Below are positions 1-64,000 of a stretch of DNA of 64,000 bases, one piece after another (position 1 is the stretch's first letter; every line of letters begins with the position of its first letter). The stretch lies in assembly GCF_000167195.1 (NCBI RefSeq), contig NZ_AADV02000002.1, positions 186,001 to 250,000 on the forward strand, given 5' to 3'. This stretch comes from Crocosphaera watsonii WH 8501. Its GTDB lineage: Bacteria; Cyanobacteriota; Cyanobacteriia; Cyanobacteriales; Microcystaceae. A program made the position numbers and the translations under genes. Under the pieces are notes generated by a model. It saw nothing but the letters and a program-made list of their open reading frames with translations. It was not told the DNA's origin and did no database searches.

Positions 1-1673
1 AATTCTGTACTCAAACTAGCGATAGCCTGTTGTTCTGGTTCTAGTTTTAGTTGAGCTAAATATTCGGCAAAACTCCTTTCTAAGAGGTCCTTTGCTTCCC
101 GTAGGCTGTGTTTTTGCAACAGGTTTAAGACCATACCATAGGAAGGGGTGAAACAACTTTTTAAGGGTTCAGACTCTGCGGTGGCTAAGTAAGCAGCTTC
201 TGTTGCCCCTTCAAAGGGGGTTTGAATGGTGACCACATGGCCCACCTCATCCATACCTCGTCGTCCTGCCCGCCCAGCAATTTGCAGAAATTCTGAGGGG
301 TTTAACATACTGTGTCCGGTATCAATGCGTTTAGATAAAGCAGAGATAACCGTAGTTCTGGCTGGCATATTGATCCCGGCTGATAGGGTTGCTGTGGCAA
401 ACACCACTTTAACCAAACCCACTTCAAATAGTTGTTCCACTAATTCTTTCCACAGGGGTAAAATCCCGGCATGATGTGCCGCAATACCTCTGGTTAAAGG
501 TTCGAGTTGTTCTGAGCGTACTAACTGACACAGATTAGCTAGAATCTCGAATAAATGGACTTTGCTCTCTTCATCCTCCCCTAAATAGGTAAAGAGATTA
601 GACTGGGGGGAAAGGGTGCTTAAAAAGTCTTTGAGGGGTTCGTATAAAGGTGGGTTTTCTGTGGCCACCGCCTCGAGGAGACTCACTTGTAAATTGGTAT
701 TTTCCCCTAAAAAGAAGGTCAACAGGTTATATTGTAGAGCATGGGCTTCTTCGGGAGACACCAACACCACCCCCTCAAGTTTTTGCACGGCTCGATCGCA
801 TTCTCGACGGCTAAAGATAACATAGATGGCTGGTAAGAGATCCTTTTCATAAAGTTGTTGGATCACCATCATCGGAGTGGGACATTCACTTCGTTTTACT
901 CGTCGGCGTTTCTTACGGTTTCCTTTGGGTTTGAGGCGATTGTTAAGGCCCGTTTGTTGCTGGTTAAGCAGGGGATAGAGTCCGTTTTTCTGGCTAAAGT
1001 AGAAGCGTAGAGGAACGGGGCGAAAATCCGAGTTAATCAGTTTACACAGACTGATAGAGGTTTTGTCGGGATCAAAGTTGGGAGCAGTTTTCCGCACTTG
1101 ATTGATCCACTTGGTTAAGTCTTCTGAGTTGCCGATGGTTGCAGAGAGAGCGACTAATTGAATGCTGGGGGAACAATAAATAATCGATTCTTCCCAGACG
1201 GTTCCCCTACCACGATTACTAATATAATGACACTCATCTAAAATAACCGTAGCCACATTTTCTAAGGATGTTCCCACTTGCCCAATGGGGGTTTCGTAGA
1301 GCATATTACGGAAGATTTCTGTGGTCATCACCACAATCGAAGCGTCGGCATTGATAACCGTATCTCCTGTAATTAACCCCACCATCCCTTCGACTACTCC
1401 TGCTTCTGTGGTGGCAAATTTGTCTTGGAAGTCTCTAAACTTTTGATTAGATAAAGCTTTGAGAGGAGTGGTGTAGAAAACTCTTTGACCTAGATGCAAA
1501 GCCCGATAGATGGCAAATTCTCCGATAACTGTCTTACCTGAACCTGTGGGGGCGCAGACAACGACAGATTCCCCTTGATGCAACGCTGCGATCGCTTCCT
1601 GTTGAAAGGGATCTAGTTCAAAGGGAAATAGTTCTTCAATCCTAAGCTCAGTTGAGGTTAATGGTTGTTTCAC
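1..1673 (-). CDS. Ski2-like DEAD/DEAH-box RNA helicase, partial (C-terminus outside window)
   Basis: Superfamily 2 helicase of the Ski2/Mtr4 type, expected to unwind RNA with ATP during RNA turnover. Reading from position 1673 leftwards I see motif I APTGSGKT about 35 residues in, the motif II box DECH followed by YISNRGRGTVWEE (characteristic of Ski2-like proteins), and near the left edge AGRRGMDEVGHV, the motif VI region. The start is taken as GTG at 1673-1671 because the codon just before it in frame is TGA and no ATG lies nearby. The gene runs off the left edge, so the C-terminal domain is not visible. It is divergent from the sigma factor gene. Family assignment is firm; the exact RNA substrate is not known from sequence. 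Confidence 0.9.
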   Translation of the reverse strand, partial: MKQPLTSTELRIEELFPFELDPFQQEAIAALHQGESVVVCAPTGSGKTVIGEFAIYRALHLGQRVFYTTPLKALSNQKFRDFQDKFATTEAGVVEGMVGLITGDTVINADASIVVMTTEIFRNMLYETPIGQVGTSLENVATVILDECHYISNRGRGTVWEESIIYCSPSIQLVALSATIGNSEDLTKWINQVRKTAPNFDPDKTSISLCKLINSDFRPVPLRFYFSQKNGLYPLLNQQQTGLNNRLKPKGNRKKRRRVKRSECPTPMMVIQQLYEKDLLPAIYVIFSRRECDRAVQKLEGVVLVSPEEAHALQYNLLTFFLGENTNLQVSLLEAVATENPPLYEPLKDFLSTLSPQSNLFTYLGEDEESKVHLFEILANLCQLVRSEQLEPLTRGIAAHHAGILPLWKELVEQLFEVGLVKVVFATATLSAGINMPARTTVISALSKRIDTGHSMLNPSEFLQIAGRAGRRGMDEVGHVVTIQTPFEGATEAAYLATAESEPLKSCFTPSYGMVLNLLQKHSLREAKDLLERSFAEYLAQLKLEPEQQAIASLSTE

Positions 1674-2020
1674 TCAAAGTTACGTATTTAGGCAATCACA
1701 GGTTAAACCCTATTTCTATTTTAGGGTAAAAATCCTTGATTTTTTAGGTCAAGCCTCCTACTTCCCTCGTTTCAAGTGGGGGCAGAATGACTTTATTTTT
1801 GGTTAAGATATTAATCTTAACAATTTTTCTGAGAGATTAGGGCCATAGCTTGCCAAAATTTTAATTTTACTTTACAATTAGAGTAGCAATAAATCCCAAC
1901 AATATCGATTCAGATTTTGCTGAGAGAAAAGAAATTACCAAGAAAATTTAAGCTACAACCACCCCTGTGAATTTCCTTCACTGTATCTACAAACAACAAA
2001 TAAATAAGAGATAGCTAAAC
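1674..2020. promoter_or_regulatory. Intergenic region between divergent helicase and sigma factor genes
   Basis: About 350 bases of AT-rich DNA separate the two divergent genes, so it should hold both promoters. I see no small gene here. The sequence aataagagata lies just upstream of the sigma factor ATG and may act as a weak ribosome binding site. No clear operator or hairpin was recognised. Confidence 0.4.
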
Positions 2021-2914
2021 ATGACAACCAAGAAAAAAGTTGATACGGTTCGCCACTATCTTCAGTCTATTGGTAAAACCCCCTTACTCTCTAGTGCTGA
2101 AGAGATTAAACTAGCAGAAGAAATCCAGGCTATGTTGCCTCTATTAGAGAAGGAACAACTGAGCCGAGAAGAGGAAAAAATTGTCGCTAAGGGACAAAAA
2201 GCTAGAGAAAGAATGATCGAGGCAAATTTACGTCTGGTGGTTTCCATTGCTAAGAAGTACCTCAATTCGGGCTTGTCTTTGTTAGATTTAATTCAAGAAG
2301 GAAGTTTAGGCTTAATTCGAGGTGTGGAAAAATTTGATCCGGCTCGCGGTTACAAGTTTTCAACCTATGCTTATTGGTGGATAAGACAGGGAATAACCAG
2401 GGCGATCGCAGAACAAAGTCGTACCATTCGTTTACCTATTCATATCAACGAAAATCTTAATAAATATCGTAAATCGATTCGAGAACTAACCCTAAAATTA
2501 GGGAGAAAACCAACTCAAAGAGAGATTGCTGAAAATATGGAAATCTCCGTTGACAGGTTACAATTTCTCCAACAAGCAGCTTTTAAAACTAAGTCCCGTA
2601 GTTTAAATGTTGTTATTGATGAAAATCAAACCGAGTTAGGGCAATTATTACCCGATGAGGAAAGTATTTCCCCTAGTGATTTTGTCAAACAAGAAGAGAA
2701 AATATCTCAGATAAATAATCTTTTAGAAAGTTTGACTCCCAGACAGAAAGAAGTAATTATTCTGCGTTTTGGCTTACGAGATGGTAAACAAATGAGTTAC
2801 AAAGCCATTGGCGAAAAATGTGGTGTTAGCCATGAAAGGGCCCGTCAAATTTATAGCCGCGCCTTAAAAATTTTACGGAAGCAAACAGGTGAGGCAGAAA
2901 AGCTGGCGGTTTAA
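2021..2914 (+). CDS. Group 2 (RpoD-like, non-essential) RNA polymerase sigma factor
   Basis: Sigma-70 family factor of 297 residues that directs RNA polymerase to promoters. It has a short region 1.2 ([16 protein letters not shown], residues 8-23) but no long N-terminal region 1.1, which fits cyanobacterial group 2 sigma factors (SigB/SigC/SigD/SigE class) rather than the principal SigA. Region 2 (about 65-145) carries the core-binding [19 protein letters not shown] and the -10 recognition/melting stretch [13 protein letters not shown]. Region 4 ends with the helix-turn-helix [20 protein letters not shown] near residues 258-278. I cannot say which named paralogue it is. In this group such factors respond to stress or nutrient status; no regulator site is visible here. 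Confidence 0.93.
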
Positions 2915-2980
2915 ATGTGTGAATTTCTATCCTATTTTTAGGGAGAAAACTAGCCATTATGATATATGGCGTTTCTCGGA

Positions 2981-3693
2981 GTGCGATTCGTTGAGCTAGA
3001 AAGTTTGGAAACAAGCGTGTAGCTCGTTCAGAACATTGAAATCTGAATAACTGTTGATTTGTTGGCTAATGGAGCCACACTCGGAATCAAAGGAGAAAAT
3101 CCTAAGAGTGACGACATAACCCTCCGTTTTGGACTTAGTAAACCCAGGATGGAAGCAGGGTTAGAAGGGGAACCCGTCATGAAGCAGCATGGTAAGTCGC
3201 TCCCCAAGTCAATCGGTCATGGTTAAACATTACGTTGAATCATCGACATGAACCCTCAAAACCGCCAAGTAGCCAAATCTGTTTGATAGGCTGCGTTCAA
3301 AAGAACAAGGTAAAAAGTGGAGTTTTTCCGTGAGCATCCACACAGATTCCTAAAAGTAACCTGGGGGAAAGATGAAACCTAAAACCGATATACCCAAATC
3401 AACGGAACGAATTAAGTCCATGATTGCTCTTACCACCGGTCGAGTAGGTAAGTAGGGACAAACTGAACCGCAAGGGTCATGGATGTGAGAAGCAATTAAG
3501 TTGCTAATGCCCACTTGTAATGAGTACGGATAAGCTGACGTATTGCTGGTTAATTAGAAGAAATAGTCTCTATTAGAGGTGAATATGTCGAATGCGAGTA
3601 TAACCAAGACTACGCCAGAGTGGAACACAATTAACTGGGCAAAAGTCCAGAGAAAGGTGTTTAAGCTTCAAAAAAGAATATTTCAAGCTGTTA
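2981..3693 (+). mobile_element. Group II intron, 5' part only (domains I-III and start of maturase gene)
   Basis: A group II intron begins at 2981 with GTGCGATTCG, matching the conserved GUGYG 5' end, 66 bases after the sigma factor stop. About 600 bases of structured, non-coding sequence follow, as expected for ribozyme domains I-III, and then the start of an intron-encoded protein at 3585. Everything downstream (rest of the maturase, domains V and VI) is missing because the ISAzo13-type element begins at 3694. The intron is therefore dead in cis. The family assignment rests on the 5' end, the layout and the maturase N-terminus; domain boundaries were not folded. Confidence 0.75.
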
Positions 3694-3698
3694 GGTGA
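3585..3698 (+). pseudogene. Group II intron maturase/reverse transcriptase, N-terminal fragment
   Basis: ATG at 3585 preceded by tagaggtga opens a 37-codon reading frame containing EWNTINWAKVQRKVFKLQK, the signature N-terminus of cyanobacterial group II intron-encoded reverse transcriptase/maturases, which are usually 500-600 residues. The frame stops at a TGA formed by the terminal repeat (GGTGATTTCC) of the ISAzo13-type element. The RT and maturase domains are absent from this site and the missing 3' part is not found elsewhere in the window; the maturase at 59088 starts with a different sequence. Confidence 0.8.
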
Positions 3699-5304
3699 TT
3701 TCCGAGAAAGCTTTTCCCATAGGGGGTAATCGCTTGGACTAAAGGCTTTCAAGAAATAAAAGGAACAGAGAGTTAGCGGATCTTGGTACACAACTTTAAA
3801 ATTTCATAATTGGCTTGTCTGAAAAAACAGAAGAAATAGATTAAAATGAAGAGGTAAAAAGATTAGAGAGAGTAAATTGAAGCTAAAACAGACAAATCAT
3901 CCCTTAACCCCGTCGATGGTCGATGATTTACGTTTAGCAGCCTCAAAAATGACGGGAGCAGAGCGTCGTTCATTTCAAGCTGAAATGTGTCTCAAGTATT
4001 GTGGAGGAAGTGCCAGACAAACCGAAATCGTGTTTGGTTGGGGGAGAAAAAATGTTCAACTTGGATTACATGAAAAACGAACTGGGATAGTGTGTTTAGG
4101 ATTACAATCAGTCAATAGTGGATGTAAAAAATGGGAGGAAAGATACCCAATAGTTGCCCAATCATTGAAAGAAATAGCCGAAGCTCACGCACAACAAAAC
4201 CCCACATTTAATAACCCCATTGCCTATACAAGATTAACGGCGGCTGAAGCCATTAAACAATTAAGAAATCTAGGATATAATGGAGAGGAGGTTCCTGCTG
4301 CTTCGACAATGGCAGATATTTTAAATCGTTTGGGCTATCGATTAAGAAAAGTGGTAAAAGCTAAACCTAAAAAAAATCTCGGAGACGGACGCTATCTTCG
4401 AGAATATAGAGAAAAAAGATAGAAAAAAAGACCCTTCTGTGAAACGTTTAAGTATGGATTGTAAAGCAACTGTGGAAATAGGAGAATATTCACGTGGCGG
4501 ACAAACTAGAGGTTATAATCAAGCTCAAGATCATGATATGGGAACTAAAGAAAAATACGTTCCTTGTGGGATTGTAGATGAAGATACAGGGTAACTTTAT
4601 GTAACTTTTGGAAGTTCTTATAAAACGAGTGATTTCATGGTAGATAACTTGGAGCAATGGTGGACAAGTCTGAGTATAACTGAAAAGCAGCAACTAGAGA
4701 ACATCCGAATTAAAGTTGATAATGGACCAAAAAATAGTGGAATAAGAAGGCAATTTTTGAAGAGAATGGTAGAGTTTGCCGACCAAACTAAGAAATCTAT
4801 TCAATTACTATATTTTCCTCCTTATCACAGTAAATATAATCCCATAGAAAGATGTTGGGGAATTTTAGAGAGGCATTGGAACGGAACACTTCTGAGAAAT
4901 GCTCAAACGATGTTAGCTTGGGTAAAAACTATGACATGGAAAGGCTTAAATCCGATAGTTAAGTTAAGTAAAAAAGTTTATCAAAAAGGCATTTCTTTAA
5001 CGAAAAAAGAGATGAAGGAAATTGAGAAACGTTTAGAACGTAATCCTCACTTACCTAAATGGGATATTTTGATTAGACCCAGTTAGTCTAAAAAGTTAAT
5101 AAGAGTGTAAAATTAAGTGAATTTCCTTTTTTAAAATAGTCAAAGCTAATTTAAAAGTTAGCGTATTTCTTTCTTTTAGATAGGGAGGTTTTTGTTCGCG
5201 GAAAGTATCCGCGAACAACTTTTTATTTTTCCCTTTTCGCTTATTTGAGATGTTCTACAAACAGATTCTGAGAATGGGTGGGAAACTTTTTCTTGGAAAT
5301 CACC
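3694..5304 (+). mobile_element. ISAzo13-family insertion sequence, copy 1 (1611 bp)
   Basis: The boundaries come from comparing this copy with the one at 43850-45461: identity begins at GGTGATTTCC and ends at GGAAATCACC, which are inverted repeats of each other (longer match GGTGATTTCC.AGAAA). Inside is one transposase gene and, near the right end, a hairpin GTTCGCGGA/TCCGCGAAC. The left flank is a group II intron and the right flank is the middle of a glycosyltransferase gene, so the two sides never belonged together and no direct repeat is present. This points to recombination with another copy or an adjacent deletion. Confidence 0.9.
3877..5086 (+). pseudogene. ISAzo13-family transposase, copy 1, frameshifted and with a nonsense codon
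   Basis: DDE transposase related to the Rhodopirellula/ISAzo13 family. The N-terminal half (3877-4422, TTG start after gagagagtaaa) and the C-terminal half (to 5086) are in different frames; the join is at a run of eight A at 4369-4376, where seven or ten would keep the frame. In addition, GGG CAA of the sister copy is GGG TAA here (stop near 4592), and the catalytic-region motif DNGPENSG reads DNGPKNSG. The C-terminal motif YHSKYNPIERCWG is intact. The sister copy shows what the intact protein would be, so this one is judged dead. Confidence 0.88.
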
Positions 5305-6057
5305 CAAAGTAGCGATCGCTCTGTAGAAATTAGTCAAGAGTATGGAGCTAACGTAGTCCAGTTTAATTTTAACGGACGTTGGCCAAAAAAGAAAAATTGG
5401 TCTTTAGAGAATTTACCTTTTCGCAACGAATGGGTTTTAATTGTTGATTGTGATGAAAGAATTACCCCTGAATTATGGGACGAGATAGAAACGAATATTA
5501 AGGATGATAATTACAATGGATATTATCTGAATCGTAAAGTATTTTTCTTAGAAAAATGGATTCGTTATGGAGGAAAATACCCTGACTGGAATTTACGATT
5601 ATTTCGTCATCAAGTAGGACGTTATGAGAACTTAAACACAGAAGATATTCCCAACACGGGGGATAATGAAGTTCACGAACACGTTATTTTACAAGGTAAT
5701 GTGGGCTATCTAAAAGAGGATATGCTACATATTGATTTCCGTGATATTTATCACTGGTTACAAAGACATAATCGTTATTCTAATTGGGAGGACAGAGTTT
5801 ATTATAATTTATTAACAGGACAAGATGACAGTGGCACCATTGGTGCTAACTTGTTTGGAGATGCAGTTCAAAGAAAAAGATTTCTCAAAAAAATCTGGAT
5901 TCGACTACCGTTTAAACCTTTACTAAGATTTGTTTTATTTTATTTTATTCGCTTAGGATTTTTAGACGGCCATGCTGGATACACTTATGCACGTTTATTG
6001 AGTCAATATGAATATCAAATTGGAGTAAAACTTTATGAATTACGACAATTTGGATGA
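5305..6057 (+). pseudogene. Family 2 glycosyltransferase lacking its N-terminus
   Basis: GT-A fold glycosyltransferase similar to WaaE/KdtX-type enzymes that add sugars to lipopolysaccharide or exopolysaccharide. The remaining part starts at SSDRSVEISQEYGANVV, then has the metal-binding region VLIVDCDERI, acceptor-region motifs such as YPDWNLRLFRHQVGRYE and a hydrophobic, basic C-terminus (residues about 200-240) that could sit on the membrane. The family's first 40 or so residues, including the nucleotide-binding start (typically SVIIxxxNE), are missing because ISAzo13 copy 1 ends at 5304. An open frame continues back into the IS to a GTG at 5278 (MGNFFLEIT), so a chimeric product is possible but probably non-functional. 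The acetyltransferase pseudogene downstream suggests a former polysaccharide locus. Confidence 0.8.
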
Positions 6058-6279
6058 CAACTAAATGTTAATACAAACGACCTAAATGATGATTCTAAAA
6101 CTTCTTCAGAACCCATACAGGTAAAATTGTAAATGGAAATAGAACCAAATGGTGTCCCAATTGTCGATAATAATCCTTGGGTAGATTTACGTGAATATGA
6201 TCAGTCTTGGTACGATCGTGGTCGCCCTGGATGGTATGTATTATTATGGTGGTTAATACAATCCATTGCTTTTCCCTTA

Positions 6280-6381
6280 GGTAATTTCTGATCAAGAAGA
6301 TACCTAATGATCCCCCCTAACCCCCCTTTTTAAGGGGGGAAATAACTGGAAAAGCAGGTATATTTTATTCTGGAAATCACC
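6280..6381. mobile_element. 102-bp MITE with ISAzo13-like terminal repeats
   Basis: The insert starts GGTAATTTCTGA and ends TCTGGAAATCACC, imperfect inverted repeats that match the ISAzo13-family ends in this window (GGTGATTTCC). It is flanked by TTA direct repeats at 6277-6279 and 6382-6384. Its centre is a hairpin built from CCCCCCTTTTTAAGGGGGG. It has no gene, so it must depend on a transposase in trans, most simply that of ISAzo13. A related sequence lies at 23404. Confidence 0.85.
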
Positions 6382-6832
6382 TTAAGTTTACACAATGCTA
6401 ATGGCTTTCGTTGTTGGTTATTACGTCGTTTTGGGGCTAAGATCGGGAAACAAGTAATTATTCGTCCTACTGCCCGTTTTACCTACCCTTGGAAAGTTGA
6501 GATTGGGGACTATAGTTGGGTTGGAGATGATGTGGTTTTTTATAGTTTAGAAATCATAAAAATTGGTTCTCAAAGTGTAATTTCTCAGAAGAGTTATTTG
6601 TGTACAGGAAGCCATGATTTTCGAGATCCAACGTTTAATTTAATCGTTAAACCGATCACCATTGGTAACGGTGTTTGGGTAGCTACAGACTGCTTTATTG
6701 CCCCGGGGGTTAAAATTGCTTCAAATGCCGTTATTGGTGCTAGAAGTAGTGTTTTTAAGCATATTCCTGCTGCTATGGTAGCCTGGGGAAGTCCTTGTAA
6801 ACCTCATTATTTAAGGAAAATGAATAGTGAGG

Positions 6833-6867
6833 GGAGTTCGGAGTTCGGAGTTCGGAGTTCGGAGTTA
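6833..6867 (+). repeat. Heptanucleotide tandem repeat, 5 units of GGAGTTM
   Basis: Four units of GGAGTTC and one GGAGTTA in perfect tandem. Short tandemly repeated heptamers of this kind are known from many cyanobacteria. Here the array lies inside the reading frame of the acetyltransferase remnant and supplies its stop codon (TTATGA). The same heptamer occurs at 14757-14787 (other strand) and 20073-20121. Confidence 0.9.
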
Positions 6868-6890
6868 TGATTTTTACCAGTTTGTGTAGA

Positions 6891-8366
6891 TTAACATTGT
6901 TTAAGGGATCCTAAATTCATGACAATTTTATCAATAATTTGTCTTAATTGTGAGGATTTTAAGTCAGATTTATTGACAAGAATACTAAAAGCTAGGGGAG
7001 CATAATTTGGAGGATTTATATAACCAGATAAGGAAGAAGTACCTGATAATGTTCCTGTTTTAGCTTGTACTTTTCCTTCAATGATTGTCTTTTTAAAACG
7101 ATTTGTTATGGTTCCATTGACACCACCAATGGGGAGAGAATCACGATAATTTATCCCTTCTGGAGTTTCTGCCATTAGGGTTAGTAAATTGACTAATGTT
7201 TCTGGGGTAACTAAATTATGACGAGATAATCCTGAAGCGTCTTTTAAGTGATATGAATTAGTATCTAATCCTAATTCAGTAAGAATTTCTTTTAGGTTAT
7301 CAAGAGAACTATTTTCTGGTGTACCATTGACTAAAAGATTTAGTAAGCTTTCTGCATATAAGTTATTACTGTCTTGGTTTGTTTTCGTAATAATTTCTTG
7401 CAAAGGATCTGAATTAATTTCAATTATCTTCACTAAGTTTTCTGTTGCACTATCTCCATAAACCACCTGAGACTTAATAATATTTATTCCTTCTTTTTCT
7501 AAGTAAAATTGCACTGAGTTTAAAAAATATTCTCCTGGGTTAACCACTGTCATTCCCAAAATTCTAGGATCAGAATTAATTGCTAAACTCCCTGTAATTG
7601 TTAACAATGGTTTTGCAAAGTTTCTATTAATTGAAACAGAATAAGAGCTATCTTCTTCCCCTGTTACAGTTTTATTATCAATAATCCATTGATTTGCAGC
7701 AATAGAATCAGACCAATCCATTGCTAATTTTTCTCCTATTTCTTGAGTATTTAAGGTTAAAATAACAGTATTTTCATTAAGAATTAACTTGTTAACTGCT
7801 GGTGCATAATAAAATTGTATATCTTCCCATTCCCAAGTAGGATTAATAGATGGTTTTTCTAGAGGACTATCTTGAACAATTAAATTATCAATACTATTAA
7901 TTCCTCTTGCCTTTAATTCTTTAGCTAATGTTTCTAACTGTTTACTATTAAAAGTTGGATCACCTTGTCCTACTATTTTTAAAACACTTAGATTAGGATA
8001 GGAACCAGAAACGTAAACAGGAGTTTTAATTTGATAATTAGCTCCAAACTTAATTAATGTCGCTGCTGTTGTTAGTAATTTAACGTTAGAAGCAGGGATA
8101 AAATATTTCTGGGAATTTAACTCATATAATGTGGTTTGATTATCTAAATTTTTAACTAATATTCCCCAATGCGATCGCTTTAATTCTTCTTGGTCTAAGA
8201 TAGTATCTATTTTACTTTTTAAATCAGCTTGACAAACTGATATATCTTTTTTATTAAGAGTAGAACTAATTTCCTTAGCTTGCAAAGGGATAGAAAACAT
8301 AAAGATAAAGGAAAGAATAAACCAACCTATTCTAACCCCTCTTAACCTTAGATAATAAAGATTCAT
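6891..8366 (-). CDS. D-alanyl-D-alanine carboxypeptidase/endopeptidase, PBP4 (DacB) type
   Basis: Peptidase family S13 penicillin-binding protein that trims or cuts peptidoglycan cross-links in the periplasm. It is 491 residues, normal for the family. An N-terminal signal peptide (hydrophobic WFILSFIFMFSIPLQA, residues 15-30) is followed by all three active-site motifs: SxxK as SNVK (93-96), SxN as SNN (333-335) and KTG (436-438). The large extra domain typical of PBP4 lies between the first two motifs. The next gene on the same strand (flavoprotein) starts about 100 bases upstream of this one, so the two may be co-transcribed, but nothing functional links them. Confidence 0.93.
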   Translation of the reverse strand: MNLYYLRLRGVRIGWFILSFIFMFSIPLQAKEISSTLNKKDISVCQADLKSKIDTILDQEELKRSHWGILVKNLDNQTTLYELNSQKYFIPASNVKLLTTAATLIKFGANYQIKTPVYVSGSYPNLSVLKIVGQGDPTFNSKQLETLAKELKARGINSIDNLIVQDSPLEKPSINPTWEWEDIQFYYAPAVNKLILNENTVILTLNTQEIGEKLAMDWSDSIAANQWIIDNKTVTGEEDSSYSVSINRNFAKPLLTITGSLAINSDPRILGMTVVNPGEYFLNSVQFYLEKEGINIIKSQVVYGDSATENLVKIIEINSDPLQEIITKTNQDSNNLYAESLLNLLVNGTPENSSLDNLKEILTELGLDTNSYHLKDASGLSRHNLVTPETLVNLLTLMAETPEGINYRDSLPIGGVNGTITNRFKKTIIEGKVQAKTGTLSGTSSLSGYINPPNYAPLAFSILVNKSDLKSSQLRQIIDKIVMNLGSLKQC

Positions 8367-8464
8367 TAGCTCCTCTTAAGATTTTCAACTTAGTTTATAT
8401 ATAGCAATCAGTAATGATTTATGAGATTATCGAGATCCCCCCTTTAGTTCCCCATATTCTTAAT

Positions 8465-10504
8465 TTATCTCCAATCACTCCAATCATCATTGAAAATAGA
8501 AGTATTGGGGAAAGTAGTCGGATTGTTATTAGCATCTAATTTTTGACGTAATTCTTGTAACTTTTTCGAGCGAAAAATAGGTTCTTCTACTAACTGATAG
8601 GGTAAAATTTGTCGATCAATAGCAAAAGCAGCAGTAGTTCCGGCCGCAGCACCAGATGACCATTCAAAGGAGTGTACCCGATAAGCAGCAGCAGCAATAT
8701 GACTAACAGCGATACTCTTACCCGTCACCAGCAAATTATCGATGTTTTGGGGAATCATCGACCTTAGAGGCACTTGGAAAGGATAAGCTTGACTTTGACC
8801 CTCTCTTTCCCCTTTACGCTCCGTGTTACCTGGTTTTTCCGCCGGATATTCCGTCATACAGGGATGAAAATCAATAGCATAATGACCAATACCCACAGAG
8901 TCAGGGTAAATAGTCGATCGCTCACGTCGGGTAACTTGTTCTGGGGAAGCATCCCCACGGAGAACCTTAAACCCTTCTAACCCGGCTAAAGCAGCGTGTA
9001 AACGACGATAGGTACTAGGAGAAAGGTTTTGTTTATAAAAATCATCTTGATAGTTACGACGAGAAATATCGATTTCGTTGATCATAAATCCATTTTCATA
9101 AAGAAAAGACTCACGACCAATAATGCGCCTTGCTTCACGCATATAAGGGTATTTAGATAACCCGTGAACCGTTCCCATAGGAGACTCTAACCCCTTCATA
9201 TAAACATGATAGGGATCGGGGGTTTTGACCCCATCTCCTAACTGGGAGTCCGTAGTTCCTACCACTAACCAATAGAAATAACCGATAGAATGTTCTTCCC
9301 CTTTTCGTAGGGTTTCTGTGCGTAAACCACCCATCCACTGTCCGGGATCTAGTTGCCCCATTTCTTCTAGTTGTCGACGACTATAGATGAGGTTATCTCG
9401 AGAGGTTCCCGGGCGATAATCATTACCCCAAGTCCAGTTTTGCATAGAAATATCCCCAGGAGTCGGTGTGGTAAAACCGATCCCTCCAAACTCGCTTTGT
9501 TCCCCCTGTTGAGGACTCCAAATACGTCGGTAAGTATAGACTAAATCAAAATCCGCTAACCTCTCCAACTCGTAGCTATAATAAGGGGCGTATTGAGCAT
9601 AAAAATCCGGTATATCGTATTCTTGGGGATCTTCGGTAGTTTCCATAGCAAAGGTATAAGTAAACCCTTGAGTACAATAGGGATCACCACTGACACTAGC
9701 GGAAGAGGGTTCTAGATAAGAACGGGGATCGATACCTAAACGGTAGGGAACATCAGCTAGACCGACTATTTCCCCTGTTTCTGTGGCTTCGATCACATAC
9801 CAGTCTGCTGGTACCCCTTGATCGTGGGGCTTAGGAATAAACTTAATAATAGTCTTGTCAAATAACTTAGAATCTTCGTAGGTATAAGCATCCTCGATGG
9901 TTTGGGAGAGGGGATAAGTATTTAAAGGGGGTGCGCCCTCTTTGGGGGTGTGTTGAATAGCGATCGCACTCATGATCTGTTTTCCCTTTCCCCCGTTAGG
10001 ATTTCTTTCGATGCTTAAATCTTTAACCACAGTGGAAGGGAACCAGTTAAGTTGTCCGCCGCCTTTTCTGGCTGCATCATCCAACATTCCCTTGAGGATT
10101 TTATGACCATCTTCCGGGAGAAAACAAGAATAACTTACCCAACAGTCTCCAGGGTTGAGTTCCCCGTAATAGTCTTCGATGCGTTCTCGTAACTCTAGAT
10201 AACCCCGTGGATAGATCAACTCCGCTCGCTGGGTTGGACGTTCATCTAAAGCAGAGGTTCCCTGAGAAGAAAGTTGTCCCCCAACCCAGTCGGTTATCTC
10301 CGTCATACAGACAGTTTTTCCTGCTAATAACCCCTCATAAGCGCCTCCGGTTCCTGCCAGTCCACCACCGACTATTAATAATTCACATTCTACCGTTTTA
10401 TCGGGGTTACGAGGTGGTGTAGCAAGGGTTAAGGGAGTCATCCCTTGCAACATTACTAAAGTCAAAGGAAGAGAAGCAAAATAGGGACGGATACGATTAA
10501 GCAT
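8465..10504 (-). CDS. Exported FAD-dependent oxidoreductase
   Basis: A 679-residue flavoprotein of the FAD-dependent oxidoreductase group (PF12831-like). The first 30 residues form a probable Sec signal peptide (basic start MLNRIRPY, then hydrophobic LPLTLVMLQGMTPLTLA), so it is expected outside the cytoplasm or in the thylakoid lumen. The dinucleotide-binding loop LLIVGGGLAGTGGAYEG lies at about 43-59, and near the C-terminus NIDNLLVTGKSIAVSHIAAAAYRV followed by GAAAGTTAAFA is the second FAD contact typical of these enzymes. The substrate cannot be told from sequence. Known relatives are mostly uncharacterised. It is unusual in carrying a signal peptide while binding FAD, which would need export of a folded protein or lumenal FAD. 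Confidence 0.85.
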   Translation of the reverse strand: MLNRIRPYFASLPLTLVMLQGMTPLTLATPPRNPDKTVECELLIVGGGLAGTGGAYEGLLAGKTVCMTEITDWVGGQLSSQGTSALDERPTQRAELIYPRGYLELRERIEDYYGELNPGDCWVSYSCFLPEDGHKILKGMLDDAARKGGGQLNWFPSTVVKDLSIERNPNGGKGKQIMSAIAIQHTPKEGAPPLNTYPLSQTIEDAYTYEDSKLFDKTIIKFIPKPHDQGVPADWYVIEATETGEIVGLADVPYRLGIDPRSYLEPSSASVSGDPYCTQGFTYTFAMETTEDPQEYDIPDFYAQYAPYYSYELERLADFDLVYTYRRIWSPQQGEQSEFGGIGFTTPTPGDISMQNWTWGNDYRPGTSRDNLIYSRRQLEEMGQLDPGQWMGGLRTETLRKGEEHSIGYFYWLVVGTTDSQLGDGVKTPDPYHVYMKGLESPMGTVHGLSKYPYMREARRIIGRESFLYENGFMINEIDISRRNYQDDFYKQNLSPSTYRRLHAALAGLEGFKVLRGDASPEQVTRRERSTIYPDSVGIGHYAIDFHPCMTEYPAEKPGNTERKGEREGQSQAYPFQVPLRSMIPQNIDNLLVTGKSIAVSHIAAAAYRVHSFEWSSGAAAGTTAAFAIDRQILPYQLVEEPIFRSKKLQELRQKLDANNNPTTFPNTSIFNDDWSDWR

Positions 10505-10805
10505 AGTTGATGAGGAGAGGTTATCTAAATTATTATGTAGGTCTCTTTTTGCTTATAGAATGAGTTGACTTATGGGGGGTTCCCTAATCTTTGCCAATGA
10601 TTTCTATATGTTACGAGACATTAAAAAGACCTATAGAGAGAATATGGGAACCTTATCCTTCAAAAGTATTACTGGAGAGCAAAAAACCATCTAATAATCC
10701 CTCCCTTTTCTTAGGTTTTACTATGATCTCCACAACCTAACCGAATAGAAGTATGATAGTGTGTATTGTTTTAACACTCACGTCATTTTATAGACATCAA
10801 TCACT
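10505..10805. promoter_or_regulatory. Intergenic region upstream of petN
   Basis: About 300 bases between the divergently transcribed flavoprotein gene and petN. It should contain the petN promoter; tatgatagt near 10752 resembles a -10 element, but no matching -35 was confidently picked. No further gene was seen. Confidence 0.35.
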
Positions 10806-10895
10806 ATGGATATTTTAGCTCTCGGTTGGGTTAGCGTATTAGCTTTATTCACTTGGTCTATCGCTATGGTCGTTTGGGGACGTAACGGTTTCTAG
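10806..10895 (+). CDS. petN: Cytochrome b6f complex subunit 8 (PetN)
   Basis: A 29-residue single-span protein, the size of PetN in cyanobacteria and chloroplasts. The sequence [19 protein letters not shown] continuing [10 protein letters not shown] is the conserved PetN pattern: a membrane helix followed by VWGRNGF at the C-terminus. PetN sits at the edge of the b6f complex in the thylakoid membrane and is needed for its stability, and so for electron flow between photosystem II and photosystem I. The gene is below usual length cut-offs. A second tiny membrane protein follows after only four bases. Confidence 0.95.
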
Positions 10896-10899
10896 CACT

Positions 10900-11043
10900 G
10901 TGGAAACATCATCTCTTCTCAATGTACTCTTTCTCACTGCTTTAGTATTACTCGTTTTGGTCAGTGGGGGGATACTCTATTTAACAACCATAGAATGGCG
11001 CGATCGTCGTCGCCAAGACCGAGATAAAAAAAGCGGACGCTAA
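10900..11043 (+). CDS. Small single-span membrane protein downstream of petN
   Basis: A 47-residue frame from GTG at 10900, four bases after the petN stop, so translational coupling is likely. It has one hydrophobic helix (LLNVLFLTALVLLVLVSGGI, residues 5-24) and a very basic tail (EWRDRRRQDRDKKSGR), giving a probable N-out/C-in membrane protein. I do not recognise the family. The tight spacing to petN and the shared terminator just after it argue that it is real and works in the thylakoid membrane, possibly with b6f, but that role is inference. Confidence 0.7.
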   Translation: METSSLLNVLFLTALVLLVLVSGGILYLTTIEWRDRRRQDRDKKSGR

Positions 11044-11049
11044 ACCCTG

Positions 11050-11082
11050 GAGAGGACAATCTTTGTCCTCTCTCATTTTTTT
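11050..11082 (+). terminator. Rho-independent terminator after petN operon
   Basis: Perfect nine-base stem AGAGGACAA/TTGTCCTCT with a TCT loop, followed by CTCATTTTTTT. It lies seven bases after the stop of the 47-residue protein and closes the petN transcript. Confidence 0.9.
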
Positions 11083-11215
11083 AGTAGTTACTGTAATTTC
11101 ACCCAAATGGGTGAGCAATAACCCTTAAGATGGATGAAGCCATGACCCAAAGTTAAGGAGTATCCTAGTACCCGTAAGGTATATGAATACTAATTCCTTT
11201 CAGGAGTGTGACACC

Positions 11216-11359
11216 ATGTCTATCAAAAAAATAACCTTTGACACCGTTGTTATTCTTGCTTTCTTGATTGGGACAGGTTTACTTTTTGACTATATCTTAG
11301 AAACTCCTTTGTCCAATCCTCTTGTGGGTGATGGTGTTACTACAGAAGAAGAAGCTTAA
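11216..11359 (+). CDS. Small single-span membrane protein, unknown
   Basis: A 47-residue frame with ATG at 11216 preceded by the ribosome binding site AGGAG at 11202-11206. It begins MSIKKITFDT, has one hydrophobic segment (VVILAFLIGTGLLFDYIL, residues 11-28) and an acidic tail ending TTEEEA. I do not recognise the family. The good ribosome binding site and the clean membrane helix support it being a gene. It has its own upstream region of about 130 bases after the petN terminator, so it is probably transcribed separately. Confidence 0.65.
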   Translation: MSIKKITFDTVVILAFLIGTGLLFDYILETPLSNPLVGDGVTTEEEA

Positions 11360-11794
11360 TTCCTGTCAGGAACTCATGATTAAAAAGGACAAATCACTTC
11401 AGATAAACCTATTTAATTCACCCAACTAGATGAAGACTTGAACGAGGAAATGATGGGATATTAATAACAGCAAGAAACAAGTTTTCCCTACATTGAGATT
11501 TCCTCCTCAGATGTACCAGATGACCTCCTCCACCCTAGAAATAGGGTGGTTTTTATTTGGGATGGAATCAGCCATCAAGATAGAAAAGAAAAGTCAGAAA
11601 AACAAAAAGAACAGCCTAACCAATGCTCAAAACTACTGAGAATTAATTGGGTTCTGTGGATAACCGTTTCTTGTTGCCAAGGAGCATCATTCATCATTTT
11701 AATGAACATTAAAGCACAAATAACCATCAAAGAAATACTTCCTCTACTCAAATAATGTAAAGTAATGTAAAGAGCAGTCATAATGAAATAACCG
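11360..11794. other. Intergenic stretch, no supported gene
   Basis: About 430 bases between the small membrane protein and the aldo/keto reductase. Short frames exist on both strands: a minus-strand frame from about 11787 to 11575 encodes roughly 70 residues with one hydrophobic stretch (SLMVICALMFIKMM). It lacks a ribosome binding site I can trust and resembles nothing I recognise, so I do not call it a gene. Confidence 0.4.
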
Positions 11795-12736
11795 ATGCAA
11801 AGCAATCAATTATCCGTGAGAAACATTCAACTCCCTAACTTGGGTATTGGTACCTGGGCTTGGGGAGACAGTTTATTTTGGGGTTACGGGTCCAACTATG
11901 GGGAAACAGAGGTACAAGCAGCCTTTGATGCAGCCGTGGCAGCAGGTGCCACCTTTTTTGATACTGCAGAGGTTTATGGGTTAGGAGAGTCAGAAAAACT
12001 GATCGGTAAATTTCTCAAACAAACCAGCCAACCCGTACAAATAGCCACCAAATATTTTCCCTTACCCTGGCGTTTTAATCGGGATGCAGTAGCGGAGGCA
12101 TTAACCGCTAGTTTAGATAGATTAGACGTTGAACAAGTGGCTTTATATCAAGTGCATATGCCTTTTGACTTTTTCATGGGGCAAGAAACCTTAATGACAG
12201 CCTTGGCTACAGAAGTTAAAAAAGGCCGTATTCTTACCGTTGGGGTCAGTAATTATTCCGCTAAACAAATGCAGCAAGCTTATGATTATTTAGCCACTTA
12301 TGATGTTCCTTTAGCGGTGAACCAAGTACGTTATTCTTTGTTAACTCGAACTATTGAAAAGAATGGTATTCTAGACAAAGCCCGTGAATTGGGAGTAACA
12401 ATTTTAGCTTATAGTCCTTTAGATCAAGGATTATTAACAGGAAAATATACTCCAGAAAAACAAGAACAAGTTACAGGTGCCAGAAAAATAGATCCTAAAT
12501 TCTCTGCGTCTGGATTAAAAAAAATTGAACCGATTCTTAATCAACTAACAGCACTGGGAGAAAAATACGACAAAACTCCTGCTCAAATTGCTTTAAACTG
12601 GTTAATTGCCCAAGGTGATGTAATTCCTATTCCTGGGGCAAAAAATGCCAAGCAAGCACAAGAAAATGCAGGGGCAATGGGTTGGTTACTCAGTAATGAA
12701 GATGTTAAACAACTGAGTTTATTAAGCTGTCAATAA
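11795..12736 (+). CDS. Aldo/keto reductase
   Basis: NAD(P)H-dependent oxidoreductase of the AKR (alpha/beta)8-barrel superfamily, 313 residues as usual. The full catalytic tetrad is visible: Asp56 and Tyr61 in FFDTAEVYGLGESEKLIG, Lys86 in IATKYFP and His121 in YQVHMP. The C-terminal part has the cofactor-binding IPIPGAKNAKQAQENAGAMGW. The substrate is probably an aldehyde or ketone, but cannot be specified. It stands alone; the next gene is convergent. Confidence 0.95.
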   Translation: MQSNQLSVRNIQLPNLGIGTWAWGDSLFWGYGSNYGETEVQAAFDAAVAAGATFFDTAEVYGLGESEKLIGKFLKQTSQPVQIATKYFPLPWRFNRDAVAEALTASLDRLDVEQVALYQVHMPFDFFMGQETLMTALATEVKKGRILTVGVSNYSAKQMQQAYDYLATYDVPLAVNQVRYSLLTRTIEKNGILDKARELGVTILAYSPLDQGLLTGKYTPEKQEQVTGARKIDPKFSASGLKKIEPILNQLTALGEKYDKTPAQIALNWLIAQGDVIPIPGAKNAKQAQENAGAMGWLLSNEDVKQLSLLSCQ

Positions 12737-12922
12737 TTATGAAAACTTTGAACTTATTTTTGGGTTTATGTGTTCTATTGTCAAGGGTAAAAGTAAATTA
12801 GCTAAAGCTAAGAAAAAATAGAACAATTAGTTCATTAGATTAACCCCTCAGCTATGAGTAGTCTGGGGGATTTTTACAGAAGCATTGAATTCAATAAATC
12901 CCATTGGGTTTGTTCTGATTTT

Positions 12923-14638
12923 CTATTTCTGAGATAACTGATAAACTTTTAGCGATCGCAAACGATTAATAGCAGCGGCTAATTCAAAGCGACGAAATAT
13001 AACTAAGTCTCCTTGGGGAAAATGACTTAAAATATCCAACCCTTTACTATCAATATCCTCCATCACTTGATCTAAAATATCAGGTAAGCTTGTTTGCTCA
13101 TTCATATAATATTGTTTGGCGTAAATTATAGCAGCAGAAATTGACCTTAACTGCCCTGGTTCAATTAATTGTTCAACAGAGGTTAAATCAATGTCTTCTG
13201 TTCCAAAAACTACTTGATCTACGTCTCTCACTTTAACTTTAACGTCCCGTCTTCCTCGACTGGGATCAATACTTTGGGCTAAGGGTATTCTGGGGGTTAT
13301 ATTACCGAAATTATTGCCCCCTTCTATCATACGCTCATTGGGGTTTTCTTGTGCAATTTTTTGGGCTTTTTCTGTAACATTATAGGGTTCAAAGTTATCC
13401 ATAGCAATTACTTGATCTGCTACATCAAAATAGTCTCCACTTCCTCCCATTACTAAGATAGTTGATACACCATAGTCTATATATAATTGTTTAATTTTAT
13501 CGATAAATGGGGTGATGGGTTCTTTATTTTTTGCTATTAATTGTTGCATCCTGCGATCGCGGATCATAAAGTTAGTTGCTGCGGTATCTTCATCCACTAA
13601 TAATACTTTACTTCCTGCTTCTAATGCTTCGATAATATTGGCTGCTTGAGAGGTACTTCCACTTGCATTGGTGGTGGTAAAATCATTAGTTGAGCGTTGT
13701 TGTGGTAATTGATTAATAAAGGGAGAAATATCAACCCCTACAATACTTCTACCATCTTCTGCCCTAATTTTTACCGCTGATGGATCACTAATTACAAATT
13801 CTCTACCATCCCCAGGAATATGATTGTAAATACCTAATTCTATTGCTTTTAATAAGGTCGATTTTCCGTGATAACCTCCCCCAACAATTAAGGTAATTCC
13901 TTGGGTAATACCTAAACCTTTGATTAACCCTTGATTGGGTGTTTCAAAAGCAATTTCTAATGATTCTGGGGACTTAAAAGGGATAGCATCTGTTTCCAGG
14001 GGACGAGGATCAATACCACTTTTTCGGGGTAAAATAGACCCATTAGCTATAAAAGTAACTAAGTTATTTTTTGATAATTGCTGACGGATAAAATCTGCAT
14101 CTTCTGCTGTCTCAACTTGTGTTTTAATCCCCTGAGAATCTAAAGCTTGATATAGTAATGTTTGTTCAACAATATCGGGTACATCTTCACATAACATTTG
14201 TGCTGCTTGATGACCTAAAATAGTCCTTCCCCTTGCAGGAAGTCCCACCGAAAAACGTATTTCTATATCATTTTTATTAATATTTGCTGCTGTTCTTTTT
14301 AAGATTTCTTGACCAATTTTTATAATAGTAATTTTTCCGCTTTTTCCTGTTCCTCTGTGACGACTTATTTGTTGACAAGCTTGACTAAATTGACGAATTA
14401 AATAGTCTTCTAAAGCAATTTTTCTACTTTCATTTTCATATAACTCAGTGGGGAATTCAGCAACATTATGGGGAATTTTAATAATCAGTTTACTGGGGGA
14501 GGCAAAGGGATCACCCTGGATATGTTCGATAATTAAATCAAATTTAGGAAATTGATAGTTTGCCTTGATATCTTTATACGCTTTGTAATTTTTTCCGTCT
14601 AGTCGGATTAGGGTATTATATAAGTCTTGATTATCCAT
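12923..14638 (-). CDS. ABC-class P-loop ATPase (PF09818 type)
   Basis: A 571-residue predicted ATPase of the ABC class (COG3044). Around residue 250 is the P-loop VGGGYHGKSTLLKAIELGIY, followed by the Walker B/D-loop region VLLVDEDTAATNFMIRD near residue 345, and STILVMGGSGDYFDVADQVI, all hallmarks of this family. It has no membrane segments and no partner permease, so it is a soluble ATPase. The biological role of the family is not established; some relatives sit with nucleic-acid genes. The gene is preceded by a heptanucleotide repeat and a broken kinase gene, neither of which suggests a function. Confidence 0.88.
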   Translation of the reverse strand: MDNQDLYNTLIRLDGKNYKAYKDIKANYQFPKFDLIIEHIQGDPFASPSKLIIKIPHNVAEFPTELYENESRKIALEDYLIRQFSQACQQISRHRGTGKSGKITIIKIGQEILKRTAANINKNDIEIRFSVGLPARGRTILGHQAAQMLCEDVPDIVEQTLLYQALDSQGIKTQVETAEDADFIRQQLSKNNLVTFIANGSILPRKSGIDPRPLETDAIPFKSPESLEIAFETPNQGLIKGLGITQGITLIVGGGYHGKSTLLKAIELGIYNHIPGDGREFVISDPSAVKIRAEDGRSIVGVDISPFINQLPQQRSTNDFTTTNASGSTSQAANIIEALEAGSKVLLVDEDTAATNFMIRDRRMQQLIAKNKEPITPFIDKIKQLYIDYGVSTILVMGGSGDYFDVADQVIAMDNFEPYNVTEKAQKIAQENPNERMIEGGNNFGNITPRIPLAQSIDPSRGRRDVKVKVRDVDQVVFGTEDIDLTSVEQLIEPGQLRSISAAIIYAKQYYMNEQTSLPDILDQVMEDIDSKGLDILSHFPQGDLVIFRRFELAAAINRLRSLKVYQLSQK

Positions 14639-14756
14639 TATTTTCTGTTACAGCTAGAAGACTGTGTTAACCTGAGTTCGACATAAGGAAATTTGGAGAC
14701 AACTGATTTACATCAAGAGTATTAAACCCTGATTATCTCATGGAAAAAACTCGCGC

Positions 14757-14787
14757 CTCCTAACTCCTAACTCCTAACTCCTAACTC
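14757..14787 (-). repeat. Heptanucleotide tandem repeat (GGAGTTA units)
   Basis: Tandem TAACTCC on the plus strand (three full units plus partial units), i.e. GGAGTTA on the minus strand. It overlaps the stop codon of the kinase pseudogene at 14786-14788. The same heptamer family occurs at 6833 and 20073. Confidence 0.9.
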
Positions 14788-17043
14788 AGTTTATTACTTT
14801 TTTTTTGTAGTTATAGACAACCCTAAATCCATTGTAACGACTTCGGCTACTACGTTGAACTTTATTGCGGGTTGCACAACGACAATAAAATGGAAAAGCT
14901 GCCCAAGATCCTCCACGCATAGGAGAATATTGATCGTATCCATCTATCCAAATACTACCATCTTTTGGCGCATTATGATATGTTTCGTGCCAATCATCAG
15001 CACACCATTCCCAGATATTTCCGTGCAGATCGTATAAACCAAAATTATTGGCAGAAAAGTAACCAACTTCGGTGGTTTGTTGCCGATGTATTCCAATGTT
15101 TTCTTGTTGATAATTTCGTGTACTATTATAATTTGCTAATGTCTGGGTGATAGTATCTCCAAAATTAAAGGGGGGATAAATATATATCCCGTCTAACTGT
15201 CTATATTGACTAGGATCAATAATACCTCTACAAGCATATTCCCATTGTGCTTAACTGGGTAAATTAAATTCAATACCAACTGCTTCGGATAACTTCTGAC
15301 AAAATTCTAAACTATCATAAAATGATACACTATCTACGGGTTTATTTTGACCTTTGAATTCAGAAGTATTATTCCCCATTGTCCTTGTGTAATGGGATAT
15401 TTACTCATACAAAATGATGACAAACTTACTTCGTGCTGTGGTCTTTCTTGTGAGGAATTTTTACCTTCTTTTTCAGGAGTTCCCATCCAAAATATTCCCT
15501 TGGGAATGACAACCATCTCTAAGTAAATATTTGCTGCTAACTCAACCGCAAAATATTGACTTTTCTTGTTTTCTTGTTCTATGATTTCGCCTTTATGATT
15601 AACTTTAATAACTTTAAAATTAAAATCTTTTAGAGAACTAACTATCTTTTTATTATATTTACTTATAGTAGTTGTGGGTTTAATTGTTGAATGATTATTT
15701 GATAAGTTAGAAGGAGTTGCCGGAATCTGAGAATTTGTTTTTTGAGTTTTTAAAGGATTAGAAGAGGTTGGGGTAATTTGAGTGTTTTTTAGAGAATGAT
15801 TGGGAGATGCTAAAAAAGTTCTTTTAATGGTTGTGGGTAATTTATTTTTATTTTTAATCAGGAAAATAAGATAACTTAGGAAAGAAAATAAGATAATAAA
15901 TACACTGAGTAAGGTTACATAATTGATAATTTTTTCCCACAGCAATAAAGGTTTAGAGGATGAGGGATAGAGAAAATATTTTATCAGCCAAGCTATAATT
16001 ATACTGCCATTAAAACAAGTTACTAAGAGAAATATTTGGGGTTTTGCAATTACACTAATTAAATCATAAGCACTAGATTTTTGTGGTTCTGAGATTGGTA
16101 AATTAGTAGAAGTTTCTACTGGTTGTATATAAGTAGGTGATTCTTGTAAATTCTCTAAGATTTCTTTAACATTGTGATAACGATTTGGGGCTAAATGTTC
16201 TAACATTTTATTTAAAATATGACTTAATTGATCACTAATTTTAATTTCTTCTTTTTCTAAATATTCTTGCCATAACCAAGTCGCTTGACTACTATCATAA
16301 ATCGGATCATTTTCATTATCATCACCTGGAAAACATCCTGTTAGCAAGCGAATGCAAGTAACCCCTAAACTGTAAATATCACTAGCAGGTTGTGGATGTC
16401 CTGTCATTTGTTCTATAGCAGCATAACCAGGAGTATAAATTAAAATTCCGCGAGTATTCGAAACCTCTTTAACCCCCCCAAAATCAATTAATATTAATTT
16501 GCCATCATAACGACGACGCATAATATTATCCGGTTTAATATCTCGGTGCAATAAGTTTTTTTGATGGAGATAATCTAAAACAGGTAATAAATCTTTTAAC
16601 AGGGATTTTATTTTATCTTCACTAAATATTCCTTGTTGCTCAAATTCTGTAACTAAGTCATCTCCATCGATATATTCTTCAACTAGATAGAGAGAATTAT
16701 TCTCTTCAAAATGATCATAAATAGCAGGAATTTGTTCATGTTTTAGAGTGTCTAATATATTAGCTTCTCGTTTAAATAATTCTTTAGCGGTTTCTAAACC
16801 TTTTCCTTGAAGATTAGCAATAAATTTTTTTAATACTCGTTTTCTATTGTGAAAATTTTGATCTTCAACTAAATAAGTTTGGCCAAAGTTTCCCTCCCCT
16901 AATACTTGTTTAATAATATAGCGATCGCCGAATAAATAACCTTGGGTGGTTTTGGATAATTCTTGACCACATCCTTGACAATAATTATGAGTATTGGGAT
17001 TATTAGGATCAGGACAAGCAGGATTAAGACAGTAAAGAGTCAT
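14786..17043 (-). pseudogene. Serine/threonine kinase with C-terminal formylglycine-generating-enzyme-like domain, broken
   Basis: The first 569 codons are intact: an N-terminal zinc ribbon (CLNPACPDP...CQGCGQ), a kinase domain with LGEGNFGQTYLVED, catalytic HRDIKPDNI and DFGG, two membrane segments (about 335-355 and 375-395) and a low-complexity linker rich in Thr/Asn/Ser. A FGE/SUMF1-like domain then starts (PKGIFWMGTPEKEGKNSSQE, SKYPITQGQW) but the frame is lost near 15375. In the other frame it continues (NKPVDSVSFYDSLEFC, LHGNIWEWCADDW, MRGGSWAAFPFYCRCATRN) to 14786, interrupted by a TAA at 15253-15251 where LPSEAQWEYA is expected. Such kinase-FGE fusions are common in cyanobacteria and their targets are unknown. 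The kinase half could still be made. Confidence 0.88.
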
Positions 17044-17134
17044 AATAGTCTTAGTAGTGGCCTAATATTATTAAGCACACACCGGAGTAGTTAACATGAT
17101 AAAATGAAGCTTTATCAACTATTTTGACATAAAT

Positions 17135-17536
17135 ATGATAGGATCGTCTCAGAAGCTAAATCCCCTTAATTTAACAGAACCTGTTATTACACGATATTTT
17201 GAAACTCTAAACAAGGGTGATTTTCCAGAAACAGCTAAATTATTCGCTATTGATGGTGTTTTACAACCTCCCTTTGAGTCTCCCATAAGCGGACCAGAAG
17301 CGATCGCTAATTATTTACAGCAAGAAGCAAGGGAGATGATACTTTCCCCCCTCTCCGAAGCTTTAGAAACAACAGAAACAGGCCACACTCAAGCTAGGAT
17401 CAAAGGTAAAGTAAAAACCACCTTATTCACTGTCAATGTAGCCTGGATCTTCATTCTTAACAATCAAAAAGAAATTATTTCAGTAGAGGTGAAATTATTA
17501 GCTTCTTTGGAGGAATTGGTTAGTTTGAGGCGTTAA
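17135..17536 (+). CDS. NTF2-like protein, homologue of the orange carotenoid protein C-terminal domain (CTDH)
   Basis: A 133-residue NTF2/SnoaL-fold protein. Its sequence follows the C-terminal domain of the orange carotenoid protein closely: LTEPVITRYFETLNKGDF, DGVLQPPFESPISGPEAI, GKVKTTLFTVNVAWIFILN and VKLLASLEEL. Tyr21 and Trp104 align with OCP Tyr201 and Trp288, the pair that hydrogen-bonds the keto group of the carotenoid, so carotenoid binding or transfer is plausible, as known for CTDH proteins. No helical carotenoid protein or OCP gene is next to it in this window. It ends four bases inside the convergent gene at 17533. Function as a carotenoid carrier is inference from these residues. 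Confidence 0.88.
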   Translation: MIGSSQKLNPLNLTEPVITRYFETLNKGDFPETAKLFAIDGVLQPPFESPISGPEAIANYLQQEAREMILSPLSEALETTETGHTQARIKGKVKTTLFTVNVAWIFILNNQKEIISVEVKLLASLEELVSLRR

Positions 17537-17973
17537 ACTGCATAAGCAGGTTGCTCAAAGGCTAATTCCAAGAGTTTACGACCTAATTCTGTATCTCTTG
17601 GTGAGGGAACCCATTTGGGATGGCCTGTTAACAAAAGGCTTTCGATAGTTTCCTTATCAAAGAGATGCCAAGTTAAAGCTCCTTCAACCCTTCCCTCTAT
17701 AGCGTAACAGTTATTGCTGAGACAATGAATGATTAACTTACCAAAAGGACGCTTGATGACCATTTTTTCTTGAGGTTGCAACCCACGTAACCCCAAAATA
17801 GCATCTTTTAATTCTTGAGAAGAAGTCACACACAACCCAGGAATAACGACTTTTGACTGGCGATCGCCGTTAACAGCTAACCAGTAACGTCGTGAGGGAT
17901 CGATACCTTCTAACCAGTTTATTTCATCGTCTAAACGATAGCGGGGTGCGATAATCAAGGGTTTGCTCATCAT
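17533..17973 (-). CDS. Conserved hypothetical protein, 146 residues
   Basis: I do not recognise a characterised family. The product is soluble, with no signal peptide or membrane span. It contains RRYWLAVNGDRQSKVVIPGL, an internal NNCYAIEGRVEGALTWHLFD and a C-terminal segment HPKWVPSPRDTELGRKLLEL. The initial MMSK offers two adjacent starts. It overlaps the OCP-CTD homologue tail to tail by four bases. The clean frame and codon use like its neighbours suggest a real gene. Confidence 0.75.
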   Translation of the reverse strand: MMSKPLIIAPRYRLDDEINWLEGIDPSRRYWLAVNGDRQSKVVIPGLCVTSSQELKDAILGLRGLQPQEKMVIKRPFGKLIIHCLSNNCYAIEGRVEGALTWHLFDKETIESLLLTGHPKWVPSPRDTELGRKLLELAFEQPAYAV

Positions 17974-18148
17974 TAATATCTTGTAATCGTAGTTTACTAT
18001 AAATCTAAAAATTGATAATTATCATCCTAGTTGCTTCAAATTCTAAAGGTTTATTAGTATTCTGTCAGAAATGTTTACAAAACTTAACTACTTGCTGCCT
18101 TAGATGAGTATCATTGCTTAACGGCTTTGATACCATTTATTTTGTATG

Positions 18149-18171
18149 AAAAAGGTGGGCAATGCCCACCC
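18149..18171 (-). terminator. Terminator downstream of typA
   Basis: On the minus strand the hairpin GGTGGGCATTGCCCACC is followed by TTTTTC, nine bases after the typA stop. The same hairpin is a common dispersed repeat in cyanobacteria, so its placement as a terminator may be co-opted. Confidence 0.7.
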
Positions 18172-18179
18172 TACGGAAT

Positions 18180-19973
18180 TTAACGTTTGGCTAATTTTTT
18201 CGTCTTCATCTTCCGTAACCGAATAGACTCTGGTGTAACTTCTACTAACTCATCGGAACCAATATATTCTAAGGCCCTTTCTAAACTCATTTCCTGGGGG
18301 GCCTGGAGTTGAACTAATTCCTCTCCACTAGCTGCACGATGGTTGGTTAACTGTTTCGTCTTACACACATTTAATTCTAAGTCTTGGGGACGGTTATTTT
18401 CACCAATAATCATCCCTTTATAAACTTTGGTTCCGGGAATAATAAAGAAGACACCGCGATCTTCTGCGTTTTTCATAGCGTAGAAAGTAGATGTCCCTTC
18501 CTCAAAGGCAATAATCACCCCATTGTAACGGGTTTCCAACTCACCAGATAAAGGACGATATTCCAAGAAACTATGGTTCATGATCCCTTCACCCCGTGTA
18601 ATGCGGATAAAGTCACCACGGAAACCCAGTAAACCCCTGGCCGGGACAACAAACTCTAACTGAGTCCGTCCATTGACCCCGGTTTGCATATCCTGCATTT
18701 CCCCTTTTCGTTGGCCTAAACGTTCGATGCAAGATCCTACTGCTTCTTCGGGAACGTCTAACACTAAATATTCAAAGGGTTCATAGGGTTGGCCATTAAC
18801 CTCACGATAAATAACTTGGGGTTGGGCCACCTGAAACTCGTATCCTTCCCGACGCATGGTTTCGATTAAAATACCTAAATGGAGTTCACCCCTACCGGAA
18901 ACGGAAAACTGGTCCGGAGAGTCTCCTGGTTCAACCCTTAACGCTACGTTGGTTTCTAACTCACGCATGAGGCGATCGCGTATTTGTCGGGAGGTGACAA
19001 ACTTACCTTCTTGACCGGCAAAAGGAGAGTCATTTACCGAGAAAGTCATCTGTAAAGTTGGTTCATCTACCTTAATTAAAGGTAACGCTTGGGGTTCATC
19101 GGGACAAGTTAAAGTCTCCCCGATGTTAGCATCAGCAAACCCGGCCACAGCAACGATATTCCCTGCGTTAGACTCTTCTAATTCTACCCGTTGCAGTCCT
19201 TCAAACCCTAACAGTTTACTAATTTTACCTCGAACAATTGTACCATCTTCTTTCATCAAAGCTGCTTGTTGTCCTGCTTTGAGAGTTCCGTTATGGATAC
19301 GACCAATCATAATACGGCCTAAATATTCGGAATAATCTAAGGTAGTTACTTGTAGTTGTAGGGGTTTGCTTACGTCCCCTGCTGGTGGGGGAACATGGTG
19401 TAAAATTGCTTCAAATAGAGGTTTCATGTCTTCTGACTCATCCTCTAGGTTATCTTTTGCAAACCCCGATAAACCCGACGCATATAAGGTGGTAAAGTCG
19501 CACTGATCGTCATCGGCCCCTAGTTCTATGAAGAGGTCAAAAACCTTATCCACTGCTTGATCCGGTTCAGCTTGAGGGCGATCGATCTTGTTAACAACTA
19601 CAATGGGACGTAACCCTTTTTCTAAAGCTTTTTTGAGAACAAAACGAGTTTGTGGCATGGGACCTTCGTTAGCATCTACAATCAAGATGCAACCATCTAC
19701 CATCCCTAACACTCGTTCTACTTCTCCCCCAAAGTCCGCGTGTCCAGGGGTATCAACGATGTTAATTAGGGTGTCATTGTAGCGAACTGCTGTATTTTTG
19801 GAGAGGATAGTAATACCCCGTTCTCGTTCGAGGGTATTGGAGTCCATCACACAGTCAGGGATCTCTTCCCCTTCACGAAAGATACCAGACTGTTTGAGAA
19901 GGGAGTCCACCAGGGTGGTTTTACCGTGATCGACGTGGGCGATAATAGCAACGTTACGAATGGGAAGAGACAT
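18180..19973 (-). CDS. typA: Translational GTPase TypA/BipA
   Basis: Ribosome-associated GTPase of 597 residues that helps ribosome assembly and stress adaptation. The G1 motif [15 protein letters not shown] lies at residues 12-26, G2 ERGITI near 50-56, G3 DTPGHADF near 73-80, and G4 NKIDRP near 127-132. The EF-G-like domains III and V and the family-specific C-terminal domain ([22 protein letters not shown]) are all present. Length is normal. It is monocistronic, with a terminator-like hairpin right after the stop. Confidence 0.97.
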
Positions 19974-20072
19974 AGGTTACGGTAATGAGAAGTATATAGT
20001 TACATTACTACAGATTTCTTCACAATTCTAACCTAGTTTCGACAAGGTTTGATAAAAAAATTATAAATGATA

Positions 20073-20121
20073 GGAGTTAGGAGTTCGGAGTTAGGAGTTC
20101 GGAGTTCGGAGTTCGGAGTTG
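20073..20121 (+). repeat. Heptanucleotide tandem repeat, 7 units of GGAGTTN
   Basis: Seven tandem heptamers with the last base varying (A, C, A, C, C, C, G) in the region between typA and the HigA antitoxin gene. It is the longest of three such arrays in the window. Confidence 0.92.
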
Positions 20122-20265
20122 GATGTTAGGTGTACTTAATGAGTCCGAGAAAAGCTATAAATAGTTATTTCAAGTTATACTAATCTCTGAAAAATTTGCA
20201 CACCTTTTAGTATTAAGTTTTCATTTTTGTTAAATTATATGATAAGAGATTTTCGGAGAAAAATT

Positions 20266-20562
20266 ATGACTCATTGGAAAGATCCGATTCATCCTGGTGA
20301 AATTCTAGCTGATGAAATTGAAGAAATTGGCTTAAATATCTATGGAATTGCTAAAAAAATTGATATTTCAGAAGAACAACTAAAGTTAATTATTGAAGGA
20401 AAATCCAACCTTAATGCAGAAGTTGCTTTAAGATTAGGAAAATTCTTTAATACTGGGGCTAATTTTTGGATGAATTTACAACAAGCTTATGATTTAGAAA
20501 TAGCAGAAGTGCAACTAGGAGATAAATTAAATATGATTACTCCTTATGAAAACATCAAATAA
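20266..20562 (+). CDS. HigA-family antitoxin (XRE helix-turn-helix)
   Basis: A 98-residue DNA-binding antitoxin with the HigA signature HPGEILADEIEEIGLN at the start and the helix-turn-helix ILADEIEEIGLNIYGIAKKI...LRLGKFFNTGANFWMNLQ. I chose ATG at 20266 because CGGAGA lies nine bases upstream; an in-frame TTG at 20227 also exists. HigA normally follows a higB toxin gene. No toxin is present here, only a possible nine-codon start (MIRDFRRKI at 20239) that looks like the first residues of a HigB. The antitoxin appears orphaned. It is the first gene of a plus-strand run leading to the ATPase/TOPRIM pair. Confidence 0.85.
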   Translation: MTHWKDPIHPGEILADEIEEIGLNIYGIAKKIDISEEQLKLIIEGKSNLNAEVALRLGKFFNTGANFWMNLQQAYDLEIAEVQLGDKLNMITPYENIK

Positions 20563-20571
20563 AATAGATAT

Positions 20572-21030
20572 ATGAAACTTAGAATCAAACAAAATATTAT
20601 ACAAATAAGCAGCTTATTGATTATTGTCTTTGTTGTCTATAGCTGTGAACCTCATCTTTTTAATATGGATGACGGACCATATTATTCAGAAGACTATGGG
20701 GGAGATATTGAATTATTAACCTTAGAGTCTCAAGTTAAATTATCTCGTTTAGGAATCCCTACTTATATTCTTGAATCATACTTATTAACCCCCACTGAAA
20801 GTGTTATTGTTCTTAAAAATACTCAGGGTGAAATTATCTGGCAAAAAATTCCTATTAAGTTTGATGTTGGCAAAAAAAGACTTTTGGGAACAGTAAAATT
20901 AAGACAGAGATATACTGATTTAAGGTTAGATGGAGGTTGGGAGGTTAGTATTAAACCCAGTTGTCAAGAACCTGGTATATTATATATTAGTCCTTGGGGA
21001 GAGTTTCTTTTCTTTTATCATAGTTGGTAG
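20572..21030 (+). CDS. Putative lipoprotein, unknown
   Basis: A 152-residue protein with a hydrophobic N-terminal segment ending in VVYSC at residues 21-25, which fits a lipoprotein signal with Cys25 as the lipidated residue, though Ser at -1 and Tyr at -2 make it imperfect. The mature part has no recognised domain: it contains RLGIPTYILESYLLTP and a C-terminal PSCQEPGILYISPWGEFLFF. It begins ten bases after higA and ends 50 bases before the ATPase, so the genes may share a transcript. I do not know its function. Confidence 0.6.
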   Translation: MKLRIKQNIIQISSLLIIVFVVYSCEPHLFNMDDGPYYSEDYGGDIELLTLESQVKLSRLGIPTYILESYLLTPTESVIVLKNTQGEIIWQKIPIKFDVGKKRLLGTVKLRQRYTDLRLDGGWEVSIKPSCQEPGILYISPWGEFLFFYHSW

Positions 21031-21080
21031 GTTATTATAGTGTTTAGTTTTTCTCATGATTATTAGAGGTAAAATTGATT

Positions 21081-22409
21081 ATGAAATTACTTAAAGTCTC
21101 TGTTCCAAATTTTCGTAACCTTAAGAATGTTGAGTTAACCTTTGAACCCAGTTTAAAACCTGCTGTTTTTCCTATTGGTAGCGAAAATGGTGGAGGAAAA
21201 AGTACCTTATTACAATTAATTTTTGTGTTGCTGACTTGTTCATTGGATGATAATAAGAATATTTACTTGAGTAATTTTTTAATTTCTGTCATAGATAACT
21301 TTCAAGATACTGATGAAATAGCTCAATTTGAGTTGAATTATCAAGGAGAAATAATTAATTTTACATTCACTTATTTAGACGAAAATGACAGTGATAATCA
21401 AAAAATAATAAAATTTACAAAAGAGATTTTGAATTTCAAGAAAGATTTACAAGATAAATCAAAGGAGATAACAAATATAGATCAAATTATATCCGAGAAG
21501 AGGAGGGAATATATGGGAGAATCATCAGGATTAGTAGAAAAAAAGTCAAAAGATATAGAAAAGCTAGAAGAGGGCAAACAGACATTAATTTTACAACAAG
21601 AAGAAATTAAACAGTATATAAAATCAACAAATTCTAGACTCTTAATTTATCAAAAAGAGCTAAAAATCCTTTGCTGTAATTATATTGCAGCTCAGGACAA
21701 ATGGATGATTTGTAAGACAAATATTGATAATTTTGAAATATCTTATAAAGCATTTGCTTATGCTAGCAAAAACATTTATTTAGTTACACCACCGACACAG
21801 ATGTTTTTATTTTTTGATCGAGAAATCAAAAAATTGATGGATGGTAATTTTGCTGACTATTACAATAAGGTTAATGCTATAAGAAAACAAATAGCTAATA
21901 TTTACATTTATAATCAATTATCTATAATTGCCATAAAACACGCCTTTAAACAAGCAAGAGAACAAGACTTTAAAACTGCGCTTGAGAATGATAATCTAGA
22001 ATACGGTACAGAATTGAAAGGATTAGCAGAGGATTTTCATCAATTTTTAGGTAATGATAAATATATCAAACCTTCACCAGATATGAATTCCATTATTGTT
22101 GAACGCAAAATCTCAGAAAATGAATTTATAGAACTGGAACCCGAAGAATTAAGTCATGGAGAATTAAAAAAATTAGGCTTGTATGCTTGGATCAAATATA
22201 ATAATATCAATGATTCTATTATTCTCATTGATGAAATTGAAAATGGTTTCCATCCTGATTGGCAATATAATATAGTAAATGAATTAGCATCTTGGGGAGA
22301 TAATCAATATTTATTAGCAACACATTCCTTCTATTTATGTGAAGTATTAACCCCAGCTCATGTTAAAGAAATTGAACCTAAAATGTTAAATCCAAACTCT
22401 GAAGAATAA
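21081..22409 (+). CDS. AAA/ABC-type ATPase of an ATPase + TOPRIM-like pair
   Basis: A 442-residue SMC/RecF-like ATPase. Walker A is GSENGGGKST (residues 33-42), a coiled-coil of roughly 100 residues sits in the middle (FKKDLQDKSKEITNIDQ through KQYIKSTNSRLL), then the ABC signature LSHGELKKLG, Walker B IILIDEIENGFHP and the His-switch LLATHS follow. ATG at 21081 is preferred, with agaggt upstream. The next gene starts nine bases after the stop and looks like a TOPRIM nuclease. This arrangement resembles anti-phage systems of the OLD/PARIS type, in which the ATPase senses and the TOPRIM protein acts. That role is inferred from the pairing, not shown. Confidence 0.85.
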   Translation: MKLLKVSVPNFRNLKNVELTFEPSLKPAVFPIGSENGGGKSTLLQLIFVLLTCSLDDNKNIYLSNFLISVIDNFQDTDEIAQFELNYQGEIINFTFTYLDENDSDNQKIIKFTKEILNFKKDLQDKSKEITNIDQIISEKRREYMGESSGLVEKKSKDIEKLEEGKQTLILQQEEIKQYIKSTNSRLLIYQKELKILCCNYIAAQDKWMICKTNIDNFEISYKAFAYASKNIYLVTPPTQMFLFFDREIKKLMDGNFADYYNKVNAIRKQIANIYIYNQLSIIAIKHAFKQAREQDFKTALENDNLEYGTELKGLAEDFHQFLGNDKYIKPSPDMNSIIVERKISENEFIELEPEELSHGELKKLGLYAWIKYNNINDSIILIDEIENGFHPDWQYNIVNELASWGDNQYLLATHSFYLCEVLTPAHVKEIEPKMLNPNSEE

Positions 22410-22417
22410 AAACTATT

Positions 22418-23407
22418 ATGAATGATATTGAAGTAAAAGATCCAGAATTTTGTCAGATAATATTGAAGCATCGAAGAATAAAAAATAATCTAGTTATTCT
22501 CTGTGAAGGAACTAGAGAATACTTAAATGTTCATACTCCACAACAAATTAAGAGACTAGATGATTTTCCTGATGCTAACTTTTGGAAACAAACTATTCCT
22601 ATGGAATGGAAAAGCAAAAAACCTGTATTTATTCCCTGTGGTTCCCGTTCAGATATTCTGAGAATTTATCCTCAATTAATTGATTTACATAACAATGATC
22701 CTGATAATTCTTATTTATCTCTACATAAACTATTTATTCTCATTGACTTAGATATTCAGTGTCAGGATATAAGCAATATTTGTCCTCATTATCAAACTAC
22801 TGAAGAACTTTATCATGCTATTTATGAAAATAATCCTATTGATACAAACATAATTGATCAATCAAAAATTATTATTACTGGATGGATACATAAAGAAGCA
22901 TATTTTTTAGAACCAGACTTACAAGACTATTTACAAAATGAATTACCTTTAACTAAAATTACATATAAAAATAATCCTTTATCCTTAGAGACTATTTATC
23001 AAGACATGATTCAAGATATAAATGACAATCCAGATATTAATCATCGTGATAATATAAATAATGTTCTCCAACGAATAGAAAAATTTTTATCTATGTCTAT
23101 TCCTGATAAAAACAGTCTTATTAATGAATGTGAAAAATTAAATCAAAATTCAACAATAACCCCTCAAGAAAAAAGAAAACTCATAGAAGTTATCCTAAAA
23201 ATTGTTAAAGCTAAACCTTATTGGGAAGATGAAATTATAATTGAAGATGACTATCTTTCTGAAAATAAAGCTGAAGATAATGTTCTTTTAGCAATAGCTA
23301 GATTTTATGCTAATTCTTGTAATTTATCGGATCAATCTAATTCAACGGTGTATCATATACCTCAATGGGTCAATTTTCTTTATACAAAACACAAAGAATT
23401 AAGGTGA
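22418..23407 (+). CDS. TOPRIM-like (DUF4435-like) partner protein
   Basis: A 329-residue protein whose N-terminal half looks like a TOPRIM fold: a glutamate in NLVILCEGTREY (Glu30), an aspartate pair in LFILIDLDIQ (Asp110, Asp112) and a HKEAYFLEPD segment (about 159-168) at the place where DUF4435-type proteins have REIENYL. These would be the metal-binding residues of a nuclease or related phosphotransferase. It starts nine bases after the ATPase, on the same strand. The last codon pair (AGG TGA) lies in the terminal repeat of a MITE-like sequence at 23404, so a short C-terminal tail may have been replaced. The family call is from these motifs only. Confidence 0.65.
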   Translation: MNDIEVKDPEFCQIILKHRRIKNNLVILCEGTREYLNVHTPQQIKRLDDFPDANFWKQTIPMEWKSKKPVFIPCGSRSDILRIYPQLIDLHNNDPDNSYLSLHKLFILIDLDIQCQDISNICPHYQTTEELYHAIYENNPIDTNIIDQSKIIITGWIHKEAYFLEPDLQDYLQNELPLTKITYKNNPLSLETIYQDMIQDINDNPDINHRDNINNVLQRIEKFLSMSIPDKNSLINECEKLNQNSTITPQEKRKLIEVILKIVKAKPYWEDEIIIEDDYLSENKAEDNVLLAIARFYANSCNLSDQSNSTVYHIPQWVNFLYTKHKELR

Positions 23408-23475
23408 TTTCTGATAAAGGAGATCCCCGATGATCCCCCCTAACCCCCCTTATTAAGGGGGGAATAATAATAATT
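23404..23475 (+). repeat. Partial MITE, related to the element at 6280
   Basis: Begins GGTGATTTCTGAT, then GATCCCCCCTAACCCCCC and a matching AAGGGGGG, the same layout as the MITE at 6280-6381. The far terminal repeat (GGAAATCACC) is absent, so only the left part is preserved. It supplies the stop codon of the TOPRIM-like gene. Confidence 0.65.
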
Positions 23476-23483
23476 GAGATCGA

Positions 23484-23957
23484 GTGATTCGCTTATGGGA
23501 ACAAGATCCTAATTTATTTATTAATCAACCTGGATTATATCCCTTTGCACCCTTAACTAACAGTAAAAATCCTAACACTTTACTGCAACAAATTTCTGCT
23601 AAAATCAATAACCTAGAAGATATTTAACAGCGTCAAATCTTAGGAAGTTGTACAAGCATTTTAGCCGGTTTACGATTTGATAAAATATTAGTTAACTCAC
23701 TATTTCAGGAGGAGATTATGAAAGGTTCTGTTATTTACCAAGATATCCTACAAAAAGGAGAAAGGAAAGGAGAAATAAAAGAAGGATTAAAATTAGTAAT
23801 GTTACTTCTAAATCAAAGATTTCCTAATTTAGAAGAAAGGTTAACCAATAAAATTGAAACCCTTTCTTTAAACGATATCGAAGATTTAGCTATGTCTTTA
23901 CTGGAATTTAAAGATATTAATGATTTAGATGCTTGGTTAGATTATCCTGAATTATAA
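23484..23957 (+). pseudogene. Rpn/YhgA-like nuclease (DUF4351-type), truncated and interrupted
   Basis: Remnant of the recombination-promoting nuclease/putative transposase family frequent in cyanobacteria. The frame reads VIRLWEQDPNLFINQPGLYP, FAPLTNSKNPNTLLQQISAK and then hits TAA at about 23625, continues in frame (GSCTSILAGLRFDKILVNSL) and into the intact C-terminus from ATG 23718 (KGEIKEGLKLVMLLLNQRFP, ending LDAWLDYPEL). The family's N-terminal PD-(D/E)xK nuclease domain is missing, replaced by the MITE-like sequence. The 79-residue C-terminal piece might still be made (AGGAGG upstream) but would be only a helical domain. Confidence 0.8.
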
Positions 23958-23974
23958 ATTACTGCACTAGATAT

Positions 23975-24070
23975 TATGAGATTCGGGGTACCTCAAAATG
24001 GCAATTATCCATTGTCCATTATCTACTATCCATTGTTATGGAGATTCGGAGTACCTCGGAATGACATATA
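23975..24070. repeat. Dispersed repeat (GAGATTCGGRGTACCTCRRAATG)
   Basis: Two related copies here: one at 23977 onward reading GAGATTCGGGGTACCTCAAA and another at 24039 onward reading GGAGATTCGGAGTACCTCGG, separated by AT-rich sequence with repeated ATCCATTGT. An inverted relative occurs at about 40463-40489. Likely a small interspersed repeat family. Confidence 0.6.
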
Positions 24071-24152
24071 AAATTTAGCTTGCATTTTTTACGATTTTAT
24101 GGTAAGGAAGGGGAAGACTAAAATAATAATAAATCTCCCCAAAACCCGTTAC

Positions 24153-24698
24153 TTAAACAGCAACAGGTTTAGCAAGATAACCCATTTCTTCGAGTTTCTG
24201 CCAAACTTTGTTAACACTTTCCTCTAAAGTTTCGAGATCGGTACGACATTCAACTTCAGGGTTTAAAGGGGGTTCGTAGGGATCATCAATACCAGTGAAA
24301 GATTTAATTTCACCAGCGCGGGCCCGTTGATATAATCCCTTCACATCTCGATCTTCGCAAACGTTCAAAGGTGCATTAACAAAGACTTCCACAAAGTCTC
24401 CAATTTTACCTTTGACTTCTTCACGAATCTCACGATAAGGAGAAATAGCAGAAACTAAAACAATCACACCGTGACGGGTAAGCAACTGAGACACAAAACC
24501 GATACGACGGATATTGGTGTCACGATCTTCTTTAGAGAAACCTAACCCCTTGGTTAAATTCGTTCTAACAATATCCCCATCTAAGATTTCTAGAGGATAA
24601 CCTGCTTCTCTTAATTTCTTTTCTAAAGCTTGGGTAATGGTGGTTTTGCCGGCACCACTTAATCCTGTAAACCAAACTGTTACGCCCCGTTGTTCCAT
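24153..24698 (-). CDS. cysC: Adenylyl-sulfate kinase (APS kinase)
   Basis: Phosphorylates adenosine 5'-phosphosulfate to PAPS in sulfate assimilation, using ATP in the cytoplasm. At 181 residues it is a normal stand-alone CysC. The P-loop GLSGAGKTT is at residues 12-20, followed by [20 protein letters not shown] (41-60), the APS-binding [22 protein letters not shown] (about 103-124) and the lid region [13 protein letters not shown]. It is not next to other sulfur genes; mdh lies upstream on the same strand. Confidence 0.96.
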
Positions 24699-24821
24699 GT
24701 TCTTTTTAAAATGTTGTTAATGGTTGTCGACAATCACTTTAAATCTTTTATGCTTTGATGACAATAGGTTGACTTTTCTGAAACAATATGCCATAAAAAA
24801 TCAAAAAAGCCTTAGATATAG

Positions 24822-25793
24822 TTAAATGCCAACACTTTCTAAAGCAAGCTTGACATTTTCCCTGACAGAGTTAGCAGAAATGTGTAGGGCTTCTTTTTCC
24901 TCAGATGTTAATTGTACTTCTAATATTTTCTTAACTCCACGACAACCCAAAAAGCAGGGAACCCCGATATAAATATCATTTAATCCATATTCACCTTGTA
25001 AATAAGCCGCCGTTGGCAATAAACGAGATTGATCCCTGACTATGCTTTCCACCATGACATAAGCCGCAGAAGCTGGTGCATAATAAGCCCCTCCTGTTTT
25101 CAATAATTTAACCACCTCTGCCCCTCCTTTACGGGTTCTCTCCATTAAGCGATCGATAGTTTGGGAGTCTAATAATTCAGTAATAGGAATGCCGTTGACG
25201 GTGCAATAACGGGCTAAAGGCACCATTAAATCCCCGTGGCCACCCAATACCATGGCCGTCACATTGGCAGTAGAAATGCCCAACTCCATAGCGATAAAAG
25301 TTTGCAGACGAGAAGAGTCCAAGACACCAGCCATCCCCATCACCCTTTGTGGCGGTAAACCGATCACTTTGCGGGTTAAATAGGTCATCACATCGAGGGG
25401 GTTGGCAATGACTATGAAAATGGCATTAGGAGAGTATTTAAAGGCTTTTTCAGCCACGTCAGCCACAATTTTAGCATTAATCGCCAAAAGGTCATCTCTA
25501 CTGATACCAGGGGTTCTGGCTCGGCCTGCGGTAATGACGACTAAATCAGCGTTAGCTGTATCTTCATAGTTGTTTGTCCCCACTATCTCACAGTTATGAT
25601 ATTCTAGCCCCTGAGCCTCCATTAAATCTAGGGCCACTCCTTGGGGGAGTCCCTCTATTACATCCAAGAGGACAACATCAGCTAAGTCTTTTTCAACGAT
25701 CCGTTGGGCTAAAGTTCGCCCCACATTACCTGCGCCGATGATAGCTACACGGAGAGATTGACAAAGAAGAAGGGGGTCATAAGGGACAGTCAT
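24822..25793 (-). CDS. mdh: Malate dehydrogenase (LDH-like type)
   Basis: NAD-dependent oxidation of malate to oxaloacetate. The 323-residue protein has the Rossmann start VAIIGAGNVGRTLAQ (14-28), the substrate loop TAGRARTPGISRDDLL, where Arg in place of the lactate dehydrogenase Gln marks malate specificity, the conserved VIANPLDVMT and the catalytic GGHGDLMVP. The N-terminal MTVPYDPLLLCQS extension is slightly longer than in most relatives. Immediately upstream lies an IS200/IS605-type remnant (25808-26140), so its promoter region has probably been altered. Confidence 0.95.
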   Translation of the reverse strand: MTVPYDPLLLCQSLRVAIIGAGNVGRTLAQRIVEKDLADVVLLDVIEGLPQGVALDLMEAQGLEYHNCEIVGTNNYEDTANADLVVITAGRARTPGISRDDLLAINAKIVADVAEKAFKYSPNAIFIVIANPLDVMTYLTRKVIGLPPQRVMGMAGVLDSSRLQTFIAMELGISTANVTAMVLGGHGDLMVPLARYCTVNGIPITELLDSQTIDRLMERTRKGGAEVVKLLKTGGAYYAPASAAYVMVESIVRDQSRLLPTAAYLQGEYGLNDIYIGVPCFLGCRGVKKILEVQLTSEEKEALHISANSVRENVKLALESVGI

Positions 25794-25807
25794 AACTTTT
25801 CAGGTTT

Positions 25808-26140
25808 TTGACGCTCTCCTGGCTGAAGCGCAGGAGATTCATAACGAATCCCTGTCGGGATGGTTATTATCTTGTTTTCACAAGTTCCCAGGCTCACCAC
25901 GTTTGCCTCAAAGGGCGTAGTGATATTTCCTTAAACCCTGCCAATTCAGGTGTTGGGCGTGTACTTTCCGAGAGTCCCCCGGTAGGTTTTTAAGTCTTGT
26001 ACTGACTGACTTTATTTTACCATATTCACGGCATTTAAAAATGAGCAGCGACCCCGCGCCGTCTTAGGGCGCAAGGGAATGCGCTGCGATGCCGAGTGGT
26101 TCTACATCACCTGTTTAAAAACAGGCGTTTTGAACATCCC
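25808..26140 (-). mobile_element. tnpB-less IS200/IS605-type remnant (terminal and guide-RNA-like sequence)
   Basis: About 330 bases with no coding frame. On the minus strand it contains GTCAGTCAGTACAAGACTTA, ACCTACCGGGGGACTC, TGGCAGGGTTTAAGGAAATA and finally the hairpin CTCCTGCGCTTCAGCCAGGAG followed by AGCGTCAA, features I associate with the ends of cyanobacterial IS200/IS605-family elements, whose right ends also give the guide RNA of TnpB. No tnpB lies between the ends. A GC-rich block (26045-26095) near the far side resembles the palindromic insert in tnpB at 45568. Assignment is by resemblance only. Confidence 0.5.
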
Positions 26141-26157
26141 GTGTGTTGTTATAAGGT

Positions 26158-26376
26158 TTATTCTATAGGTTCGAGTTGATCGAGGCGTAACCAAACACTG
26201 GGAGTGGGAACATAAAATCGAATCAGGGCGTATTCATCATTCATCTCCAGAATCTCCCCTTTGCTTTCAAAGATATAACTGGGAAAACGCTGATCACTGG
26301 CTTTCGCTTCTACACTATTTTCAAGTTTTTCTTTGATGACACGCACTAATGCGCCTTTTTTCAGTTTAGCTGGCAT
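26158..26376 (-). CDS. ndhO: NAD(P)H-quinone oxidoreductase subunit O
   Basis: Small peripheral subunit of the cyanobacterial NDH-1 complex in the thylakoid membrane. The start is set at ATG 26376 (MPAKLKKGALVRVIK) because AAGGAAG precedes it and relatives begin there; a longer frame reaches 26397. The 72-residue product has the conserved EAKASDQRFPSYIFESKGEI and VPTPSVWLRLDQLEPIE typical of NdhO. It stands alone, next to an IS200/IS605-type remnant. Confidence 0.95.
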   Translation of the reverse strand: MPAKLKKGALVRVIKEKLENSVEAKASDQRFPSYIFESKGEILEMNDEYALIRFYVPTPSVWLRLDQLEPIE

Positions 26377-26627
26377 ATATGCTTCCTTTCCTCTCAATTT
26401 TTAGTGCTTATTTTTTATAATACCAAGTTTTCTGCTAAATATTAATGCTCTTGGCTCTTTTTTAACTTAACACTAACCTGTTGATTTTTTTGGGACTGAC
26501 CAGTATACTTTCGCTTAATCATGTTATACAGTCTAGAAGACTGTGTTACGATTCACATTTAAAAATGCTATATTAGACCGTGGATAATGATTCTGTTAAT
26601 ATAAACCGAAAAAACCACAAATTAATT

Positions 26628-27443
26628 ATGATTAGTGTTATTACTCCTGTTTACAATGGAGAGTCTTTTATTGAGTCTTGTATTAAGATTGTGATTGAGC
26701 AAAATTGTGGTGATGTTGAACATATTATTGTTGATGGTGGTTCCCAAGATGGGACAGTTACTATTATCAAACAATATGCTGAAAAATATCCTCATATTCG
26801 CTGGATTTCTGAAGCTGATCAAGGTCAATCTGATGCTATGAATAAAGGTCTTGACATGGCCAAAGGAAACATTATCAGTTTTTTGAATGTTGATGACTAT
26901 TATGAACCATTAGTTCTTAACAAAATACAAAAATTTTTTAATAATTTACCCGAACCGAGTTTATTAGTAGGTAATTGTAATATTTGGGATAGTAAAGGAA
27001 ATCTCAAAGGAGTCAATAAACCTTCAAAACTACATATCACAGATCTATTATTAGGATGGACTTTTGCTCAACCTCCTGTTAATCCCTCTGCTTATTTTTA
27101 TCATAAATCTCTTCATGAGAAAATTGGTTTCTATGATCTAGGCGAAAACTATGCAATGGATATTGATTTTTTATTGAGGGCTGTTCAAGCTGCTAAAGTT
27201 AAATATATAGATGAAACTTGGGGAAACTTTAGATATTTGGAAGGAACAAAAAGTGTTGAAGATGCTAAAAGTGGTCAAGGACAAAAAAGTTATCAAAAAC
27301 TTTTACAGAATTATCGCAAAAAATTACCATTTTTTTTACAACTGTATATGTTAGTTTTGGTGAGAGTGACATATTTTTACCGTCATCCTCAAGATATCAT
27401 TCCTTCTTTCAGACAAAAAGTGCAATCGATTTTTTCTAATTAA
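26628..27443 (+). CDS. Family 2 glycosyltransferase
   Basis: GT-A enzyme adding a sugar from a nucleotide donor, probably for exopolysaccharide or O-antigen. The 271-residue protein has MISVITPVYNGESFIESCI at the start, the donor-binding DHGGSQDGT-like segment VDGGSQDGTVTII, the DxD equivalent FLNVDDYYEP and the acceptor-region GENYAMDIDFLLRA. ATG at 26628 is chosen because relatives start at this motif; GTG at 26580 would add 16 residues. It heads a run of three glycosyltransferase genes. Substrates cannot be told. Confidence 0.9.
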   Translation: MISVITPVYNGESFIESCIKIVIEQNCGDVEHIIVDGGSQDGTVTIIKQYAEKYPHIRWISEADQGQSDAMNKGLDMAKGNIISFLNVDDYYEPLVLNKIQKFFNNLPEPSLLVGNCNIWDSKGNLKGVNKPSKLHITDLLLGWTFAQPPVNPSAYFYHKSLHEKIGFYDLGENYAMDIDFLLRAVQAAKVKYIDETWGNFRYLEGTKSVEDAKSGQGQKSYQKLLQNYRKKLPFFLQLYMLVLVRVTYFYRHPQDIIPSFRQKVQSIFSN

Positions 27444-27512
27444 ATATATAAAATTACTAAGTAGGATACCAATAATGTTGCTAAACCTCGATATTTATTG
27501 CTAATAATTAAG

Positions 27513-28673
27513 ATGAAATTACTAATAATTTTTCCATCAGAGATCCGAAGTGGTGCAGAAGAATATGCACTAACTATTGGTAAAGCGGGGATAAACCAAG
27601 GTTGGGAAGTCAATGCTGCTTTTCCACAAACAGAAAAAACCATCTCCTTAATTAAAGATTTTCAAGAGATAGGAGTTACATATCATCCTTTAGATATTGC
27701 TCCTGTAGACGGCAAAAGACTTAAACTATTTAGAGAGCATATTCCCCATTGTTATAGAACTTTCTCTTTGCTAGAAAAAGTCAAACCTGATGTGGTTCAT
27801 CTTACTGTTCCCTGGCCTTTTTGGTGTTTTGATACCTTAGTAACTTGTGCTGTATTAAATATTCCAACTGTGGTTGTCTTTCAATTATTCCCTGGTTACT
27901 ACCATTACAGTAAACTAAGATTAAAGGCTTATCAATGGGCATATAATAGAAAACAAAAATGGATTGCAATATCGAATAATAATCGACACTTTATCAGTGA
28001 GTCCTTTAAAATCCCTCAAGAAGAACTCAGCGTGATCTATAATGGAGCAAAACCTAGTTCTGAATTTCTCAATTACTCTCCAGAAGATACAGTAAATCTT
28101 CGTCATCAAGTTGGTCAAGAAATCGGAATTTGTCCTAATGATATCATCTTATTAACCGTAGGACGTTTACATTCCCAAAAAGGATACCAAGACTTAGTCG
28201 AAGTAATTTCACCTATTATTCAAGAATTCAGTCATGCTAAGTTTGTCTGGGTAGGAGAAGGAGACAAGTGAAAATATTTAGTTAAACAAATCAACAAGCA
28301 GAACCTTAATAATCATGTTATTCTATTAGGTTATAGAACCGACGTTCCTCGCTTAATGAAAGCAGCAGATTTATTTGTTTTTCCTACCTATTTTGAAGGA
28401 GGACAATCATTTGTAGTTAGTGAAGCCATGGCATATAATTTACCTATTATTACCTCGGATGCTAGTGGTATTCCGGAAATTATTGACAATAAAGTTCATG
28501 GCTTACTCTTTTCTAAGGGAGATAAAGAGCAACTAAAACAAGCCATTTTTTGGGCATTAAAAAAACCACAAGCAATGCAAGAAATGTCCAAAAATGCCGC
28601 AATGAGATTACAAGATTTTTCTGAAGAAAAAATGACAGAAGAAACTCTTAAAATTATAGAAAATATAACCTAA
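27513..28673 (+). pseudogene. Family 4 glycosyltransferase with one in-frame TGA
   Basis: GT-B enzyme of the GT4 group. From ATG 27513 the frame reads KLLIIFPSEIRSGAEEYALT and the domain continues to LTVGRLHSQKGYQDLVE and KFVWVGEGDK, where a TGA at 28269-28271 interrupts. The same frame then goes on without any shift: KYLVKQINKQ, LGYRTDVPRLMKAADLFVFP, EGGQSFVVSEAMAYNLPIIT, ending IENIT. The conserved E-x7-E nucleotide-sugar motif (ESxxLVxxEAM type) is downstream of the stop, so the truncated product would be inactive. A CGA to TGA change (Arg) is the simplest explanation, though a sequencing error cannot be excluded. Confidence 0.85.
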
Positions 28674-28693
28674 TAGCCCTAATTAAGAAAATC

Positions 28694-29566
28694 ATGAAAA
28701 AGATCAATATCATTACTGTAGATAACAATGGTGGTTTAACAAGTGATGCCAAAATACTGAAAAAAATTTTACAAGAATCAGGTTTTAAGGTTTCTGTTTT
28801 TGAAGTAGGAAAACCTACTATTGGTCATAAGTTACACCGAATCTATACCTACGGGGAACTTTTTTTTAGTGAGAAAATTACTAAGACTCCTCCCTATGAC
28901 ATTAACCTATTTTTGCAGGATATTATTCCTGCTTGGTTTTCCTATGCTAAGATTAACTGTCTAATTCCGAATCAAGAATGGTTTAGAGATGGTTGTTTGC
29001 AATTTCTACCCAAATTAGATTATATTCTTTGTAAAACAAAATATGCTCAATCTATCTTTAAAAAACTAGGATGTCAAACGGAATTTATCAGTTTTAGCAG
29101 TTTTGATTGTTGGGATCAACATCAAGAAAAAAATTATAATCAGTTTTTTCATTTAGCAGGAAGTAGTTCAATTCAAAAAGGAACAAAAACCATTGTTACT
29201 CTCTGGAATCGTCACCCTGAATGGCCTACCCTGATCCTCAGACAAAACAAAAAATCTTTTCATGTTTCTGCCCCTAATATACAATATATTCATGATTTTT
29301 TAGACGATGAAACTCTCAAAAAATATCAAAATACATTAGGTATTCATTTATGTCCTTCAGAAGCAGAAGGGTTTGGTCATTATATTCTAGAAGCTATGAG
29401 TACCAAAGCTTTAACTCTAACCACAAATGCACCTCCTATGAATGAATTAATTACCCCAGAAAGGGGTTTATTAGTGAATTATCACAACACAAAACCCCAA
29501 AGATTAGGAACTAATTATTATGTTGATCCCCAAAACTTAGAGGAGAAAATAGAAGAAGTTTTGTAA
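28694..29566 (+). CDS. Glycosyltransferase-like protein (GT-B), possibly frameshifted at its end
   Basis: A 290-residue protein with a GT-B-like C-terminal half: HLCPSEAEGFGHYILEAMST contains the E-x7-E type motif of GT1/GT4 enzymes, and FHLAGSSSIQKGTKTIVTLW is the typical start of the second domain. The N-terminal half (INIITVDNNGGLTSDAKILK) is a divergent first domain. The frame stops at EEVL, but a one-base shift would allow NCSPQQKSLIEKHYKQHQLS to continue to 29658, which looks like a natural C-terminus, so a late frameshift is likely. It is third in the glycosyltransferase run. Confidence 0.75.
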   Translation: MKKINIITVDNNGGLTSDAKILKKILQESGFKVSVFEVGKPTIGHKLHRIYTYGELFFSEKITKTPPYDINLFLQDIIPAWFSYAKINCLIPNQEWFRDGCLQFLPKLDYILCKTKYAQSIFKKLGCQTEFISFSSFDCWDQHQEKNYNQFFHLAGSSSIQKGTKTIVTLWNRHPEWPTLILRQNKKSFHVSAPNIQYIHDFLDDETLKKYQNTLGIHLCPSEAEGFGHYILEAMSTKALTLTTNAPPMNELITPERGLLVNYHNTKPQRLGTNYYVDPQNLEEKIEEVL

Positions 29567-29868
29567 CTGCTCACCGCAACAAAAAAGTCTTATTGAAAAG
29601 CACTACAAACAACATCAGTTGAGTCAACAAAAATATAAGCCCTGTGATTTAGCGTAAAATTTAAGCTAATTTATTACGGCTATTTAAATGACTAACATTC
29701 CCAGAATCAAGTCTTTTAAAAACCTCAAATAAAAACAACAATATGAGAAAAAAAAAGAATAGTAAGATAGTTTTTTATTAGCGGAGATTATCCGCTAACC
29801 CTGTGTATTTTTGTGCAGAGAGATAGGGGGATCAAGAAAAATCTATCCCCCATCGGCTCCGGAGCCTT
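29567..29868. other. Spacer with inverted repeat, end of IS66 remnant
   Basis: Holds the probable frameshifted tail of the upstream glycosyltransferase (to 29658), then AT-rich non-coding sequence. At 29778-29798 is a hairpin TTAGCGGA/TCCGCTAA. A similar but not identical hairpin (GTTCGCGGA/TCCGCGAAC) lies near the right end of both ISAzo13 copies. The IS66 end should lie here, but I could not define it because the opposite end is lost. Confidence 0.4.
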
Positions 29869-30848
29869 TTACATCTCTAATCCTGGGGGACTCCGACCAG
29901 CTAATGACAATAATTTGCATAATTGGACAATGGAATTTTGCCCCTGTAATCTCATGGTCTCTAAAAAACTGAACATTTGGGTGACTAACTCTGCACCCCA
30001 GTCGCTTCTTACTCCCCCACTTACTTTGCGGTGAATGACAATGGGACGTAAAGCTCTCTCAGCATCATTATTATCTGGTTTGACTTCAGGATAAGTTAGA
30101 AAGGTGAACCACTCTTCCCAATGACGTTTGAGACGGTTAATCAATCTTTGTGCATCATAAGGCCATCCTTTTTTGGGAGTTGCTTTAAAAATCTTTTGCA
30201 GTGAGTTCTCGACTTCTGTTCTTTTGGAGCCTAAGTCTTCAAGGGTTAAATTTCGAGCATGATAATGACGATAATGGATACGGGCGGTTGCTAAAACTTG
30301 CTGTACATCGGCAGCAAATTCTCGATTCGCTTGAAAACGACTGGTTTTAAGGGACTCTAACTCTCGTTCTAAATGTGCCAGACATTTCTGTTTGGCCATC
30401 GCACTTTGTCTAAAGTAGGCACTATAGCAGTCACTGGTGAGGATGCCCTTAAAATCTGCTCCTAACAATTTCTCGACTTCTGCGGAGCTTCTAGTGGGAG
30501 CCAACATCAACACACAGACCTCATTTGATGTGGCTACCCAAACCCAATACTTGATGCCATCGATGCAATAACTGGTTTCGTCAACACATCGGATTCCTGG
30601 CTGCTGGATGTACTTTAACCACTGTTGGGTCAAGGGTTCTAAACTTTCTTGAAACCATTTGTGCATTTTGGCAAGGCTCCCTTGAGAAATGGGAATGCCA
30701 AAGACATACTCTATAAAATGTTCCTGTTTACGCCATGTAAGATTACCCCCATAGCCAAGCCAGCCCACGATGCTACTTAATCGCGCCCCATAACTGAATC
30801 CTTCTTTAACTCCCAATGGAACAGGACTGTAATCTGACCATCCACAAC
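29869..30848 (-). pseudogene. IS66-family transposase, N-terminus missing
   Basis: Transposase (TnpC type) of an IS66 element. Reading leftwards from 30848, the frame starts CGWSDYSPVPLGVKEGFSYG, the end of the zinc-binding segment, and runs through KQEHFIEYVFGIPISQGSLA, catalytic-region VDETSYCIDGIKYWVWVATS, ILTSDCYSAYFRQSAMAKQK (second Asp) and NDAERALRPIVIHRKVSGG (Glu region) to the end. The N-terminal leucine-zipper/helix-turn-helix part is missing because IS630 copy A begins at 30851. No TnpA/TnpB accessory genes are seen. It is inactive as it stands. Confidence 0.88.
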
Positions 30849-30850
30849 TA

Positions 30851-32228
30851 GTGCAGCTTGGCGAAAGTAATCCACCAGATTTTTACAGAAACTTTCGTGA
30901 CTAGCCACGACAATGTGTTTCAATGAAACTAACGGAAGAATCTCGAAGTTGATGTCCATGATAAAAGCATTGCCAATTAACCTCTCCAACCTACAGAAAA
31001 CAGTACTCCAACAAATAGTGAGAGGGACAACAAACCCCTATCGCCTTGTTAGACGAGCCAAGCTAATCTTAGCCGCAGCATCAGGAGAGAGCAATAGTTC
31101 GATTAGTCGAAGATTAGAATTAGACCGAGTACAAGTGCGTCAGTGGCGATCGCGATGGTTTGAGGAGAGAGAAAAACTGAGTGCCGCCGAAGAACAACAG
31201 GTAACGGAGAAAGCATTAATGGTCTTGATCAAAGGAATTTTAAGCGATCGCCCAAGACCTGGAACAACAAAATCCTTTACGGTCGAACAAGTAGTCCAGA
31301 TTGTAGCGATCGCTTGTGAAGAATGTGAAAAATCAGACAGACCAGTGAGCCATTGGACACCTTCAGAGTTGGCGGATGAAGCCATAAAAAGAGGAATTGT
31401 CGAAAAGATTTCCCCCCGTAGTGTGGGGCGTTTTTTAAAAAGAAGCGACATTACAACCACATCTCGTTCGTTACTGGTTAAATGCCAAAATTGATGATCC
31501 CTTAAAATTTAAAAAGCAAGTCAAATATATCTGTGAACTTCATCAAGAAGCTAAAACTTTGTTAGAACAAGGAATTCATTTAATTAGTACAGATAAAATG
31601 ACAGGGATTCAAGCTCTTGAGAGATTATTTCCGAACAAAAGAATCAAGCCTAAACAAGTAGAAAAAATCGAATTTGAATATGAAAGACACGGAACTTTAA
31701 GCTTGATTGCGAACTGGGATGTGGCAAGAGGAAAAGTTGTTAGTCCCTCTATTGGACCGACAAGAACAGAACAAGATTTTTCTGAACATATCCAGAGAAC
31801 GATTAAGATTGATGAAAAAGCAGAATGGATTTTTATTGTAGATAAACTCAACACTCATAAATCGGAAAGCTTAGTCAAATTAGTAGCAGAAAGCTGTGGA
31901 ATTACTATTGATTTGGGGAGAAAAGGAAAGGAGGGGATTTTGCAATCTATGGACAGCAGAGCAGATTTTTTATCAGATGAATCTCATCGAATTCGCTTTG
32001 TTTATATTCCCAAACATACATCGTGGCTTAATCAAATTGAGTGTTGGTTTTCGATCTTAGTCCGGCGTTTACTCAAAAGAATTACTGTCCGTTCAACTGA
32101 AGAACTATCCCAAAAAATTCTCAATTTTATTGATTACTTTAATCAACATTTTGCTAAGCCGTTCGTTTGGAAATTTAAGGGCTTTAAAGATCATAAGTAA
32201 CTGGTGGATTATTTTTGCTAAGCTGCAC
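30851..32228 (+). mobile_element. IS630-family insertion sequence, copy A (1378 bp)
   Basis: The ends GTGCAGCTTGGCGAAAGTAA and its near-inverse AAGCTGCAC are flanked on both sides by TA, the hallmark of IS630/Tc1-mariner insertion. Copy B at 61344-62721 has exactly the same length and lies in the opposite orientation. The left flank is an IS66 transposase and the right flank the core of a graspetide precursor; these are unrelated, so either the IS66 element was there before or recombination between copies has joined them. Confidence 0.92.
30952..32200 (+). CDS. IS630-family transposase, two frames joined by frameshifting (copy A)
   Basis: DDE transposase in two overlapping parts. The first (from ATG 30952) carries the helix-turn-helix DNA-binding domains (SISRRLELDRVQVRQWRSRW). 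The second (LQPHLVRYWLNAKIDDPLKF onward) carries the catalytic domain with FIVDKLNTHKSESL (Asp) and HTSWLNQIECWFSIL (Glu). The shift is at GTTTTTTAAAAAG near 31432-31444 and is identical in copy B, which suggests programmed slippage rather than decay. The first catalytic motif reads STDKM here but STDEM in copy B. The C-terminal end is complete (KFKGFKDHK). This copy may be active. Confidence 0.85.
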
Positions 32229-32457
32229 TAGTCGTGCATTAGGAGAGGAAGGTCCACCTCAACCTCCTCAACCCACAACTCGTGCAGTAGGAGAAGAAGA
32301 ACCTCAATTTACTACCTACGCATTGGGAGAGGAAGAACCCTCTACTCGTGCAGCGGGAGAAGAAAGTCAACCCACAACTCGTGCAGTAGGGGAAGAACAA
32401 CCTGAATTTACTACTTTAGCCATAGGAGAAGAAAGTTCTCCCTTTGGACGGTATTAA
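32215..32457 (+). CDS. Graspetide (plesiocin-like) precursor, core region only, leader replaced by IS630 sequence
   Basis: The 80-residue frame contains six copies of a TTxxxxEE-type core motif: TSRALGEE (5-12), TTRAVGEE (21-28), TTYALGEE (33-40), STRAAGEE (43-50), TTRAVGEE (54-61) and TTLAIGEE (66-73), separated by Pro/Gln-rich spacers. This motif is the known core of group 2 (plesiocin-type) graspetides, in which an ATP-grasp ligase joins Thr side chains to Glu side chains by ester bonds. The ligase gene follows with a TAATG overlap. Residues 1-5 come from the right end of IS630 copy A, so the natural leader peptide that binds the ligase is missing. The frame starts at a TTG with no good ribosome binding site. 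Product probably no longer made correctly. Confidence 0.85.
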   Translation: MLSCTSRALGEEGPPQPPQPTTRAVGEEEPQFTTYALGEEEPSTRAAGEESQPTTRAVGEEQPEFTTLAIGEESSPFGRY

Positions 32458-33365
32458 TGGTTGATTTAGATCCCAGCAAAACCTTGGTGATAGCAGGTGG
32501 CCACTCAGATCCTAATTTGGGTCAATTGGTGGCCACTGCTCAACAAGCTGGTATTGTGGTGCAAGACCTTCGCCACGGTGTCAAAGATAGTCCTCCCCTA
32601 TCTTGGCAAGTTAATCAAGGTTCTCTCAAGGTCAATAATCAAGAAATCAAGCCTTATGGTGCGTTCATTCGTTATGATGTTTTTGCCGGGATGGAGGACT
32701 CTCGGCCAGAGGTAGCAAAACGGGCCATGGGTTGGTATCAAACCCTGCAAGGATGGTTATTATCTGACCCGAAGATTAGACTATTTAATCGTCATCAATC
32801 TCCCATGGGTGGCAATAAAGGTGCTACTTTGGTACTGGCACAACAATGCGGTTTAGAGATTCCTCAAACCATGATTACCAACGAAGAAGCATCTTTACGG
32901 CAATATACTCCAGGAACAGCGATCGCTAAACCGGTGGCCGGTGGGGATTATTGTTATGGGTTAGAAGAACTTTTAAACGGGGTTGAGTTTCGTTCAGGTT
33001 GTGCTGCTAATCTTGCTATTGTCCAAAATAGACTGGTATCTCCAGAAATTAGGATTTATATTGTGGGTAATCAAGCATTGGCTTTTGAAATGCGCAGTAA
33101 TTCCCTTGATTATCGAGTTAAACAAGATGCAGAGGTGATCTTTTTAGGGGAGGTTCCCTCAGAGGTGGAATCATTACGGGTTCTCACGGCTAAACTGAAT
33201 ATGGATTTTGGGGCCGCTGATTTTAAGAGTGATCCACAAACAGGAAAATTGGTTTTCCTCGAACTGAATACCTCTCCCATGTTTGCTCGTTTTAATCAAG
33301 TGTCTCAAGGTGCATTATGTACGGCAATGTTAAAGACACTATTGTCAATCGAAGGTAATGATTGA
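32457..33365 (+). CDS. ATP-grasp ligase for graspetide macrocyclisation
   Basis: A 302-residue ATP-grasp enzyme of the MvdC/MvdD/PsnB group. Visible landmarks: MGGNKGATLVLAQQCGLEIP (ATP-grasp start of the central domain), AIAKPVAGGDYCYG (ATP-binding lysine), IVQNRLVSPEIRIYIVGNQA (core-peptide binding arginine region) and FGAADFKSD...LVFLELNTSPMFA (metal-binding Asp/Glu/Asn). It should form ester bonds between Thr and Glu side chains of the precursor just upstream, whose stop codon overlaps its ATG (TAATG). Its own 3' end overlaps the next gene by eight bases, so all three genes are coupled. The gene looks intact although the precursor has lost its leader. Confidence 0.9.
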   Translation: MVDLDPSKTLVIAGGHSDPNLGQLVATAQQAGIVVQDLRHGVKDSPPLSWQVNQGSLKVNNQEIKPYGAFIRYDVFAGMEDSRPEVAKRAMGWYQTLQGWLLSDPKIRLFNRHQSPMGGNKGATLVLAQQCGLEIPQTMITNEEASLRQYTPGTAIAKPVAGGDYCYGLEELLNGVEFRSGCAANLAIVQNRLVSPEIRIYIVGNQALAFEMRSNSLDYRVKQDAEVIFLGEVPSEVESLRVLTAKLNMDFGAADFKSDPQTGKLVFLELNTSPMFARFNQVSQGALCTAMLKTLLSIEGND

Positions 33366-33864
33366 TTTAAGGAAAGCAGTCTATTACGAATATATTGATG
33401 ATGGTGTGGTTGAAATTTTCGACAAATATAAATGGGGACTGAGACGGTTAGGGGTTAACTTTTCTCAAGAATTATTAGAAACTATCGTCTATTGTTCCCG
33501 AAATTTAGAGAATACGTTAATGGCATTTTGTTCTTGGGTTTTATGGTTAAAAAGTCGAGGAGAAAAACCCAATTCTGATATTTTATCGGAAACATTAATC
33601 AACGCCTTAAAATCTGAGATTGGTTGGATACCTTACGATTATCAAAAGGACTTTTTACAGCAAAATCTAGACATTTTAGAAAGTCCTCAAGTTTCTTTAT
33701 GGAAAACAGCAGAGAAAGAGTTAGGAGCAAGTTTAAGAAACCGAGTTATTGCTGATATCTCTGAAGAAGGTGAGCTTATTTTTAAAGTAAATGTTTTATT
33801 AACAGATGACGAAAGGGAAAAAATTGAACGGTTTAAAATTTATATTGACCAATTATTTTTATAG
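33358..33864 (+). CDS. Unknown protein coupled to the graspetide ligase
   Basis: A 168-residue soluble, mostly helical-looking protein starting at ATG 33358 inside the last codons of the ligase gene. I do not recognise the family. It begins MIDLRKAVYYEYIDDGVVEI, has RNLENTLMAFCSWVLWLKSR in the middle and ends with VNVLLTDDEREKIERFKIYI. The overlap implies co-translation with the ligase. It is not a transporter or a protease by its sequence (no spans, no catalytic motif seen). It may be an accessory factor of the pathway or an unrelated passenger. Confidence 0.75.
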   Translation: MIDLRKAVYYEYIDDGVVEIFDKYKWGLRRLGVNFSQELLETIVYCSRNLENTLMAFCSWVLWLKSRGEKPNSDILSETLINALKSEIGWIPYDYQKDFLQQNLDILESPQVSLWKTAEKELGASLRNRVIADISEEGELIFKVNVLLTDDEREKIERFKIYIDQLFL

Positions 33865-34024
33865 GTTCTATCCTTAAATAGGTAAATGAATGGTCCTAAT
33901 AGCCCTAATTGTAATTATTATCTTTCTCCCAATAATATAACATTTTCATTTTAGTTGCGTAACATTAAATTTTAGTCAATACAAATTGCTATAAAATAAA
34001 ACATAGTCCTAGAAACTATCAATA

Positions 34025-34666
34025 ATGATTACCATTGCATTACCCAAAGGGGCATTATTATCAGATTCCATTGAACTATTTAAAGGCATTGGCTTAGATT
34101 TTAGTGCCTTTTTAGACTCCAAAAACCGTCAATTACAAATAACAGATCCTACAAATACCGCCCAAGGACTCTTAGTTAGAGCCACCGATGTACCTGTTTA
34201 CGTGGAATACGGACAAGCACAACTAGGCATAGTAGGCTACGATTTGCTACTAGAAAAAAGCCCAGAAGTTGCCCATCTAGGGGACTTAAACTTTGGCGGT
34301 TGCCGGATGTCCGTAGCTGTTCCCAAAACCAGTCCCTACCAAAACCCCAGAGAATTACCCCCCAATAGCAAGATTGCCTCAAAATTTGTAAACTGTGCTA
34401 AAACTTATTTTCAACAGCTAGACCTACCGGTAGAGATAATACCCCTTTATGGTTCGGTTGAACTCGGTCCAATTACTGGAATGTCAGAGGCGATCGTTGA
34501 CTTAGTTTCCACAGGGCGTACCCTCAAAGAGAATGGACTGGTGGAGGTGGATACCCTATTCCAAAGTACGGCTCGCCTCATTGCCCATCCCCTTAGTTAT
34601 CGGTTAAATTTAGATCATCTTAATGATTTGAGCGAACAAATCAAAAATTCTGTGTCAAAATCATAA
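34025..34666 (+). CDS. hisG: ATP phosphoribosyltransferase, short form
   Basis: First enzyme of histidine biosynthesis, joining ATP and PRPP. The 213-residue product is the short HisG that lacks the C-terminal regulatory domain and normally works with HisZ. Conserved parts include [18 protein letters not shown] at the start, [20 protein letters not shown], and the PRPP-binding segment [17 protein letters not shown]. No hisZ is adjacent. The start ATG at 34025 follows an AT-rich leader. Confidence 0.96.
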
Positions 34667-34837
34667 AAACAATAGACCCTAAAATATTATTAATGGAGGA
34701 ATGACCACCAAAAAAATCAAGAACAAATCGAACAACAGTAGTTAATGCTACAAAATTCAACATTAGTAATATCGACAAAAAAGCTGTGCTAAAATCAGCT
34801 AACAAGGGCAAGTAACAGGTGATGGATTAATAAAGAT

Positions 34838-37309
34838 ATGTTTGAACGCTTTACAGAAAAAGCCATCAAGGTAATAATGCTGGCGCAAGAGGAAGCTCGT
34901 CGCCTCGGGCATAACTTCGTCGGGACAGAACAAATTCTTCTTGGCCTCATCGGTGAAGGTACCGGAGTCGCCGCCAAAGTTCTCAAATCAATGGGGGTTA
35001 ACCTCAAAGACGCTCGCATTGAAGTTGAGAAAATCATTGGTCGGGGTTCAGGTTTCGTCGCTGTGGAAATTCCTTTTACCCCAAGAGCAAAACGAGTGCT
35101 GGAACTCTCCTTAGAGGAAGCCAGACAGTTAGGACACAACTATATCGGTACTGAACACCTTCTCTTAGGTCTAATTAGAGAAGGGGAAGGGGTGGCCGCT
35201 AGGGTTCTCGAAAACCTCGGTGTTAACCTCTCCAAAGTCAGAACCCAAGTTATTCGTCAGTTAGGTGAAACCGCAGAGGTTGCCGCCGGTGGTGGTACAC
35301 CAGGACGCACAAAAACCCCCACTCTCGATGAATTCGGTTCCAACTTAACCCAGTTAGCCGGTGAGGGTCAACTCGACCCCGTAGTTGGACGACAAAAAGA
35401 AATCGAGCGTGTGATCCAAATTCTCGGTCGTCGTACCAAAAATAACCCCGTTCTCATCGGTGAACCCGGTGTGGGTAAAACAGCGATCGCAGAAGGGTTA
35501 GCTCAACGCATCGCTAACAAAGATATTCCCGACATTCTCGAAGAAAAACGAGTCGTTACCCTCGATATCGGTTTATTGGTCGCCGGAACCAAATACCGTG
35601 GGGAATTTGAAGAACGTCTCAAGAAAATTATGGACGAAATTCGTCAAGCTGGAAACGTTATCCTAGTTATTGACGAAGTTCATACCCTCATCGGTGCTGG
35701 TGCTGCTGAAGGGGCCATCGACGCTGCTAATATCCTCAAACCTGCTCTAGCACGGGGCGAATTACAATGTATTGGGGCAACCACCCTCGATGAGTACCGT
35801 AAGCACATCGAACGGGATGCAGCCCTAGAACGTCGTTTCCAACCCGTAATGGTGGGTGAACCCTCCGTTGATGAAACCGTAGAAATTCTCTTTGGACTAC
35901 GGGAACGCTACGAGCAGCATCATAAGCTAAAAATCTTAGATGAAGCTTTAGATGCAGCAGCGAAACTTTCTGATCGCTATATTTCTGACCGTTATCTTCC
36001 TGATAAGGCCATCGATCTTATCGATGAAGCAGGATCACGGGTTCGCTTAATTAACTCTCAACTGCCTCCTGCGGCCAAGGAATTAGACAAAGAACTACGC
36101 ACTATCTTGAAGCAAAAAGATGACGCAGTTCGCTCCCAAGACTTCGATCGCGCTGGAGAATTGCGGGATCAAGAAATGGATATTAAAGAGCAAATTCGCT
36201 CTATTTCCACCGCTAAGAAAGGAGAAGGAGACAGCGCAGAACCCTTTGTGGATGCTGAAGAAATCGCCCAAATCGTGGCTTCTTGGACTGGTGTTCCTGT
36301 GAACAAGTTGACGGAAACAGAATCCGAAAAACTTCTCCACATGGAAGATACTTTACATCAACGCTTGATCGGTCAAGAGGACGCAGTTAAAGCTGTTTCT
36401 CGGGCTATTCGTCGGGCAAGAGTAGGCTTAAAGAACCCCAACCGTCCTATTGCTAGTTTCGTCTTCTCTGGACCTACTGGTGTGGGTAAAACCGAGTTAA
36501 CCAAGTCCTTAGCAGCGTACTTCTTCGGGTCAGAAGAAGCCATGATTCGTCTGGATATGTCCGAATACATGGAACGTCATACGGTTTCTAAGTTGATCGG
36601 TTCTCCTCCAGGATATGTGGGTTATAACGAAGGGGGACAACTCACGGAAGCTGTTCGTCGTCGTCCCTATACCGTTGTTTTATTCGATGAAATCGAAAAA
36701 GCACACCCCGATGTCTTCAATATGCTGCTACAAATCTTAGAAGACGGTCGTTTAACCGACGCTAAGGGACGTACAGTGGACTTTAAGAACACCTTATTAA
36801 TCATGACCTCTAACATCGGTTCCAAGGTCATTGAGAAGGGTGGCGGTGGCCTCGGATTTGAGTTTGAAGACGACCAAAATGAGGCACAGTACAACCGTAT
36901 ACGTAACCTAGTTAACGAAGAATTGAAGCAATACTTCAGACCTGAGTTCCTCAACCGTTTAGATGAGATTATCGTCTTCCGTCAGTTGAACAAAGAAGAA
37001 GTCAAGGAGATTTCCGAAATTCTTCTCAAGGAAGTATTTGCACGTTTAACCGAGAAAGAGATTACTCTACAAGTTACCGATAAATTCAAGGAACGCTTGG
37101 TAGAAGAAGGGTATAACCCTGCTTACGGTGCAAGGCCGTTACGTCGTGCTATTATGCGTCTCTTAGAGGATGTCTTAGCAGAGGAAATTCTTTCCGGACG
37201 AGTTGGCGAAGGCGATGTCGCTGTAGTTGATATCGGCGAAGATGGCAAAGTTCAAGTGGTTTCTAATGAGAAACAACAACCAGTTTTAGCTAAAGCTACC
37301 GACTCGTAA
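34838..37309 (+). CDS. clpC: ATP-dependent Clp protease ATPase subunit ClpC
   Basis: Class I Hsp100 chaperone of 823 residues that unfolds proteins for the ClpP/ClpR protease. Two Clp N repeats (residues about 1-140) are followed by the first AAA+ module with GEPGVGKT (208-215), a UVR-containing middle domain ([20 protein letters not shown] near 420), and the second AAA+ module with GPTGVGKTE. The ClpP-contact loop ([11 protein letters not shown] region) follows, as in other cyanobacterial ClpC. The gene is intact and is closed by a good terminator. Confidence 0.98.
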
Positions 37310-37333
37310 TTATTCAGATTTAACCCTCAAGCA

Positions 37334-37366
37334 ACGGTAGAAGTTTCACTCTTCTGCCGTTTTTTC
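37334..37366 (+). terminator. Rho-independent terminator after clpC
   Basis: Stem ACGGTAGAAG/CTTCTGCCGT (one G-T pair) with a seven-base loop, followed by TTTTTC. It begins 25 bases after the clpC stop. Confidence 0.9.
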
Positions 37367-37399
37367 TTGAATAGAGTAGTAAATAATTACCACAAAACT

Positions 37400-39040
37400 A
37401 TGGATTCTATTCGACTACAAAGATTACGTTGTTTATCAGATACCGGGGAAATTAAAATTAAACCCATTACGATACTTGTGGGAGAAAATAGTTCAGGGAA
37501 AAGTACCTTTTTGCGTTTCTTTCCTTTACTTAAGCAAAGTGTTGAGTCTAGAACCATTGGACCGGTTTTATGGAATGGTCGATTAGTGGATTTCGGCAAC
37601 TATAAAGATGCTCATCAAAAGCATTCTGAAGAGGATATTTGTTTAGAGTTTAAATTTGAAATTCCTTCCTTTCCAAAAAATAATGCTTAAAAAAAAAATA
37701 CAGACGAAGAAATAATATTCTGGTCAAGTAGAAGACCATTAATATTTAATCCCATTGATGTTTCTGTTATTTTACAGCTTTTAGAAGAGAAAAAACAACA
37801 GATTACTATAATACATAAATTGATCATAAAATTTGCCGATTCTGTAATTCAACTTGAAATAAACAAAGAGAATAAAATCTCTTGCTTTTTAGTAAATTCC
37901 TTTGATATTTTAGAAATGTTAGGTGATAAATATATTTTGTTTGATTTGGGTCATAAATTTATGTTACCGCAAGTAAGAGAATTTTCAAATAATCAAGAGA
38001 AAATTCTCAACTTAGGAGTTTTGAACAGAGTCAATAGAACAAGATTTATTTTTCAACAATTATTCAGTAAACTTTTTCAAATAACAAAAAATAAAGCCCA
38101 TAAGTTTACATCAGAAACTACTATTTTCAAAATGATATCTTCATTTGTCATTGGAGATTCAGCAACTATGCTTCAAGATATTAAAAATAATCCTTTTTCT
38201 ACCAAAACTTGGAAGAAAAGCGTAAACTCATGGACAATAGAATCTAATGAATTTAGGCAATTTAGAGATTTAATTATCGCTAACTCAGTACCTTGGTTAC
38301 TAGAAGAATGTGATGATTTATTAGCTAATTTTGCTACTAAAATTAGTTATATGGGTCCAGTTAGAGCAACAGCAGAGCGTTACTATAGAACACAAGATTT
38401 AGCAGTAGATGAGGTAGATTATCAGGGAACTAATTTACCAATGTTTCTCCGAAATTTAACACATGGAGAATTGAAAGAATTTAGGACTTGGACACTTAAT
38501 AATTTTGGTTTTGAACCTCTAATCACAACAAGTCAAGGATTAATTTCTTTAGAAATACGACCTTCTAAAGATTCTAAAGAATCTTTTAATGTTGCTGATA
38601 CAGGATTTGGTTTTTCTCAAATTTTGCCTATTATTACTCAGTTATGGTTTCTGAGTGAGTTTACTAAGACTTCTTCAAGAATTCGTCCTCCTGGTTTCCG
38701 ATATAATAGTCCTGTTATTTTCCCTATTGAACAGCCTGAATTACATTTACATCCCCGTTTACAAGGAGTTTTAGCTGAAGTATTTGTTAAATCAATTGAA
38801 GCAGCAAAAGAAAGAGGGATTGATTTACGTTTAGTCATTGAAACCCATAGCGAAGTTCTAATTAATAAATTAGGATATCTGGTTGCAGAAAAACACATTT
38901 TACCAGAAGATATTAATATAGTATTATTTTATAAATCTGATCAATCTAAAGAAATAAAAGTCAGGACAAGTCAATTTGATTCTGAGGGTTATTTAAGCGA
39001 AGATTGGCCATTAGGATTTTTTGATATGGATCTTATTTAA
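37400..39040 (+). pseudogene. AAA-type ATPase (DUF3696-like), with one in-frame stop
   Basis: A second ATPase of an ATPase + partner pair. From ATG 37400 the frame has KIKPITILVGENSSGKSTFL (Walker A, residues 28-36) and then meets TAA at 37688. The same frame continues without a shift: EEIIFWSSRRPLIFNPIDVS, MLQDIKNNPF, VADTGFGFSQILPIITQLWF, Walker B region FPIEQPELHLHPRLQG and VIETHSEVLINKLG, ending SEGYLSEDWPLGFFDMDLI, the typical end of DUF3696 ATPases. So only one codon (probably AAA to TAA within an A-rich stretch) breaks it. The partner gene starts one base after the stop. Related ATPases occur in anti-phage modules. Confidence 0.85.
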
Positions 39041-39041
39041 T

Positions 39042-40177
39042 ATGTTGATTAAAATTGATGTTTCTGTTGTCCAGAGTTTTGAAAATTCTAATTCATGGCC
39101 AGATGATCTTATTATAGCTCTTGAAAATTTAGCACTTGCAAGACGTGAAGGCAAACATTCAATAATTGCAGATTTAAACACTTTAAAAATAATTGCAAAA
39201 TGTTCAGACTTATCTAAAAATGCCAAAATTTCTTATAAAAAAATATTAAATGACAGACCTAAATTTAAAGCTTATCTTTCCCATGTCTCTAGATATATTG
39301 AAATTATTCATCCTTGTAATGTTAATAAAATAGATTCTAATTCAGGAAAAGATATTATTAAATTACCTTACACTTTTTTCAATGATTCAGAAACAATACA
39401 AAAATCTATACTGTTGTGTAAAAATTTACAAGATACTGAATTTTATAAAATAATCGCTGAAACTTTTTGTAAATGGAAACGATTAAATATTAAACCAAAA
39501 TTTGAACCATCCTTAGGAGGAGGAAATACAATATCAACTGTATATGAGAATATTCAAAATAAGAAAAAAAGATTGTGTCTATGTATTGTTGATAGTGATA
39601 AGTTATCTCCTAATAGTAGTCTAGGTTCTACAGCTAGAAATATTAAACAAAAAGATGATAATACTTCCGTTACGACGCTACTTTATATTTTACCCGTTCG
39701 TGAACTTGAAAACTTAATCCCTCTTTCAATTTTATCTGAACTTATGTCTAAAAATGGAGATAGAGAAAACCCTTTTAAACAATTAGAAAAAATTGAAGAA
39801 AGTTCAGTAAAAGAAATACGAAATTTTTTAGATATCAAAGAAGGAACAAGACTAAAAAAATAGTTAATGAACCGAGTTCAGTCAAAGATTTTTGGAAAGA
39901 TAAACTTGATAAACTGCCAAATTATTCCAATGATATTGATGAATGGTGTTATGAAAATTGGTCGTGTTGTGATCCTGATCCTAAGAAAAAATCATGTAAG
40001 TGTAAGATTTCATTAGGTTTTGGTCAAAAAATCCTAGAAAATACAATTACTTATCTCAATACTCAATCTTCATTTACAATTCCTTCTATGGTTGAAGAGT
40101 CTTTACATTCTGAATGGAAAAATATTGGACAACTTATGCTAAATTGGGGCTTCGCAGATTCTCCAATTCGTGTTTAA
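39042..40177 (+). pseudogene. TOPRIM-like partner of the second ATPase, frameshifted near its end
   Basis: Starts at ATG 39042 right after the ATPase stop. The first 273 codons contain RLCLCIVDSDKLSPNSSLGS, with an Asp-x-Asp pair, and LPVRELENLIPLSILSEL, the same place and type of motif as REIENYL in DUF4435/OLD-type TOPRIM proteins. The frame then ends at a run of seven A (39853-39859, CTAAAAAAATAG). In the +1 frame it continues about 105 codons (KDFWKDKLDKLPNYSNDIDE, then a cysteine cluster ENWSCCDPDPKKKSCKCKIS) to a TAA at 40177. A one-base change in the A run explains the break. Function is inferred from the pairing with the ATPase. Confidence 0.72.
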
Positions 40178-40521
40178 TTATTCATCGATTGACAATGTTA
40201 TCAGGGGATCGCCAGTTTTAGTTATAACTAGGATTTGACTCAGCAAAGAAGTTATGGAAATGCTGTTAGAAGAGCAAAAAGAATCTTTGTAATACAGAGA
40301 ATATATGAAAAAAAAGATTGCACAAGATGCTTAAGGGAGAGAGACTAAACTCTCCAACCTTACCCACTACTTGAGATGTTTATTCAGCATCTCTTCTAAC
40401 TGTTGTTTGGTGATCGCTCCTTCCTGTTTGGCCAATAGTCCTTTTTAACAATTAACAATGGTCATTCCGAGGTACGAGGAATCTCCTTAACTTCTTGATC
40501 ATTATAGGTTTTTGTTATCTT
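40178..40521. other. Gene-poor stretch with degenerate fragments and a dispersed repeat
   Basis: No intact gene. On the minus strand a short fragment encodes GLLAKQEGAITKQQLEEMLN (near 40440-40373), the end of some lost gene. At 40463-40489 an inverted copy of the GAGATTC...GTACCTCGGAATGAC repeat (see 23975) is present. A few plus-strand frames of 20-30 codons seem to be debris. Confidence 0.5.
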
Positions 40522-40834
40522 CTATAATTGTTGATTAAGTGCTTTAACTAATAAATGTACTGTGGTTGATGGATTATCTTGACCAGGATTAGATTTATGA
40601 TATTGTTTCAGTAACTTTTCAGAATTTCTAATAGCAGTTTCTTGTCTATCCAATAACTCATCATAGATAGTATCACTATTTTTTGTGTACTGTTTACCTA
40701 ATAATGTATTTAACTTCTTCAGGTACTCTTTTCGAGGAATAGGTGAATTTAAAAACTCAAAGTGTAAGACATACCATAACTCAAAAGCTTCGTTAGAATA
40801 AGCAACCTCAAATCCCTGCTTTTCAGCCTTATTT
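40522..40834 (-). pseudogene. RloB-like protein, C-terminal fragment
   Basis: About 104 codons of an RloB-family protein: AEKQGFEVAYSNEAFELWYV, LHFEFLNSPIPRKEYLKKLN and NPSTTVHLLVKALNQ match the C-terminal half of RloB, which is encoded with the RloA ATPase in restriction-associated and abortive-infection loci. The N-terminal half, with the TOPRIM-like CEGxxTE motif, is missing. The break coincides with the IS1182-like element at 40835. No rloA gene is present. An open frame extends into the IS to 40860 (MEKLFQQT) but is chimeric. Confidence 0.75.
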
Positions 40835-42527
40835 AGGGTTTGCTGAAAAAGTTTCTCCAAAATTTATGCCACTTTTGACCAAGAATTTTCTGACAAATCA
40901 ATAAGTTTTAGTACATAAAAATTGTTTAAAGTATAATCAAAATTAATGAAAGGCGGTTTGATGAGTTCCCCTGTTCTATTATTAGTAAATAAGGACAAAA
41001 AAAGCGACAAAAACTGCCTCAGAAGTTTACAAAGATTGACAACTAAAAATGTAATAGCAATAGATGTAATGGAGGTTTCAGGGAGTTTTGTCATCACGAG
41101 ATTTAGGCTAAATCTTCGTTTAGCTTGTCCAAACTTTCCCTCAATAGCATTACGGAAGCATTCATCGGAGTGGGCTTGTTTCTTTTCTTCTTCACTGACA
41201 TTTTTCGGAGGTCTTCCTAACTTCGGACCACTGATTCTTATCCCTCTTTCCTTACACCAATTTCTGTTTTCCCTAGTTCGATAAATTTTATCTACATGGA
41301 CGGATTCGGGATAATAGCCAAACGTTTCTTTATACTTTTCTACTTGTTCTTTTAAATGACAAGATTCATTGAAGTTTTCCCAACTTATTTTTTCTAGAAA
41401 CACATAGTTATCTACACAGCTTACTGAGAGTTTAGCTCCAAACTCTATTGGTTTTCCTGCTTTTCCCCTCACTATTGGACGAATATGCCGTTGAGTTAAA
41501 CTTACAATTCTTTGAGGAACACTCTGGGTCTTATTCTCCCACATTGACTGTTGTTGTTCATAAACTTTTTTGATAGTCTCTAGACAATTTTTCTGTCTTT
41601 TACTCAGATTTTCCAGGGAAGCCCCAGCTTGAATTAAGTCTTCTATATTTCCTAAATTTTTCTTAAGGTATTTTAACTGTTTCCCGATAGCTTTTCTTCT
41701 TTCTTGATAAGATACTTTTCGTTTTTTAGCTACTTTTAAGTATTCCTTTCTAGCAATTTTTCTAGAAGTTCTCGGCTTTTTTCTCAATTTTACTCTTAAT
41801 GGTTTATAAAGATTATCTATTATTCTTTCTGTCTCAATTCTGGCTTGATTTAATATGCCTAAATCCGTTGGGTATTTGATGTCTGCTGGCGCACAAGTCG
41901 CATCTAAAATTAGTTTACCTTTATTTTTTATTTTTTCTCCTTTTTCTTGGAGACAATCCTTTTTTTTTACTTCTTTATCACTCTTGTCTATTTCTCTTTT
42001 TACTATTTTTTTATTGATTTTGTTTATCAATTCTCCATCAATTCTTTTCCTAAAATGAACTAGCATTGAAGATTCCAGTGGTGGCTCTTGTTGATAACAA
42101 TTTAAACCTATAAAGTATTGTAGATAGGGATTTTCTCTAATCTGTTCTATAGTTTATCTATCACTTGTTCCTAATTTTTCCTTAATAATTAATGTCCCTA
42201 ATGCCATTCTAAATAGTTTGGCTGGCGCACCTTTTTCTGCTGAAAAAAGTTTAGCATATTCTTCCTCAAAATCATCCCAAGGTATCAACTCTGCCATGAT
42301 TACCCAACGATTATTGGGGGACAATTTGCCCTCGAAAGGTAATTCAAATTTTTCTGGGGGCGGTAAAGGTTGCTCCTCTTTTCGATACATTTGTTCTTGA
42401 CCAACAACTGGGAGGTGTTTCTACCAATTATAGCGGTTTGTAGCCGACAAAGCTGATCTTTTTTGCGATCGCGAATATGGGTGTAACCTTTTAAAGAATA
42501 GGGTTTTGCTTTTATTCAGCAAACCCT
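40835..42527 (-). mobile_element. IS1182/IS5-like insertion sequence (1693 bp)
   Basis: Ends are AGGGTTTGCTGAAAAAG (left) and the inverse CTTTTATTCAGCAAACCCT (right), flanked by ATTT on both sides (40831-40834 and 42528-42531). Inside is one minus-strand transposase gene. The intact direct repeats show a simple insertion; it lies between an RloB fragment and a GNAT gene. Confidence 0.85.
40864..42390 (-). pseudogene. IS1182/IS5-type transposase with a nonsense codon
   Basis: DDE transposase beginning MYRKEEQPLPPPEKFELPFE at 42390. A TAA at 42156-42154 interrupts after IIKEKLGTSDR; the same frame continues with TIEQIRENPYLQYFIGLNCY and the usual IS1182-type order: LVHFRKRI, LILDATCAPADIKYPTDLGI (first Asp), a long helical insert, ESVHVDKIYRTRENRNWCKE (second Asp) and DECFRNAIEGKFGQAKRRFS (Glu). 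One change (GAA to TAA) explains the stop. Without it the protein would be about 508 residues, normal for the family. The copy is inactive unless read through. Confidence 0.87.
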
Positions 42528-42928
42528 ATTTAGAGAATCTAGTTTTTGGTCATGAAGGTTATTCATTTCTCGTTTTACGACAGTTTTATGATGTATGTGG
42601 TGAGTTATTTGTTGTTGCTAAAAACCCAGAAAGTAAAATTGTTGCATATACGATAGGTTGTCCAAAAATAAATACATTAGATTCTTGGATCTTAGCCCTA
42701 GCAGTTGCTCCTTCATATAGAAATCAGGGTATTGCTCGAAAATTGACATCCTATCTTTTATCTTATTTTAGACAGATGAAGATGAATTATGTTTTTTTAA
42801 CAGTAAATCCTCATAATACTATTGCGATAAATTTGTATCTTAGTCTTGATTTTAAACTCATAGCTTCCAAAGCAAACTATTTTGGCAATAACTCACCTCG
42901 AAATATAATGAGGAAGGATTTATTTTAA
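42528..42928 (+). pseudogene. GNAT-family N-acetyltransferase, N-terminus disturbed by IS
   Basis: Acetyl-CoA-dependent acyltransferase. The remaining part has KIVAYTIGCPKINTLDSWIL, the acetyl-CoA pyrophosphate loop LAVAPSYRNQGIARKLTSYL and VNPHNTIAINLYLSLDFKLI, all normal for GNAT proteins of RimI type. The N-terminal alpha1-alpha2 part is missing: the IS1182-like element ends at 42527. An open frame continues into the IS to a TTG at 42506, giving MLLFSKPYLENLVFG, so a near-complete chimeric protein may be made. Substrate unknown. Confidence 0.75.
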
Positions 42929-43003
42929 TACTTTAGTAAAAAAATATGCTTCAATCTTAGAATTTAATTGAGATGAAGGTAACATTGCTTATTTTTTAAT
43001 AAA

Positions 43004-43246
43004 TTAAGCAATAGCTGTCACTAATTGATAATGTAATAAAATTAATTGATTAGCTGGTACTGTTTCCATTGCATAGGTTGTTCCATCATTATTAGAAAAT
43101 TCTACTTCAAATGCTTTACCATCATATTCCATAACAATGGTTCCGACTTGTCTTTTATATAGGGTAATAGGTACGCCAGTTTCAAAGTGAGTTGTTTGTC
43201 TATCTTCTGTTAAAGCAACCATATCTAATTCCTTAAAATTGTTCAT
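43004..43246 (-). CDS. DUF4926 domain protein
   Basis: An 80-residue protein with the DUF4926 pattern: ELDMVALTEDRQTTHFETGV at the start, QVGTIVMEYDGKAFEVEFSN in the middle and ending with VPANQLILLHY. Such proteins are small single-domain SH3-like proteins, frequently coded beside toxin-like genes in cyanobacteria, so an antitoxin role is possible. The partner is not present. The start is ATG at 43246; the neighbour on the right is a DUF433 antitoxin gene in the other direction. Confidence 0.85.
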   Translation of the reverse strand: MNNFKELDMVALTEDRQTTHFETGVPITLYKRQVGTIVMEYDGKAFEVEFSNNDGTTYAMETVPANQLILLHYQLVTAIA

Positions 43247-43420
43247 AACAATACCTCATTTATTGACGGGATAACAATTAGTTAATCTGGGAAAGTTTTC
43301 GTTAAAATGTTTAGCATAAATCGAAAAAAGATAAAATCCTGTTTTTATTGTCTTGATGAGCAATATTATTGAGTAATTCTTTGTTTGATACAATAAAGAT
43401 AACAATATATATCTTTAGTC

Positions 43421-43657
43421 ATGAATTATCGCGATCGCATCGTCATTAATCCTAGCATTCGCAGTGGAAAACCTTGTATTATTAATACTCGTATCGCTGT
43501 AGCTGATATTGTCGACTATTTAGGTGGAGGAATGTCCATTGAGGAAGTATTAGACGATTTTCCTGATCTAACCCTTGAGGATATACAAGCTTGTTTTGCC
43601 TTTGCTGCTGATCGCGATCGACGCTTAACAACTATTCCCCATAAAATTACTATTTGA
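43421..43657 (+). CDS. DUF433 antitoxin
   Basis: A 78-residue DUF433 protein: MNYRDRIVINPSIRSGKPCI at the start, TRIAVADIVDYLGGGMSIEE forming the helix-turn-helix-like region and DFPDLTLEDIQACFAFAADR at the C-terminal half. DUF433 proteins are the antitoxins of VapBC-like pairs with DUF5615 (PIN-like) toxins. The toxin remnant begins within the last codons of this gene (43641), but is cut by ISAzo13 copy 2. The antitoxin itself looks intact. Confidence 0.92.
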   Translation: MNYRDRIVINPSIRSGKPCIINTRIAVADIVDYLGGGMSIEEVLDDFPDLTLEDIQACFAFAADRDRRLTTIPHKITI

Positions 43658-43849
43658 TGAAAATTTATCTCCTAAACTACCAATCTTGTTAGCTTTACAT
43701 TTTCTCAATAGTATTCATGTTCGAGATTATAAATTAAAAGGTTTTCCTGATCAAGATATTTGGGAATATGCGCGTTTAAATGGATTTATAACCGTATCTA
43801 AAGATTCTGATTTTTATCAGCGCAGGTTACTTTACGGTCAACCACCTAA
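43641..43849 (+). pseudogene. DUF5615 PIN-like toxin, start codon lost and C-terminus cut by IS
   Basis: In the frame overlapping the antitoxin end, IKLLFDENLSPKLPILLALH matches the family start MKLLFDENLSPKL, but the first codon is ATA (43641), not ATG. The domain goes on with VRDYKLKGFPDQDIWEYARL and TVSKDSDFYQRRLLYGQPPK, carrying the conserved aspartates (DEN, SKDSDF). After PPKV, where relatives read IWLRxGN, ISAzo13 copy 2 begins (43850) and a chimeric tail runs to 43898. Both lesions predict an inactive toxin, which may be why the antitoxin survives alone. Confidence 0.82.
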
Positions 43850-45461
43850 GGTGATTTCCGAGAAAGCTTTTCCCATAGGGGGTAATCGCTTGGACTAAAG
43901 GCTTTCAAGAAATAAAAGGAACAGAGAGTTAGCGGATCTTGGTACACAACTTTAAAATTTCATAATTGGCTTGTCTGAAAAAACAGAAGAAATAGATTAA
44001 AATGAAGAGGTAAAAAGATTAGAGAGAGTAAATTGAAGCTAAAACAGACAAATCATCCCTTAACCCCGTCGATGGTCGATGATTTACGTTTAGCAGCCTC
44101 AAAAATGACGGGAGCAGAGCGTCGTTCATTTCAAGCTGAAATGTGTCTCAAGTATTGTGGAGGAAGTGCCAGACAAACCGAAATCGTGTTTGGTTGGGGG
44201 AGAAAAAATGTTCAACTTGGATTACATGAAAAACGAACTGGGATAGTGTGTTTAGGATTACAATCAGTCAATAGTGGATGTAAAAAATGGGAGGAAAGAT
44301 ACCCAATAGTTGCCCAATCATTGAAAGAAATAGCCGAAGCTCACGCACAACAAAACCCCACATTTAATAACCCCATTGCCTATACAAGATTAACGGCGGC
44401 TGAAGCCATTAAACAATTAAGAAATCTAGGATATAATGGAGGGGAGGTTCCTGCTGCTTCGACAATGGCAGATATTTTAAATTGTTTGGGCTATCGATTA
44501 AGAAAAGTGGTAAAAGCTAAACCTAAAAAAAAATCTCGGAGACGGACGCTATCTTCGAGAATATAGAGAAAAAAGATAGAAAAAAAGACCCTTCTGTGAA
44601 ACGTTTAAGTATGGATTGTAAAGCAACTGTGGAAATAGGAGAATATTCACGTGGCGGACAAACCAGAGGTTATAATCAAGCTCAAGATCATGATATGGGA
44701 ACTAAAGAAAAATACGTTCCTTGTGGGATTGTAGATGAAGATACAGGGCAACTTTATGTAACTTTTGGAAGTTCTTATAAAACGAGTGATTTCATGGTAA
44801 ATAACTTGGAGCAATGGTGGACAAGTCTTAGTATAACTGAAAAGCAGCAACTAGAGAACATCCAAATTAAAGTTGATAATGGACCAGAAAATAGTGGAAT
44901 AAGAAGGCAATTTTTGAAGAGAATGGTAGAGTTTGCCGACCAAACTAAGAAATCTATTCAATTACTATATTTTCCTCCTTATCACAGTAAATATAATCCC
45001 ATAGAAAGATGTTGGGGAATTTTAGAGAGGCATTGGAACGGAACACTTCTGAGAAATGCTCAAACGATGTTAGCTTGGGTAAAAACTATGACATGGAAAG
45101 GCTTAAATCCGATAGTTAAGTTAAGTAAAAAAGTTTATCAAAAAGGCATTTCTTTAACGAAAAAAGAGATGAAGGAAATTGAGAAACGTTTAGAACGTAA
45201 TCCTCACTTACCTAAATGGGATATTTTGATTAGACCCAGTTAGTCTAAAAAGTTAATAAGAGTGTAAAATTAAGTGAATTTCCTTTTTAAAAATAGTCAA
45301 AGCTAATTTAAAAGTTAGCGTATTTCTTTCTTTTAGATAGGGAGGTTTTTGTTCGCGGAAAGTATCCGCGAACAACTTTTTATTTTTCCCTTTTCGCTTA
45401 TTTGAGATGTTCTACAAACAGATTCTGAGAATGGGTGGGAAACTTTTTCTTGGAAATCACC
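43850..45461 (+). mobile_element. ISAzo13-family insertion sequence, copy 2 (1612 bp)
   Basis: Nearly identical to copy 1 (3694-5304), one base longer because of the A run in the transposase gene. Ends GGTGATTTCC/GGAAATCACC. Left flank is the DUF5615 toxin, right flank is the middle of a tnpB gene, so once again the two sides are unrelated. The flanking bases are CTAA and TTAG, which are inverse of each other rather than direct repeats. Confidence 0.92.
44033..45243 (+). CDS. ISAzo13-family transposase, copy 2, needing a frameshift at an A run
   Basis: The better-preserved copy. Part one (TTG start at 44033) holds ERRSFQAEMCLKYCGGSARQ and TAAEAIKQLRNLGYNGGEVP, the N-terminal DNA-binding region. 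Part two (in frame from about 44535) holds the catalytic domain: RLSMDCKATVEIGEYSRGGQ (first Asp), QIKVDNGPENSGIRRQF (second Asp) and YHSKYNPIERCWGILERHWN (Glu). The frames meet at nine A (44525-44533); seven or ten would give one continuous 400-residue protein. Slippage on the A run is a known way to express transposases. Copy 1 has eight A at this place. Confidence 0.85.
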
Positions 45462-45567
45462 TTAGCTAAAAATAAAGACACACCTTGGGTAACTTTATTA
45501 AACTCTCAAGCCCGTCAATCCGCTGCTGATAGGGCATGGCAATCAATTAACAGGTTCTACCAGAATT

Positions 45568-45607
45568 GCGGAGCGCCGACGCGCCATCTCATGGCGCATG
45601 TCGCCGC
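45568..45607 (+). repeat. GC-rich palindromic insert inside tnpB
   Basis: A hairpin made of GCGCCAT/ATGGCGC with flanking GAC/GTC and GCGG/CCGC arms. It sits in frame between FYQNC and RAKISGKKGFPKF, where relatives of TnpB have no extra residues, adding about 17 residues (GAPTRHLMAHVAAPSS). Base composition differs sharply from the surrounding AT-rich DNA, so it looks like a small mobile palindrome inserted without breaking the frame. Confidence 0.65.
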
Positions 45608-46321
45608 ACCAAGCAGTCGTGCCAAGATATCAGGGAAGAAAGGGTTTCCTAAGTTTAAAAAATATAGTCGTTCTGTTGAGTATAAACTAACAGGATACAA
45701 GCTATCCGATGACAGACGTAAAATTAAATTCAGTGATGGTTTTAAAGCCGGAGAATTTGATTTATGGTGTAGTCAAAGAACCTTAGTTTATTATTCAGAA
45801 CAACAGATTAGACGGGTAAGAGTTGTTAGACGTGCTGACGGTTATTATTGCCAGTTTCTAATTGATGTAGAACGTCAAGAAAACCATGAACCAACGGGAC
45901 AAGTAACAGGAATTGATCTGGGCTTAAAAGAGTTTTATACTGATGCTCAGGGAAATACTGTTGATAATCTACGCTATTTAAGGAGATCAGAAAAGCGTCT
46001 TAAAAAGGCACAAAGACGATTATCAAAACGTTTCCGTAAAGGCAAGAAACAGTCTAACAACTACCACAAGCAACGGGTAAAAGTTGCCAAGCTTCATCTT
46101 AAAGTATCAAGACAGCGTGAAGACAAAGCAATTAAATATGCTTTGGCGTTAGTCCAATCTAATGATCTGGTGGTCTATGAGGCTTTAAAAGTTAGAAACT
46201 TGGTAAAGAACCGTAAATTTTCTAAGTCAATTAGTGATGCTTCTTGGTATCAATTCACTGAATGGTTGAATTATTTTGCTAAGATTTATCGTATTGTTTG
46301 TATTGCTGTGCCGCCCCATTT

Positions 46322-48318
46322 CCCGGATTTCTCACAAATTAATTTGAAAGCCCAATCCAGAGATGAAAAATGATAATTTTTAGGACTAATAGAAATTTTG
46401 AATATAGATGAATAAAAAAATTGACTTTGATTATCCAAAAATTGAGTTTAAGAGGGAATAATTATATTAACTTTTGATTTTCTCCACGATAAATAAGACT
46501 AAATAAAAGTATCAGTCAGTCAACAACTTATGATAGATATCTTTTTTAAAAAACAACTTATTCTACTTATCCCGTATTAGGAATAGTTTTAATTCTTTTG
46601 TTAGCAATAGACAAAATATCTTGATAAGGACAAGCACTAGCTATAGCGATAATAATTCTTCTACAACTAATCTTTATTCTGGCTCCCAACTTAAGAAGAT
46701 TTAGACGTATTCTTCCCACAGTTGCTTTAGCCAATGAAGTTTTTTTTAAACAGTGTTGACGAAAAGCATTTATGAGAACATAAGCCCAGGAATGTATCCA
46801 TAATCTTAGTTTATTACTTTGAAATGTTTGAGTTGAAGTTCTATCAGCTAACAAGTCTAATTGTTGTTCTTTAATCCGATTTTCCATCTCGCCTCTCGGA
46901 CAGTATTTTTTTGTATAAAGTTTTGAGGGTGGAATTTTTGAAGCGGGCAAAAATGTCACCACATGGCGCATTTTTAAGCCATCACTTCCATAACAAACTT
47001 TTGTCACTACTCTTCTTTGACAACTCCGTGACTTTTCTGTTTTATAACGAATAGAGCGATACCAAGTAGAAATTGGTACTAATTTTTTAACTTCTTCTAA
47101 ATCTTCTTTTTTCTGAAATAAACTATCCATTAATTCAGTTATTGGAGCTAGTTTTTTTTCATATTCATGTTTGGCTTTTTCAATTACATCATCCGCTCGT
47201 AACTTAAGAACGCCATTTATTCCCATAGCTATAACATAATCAACTAAAGGCTGATTTTCACAAAAATAGAAGATTTCTTCACGGGCATAGGCACTATCAC
47301 CCCTAACTAGGATATGAGTCTCTGACCATTTTTCTCTAATTAGTCCGATAATTCTTTGTAATTCGTCTAAGGCTCCATCGGCTGGATCTACATTAGATGA
47401 ACGAAGTTTAGCAACTAATAAATGATGCCCACAGAAAATATATAAAGGAGCATAACATACTCCGTGATAATAACTATTAAAAAATGCCCCTTCTTGATTA
47501 CCATGTACTTGGTCATCCGTGACATCCATATCTAATATAATACTTAAGGGAGGTTTTTTATAAGACTCTAAAAAAAAATTCGACAAAAGATTTTTCAATG
47601 GCTTCAAAGTTGGTTTCTATTTTATGATAACGACTCGTTTTTTGGTCGAGAATAGTCTCAGGACAATATTCCAATCTATTAATTGTACTTTTTCCAGCTA
47701 ACCATCCCTTTTTATCTTCAAGTTTATTAAGCTTTTCTAAAGCGATCTTAAGGGCAGGATCGTGACGTAATTTATCATGGTCATTGACATCTTCATAGCC
47801 TAAAATAATTCCATAAAGCCTTTGTGCTAATAACTCATGAACGGAATGATCTACATAAGATTGATGACGATGATCTTGAAAACAGTTACCAAACTTCTCG
47901 GTAATTCCCAGTTTTTTATCCAACTCAGCTATCCAGACAATCCCCGCATCTGAAGTGATTAGTCCCCCATCAAAATTAGCGATTATTTCTTTTCCTTTCT
48001 GTTTACTAAAGTTGATTACTTGACGAGGGGTTCGGGGATGACTGGGACTCATTAAATCAGTTTAAGGTAAATTGCTTTAATAATTAAATTATAGCATATT
48101 TTATTCTAACAATCTAGTACTATTAGAGATTTTATTAATAATTTTTTTGGAAAAATGAGTGATTGATTTATCTTTTCATCTTTGTCTAATTCGGGTTGAT
48201 TTTAACTTAAAATCTGACAACAGACTGTTGGTTGGGGAAATCTGCGATCGCTCTGTTCAAACCCACTTCCTGTAAGGCTTCTGTGTTTGGCGATCGCAGA
48301 TTTTGTGAGAAATTCGGG
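46322..48318 (-). mobile_element. IS1380-family insertion sequence, copy 1 (1997 bp)
   Basis: Ends CCCGGATTTCTCACAAA and TTTGTGAGAAATTCGGG, flanked by ATTT at 46318-46321 and 48319-48322. It is inserted in tnpB. A second copy lies at 56926-58922 in the opposite direction with the same overall length. Confidence 0.95.
46567..48052 (-). pseudogene. IS1380-family transposase, copy 1, frameshifted
   Basis: DDE transposase matching the intact 494-residue copy at 57193 almost residue for residue. A run of nine A at 47570-47578 (eight in the intact copy) shifts the frame after SFVEFF, so it splits into 47558-48052 and a second frame down to 46567. The catalytic aspartates (IANFDGGLITSDAG, ILDMDVTDDQVHG, LVRGDSAYAREE) are all present. 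One base deletion would restore it. Confidence 0.9.
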
Positions 48319-48692
48319 ATTTCACCAGTCAAGATTGTTCGGTTTGTGGCACAAGAGTTCAGAAATCATTAAGTACCAGAACTCATCAATGTCCTAACTG
48401 TAAAACAGTCTTAGATAGGGATCATAACGCAGCAATTAATATTCTTAAAAAGGGTTTGAAATATTTGGGAGAACATCTCAACGGTACTGTAGGGCATACA
48501 GAAACCGGAGCCAGTGCGGTCTTGGGGTCTCCCCAAGTAGAGCAACTGGCGTACCCAAACGCCTTGGGAGAGTCCGACCTCTGGGTTCTTAATGGCAACG
48601 TTGAGAATTTAAGCCGTCTCGTTGAGCAAGGAATTTCTAATAGTGATGTGGAAAGAATCCCCCGTTACAACGCAGTTTAACGGGGGAGTATG

Positions 48693-48819
48693 TCAAGCAT
48701 CGATTAAATTATGTTCTTGTGTTTTACCTGCTTTATATTCTGCGATCGCTTCTTCTAAATGTTGAGCATTAGCAGGAGATTTTAAGAGATAAACTGTTTC
48801 CATGAGGCTATCATAATAA
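48693..48819 (-). pseudogene. Phd/YefM-type antitoxin, C-terminal fragment
   Basis: About 40 codons reading YYDSLMETVYLLKSPANAQH and LEEAIAEYKAGKTQEHNLID, the C-terminal toxin-binding part of YefM-family antitoxins. The N-terminal DNA-binding part is missing; the IS1634 element begins at 48820 and an open frame continues into it to 48884. Its stop lies against the right end of the tnpB element. No toxin gene is visible on the left because of that element. Confidence 0.8.
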
Positions 48820-50826
48820 CCCAGATTCCGCACTTCAAAATGTAGTATAAAAAAATACATAGTTTTAAAAAGTCCGAAAATCATACCTGGGCAAGAATAT
48901 TTCTCTTTTTATTAAATTTTTAGGAAAAATAATCAAATTAAGAAGATTTATACTCATTGAAAACTTAGCAAGACTCAGCACAAACGAAGGAGAGTTTCCT
49001 CTTCTCATTTGATATCATTAGACTCTTATTCTTTTATTATTTTTGCTTTATCCAATTCAATTTATAGATAATATCTTTGACAAGATGCAGGTAATAAACT
49101 CAATATAAAACGCCTTTCTTCTGTTAAATTGACAATTTGTTTAACTCCGTTTAAAATCACATAATGAATACCTTGAAAACATTGAAATATCCACCTCAAA
49201 GTCGGACGCAATGTTACTTTCCCTACTTGATTATTTATTCCTTTTTTGACTCTTTTTAAACAATTTCTTAATTCTCTTTGCCCCAAGTTATAAATCAACA
49301 AACACAAAGACATTAAAAATAACATTTTTTCTATTCTTTCTGGTTTTTCAACGAAGAAACTATCAGTAAAAAATAAGGGATCTTTCAAAAATCGAAATCC
49401 TCTTTCCGTAGATTGCTGGTTTTTATAAGTTATCAGAATTTCACTAGCTTCTAATTTATTTTCCTCTACTAAGTTAGTTGCTAAAATAAATTTTCCTGCT
49501 TCTTTAGTCTTTCTACTTATCTCTTCATCTTTTTTGATGATCAGACTAATCATTTTATAAATCTTTTCCTTTTTTTTCGAGTAAGTTTCAATCAGTTCAA
49601 CTTCTTTTATTTCCAACAATCTCAATTTTTTATTAATAGCTTTTAATTTATATCGAGCAGCTTGAGGATGTTCAAATTCTTCAGATTGTATTTCTTTAAG
49701 AAATTTTTGGGATTTCTTCTCTTCTTGGGAAAGTTGTTTTTCTAGTTTTTCCAAATCACTTTTCTGTCTTTTTTCACTCAAGACTATTAACCAAGTTTGC
49801 TTGATTCCACCATAAGTAACAATTTCTTCTTTCCAGGTATAACTTTCTAAATTTAGGTCACTTCTTTTTTCTTTATCTTCATCTTTTACTTCTTCCACCT
49901 CTATATTTTGCACTAATTCTTTTGCTTTTTTTATGGTCATTGGAACTCTCGTTATCCATTTTAAATGTTGGATTAGTTGGAGATTTTCTTGACCATATAA
50001 AGCACTATCACAAACCATGATACTATCAAACTTTATTTGCTTTTTGAATTCTACTAAAACGTTTCCAAATACAGCTTTATCAGATTCATTTCCATCTCCT
50101 ACTCTCACAAATAATGGAATATCTCCATCTTGGCTTGTTATTAAATCCAAGACACATTGTGTTAAGTCTGGTCTATGATCCCGAGAATATCCTTTCTTAA
50201 TAAAAATTGGTCTTTCTTTAATAATTTTTTCTTCTTCCTGTTTCTCTTTATCTTCTTCCCTTTTATATTCTCCATCTAAATGAAATGATGTGGGATCTAA
50301 ATGGGAGTATTTAAGGTCTATTTTAAATTTTTTAATTACTTCTAAAACTACTTCAATAAAAATATCATTTAGTCCATATTTATATAATTCATCCATTACT
50401 CTCCCAATTTTATCATCATTAAGGTAATCAGGTTTAATTCTTTCTCCTAACAATTTCTCAATGGCTTTATCTTGAAAAAACTGACTGAATAAATATAGAG
50501 GTCTTGAAACAAATCCTAGTCCATTGATTAAAATAGACTTAACTACTGTACCTGCTGAGATTTTTTCTCTAACATCTATTCCTAATTTATTATTAATTAT
50601 TTTGACTATTCCTATTTCATCAATTAAACCAGCTACTATCCCTAAATGGTCTAAATTTTTAACTTGTATTTCTTCTAAATAAGACATTTTTCGCTCTTTT
50701 TTTACAGAGGAAACAACTTAAACAATTATCCCACTTTTTTGTCTTCAAGAGCTTAAGCAATTATACTTAATTGTTAACCCCAGGCTTGTAGTATTTAATG
50801 CTACTTTTTGAAGTGCGGAATCTGGG
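48820..50826 (-). mobile_element. IS1634-family insertion sequence (about 2007 bp)
   Basis: Ends are inverted repeats beginning CCCAGATTCCGCACTTCAAA on the left and its inverse on the right (about 28 bases with few mismatches). One transposase gene fills the element. The left flank is a YefM antitoxin fragment and the right flank a pentapeptide protein gene. I see no direct repeats, so it may have recombined. Confidence 0.9.
49062..50687 (-). CDS. IS1634-family transposase
   Basis: A 541-residue IS4-superfamily transposase with the DUF4277-like N-terminus (LGIVAGLIDEIGIVKIINNK) and the catalytic residues in YSHLDPTSFHLDGEY (first Asp), FDSIMVCDSALYGQENLQLI (second Asp) and the Y-(2)-R-(3)-E-like STERGFRFLKDPLFF (Glu/Arg region would read NQQSTERGFRFLKD). 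A charged insert (KREEDKEKQEEEKIIKE) and a coiled-coil (about 330-380) are typical. The frame is intact, so this copy may be active. Confidence 0.9.
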   Translation of the reverse strand: MSYLEEIQVKNLDHLGIVAGLIDEIGIVKIINNKLGIDVREKISAGTVVKSILINGLGFVSRPLYLFSQFFQDKAIEKLLGERIKPDYLNDDKIGRVMDELYKYGLNDIFIEVVLEVIKKFKIDLKYSHLDPTSFHLDGEYKREEDKEKQEEEKIIKERPIFIKKGYSRDHRPDLTQCVLDLITSQDGDIPLFVRVGDGNESDKAVFGNVLVEFKKQIKFDSIMVCDSALYGQENLQLIQHLKWITRVPMTIKKAKELVQNIEVEEVKDEDKEKRSDLNLESYTWKEEIVTYGGIKQTWLIVLSEKRQKSDLEKLEKQLSQEEKKSQKFLKEIQSEEFEHPQAARYKLKAINKKLRLLEIKEVELIETYSKKKEKIYKMISLIIKKDEEISRKTKEAGKFILATNLVEENKLEASEILITYKNQQSTERGFRFLKDPLFFTDSFFVEKPERIEKMLFLMSLCLLIYNLGQRELRNCLKRVKKGINNQVGKVTLRPTLRWIFQCFQGIHYVILNGVKQIVNLTEERRFILSLLPASCQRYYL

Positions 50827-51651
50827 TTCTATCTCTGCTTTGTTGACTTCAGGGGGGACATCAATGCGAACAACAAAGGTTCCACCTGGTCTCTTTTCTA
50901 TTCCTTGAACATCAACATTTTCTTGTCCGTATTCATTCTGTAACTCTTTGAGAGAGAGAAGGAAGGCTTTCCAATCAATGCCATCCAAAAATACCAGGTC
51001 TACTGTTTCTAATGCCTTTTGAAACAGTTTGGTAAACTCGCCAGGCTCAAAGTTTCTATTAAGGTCATGAGGTCTACGTTCCTGTTGGTCTTGTCTTAAG
51101 TAGACGTAGTCACAGATTACATTTTCTAGGTTAGTCTCACTGTTGATATTCCAATCTTGTATACAAGCTCCAGTCAAGGTTGCCCCATCAAAGTTAGTCC
51201 GTAACGCTCGAACTCTACTGAGGTTAGCTCCTCTGAGGTAGGCCCCTTTTAGGTCAGCTCCTGTGAGGTCGGTTCCTGAGAGGTCGGTTCCTGAGAGGTT
51301 AGCTCCACTGAGGTTGGCTCCTGAGAGGTTAGCTCCACTAAGGTTAGTTCCACTGAAGTAGGTTCCTGTGAAGTAGAAGTAGGCTCCTCTGAAATCGGCT
51401 CTACTGAGCTTGGTGTCTTCGAGTCTGCAGCTATCGAGGTAGGCGTTTCTGAAATCGGCTTGAACGAGGCCGGCCCCTTTTAGGTTAGCTCCTGAGAGGT
51501 TGGCTCGTCTGAGATTAGAGCCTGAGAGGTTAGCTCCACTGAGGTCGGCATCACTGAGGTCAATTTTCACATCAGGATTATCTTCTCGCCATAGATTCCA
51601 AACCTCTACGCCCTCTTTTTTAAGTGTTCTTAGTTGCTCTTGGTTTGCCAT
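50827..51651 (-). CDS. Pentapeptide repeat protein, C-terminus replaced by IS1634 end
   Basis: Right-handed beta-helix protein. I set the start at ATG 51651 ([26 protein letters not shown] upstream); a longer frame reaches 51735. About 25 pentapeptide repeats of the A(D/N)LSG type follow ([40 protein letters not shown]), then a conserved C-terminal domain ([35 protein letters not shown]). After KAEIE the frame enters the IS1634 end and stops at 50767, so the natural coiled-coil tail is lost. Pentapeptide proteins may act as protein or DNA mimics; the role here is unknown. It is the last gene of the PolB element. Confidence 0.85.
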
Positions 51652-51799
51652 TCCTTTCAATACCTCACAAAAGATTGTCCCACGTTTTGATAAAACTCTC
51701 TTGGGGGTTATTCCATTTTCCCTTGTTAAGGGCAAGTAAAAGGTCTAAAATCCGCGCAACCCTGATTACGTAGTAATCTCAGCGATGTCCTGTCCCCCT

Positions 51800-54190
51800 C
51801 TAAAATCTGAAAAAAGGCGGAGACGGTTCATTCTTGATTAGAACCCATGTTCTATCCTGTTTTTTCAGTTTTCTAAAATCTTTCAAGGTCTTCACAGGGA
51901 GATGAGTAAGCCCTAATCGGAAGTAAAAATCCTTTTCTACGTTGAACCCCACCAAATGAAGATTATCCTCCCTAGAAATAAGTGCTTTCTTGAGGCTTAG
52001 GATTTCCTTTTCTGAAAATCTCCCTGTCTCAACATCTTCCAAGACTTTAGAAAAATCTACTTCCCCACCCTTTTCCTCATTTAGTTGTTCAAGTAGCTTT
52101 ATTTTGGGATTTGTTTTCAATCCTGAAGGATTGACTCCTCTTACTTTTGAAATGATAGAGTTTCCTTCTTCATCAAAGATTGTGTAATCTGCTTTATTTA
52201 TCCATGAAACAGACCTAAAAATCTTTTGATTTCTGTGAGATTTTAGTTCTACTTTGAACCTGAAGGGAAGTTCATACATTCGCCAAAAGTCTTTAATGTG
52301 CTGTAATAAAATGTCTTCATTTGGTTTCACAGAAGTTATTGTGATGCTTCTGTGATTGTTGAGTATTGACCTATTTGCAAGAACGTTTAAACCTGGTCGT
52401 TTTCCCCTTTTCAACACCCTTACCTTATCTATTTCAAATAATCCCCCATCAGTGATTGAAAGAATAGTGTCAAGTGCTTTATTCATCTGCCAGCAACCTA
52501 TTCTTCCGGCGGCTGTGATGTTATTTGCTACCAATGTATTTCCAACGTCAAAAAACCTAGAACACATTACTCCATAAAGTGAGTTTATGAGAAGTTTCAA
52601 ACCATCTGATTTAGACTTTTCTCCTCTATGTTTAAACTCCATTCTTTTGTCAAGAATAGGTTCCAGGTAGTCGCCAATCATAACTCTCAAACAGGTTTTT
52701 GACCCTCCAGTTTCAACTGAAGATAAACCTCTTCGGTTAGTTTTCTTTCTACGATATATTTTCCCTTTCAAAGATTTGCTTACAAACTCCTGTGGATTAT
52801 TCGTTATCCAAGATTTAGGGAACCAGCAAGCAGCTTCAACTTCACAATCTAATAACTCACTCATTTCTTTGTTGGTGCAAACTTTTCGTAAGACTTCAAG
52901 AAGTTCCCACGTTATCACTGTATGATAGAGTTCATTTCTCGCCAAACATAGATTTATTGAATCTTCAACTTTCTTTGCTAAATCCTCAGTTTCAGCGTTA
53001 AAAAGTTTTTTCATTTTCTCCTTGTTAATGTCCATAGATAGTAATAAATCTTGGTCAAAACTTAGGCGTCCAGATATGAATATTTGGAAACCATACGGAA
53101 CAAACTCTTTCTCATTTTTATTTAGAAACTGACGAAGGGTTAAAGGTCTGCTGACATTATCCTGAAAGTAAATCTTAGGTCTCCCAATAAAATAGGGTTG
53201 GGAGACTAACGCCGTCCCATAGCAACCTTGAAGGTCTATGTCTGCAATGTTTTCAGCATAGTTCTCATAAGGTCTTTCATTCACACATCTTCCCCCATAG
53301 ACAAGTCCTAAAGTCCATGAAGACCCCTCTACTCTGTGAGCATAAAAAGATTTACCATTCACCCCTAGTCCTTTTATTTTAGGTTTTACAGGTTTTTTAG
53401 TGTTTATGTTCAAACCTTCTTCAGTTAGTGGAATGTAATCGGGAAAAACTCCATGTCTGCAAATAGCTTCTTCCATCTTTGGGTGTAAGCTATAGATGAA
53501 AGAAGTGAAGGCGTGGGCTGACATTCTTCCCATAGTGTAATGAGGGTCTAAAAACTTTACTGAATGTCCTGCTTCCCTCATAAGATTTTCAAGGTTATTT
53601 TTAAAGTTCAAATGCACTTCCTCAGTAAGATTTACATCGTTTTTTAGATAGGTTAAAAGCTCCTCATAATCTTCATGATAGTGTTTGGAAATGTTTCCCA
53701 TGTCAAAGTTGGGAGACTTACCTTCAACAAACTGAGAATCAATGATTTCTCCACTTGCTTTCAATCCTTCAGGATTGAGACCGATAATGTCCCTTAGTCT
53801 TATTTTTATGGTATGCGAAAACCCCTTTACTTTAGGACTTTTTATTTCAAGTTTCCCATCGGGGAAATAGAGGAGTGAGGTTTGACCTTGCCATTTCCCC
53901 GATTTGTCAAAGTGTTTTCGGTTAACAATACCTACCAACAAATCTTGTCCAAAAAAGTTTATAAGGTCTCTGTCAGACCAAGTAAAAACGAAGTCAGCGG
54001 AGAACTTTTTTATCCGAGGGAAAGAGTTATGGAGGTAGCATACAACCTCAAAAATAGGATTTTTAAAGTCATCACTCATGAAGTCGGTGAGAATATCATA
54101 GTGACCATCTGTCAGTGAAACCCGTGTGTAGCTTAGAACATCTTGTTTTGTTCTATTACAGAACTCTGAGTCATAATAGATAGTAATCAT
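51800..54190 (-). CDS. Family B DNA polymerase of a mobile element or plasmid
   Basis: A 796-residue family B DNA polymerase. The 3'-5' exonuclease has DSE (residues 7-9) and YLKND (181-185); a YGG motif (298-300), seen between exonuclease and polymerase domains of protein-primed type enzymes, follows. Polymerase motif A is DIDLQGCYG (317-325), motif B is KLLINSLYG (532-540) and motif C is ITDGG (579-583), where the usual YxDTD is reduced to one clear Asp (Asp581). It is shorter than cellular family B polymerases and there is none of those in bacteria of this type except on plasmids, phages and self-synthesising elements. A tyrosine recombinase lies 40 bases upstream in the same direction, so the two are probably co-transcribed. 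Confidence 0.88.
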   Translation of the reverse strand: MITIYYDSEFCNRTKQDVLSYTRVSLTDGHYDILTDFMSDDFKNPIFEVVCYLHNSFPRIKKFSADFVFTWSDRDLINFFGQDLLVGIVNRKHFDKSGKWQGQTSLLYFPDGKLEIKSPKVKGFSHTIKIRLRDIIGLNPEGLKASGEIIDSQFVEGKSPNFDMGNISKHYHEDYEELLTYLKNDVNLTEEVHLNFKNNLENLMREAGHSVKFLDPHYTMGRMSAHAFTSFIYSLHPKMEEAICRHGVFPDYIPLTEEGLNINTKKPVKPKIKGLGVNGKSFYAHRVEGSSWTLGLVYGGRCVNERPYENYAENIADIDLQGCYGTALVSQPYFIGRPKIYFQDNVSRPLTLRQFLNKNEKEFVPYGFQIFISGRLSFDQDLLLSMDINKEKMKKLFNAETEDLAKKVEDSINLCLARNELYHTVITWELLEVLRKVCTNKEMSELLDCEVEAACWFPKSWITNNPQEFVSKSLKGKIYRRKKTNRRGLSSVETGGSKTCLRVMIGDYLEPILDKRMEFKHRGEKSKSDGLKLLINSLYGVMCSRFFDVGNTLVANNITAAGRIGCWQMNKALDTILSITDGGLFEIDKVRVLKRGKRPGLNVLANRSILNNHRSITITSVKPNEDILLQHIKDFWRMYELPFRFKVELKSHRNQKIFRSVSWINKADYTIFDEEGNSIISKVRGVNPSGLKTNPKIKLLEQLNEEKGGEVDFSKVLEDVETGRFSEKEILSLKKALISREDNLHLVGFNVEKDFYFRLGLTHLPVKTLKDFRKLKKQDRTWVLIKNEPSPPFFRF

Positions 54191-54229
54191 GTTTTAGCCC
54201 CCAGAGTTATTTCTGGGGTGTTTTTTGGT

Positions 54230-55069
54230 TTAGAGTGTTATAAAGTTGGAGGAGGATTGGTTCTCCCTTCCATTCAGGTAATAGCTTTCCGTAATGCTTA
54301 CAGAACTATGACCCAAACTTCTGCTGAGTAAGTGGATGTCGCAACCATTGTCTAGGGATGTCATTGAATGTTCATGTTTAAACTTGTGAGGATGAATATT
54401 AGCATCAATCCCTAATCTTTTCTTCAGTCGGTTTAGCATAATGTTCACAGCTTGTCGTTTCAACTGTTCATCCCTTTGGTAAGCAGTGAAAACAAAAGTC
54501 GGGTTGAACTCAGATTTTAGTTCTGATAGTTCAAGAAATAGTTCCTCTGGTAAGTTTAGACTTCTTTCCTTATTTCCCTTTCCACTGATAAAGACTTTAT
54601 TCTGATAGAAATAACTCCACTTCAAACGTAGAACTTCAGATACTCTCAGTCCAAGGAAATACATCATTTTTATTATCAACCTGTCTCTTTTACTATTCGT
54701 CCCGTCAACCATCTTACGGATGTCTTCATTTTCTATTCTCATAGATGCTATCCGTTTATTTACCTTGGGACTTTTTACCAACACAGCGACATTAGACGTA
54801 AGGTAGCCTACCTTGTAAGCGAAGGAGAATAGAGACTTCACGGTAGAAAGTTTCCCTTTTATCGTGCTGGGTTTATTCCCTTTCAGTTCCAACATTCGGA
54901 CAAATCCGTGTATGTCTTCAATCTTGACCTCTTCAAGAGAGAGACCAATAAATCTGATAAACTGCTTGATGTTTGATTGATAATGCTGTCGGGTTAACTT
55001 ACTTGATTGGTGAAGTAGCCAGGTAGTTATAAGCTCACTATCATTTTCTGCTCTCGTAAGGCTGTTCAT
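54230..55069 (-). CDS. Tyrosine recombinase (XerC/phage integrase type), variant active site
   Basis: A 279-residue recombinase with an N-terminal SAM-like core-binding domain (LTRQHYQSNIKQFIRFIGLS) and a catalytic domain. Catalytic Arg I is in YFLGLRVSEVLRLKW, Lys in ISGKGNKERSLNLP, the His of LGHSS and the nucleophile Tyr in SITESYYLNG. In the HxxR box the sequence is HPHKFKHEHS, i.e. His-Lys-Phe-Lys instead of the usual H(K/L)xR, so the second catalytic Arg is replaced by Lys. This is rare and may reduce activity. The enzyme presumably integrates or resolves the PolB element. Its neighbours are the polymerase and a divergent membrane pentapeptide protein. Confidence 0.88.
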   Translation of the reverse strand: MNSLTRAENDSELITTWLLHQSSKLTRQHYQSNIKQFIRFIGLSLEEVKIEDIHGFVRMLELKGNKPSTIKGKLSTVKSLFSFAYKVGYLTSNVAVLVKSPKVNKRIASMRIENEDIRKMVDGTNSKRDRLIIKMMYFLGLRVSEVLRLKWSYFYQNKVFISGKGNKERSLNLPEELFLELSELKSEFNPTFVFTAYQRDEQLKRQAVNIMLNRLKKRLGIDANIHPHKFKHEHSMTSLDNGCDIHLLSRSLGHSSVSITESYYLNGRENQSSSNFITL

Positions 55070-55177
55070 TTGTTCTAATGTTTACAATAGTTGTTGTTTT
55101 GTTAATACTTATTATAGGCTATTTAGTCAACGTGAGTTTTAGAATGTTAGTTAAATAACATTCACTCTGTGAAAACG

Positions 55178-55861
55178 ATGAAAAGATGGTGGAAGAAGAG
55201 GAAAAAAACTAAAGTAGAAGTGAAAAAGATTTGGCAAGAATCTGGTAAAGGAGAAAAAAGGATTATTTGGGAAAAGCCAAAAGTCTCTTCCATTAGAAAG
55301 TTTGCTGATTGGTGGGAGACTACTCCTGTTGAGAAGTTTCTAGAAGATGTAGACTACTTACTAAAAAAAAGTGCTTTTCTGAGTGTTATCAGTCTCCTGG
55401 CACAAATCACCATTATTATTAGTTTGATAACTTGGATAACTGGGATAGAAGAAAGAAGAGAAAATGAGATTTTTGCTACTTGGCAAGTGGTCAATCAAGC
55501 CAGTGGTAAAGGAGATAAAACAGGGGCGGTAAAAATAGGATTAGAAAGACTGCTAAAAAATGATTTTTCTTTAGCAGGTCTAAATCTCAGTAACACACAA
55601 CTGTATGGAGCAAATCTTGAAGGAGCAGAGCTGTGGGGAACAAATCTTCAAGGAGCAGGTCTGGTGTCAGCAAACCTTGAAGGAGTATACCTGGGAGGAG
55701 GAAATCTTAAAGGAGCAAACTTGCGCGAAGCAAATCTTCAAAAAGCAAACCTGTCGGGAGCAGAAAACCTAACTAATCAACAAATAAAACAAGCTTGCTT
55801 TTGGGAGAAAACATCACAGAGGAACATAGAGACTTACTTGAAGCAAACTACCAACGGGTAG
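55178..55861 (+). CDS. Membrane-anchored pentapeptide repeat protein
   Basis: A 227-residue protein with a strongly basic N-terminus (KRWWKKRKKTKVEVKK), one membrane helix (SVISLLAQITIIISLITWIT, about residues 70-89) and a C-terminal run of about 14 pentapeptide repeats (YGANLEGAELWGTNLQGAGL, LKGANLREANLQKANLSGAE) ending with a capping segment NLTNQQIKQACFW. Start ATG 55178 is used; GTG 55169 would add three residues. It faces away from the recombinase and starts the plus-strand gene run of the element. Function unknown; such proteins occur in cyanobacterial plasmids. Confidence 0.85.
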   Translation: MKRWWKKRKKTKVEVKKIWQESGKGEKRIIWEKPKVSSIRKFADWWETTPVEKFLEDVDYLLKKSAFLSVISLLAQITIIISLITWITGIEERRENEIFATWQVVNQASGKGDKTGAVKIGLERLLKNDFSLAGLNLSNTQLYGANLEGAELWGTNLQGAGLVSANLEGVYLGGGNLKGANLREANLQKANLSGAENLTNQQIKQACFWEKTSQRNIETYLKQTTNG

Positions 55862-55888
55862 TTATCACGCTAAAAAAAGGAGTAAAAC

Positions 55889-56041
55889 ATGAAAATCAAA
55901 ACTTATGAAGATGGTTCTATTGCTATTACAGAAAGTGGTTCTAAAAGAATTTGGACTTTTAGTGATAAAGGCCAGTTAGAACGCTTTTCTATTGGTAGTA
56001 AGATTTTTAACAAGGATAAAGAGTTAGTAAGTCATGGTTAG
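55889..56041 (+). CDS. Small unknown protein, 50 residues
   Basis: ATG at 55889 preceded by AAAGGAG at good distance. The product (MKIKTYEDGSIAITESGSKR then IWTFSDKGQLERFSIGSKIF) is short and beta-rich looking, with no known domain. Its last eight bases overlap the start of the next gene (ATGGTTAG), so both are co-translated as part of the PolB element. Confidence 0.7.
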   Translation: MKIKTYEDGSIAITESGSKRIWTFSDKGQLERFSIGSKIFNKDKELVSHG

Positions 56042-56216
56042 GACGCACCAGAAAATTGGGCTGCACCTACACAAAAACAACATAGAGAAAGTCAGGGGAC
56101 AAATAAACACAACGGGTAAATGCTTCTCCCAGATAGTAAATGAAGCACTCAACTATTATTTTACACATCCTACAACGGAGGTTTATGACAGACCCAAGCA
56201 ACACACGACCATTTGA
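56034..56216 (+). CDS. Small RHH-like DNA-binding protein, putative
   Basis: A 60-residue protein starting inside the previous gene. The segment KIGLHLHKNNIEKVRGQINT followed by GKCFSQIVNEALNYYF has the strand-helix-helix look of ribbon-helix-helix (CopG/Arc) proteins. Such proteins often control plasmid copy number or transposition genes. Its end overlaps the primase start (56185) by 32 bases, again indicating a tight operon. The fold call is from the residue pattern only. Confidence 0.6.
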   Translation: MVRTHQKIGLHLHKNNIEKVRGQINTTGKCFSQIVNEALNYYFTHPTTEVYDRPKQHTTI

Positions 56217-56925
56217 AGATAAACAGAGTTTATCAATGTCCACTCAGGCCGCTTATAACAAACTCTTAGAAGGTAGAGGAAAAAAGGAACCCACCACACA
56301 CTTAGAAGTAGTAAAATTTTGGTTGCAACGTTCGGGTTGTAAATGGTGTTATAACGATAAAGGTTATTACTGGTTTAACAAGGAAACCCACGTCTGGGAA
56401 CTCTACAGATCCCTAACAGAGTGGTTATTACGTTTCAAGTTGTCAGAGGACACACCCTCTAAAGAACTAAAGGAGATGTTCCCCTGTGTGCTAAAGACTA
56501 ATAAGGATGAGGGTTCTATCAAAAAGCTCCCTAAACCATCGGGTGTTATTCCGTTTTCTAACGGGGTTTTTGACATAAAAAAAGGTAAGTTTAGAGTAGG
56601 TGCAGAACCTCAAGACTATTTATTATCCCTTGGTGAAAACTTTTACTACTGGGATTATGAAGGTGAGAAACCTGTGGAAATTCTGCACCTTATTGACATG
56701 ATGTCAGGGGGAGATGAAAAGCTACGGGAGCTTATTCTTGCAGTCTGTTGGTTAAACATTGTAGGTGTGCAGGAACGGCGTTATGATGGGTTCAAAAACT
56801 GTTTTATTCTCTGGACTTCTAAGGATGGTTATAGCGGACGTAGCACCTTGTTTAACATTCTGGACACTTGCTCTGGGAACAGAATTTGTCATTTAGAACG
56901 CTTGGAAGACCTTACAGACGCTAAC
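56185..56925 (+). pseudogene. D5-type primase/helicase, N-terminal part only
   Basis: Replication protein of the poxvirus D5/phage P4 alpha group. ATG at 56185 follows CGGAGG. The product has KWCYNDKGYYWFNKETHVWE, the D5_N signature IPFSNGVFDIKKGKFRVGAE and the beginning of the helicase with a degenerate Walker A (LWTSKDGYSGRSTLFNILD, Arg in place of the Lys). At DLTDAN the IS1380 copy 2 begins (56926), and the rest of the helicase is gone; an open frame runs into the IS to 57042. With the PolB and the recombinase it would be the replication module of a mobile element, now broken. Confidence 0.82.
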
Positions 56926-58922
56926 CCCGAATTTCTCACAAAATCTGCGATCGCCAAACACAGAAGCCTTACAGGAAGTGGGTTTGAACAGAGCGATCGC
57001 AGATTTCCCCAACCAACAGTCTGTTGTCAGATTTTAAGTTAAAATCAACCCGAATTAGACAAAGATGAAAAGATAAATCAATCACTCATTTTTCCAAAAA
57101 AAATTATTAATAAAATCTCTAATAGTACTAGATTGTTAGAATAAAATATCCTATAATTTAATTATTAAAGCAATTTACCTTAAACTGATTTAATGAGTCC
57201 CAGTCATCCCCGAACCCCTCGTCAAGTAATCAACTTTAGTAAACAGAAAGGAAAAGAAATAATCGCTAATTTTGATGGGGGACTAATCACTTCAGATGCG
57301 GGGATTGTCTGGATAGCTGAGTTGGATAAAAAACTGGGAATTACGGAGAAGTTTGGTAACTGTTTTCAAGATCATCGTCATCAATCTTATGTAGATCATT
57401 CCGTTCATGAGTTATTAGCACAAAGGCTTTATGGAATTATTTTAGGCTATGAAGATGTCAATGACCATGATAAATTACGTCACGATCCTGCCCTTAAGAT
57501 CGCTTTAGAAAAGCTTAATGAACTTGAAGATAAAAAGGGATGGTTAGCTGGAAAAAGTACAATTAATAGATTGGAATATTGTCCTGAGACTATTCTCGAC
57601 CAAAAAACGAGTCGTTATCATAAAATAGAACCCAACTTTGAAGCCATTGAAAAATCTTTTGTCGAATTTTTTTTAGAGTCTTATAAAAAACCTCCCTTAA
57701 GTATTATATTAGATATGGATGTCACGGATGACCAAGTACATGGTAATCAAGAAGGGGCATTTTTTAATAGTTATTATCACGGAGTATGTTATGCTCCTTT
57801 ATATATTTTCTGTGGGCATCATTTATTAGTTGCTAAACTTCGTTCATCTAATGTAGATCCAGCCGATGGAGCCTTAGACGAATTACAAAGAATTATCGGA
57901 CTAATTAGAGAAAAATGGTCAGAGACTCATATCCTAGTTAGGGGTGATAGTGCCTATGCCCGTGAAGAAATCTTCTATTTTTGTGAAAATCAGCCTTTAG
58001 TTGATTATGTTATAGCTATGGGAACAAATGGCGTTCTTAAGTTACGAGCGGATGATGTAATTGAAAAAGCCAAACATGAATATGAAAAAAAACTAGCTCC
58101 AATAACTGAATTAATGGATAGTTTATTTCAGAAAAAAGAAGATTTAGAAGAAGTTAAAAAATTAGTACCAATTTCTACTTGGTATCGCTCTATTCGTTAT
58201 AAAACAGAAAAGTCATGGAGTTGTCAAAGAAGAGTAGTGACAAAAGTTTGTTATGGAAGTGATGGCTTAAAAATGCGCCAGGTGGTGACATCTTTGCCCG
58301 CTTCAAAAATTCCACCCTCAAAACTTTATACAAAAAAATACTGTCCGAGAGGCGAGATGGAAAATCGGATTAAAGAACAACAATTAGACTTGTTAGCTGA
58401 TAGAACTTCAACTCAAACATTTCAAAGTAATCAACTAAGATTATGGATACATTCCTGGGCTTATGTTCTCATAAATGCTTTTCATCAACACTGTTTAAAA
58501 AAAACTTCATTGGCTAAAGCAACTGTGGGAAGAATACGTCTAAATCTTCTTAAGTTGGGAGCCAGAATAAAGATTAGTTGTAGAAGAATTATTATCGCTA
58601 TAGCTAGTGCTTGTCCTTATCAAGATATTTTGTCTATTGCTAACAAAAGAATTAAAACTATTCCTAATACTGGATAAGTAGAATAAGTTGTTTTTTAAAA
58701 AAGATATCTATCATAAGTTGTTGACTGACTGATACTTTCATTTAGTCTTATTTATCGTGGAGAAAATCAAAAGTTAATATAATTATTCCCTCTTAAACTC
58801 AATTTTTGGATAATCAAAGTCAATTTTTTTATTCATCTATATTCAAAATTTCTATTAGTCCTAAAAATTATCATTTTTCATCTCTGGATTGGGCTTTCAA
58901 ATTAATTTGTGAGAAATCCGGG
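56926..58922 (+). mobile_element. IS1380-family insertion sequence, copy 2 (1997 bp)
   Basis: Ends CCCGAATTTCTCACAAA and TTTGTGAGAAATCCGGG. The flanks are TAAC on the left and TAAA on the right, near but not equal, and the left side is a primase gene while the right side is inside a group II intron. It therefore probably resulted from recombination or an adjacent deletion. The transposase gene inside is intact. Confidence 0.93.
57193..58677 (+). CDS. IS1380-family transposase, intact copy
   Basis: A 494-residue transposase with the IS1380 order of motifs: IANFDGGLITSDAGIVWIAE (first Asp), LAQRLYGIILGYEDVNDHDK, LAGKSTINRLEYCPE, LDMDVTDDQVHGNQEGAFF, LVRGDSAYAREEIFYFCENQ (second Asp) and YCPRGEMENRIKEQQLDLLA (Glu). 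The frame is complete, so this copy can be the source of active transposase for both copies. The A run that breaks copy 1 has eight bases here. Confidence 0.95.
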   Translation: MSPSHPRTPRQVINFSKQKGKEIIANFDGGLITSDAGIVWIAELDKKLGITEKFGNCFQDHRHQSYVDHSVHELLAQRLYGIILGYEDVNDHDKLRHDPALKIALEKLNELEDKKGWLAGKSTINRLEYCPETILDQKTSRYHKIEPNFEAIEKSFVEFFLESYKKPPLSIILDMDVTDDQVHGNQEGAFFNSYYHGVCYAPLYIFCGHHLLVAKLRSSNVDPADGALDELQRIIGLIREKWSETHILVRGDSAYAREEIFYFCENQPLVDYVIAMGTNGVLKLRADDVIEKAKHEYEKKLAPITELMDSLFQKKEDLEEVKKLVPISTWYRSIRYKTEKSWSCQRRVVTKVCYGSDGLKMRQVVTSLPASKIPPSKLYTKKYCPRGEMENRIKEQQLDLLADRTSTQTFQSNQLRLWIHSWAYVLINAFHQHCLKKTSLAKATVGRIRLNLLKLGARIKISCRRIIIAIASACPYQDILSIANKRIKTIPNTG

Positions 58923-59087
58923 TAAAGGGACAATCAATCATCGGACGGAACGAATAAAAACGAATCTAGAGTCTCAGGAAATAGTCGAAACCTGGGTAGG
59001 CAAGACGAGATGCGGAAATCTCTAGATTCGGGTAGGACGAAGCGTAATTGCTTCGAGGCAAAAAGAAAACGATTAACCGAGGTGAAC

Positions 59088-60602
59088 ATGGTTAGACACA
59101 AAATCAAAGATTTTAGTGAACTCTGGAAGAGCATTCCCTGGAAGAAATTCCGCAAGAATCTCTTTCGTCTCCAAAGAAGATTGTTCAAAGCCATTCAAGC
59201 AAAAGACACTAGACGAGCTAGGAATCTACAAAAGCTTATTTTGAAATCCTTTGCAGCTAGGTTACTTGCAGTCCGACAAGTATCACAGCTAAACACTGGC
59301 AAGAAAACCGCAGGAGTAGATGGGGTCAAATCTCTCAACTTCAAACAACGGTTCGCCTTAGCAGAAAGATTACTCAAGGCACACGATTGGAAACACTCAA
59401 AGCTAAGAGAAATCCCCATCCCCAAAAAGGACGGTACAACCAGAATGCTAAAGGTTCCAACTATGGCAGACAGCGCATGGCAATGCCTCGTTAAATACGC
59501 CTTAGAGCCAGCACACGAAGCACTGTTTCACGCCAGAAGTTACGGGTTTAGACCTGGACGTTCAACGCACGATGCTCAAAAGATTCTATTCGCAAATCTA
59601 AGATCCAATTCAAACGGATTAAACAAGAGAATACTTGAGCTAGACATTGAAAAATGCTTCGATAGGATTAACCACACCTCAATTATGGAAAGGGTGATAG
59701 CCCCTCAGTCAATCAAGACTGGAATAGGTCAATGCCTAAAAGCAGGTGTCAACCCAGAATTTCCAGAACAAGGAACCCCCCAAGGGGGGGTGGTAAGTCC
59801 ACTATTAGCTAACGTCGCATTGGACGACATAGAGGACATCCATACCTCCATCCGGTACGCGGATGATATGGTTGTAATCTTAAAGCCTAAAGACGATGCC
59901 GACAAGATACTCAAGAATATACAAGAGTTCCTGGTAGTCCGAGGACTAAAAGTGAGTGAAAAGAAAACTAAGCTCGTCAAAGCGACAGATGGATTTGATT
60001 TTCTAGGATGGCACTTTAAAGTAGAATCCAACGGAAAGTTTAGATGTGTCCCATCAGAGGACAATTACAAAGCATTCCGCAAGAAAGTCAAGGACATCGT
60101 CAACTGCTCGAATTATGGGGCTAGGGTTAAAGCTATGAAATTAGCCCCCCTAGTCAGAGGATGGCGAAATTACCATAGATATTGCAAATTGGAAGGCTCT
60201 CGCTTCTCCTTATGGAGAATGAACCACAGAACCTTCAAGGTCTTCAACAAAGAAAGGAAACTGAACCGATATACGGCATCAGAGCTTATCAAGAAGGCTT
60301 TTCCAGCAGTATCTTATAGTGAGAATCGCCACATCAACGTCAAAGGTAATAAATCCCCATACGACGGGGACGAAGTTTACTGGAGCAAGCGTAACAGCAA
60401 ACTCTACGATGAAGCAACCTCTAAATGTCTGAAAAGACAAGACCATTCATGTGGACATTGTGGATTGAAGTTTATGGATGACGAGAGGGTACACCTCCAC
60501 CACATAGACGGAGAACACAGTAATTGGAAGCCCAAAAACTTAATGGCAGTCCACCATAGCTGCCACCAGTACATCCACATGGGCAAGACTGGAAAAGTCT
60601 AA
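59088..60602 (+). CDS. Group II intron reverse transcriptase/maturase with HNH endonuclease
   Basis: A 504-residue intron-encoded protein from ATG 59088 (CCGAGGTGA upstream). The RT domain has VPTMADSAWQCLVKYALEPA, the signature YGFRPGRSTHDAQK, GTPQGGVVSPLLANVAL and the catalytic SIRYADDMVVI. Domain X (maturase) is around 330-400 with VRGWRNYHRYCK, and the C-terminus carries an HNH nuclease CGHCGLKFMDDERVHLHHID...HHSCH. The stretch between PLLANVAL and YADD is shorter than usual for cyanobacterial relatives. The gene looks intact, but the ribozyme around it lacks its 5' half. Confidence 0.92.
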   Translation: MVRHKIKDFSELWKSIPWKKFRKNLFRLQRRLFKAIQAKDTRRARNLQKLILKSFAARLLAVRQVSQLNTGKKTAGVDGVKSLNFKQRFALAERLLKAHDWKHSKLREIPIPKKDGTTRMLKVPTMADSAWQCLVKYALEPAHEALFHARSYGFRPGRSTHDAQKILFANLRSNSNGLNKRILELDIEKCFDRINHTSIMERVIAPQSIKTGIGQCLKAGVNPEFPEQGTPQGGVVSPLLANVALDDIEDIHTSIRYADDMVVILKPKDDADKILKNIQEFLVVRGLKVSEKKTKLVKATDGFDFLGWHFKVESNGKFRCVPSEDNYKAFRKKVKDIVNCSNYGARVKAMKLAPLVRGWRNYHRYCKLEGSRFSLWRMNHRTFKVFNKERKLNRYTASELIKKAFPAVSYSENRHINVKGNKSPYDGDEVYWSKRNSKLYDEATSKCLKRQDHSCGHCGLKFMDDERVHLHHIDGEHSNWKPKNLMAVHHSCHQYIHMGKTGKV

Positions 60603-60610
60603 TTTGTCGG

Positions 60611-60645
60611 GAGCCGGATGCTCAGAAATGCGCACGTCCGGATCT
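60611..60645 (+). ncRNA. Group II intron domain V
   Basis: The 35-base stretch from GAGCCGGATGCTCAGAAATG to GGATCT matches the usual domain V pattern (GAGCCGTATGCGGTGAAA...CGTACGGTTCT) with compensating changes (CCGGA/TCCGG), which supports a folded catalytic hairpin. It starts eight bases after the maturase stop. Confidence 0.75.
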
Positions 60646-60713
60646 AAATGAGAGGGTCGGAGGATAATACCTCCACTCGACTCAACCGGAACAGAGATTA
60701 ATGGTTCATCACC

Positions 60714-60860
60714 TTGAATGAGTTTCTCTCAATCAAGGTTAAACCCCGAGTCCAAACATTCAGGCTATATTCTGTTTTTAAAGGCATTGGCTGGGTAAAT
60801 ACCGGAAATATTCAGTCTTTTTTCTTAAATTGCACCCAATCACTTATTGAATCTGATTAA
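60714..60860 (+). pseudogene. C-terminal fragment of an unknown gene downstream of the intron
   Basis: An open frame of about 50 codons (FLSIKVKPRVQTFRLYSVFK, then GIGWVNTGNIQSFFLNCTQS) ends at TAA 60858, twelve bases before the ParA-like gene. It begins just after the intron 3' end, so it may be the 3' exon of a gene into which the intron inserted. I do not recognise the family. The frame could also be chance. Confidence 0.4.
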
Positions 60861-60871
60861 AAAACCTTATC

Positions 60872-61341
60872 ATGACCCAAATTGTTTCTATTCATTCCTA
60901 TCGCGGTGGAACAGGAAAATCTAATATGACGGCTAACCTAGCCACCACCATGGCCATGTTAGGTAAGCGTGTGGGTATTGTGGATACCGATATCCAATCT
61001 CCAGGAATCCATATTCTCTTTCGCCTCGATGAAACAAAAATTAACAAAACCCTCAACGATTATCTTTGGGATGATGATTGCTCAGCAGAGCAAATTGCTT
61101 ATGATGTCAGTTATGTCCTAAATCATGGATCTGCAGTGGCGGCCAACCCTAATGGGAAAATCTTTTTGGTTCCTTCGAGTATGAAAAGTGAGGATATTGC
61201 CACTATTCTCAGCGAAGGATATGACGTGGAATTGCTCCAACAAGGATTTTATGAGGTGGGAGATACACTGGAGTTAGATTATCTCTTTGTGGATACCCAC
61301 CCAGGTCTAAACGAGGAAACTCTACTTTCCATTGGTTTATC
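60872..61341 (+). pseudogene. ParA/MinD-family ATPase, C-terminus cut by IS630 copy B
   Basis: Deviant Walker A ATPase. It begins MTQIVSIHSYRGGTGKSNMT, with the signature lysine in RGGTGKS (residues 11-17), then VGIVDTDIQSPGIHILFRLD (switch I region) and LDYLFVDTHPGLNEETLLSI (Walker B). At residue 156 the IS630 copy B begins (TA at 61342), and an open frame adds only a few residues to 61354. About the last 100 or more residues, including the nucleotide-specificity region, are missing. Role might be partitioning or positioning of a cell component; it is not linked to a ParB. Confidence 0.88.
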
Positions 61342-61343
61342 TA

Positions 61344-62721
61344 GTGCAGCTTAGCAAAAATAATCCACCAGTCACTTATGATCTTTAAAGCCCTTAAATT
61401 TCCAAACGAACGGCTTAGCAAAATGTTGATTAAAGTAATCAATAAAATTGAGAATTTTTTGGGATAGTTCTTCAGTTGAACGGACAGTAATTCTTTTGAG
61501 TAAACGCCTGACTAAGATCGAAAACTAACACTCAATTTGATTAAGCCACGATGTATGTTTGGGAATATAAACAAAGCGAATTCGATGAGATTCATCTGAT
61601 AAAAAATCTGCTCTGCTGTCCATAGATTGCAAAATCCCCTCCTTTCCTTTTCTCCCCAAATCAATAGTAATTCCACAGCTTTCTGCTACTAATTTGACTA
61701 AGCTTTCCGATTTATGAGTGTTGAGTTTATCTACAATAAAAATCCATTCTGCTTTTTCATCAATCTTAATCGTTCTCTGGATATGTTCAGAAAAATCTTG
61801 TTCTGTTCTTGTCGGTCCAATAGAGGGACTAACAACTTTTCCTCTTGCCACATCCCAGTTCGCAATTAAGCTTAAAGTTCCGTGTCTTTCATATTCAAAT
61901 TCGATTTTTTCTACTTGTTTAGGCTTGATTCTTTTGTTCGGAAATAATCTCTCAAGAGCTTGAATCCCTGTCATTTCATCTGTACTAATTAAATGAATTC
62001 CTTGTTCTAACAAAGTTTTAGCTTCTTGATGAAGTTCACAGATATATTTGACTTGCTTTTTAAATTTTAAGGGATCATCAATTTTGGCATTTAACCAGTA
62101 ACGAACGAGATGTGGTTGTAATGTCGCTTCTTTTTAAAAAACGCCCCACACTACGGGGGGAAATCTTTTCGACAATTCCTCTTTTTATGGCTTCATCCGC
62201 CAACTCTGAAGGTGTCCAATGGCTCACTGGTCTGTCTGATTTTTCACATTCTTCACAAGCGATCGCTACAATCTGGACTACTTGTTCGACCGTAAAGGAT
62301 TTTGTTGTTCCAGGTCTTGGGCGATCGCTTAAAATTCCTTTGATCAAGACCATTAATGCTTTCTCCGTTACCTGTTGTTCTTCGGCGGCACTCAGTTTTT
62401 CTCTCTCCTCAAACCATCGCGATCGCCACTGACGCACTTGTACTCGGTCTAATTCTAATCTTCGACTAATCGAACTATTGCTCTCTCCTGATGCTGCGGC
62501 TAAGATTAGCTTGGCTCGTCTAACAAGGCGATAGGGGTTTGTTGTCCCTCTCACTATTTGTTGGAGTACTGTTTTCTGTAGGTTGGAGAGGTTAATTGGC
62601 AATGCTTTTATCATGGACATCAACTTCGAGATTCTTCCGTTAGTTTCATTGAAACACATTGTCGTGGCTAGTCACGAAAGTTTCTGTAAAAATCTGGTGG
62701 ATTACTTTCGCCAAGCTGCAC
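61344..62721 (-). mobile_element. IS630-family insertion sequence, copy B (1378 bp)
   Basis: Same length and ends as copy A, opposite orientation, flanked by TA on both sides (61342-61343 and 62722-62723). It cuts the ParA-like gene on the left. The right flank (62724 onward) is non-coding and does not continue the ParA gene, so the two sides are again unrelated. Confidence 0.92.
61372..62620 (-). pseudogene. IS630-family transposase, copy B, with a nonsense codon
   Basis: Same two-part gene as copy A, with the same T6A5 slippage site. In this copy TGG of the motif NQIECWFSIL has become TAG at about 61527, directly after the catalytic Glu, removing the C-terminal 56 residues. The catalytic residues themselves are present and the first motif reads STDEM as in typical IS630 enzymes. 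Probably inactive. Confidence 0.88.
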
Positions 62722-62723
62722 TA

Positions 62724-62924
62724 GTATAGAAGGATACGGGAGGGCATCCCGAAATTCACGCCTTGGGAGACATGAATAGGTAAGACCAGTGATGGCACGT
62801 TCAGCCCAGGAAGCTTCTTGCCTAACAGCAGAAGTATGTCACTGAATATGTATTAACGTTGTAGGGGTCAACGGCCGTTGACCCCTACTTTAGGAAACTG
62901 GTATAAGTATCAAAGAGTTGGGAA
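62724..62924. other. Non-coding debris with a perfect 28-base palindrome
   Basis: Contains ACGCCTTGGGAGAC, also found in the tnpB 3' region (near 48563), and GAAGTATGTCAC, resembling the right end of IS200/IS605 elements, so it may be another remnant of that family. At 62861-62888 is a perfect palindrome whose half is GTAGGGGTCAACGG. It lies downstream of the cyclophilin gene and could act as its transcription stop, though no T run follows. Confidence 0.5.
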
Positions 62925-63998
62925 TTAACTGTTTTGAGGTTCGACTAAATTATCTAACCCATCGATCACTTGTGCGGAGACAATTTGATCTTTTTTGGTC
63001 AACTCTGCTAATGTTTCTTTACCATCAACTAGATAACCAAAAACAGAATAACGGCCATCCATTAAGTTAAACCCAGGAGGGGTTAATTCACTGTCAAATT
63101 TAAAGAAGAAAAATTGTGATGATCCACCGTTGGGATCTAAACTAGGACGGGCTAAGGCAACGGCCCCATAAGCATTAAAAGGAAGAACTAAATCTGGTAA
63201 ATAAATACCCACCTCTTCAAGAGTTGCGCCATAAATGGGTGTTTCATCCCCTTTAACCAAAATTTCCATGGGAATAGCACGATATTCTCCTGTATCTGGG
63301 TCAATAAACCCTTCTTCTTGCCCTTTTGGATCACCGCTTTGGATGGCAAAACCATCTTCTGAGTCAAGAAAAGGTAAACCATCGTAGAAACCTCGTTGCA
63401 CCAGATCAACAAAGTTTCCTCCATTAACAGGGGCGTTGTAACCATCAACCACAATGGTGAGATCCCCTTTGGTAGTTTCTAGTTTAACCGTAGCCCGTCC
63501 TTTTAACTGGGGCAAGCTGGCGTATTCTGTGGGAACATCAAAAGGGAAACCTTCCACCATTAAGGCTTCAATATCACCAACATTATTGAGAATAGCCCTT
63601 CTTGTTAGCCATACCTGTTCTGTATCTTTACTTTTTACTGCTTCCTGCAGTTTGCTGATCTCTGTTTTAACATTTTCTAAGAGTTTTTCTGCTTGGGGTT
63701 GGCGATCGCTAGGAACCCCGTCGATAATTTTATCGCTGCGTATGGTGAGAACAAAAGAGGCTCTTTTGACATCTTTCGCGATGGGAGGCCAACGTTTTCC
63801 CCTCAGATGATTAGAAATATCTTCGATGGCATCTTGAACTTTGCGAATGGGTTCGTTTTCAATAGGTAAGGCGTACCTTAAAATAGCTTCGGGGCTAGTA
63901 ATGGCGTTTCCTTGAGCAAGAGCCGCAACCAACACTGAATTTGTACCTAATTGGTTCCAGGTTGCCCCAGATAAACCAATAGATAGGGTCACTACCAT
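62925..63998 (-). CDS. Thylakoid-lumen cyclophilin-type peptidyl-prolyl isomerase (TLP40/CYP38-like), possibly 5' partial
   Basis: About 357 residues with a lumenal export signal (hydrophobic LSIGLSGATWNQLGT...LVAALAQGNA). An N-terminal helical domain with PSDRQPQAEKLLENVKTEIS precedes the cyclophilin domain, which shows GRATVKLETTKGDLTIVVDG, FVDLVQRGFYDGLPFLDSED, GAVALARPSLDPNGGSSQFF and DGRYSVFGYLVDG. Active-site residues of classical cyclophilins (Arg in FHR, Phe in QFF) are only partly kept, as in plant TLP40/CYP38, which works in photosystem II assembly. The visible start is ATG 63998 at the window edge, so a few N-terminal codons may lie outside. Probably monocistronic. Confidence 0.85.
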   Translation of the reverse strand: MVVTLSIGLSGATWNQLGTNSVLVAALAQGNAITSPEAILRYALPIENEPIRKVQDAIEDISNHLRGKRWPPIAKDVKRASFVLTIRSDKIIDGVPSDRQPQAEKLLENVKTEISKLQEAVKSKDTEQVWLTRRAILNNVGDIEALMVEGFPFDVPTEYASLPQLKGRATVKLETTKGDLTIVVDGYNAPVNGGNFVDLVQRGFYDGLPFLDSEDGFAIQSGDPKGQEEGFIDPDTGEYRAIPMEILVKGDETPIYGATLEEVGIYLPDLVLPFNAYGAVALARPSLDPNGGSSQFFFFKFDSELTPPGFNLMDGRYSVFGYLVDGKETLAELTKKDQIVSAQVIDGLDNLVEPQNS

Positions 63999-64000
63999 CA

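Follow-up and report, generated by a model that had tools for sequence, protein, structure and literature searches.

A two-gene graspetide cassette with a repeat-rich precursor, probably split by an IS630-family element, in Crocosphaera watsonii WH 8501

Repeats of the plesiocin type run into one end of an IS630-family element in the window (the whole 64,000-nucleotide stretch of DNA analysed here), directly upstream of an ATP-grasp ligase gene and a gene for a 168-residue protein. Are these genes the remains of a single graspetide pathway, and has its peptide been lost? We read the locus as the severed half of a two-gene cassette, precursor and ligase, which was split by IS630 and had been inserted before the third gene; we put the probability of this reading at about 0.82, given the anatomy, homology, gene pairing, split and synteny observed below. 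The features concerned are the following.

29869..30846, minus strand: IS66-type transposase fragment (Pfam DDE_Tnp_IS66, 1.5e-40), the left flank of IS630 copy A
30847..32232, plus strand: IS630-family copy A, with ends ACTAGTGCAGC / GCTGCACTAGT, IS66 as left flank and the graspetide precursor as right flank
32215..32457, plus strand: 3' half of the precursor gene, with six [ST][ST]xxxxEE repeats and a C-terminal SPFGRY
32457..33365, plus strand: predicted graspetide synthetase (ATP-grasp ligase), from a TIGR04187 match and a sequence and fold match to PsnB
33358..33864, plus strand: 168-aa protein with no Pfam match above cut-off, a neighbour judged to lie outside the pathway

The severed precursor and its ligase

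The original prediction of three overlapping frames (32215-32457, 32457-33365 and 33358-33864) was confirmed, as was its count of six TTxxxxEE-type motifs in the first of them. This 80-aa frame takes its TTG start from the IS630 end, from which its codons up to about 32228 are derived, and its [ST][ST]xxxxEE motifs (four TTxxxxEE, one TS and one ST) start at 32227, 32275, 32311, 32341, 32374 and 32410. Shuffling the same 80 residues 20,000 times gave a mean of 0.094 motifs and a maximum of 3, and the six-frame translation of the window outside this frame contained six single matches to the pattern. The C-terminus resembles the ends of nine intact orthologous precursors ([GS][GS]PFG[RW]Y). Promoter-like sites between 32100 and 34060 numbered 5, against 5.5 expected from shuffles, and none lay before the ligase.

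The ligase start overlaps the precursor stop as TAATG. A Pfam search with the ligase gave no match, and its NCBIfam matches were all far under their cut-offs; the best of them was TIGR04187 (5.8e-19, 68 bits, under the family cut-off of 350). The best PDB sequence match was 7drm (4e-11), which the fold search names as PsnB. An AlphaFold model built from 25 aligned ligases had a mean pLDDT of 85.7 and a pTM of 0.86, and the first 12 Foldseek matches of this model in the PDB were all PsnB chains (query TM 0.70-0.76), followed by PruB, AMdnB and MdnC. PsnB is thus the nearest solved relative, yet the window ligase is only about 20-23% identical to its chains. All 18 columns that are invariant across the 25 ligases are kept, including K158, R199, D255, E269 and N271. 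By its predicted fold, the window ligase is a graspetide synthetase, and sequence comparison makes the assignment of the locus to the graspetides well supported. The prediction of a plesiocin-like TTxxxxEE core with a graspetide-type ATP-grasp ligase, severed by IS630, was thus borne out. By analogy with plesiocin, this relative of PsnB would use ATP to activate the repeat glutamates, the two threonines of each repeat would form two nested side-chain esters, and the product would be a chain of hairpin bicycles.

Two other loci of the window gave matches in PADLOC. At 37367-39863, an AAA ATPase in two frames and a 280-aa partner matched NsnB and PDC-M55A/PDC-M55B; they form a candidate pair for anti-phage defence, apparently a broken one. 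At 21075-23407, an AAA_21/AAA_15 ATPase with AriA/PtuA-like matches is followed by a 329-aa protein with no PADLOC match, and the two may form a defence pair.

Related cassettes and their N-terminal domain

Among 98 near relatives searched with the ligase, only remote matches (23-34%) were found besides the genome analysed here (G000); a search of plasmids at E 1e-10 and a ligase-only search of genome_contigs gave no match. Close orthologues surfaced only in a search of 388 genomes of the order, of which 89 had a ligase match. Only nine of these genomes, not counting G000, carry near-full-length orthologues (58-61% identical over the matched part; 56-60% in alignment), and further relatives were a partial ligase in G317 and a 40% identical cousin in G227. 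The match in G279 was flagged with a stop, but the frame at this locus (L111) is open over 296 aa. In a tree in which long branches were flagged, the window ligase was one of 11 members of a clade supported at 100/100, from which the ligases of small-leader TTLALGEEGG cassettes stood apart.

At all nine intact loci the precursor gene lies directly upstream of the ligase gene with the TAATG overlap. The intact precursors, counted from MKVF, are 233-313 aa long and contain 10-17 [ST][ST]xxxxEE repeats after 109-113 conserved residues; their layout is a conserved domain of ~110 residues followed by 10-17 TTxAxGEE-type repeats. Across two 388-genome searches, a full or near-full leader was found in 12 and a close ligase in 11 (that of G317 partial), and both occurred together in 11; the sole genome with a leader and no ligase was G001, whose precursor is severed by a contig end. 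The uninterrupted locus that the original prediction had suggested looking for in relatives therefore exists, in nine genomes, and its pairing of precursor and ligase stood, since every intact locus pairs them and the repeats recur in other genomes.

Searching with the N-terminal domain gave 13 named loci, from five Symploca, three Okeania, two Moorena and one each of Oscillatoria, Trichodesmium and Crocosphaera, all marine genera; 12 of the 13 belong to records titled as metagenome-assembled genomes. The predicted two-gene graspetide cassette, precursor and then ligase, is thus spread over several cyanobacterial genera. A Pfam scan of 17 of the 34 listed neighbours, at seven of the nine loci (all but L113 and L114), found no transporter or C39 peptidase beside the cassette; the neighbours seen included an S49 peptidase (L110), a CHAT protein (L107) and alpha/beta-hydrolase S33-type proteins (L109 and L112).

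Several loci in the order were incomplete or divergent. G363 (L143) is a deletion relic in which leader residues 1-29 lie beside ligase residues 257-297, G284 (L140) retains leader residues 1-45 only, G195 (L146) has leader residues 1-28 left, and in G317 the precursor end and ligase residues 1-138 are missing. The fragments of G363 and G195 lie between methylase-like and Mur-ligase-like genes (Pfam was tested on L106 only), which also flank the intact copies in L106 and L113 and, further out, L114. In G227 (L116:9117-9830, plus strand), a precursor with 16 repeats lies beside the 40% identical ligase. This precursor has no N-terminal domain in frame, the upstream frames being broken by stops, and the domain may therefore be dispensable.

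The leaders of the nine intact precursors are 77-82% identical to the G000 leader, with 67 of 113 columns invariant. This leader is unusual because it has stand-alone relatives of about 30% identity: five repeat-less proteins (no TTxxxxEE) from four other cyanobacterial genomes align with it at 29-34%, and 19 columns, including the pattern T-x-G-W-x-N, are invariant throughout. Domain matches occurred in 19 of the 388 genomes: 12 had a near-complete leader, three a fragment and the other four remote stand-alone proteins. Among 386 genomes of the phylum the leader family was found in two, one being G000. A tblastn search with one stand-alone protein matched six proteobacterial plasmids (best 3e-16); the G000 leader itself matches one of these, from Mesorhizobium, at 3e-5, beside genes annotated as encoding an M4 metallopeptidase and emfourin. 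Searches with the leader gave no match in the PDB or in viral contigs and only chance-level matches in Pfam and NCBIfam (E 0.15 and 0.25). Its structure model was unusable (mean pLDDT 42.9) and merely hinted at strands, so the proposal that the N-terminal ~110 residues form a folded domain rests on homology. A further proposal, which we consider unlikely though worth stating, is that the domain is a folded module recruited from the stand-alone family that stays attached; the product would then be no small peptide but a protein of ~25-33 kDa with a tail of 10-17 ester-stapled hairpins, acting as a multivalent protease inhibitor, and the window ligase may act in trans on the IS-truncated protein made of the leader and six repeats.

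The IS630 junction, the divergence of the ligase and the third gene

A leader search of G000 gave one strong match, on contig 296; the sole other match had an E value of 0.57. The contig 296 leader is located at G000:C296:3533, is 79% identical to the L108 leader and enters another IS630 copy at 4100. Its frame, with AGGAG before the ATG, is 196 aa long and spans the leader and six complete repeats. When the flank left of IS630 on C296 was joined at a single TA to the flank right of copy A in the window, an open 265-aa frame with 12 repeats ran to the native stop; TA is present at both ends of IS630, and a continuous site is obtained only from this pair of flanks. The leader had been predicted to be cut off by IS630: it was indeed severed by IS630, but it survives on contig 296 of the same genome. 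The strain has therefore not simply lost the peptide while keeping the ligase, as had been supposed, and the six repeats of the window, although correctly counted, are only half of the 12 in the joined frame. Since the contig 296 half keeps a likely ribosome site and six complete repeats, it could serve in trans as a substrate for the ligase, whose frame is still open.

The name IS630 is that of the original prediction and agrees with Pfam HTH and DDE_3 transposase matches and with the TA ends. Copy A shares 99.6% identity with the second copy in the window and 98.5-99.8% with the remaining full-length copies fetched, which makes the event look recent. The two flanks of copy A are mismatched. 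On its left lies an IS66 element broken at TA, with 40 further matches in the genome, some of them partial; 11 other inspected IS66 copies continue ..CCACAACTAGGACATT.. beyond the point where copy A interrupts. Because the left flank is IS66 and the expected continuation is absent, copy A is a hybrid, formed by recombination between copies or by an assembly error; the missing IS66 half was not found in the flanks of 30 IS630 loci, taken from 40 matches listed. We propose that an IS630 element entered the repeat array of G000 midway, at one TA, and that exchange between IS630 copies, or chimeric assembly at IS630, would then have separated the halves, leaving the leader and six repeats on contig 296 and six repeats and the ligase in the window.

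In one variant of this reading, the insertion was a simple one, the two halves still flank a single IS630 copy, and their placement on separate contigs, 296 and 322, results from misassembly at a multi-copy repeat. The meeting of the halves at one TA to give an open frame fits this variant, as does the abundance of the elements in a draft of 323 contigs (at least 40 matches to the IS630 left end; about 40 each for IS630 and IS66), and some other IS630 copies, such as L053 and L063, share one flank but not the other. However, the IS66-IS630-precursor junction is internal to the 710 kb contig C322, and C296 carries on into another gene past IS630. Neither point is decisive, and we regard an assembly error as realistic but somewhat improbable.

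The mean identity of the window ligase to its nine orthologues was 58.6%, compared with 80.3% for the leader in the same nine genomes. Among themselves, the nine orthologous loci gave means of 83.3% for the ligase and 84.6% for the leader; the window ligase is thus far more diverged than the leader of its own cassette, unlike the pattern among the orthologues. It also deviates at 49 of the 193 columns that are invariant in the nine orthologues, and altered specificity or decay is therefore possible. Decay of the whole pathway, with the halves as relics of a cassette that is being lost and relaxed constraint on the ligase, would be compatible with a split two-gene cassette and would account for the faster divergence of the window ligase and for damaged copies elsewhere (G363, G284, G195 and G317). 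However, no stop interrupts either precursor half or the ligase, the repeats are intact, and the ligase retains the 18 invariant columns; it has also probably diverged too far for the change to have followed the arrival of an IS630 copy so similar to the others. We therefore give decay a rather less than even chance.

The ligase gene and the third gene share 8 bases, the ligase stop TGA being part of the codons with which the third gene itself begins (ATGATTGA). In two congeners (L031 and L033), frames with no relation to the ligase stop at this point too. For these reasons the overlap, which had been put forward as a sign of coupling, is real but weak evidence of it. The third gene was found in 17 of the 98 relatives (G000 included), six of the eight congeners among them (77-86% identity). 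The ligase has no match whatsoever in fifteen of the 17 genomes; in G004 a remote match (31%) lies on a different contig, and G000 alone carries the two genes side by side. Conversely, the third gene is absent from all 19 ligase loci at E 1e-5, although at L111 the contig stops ~320 bases past the ligase; of 12 genomes with the cassette or the G227 cousin, two have remote relatives of the third gene (34% and 38%), on other contigs. The original prediction had made this protein a candidate pathway component whose co-occurrence with the ligase should be compared; it is found mostly without the ligase, and we reject the proposed role.

In G002-G007 the third gene has an E2-type acyltransferase gene on its upstream side and a photolyase-related gene on its downstream side, and tblastn found no ligase in the fetched stretches. 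These neighbours were judged by N-terminal likeness, with Pfam run on the E2 protein of C296 and the photolyase-related protein of L031. A different set of neighbours, again lacking a ligase, was seen at loci L037-L039, and the survey excludes five weak-match loci (L026-L030). The 168-residue protein itself is conserved in cyanobacteria, and in six congeners its gene precedes the photolyase-related one. In G002 the third gene follows directly on a gene of 309 aa. The homologue of this gene on C296, 318 aa long and upstream of the precursor half, is 85% identical to it, and the E2-type acyltransferase gene beyond shows 95% identity. Since the 318-aa gene precedes the precursor half and its homologue precedes the third gene in G002, this synteny suggests that the cassette was most likely inserted between these two genes; the third gene would have been resident first, with the cassette placed in front of it. 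Partner-dependent graspetide synthetases exist (PMC13097080, in its accessible text), MirC being a partner protein for rosaritide, and the eight-base overlap would suit a three-gene pathway with the 168-residue protein in a role like that of MirC, but the 19 ligase loci without the gene, its setting in G002-G007 and the confinement of its remote relatives to sites away from the cassette make such a pathway highly improbable.

Comparison with known graspetide systems

Plesiocin has the core motif TTxxxxEE, and group 2 (plesiocin-type) graspetides have a short leader peptide. Like plesiocin and PsnB, the cassette combines TTxxxxEE-type repeats with an ATP-grasp ligase, and PsnB is the best PDB match of this ligase in both sequence and fold. 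The repeated core of group 2 is present, with 10-17 repeats in the nine intact precursors and 12 across the G000 halves, whereas plesiocin has 4. In contrast to the short leader of plesiocin, the cassette has a conserved N-terminal domain with stand-alone relatives, and its ligase is cyanobacterial and distant from PsnB. According to the accessible text of PMC12291112, tetravalent plesiocin carries two esters in each repeat, i.e. eight rings. If two esters close per repeat here as well, one enzyme would form up to 34 rings per chain in the intact members.

Cyanobacterial TTLALGEEGG cassettes (among L042-L047 and L117-L123) also have TTxxxxGEE-type motifs near an ATP-grasp ligase. However, their leaders are short and of the PFxL type where the start is visible, several ending in GG, they carry 1-8 motifs, and their ligases form a separate clade, 23-26% identical in alignment. 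No precursor with two or more motifs was flagged beside L119, L123 or L124. At L043:7824-9623 (minus strand, G073), a 600-aa graspetide-type precursor frame lies directly before a ligase; it has an HPFEL leader motif, then Calx-beta domains (Pfam 2.7e-34), and seven TTLALGEEGG-type motifs by pattern or eight by eye, so that an array of cores sits on a large repeat protein.

Microviridins differ from the window cassette in core, leader motif and ring topology. The multi-core AMdnA/AMdnC microviridin is similar in that a single cyanobacterial ligase serves several cores per chain, three in that case (PMC5934393, in the portion available). Groups 34 and 35 of Carter et al. 2026 often have long precursors with repeating motifs, and group 35 consists of synthetase and precursor only (PMC13097080, from the portion available); compared by description only, these groups resemble the cassette in their long repeated precursors. 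The window cassette is not described in the accessible portions of PMC13097080, PMC8939145, PMC12291112, PMC5934393 and PMC13003496, a scope outside which the member lists of groups 34 and 35 lie.

A leader derived from a domain with stand-alone relatives would allow the origin of precursor leaders to be tested directly, and the split locus is a natural experiment showing whether such a pathway can outlast the separation of precursor and ligase. Taken together, these comparisons suggest that plesiocin-like graspetides with a domain leader and a high repeat number are a variant, which the published groups 34 and 35 may already include.
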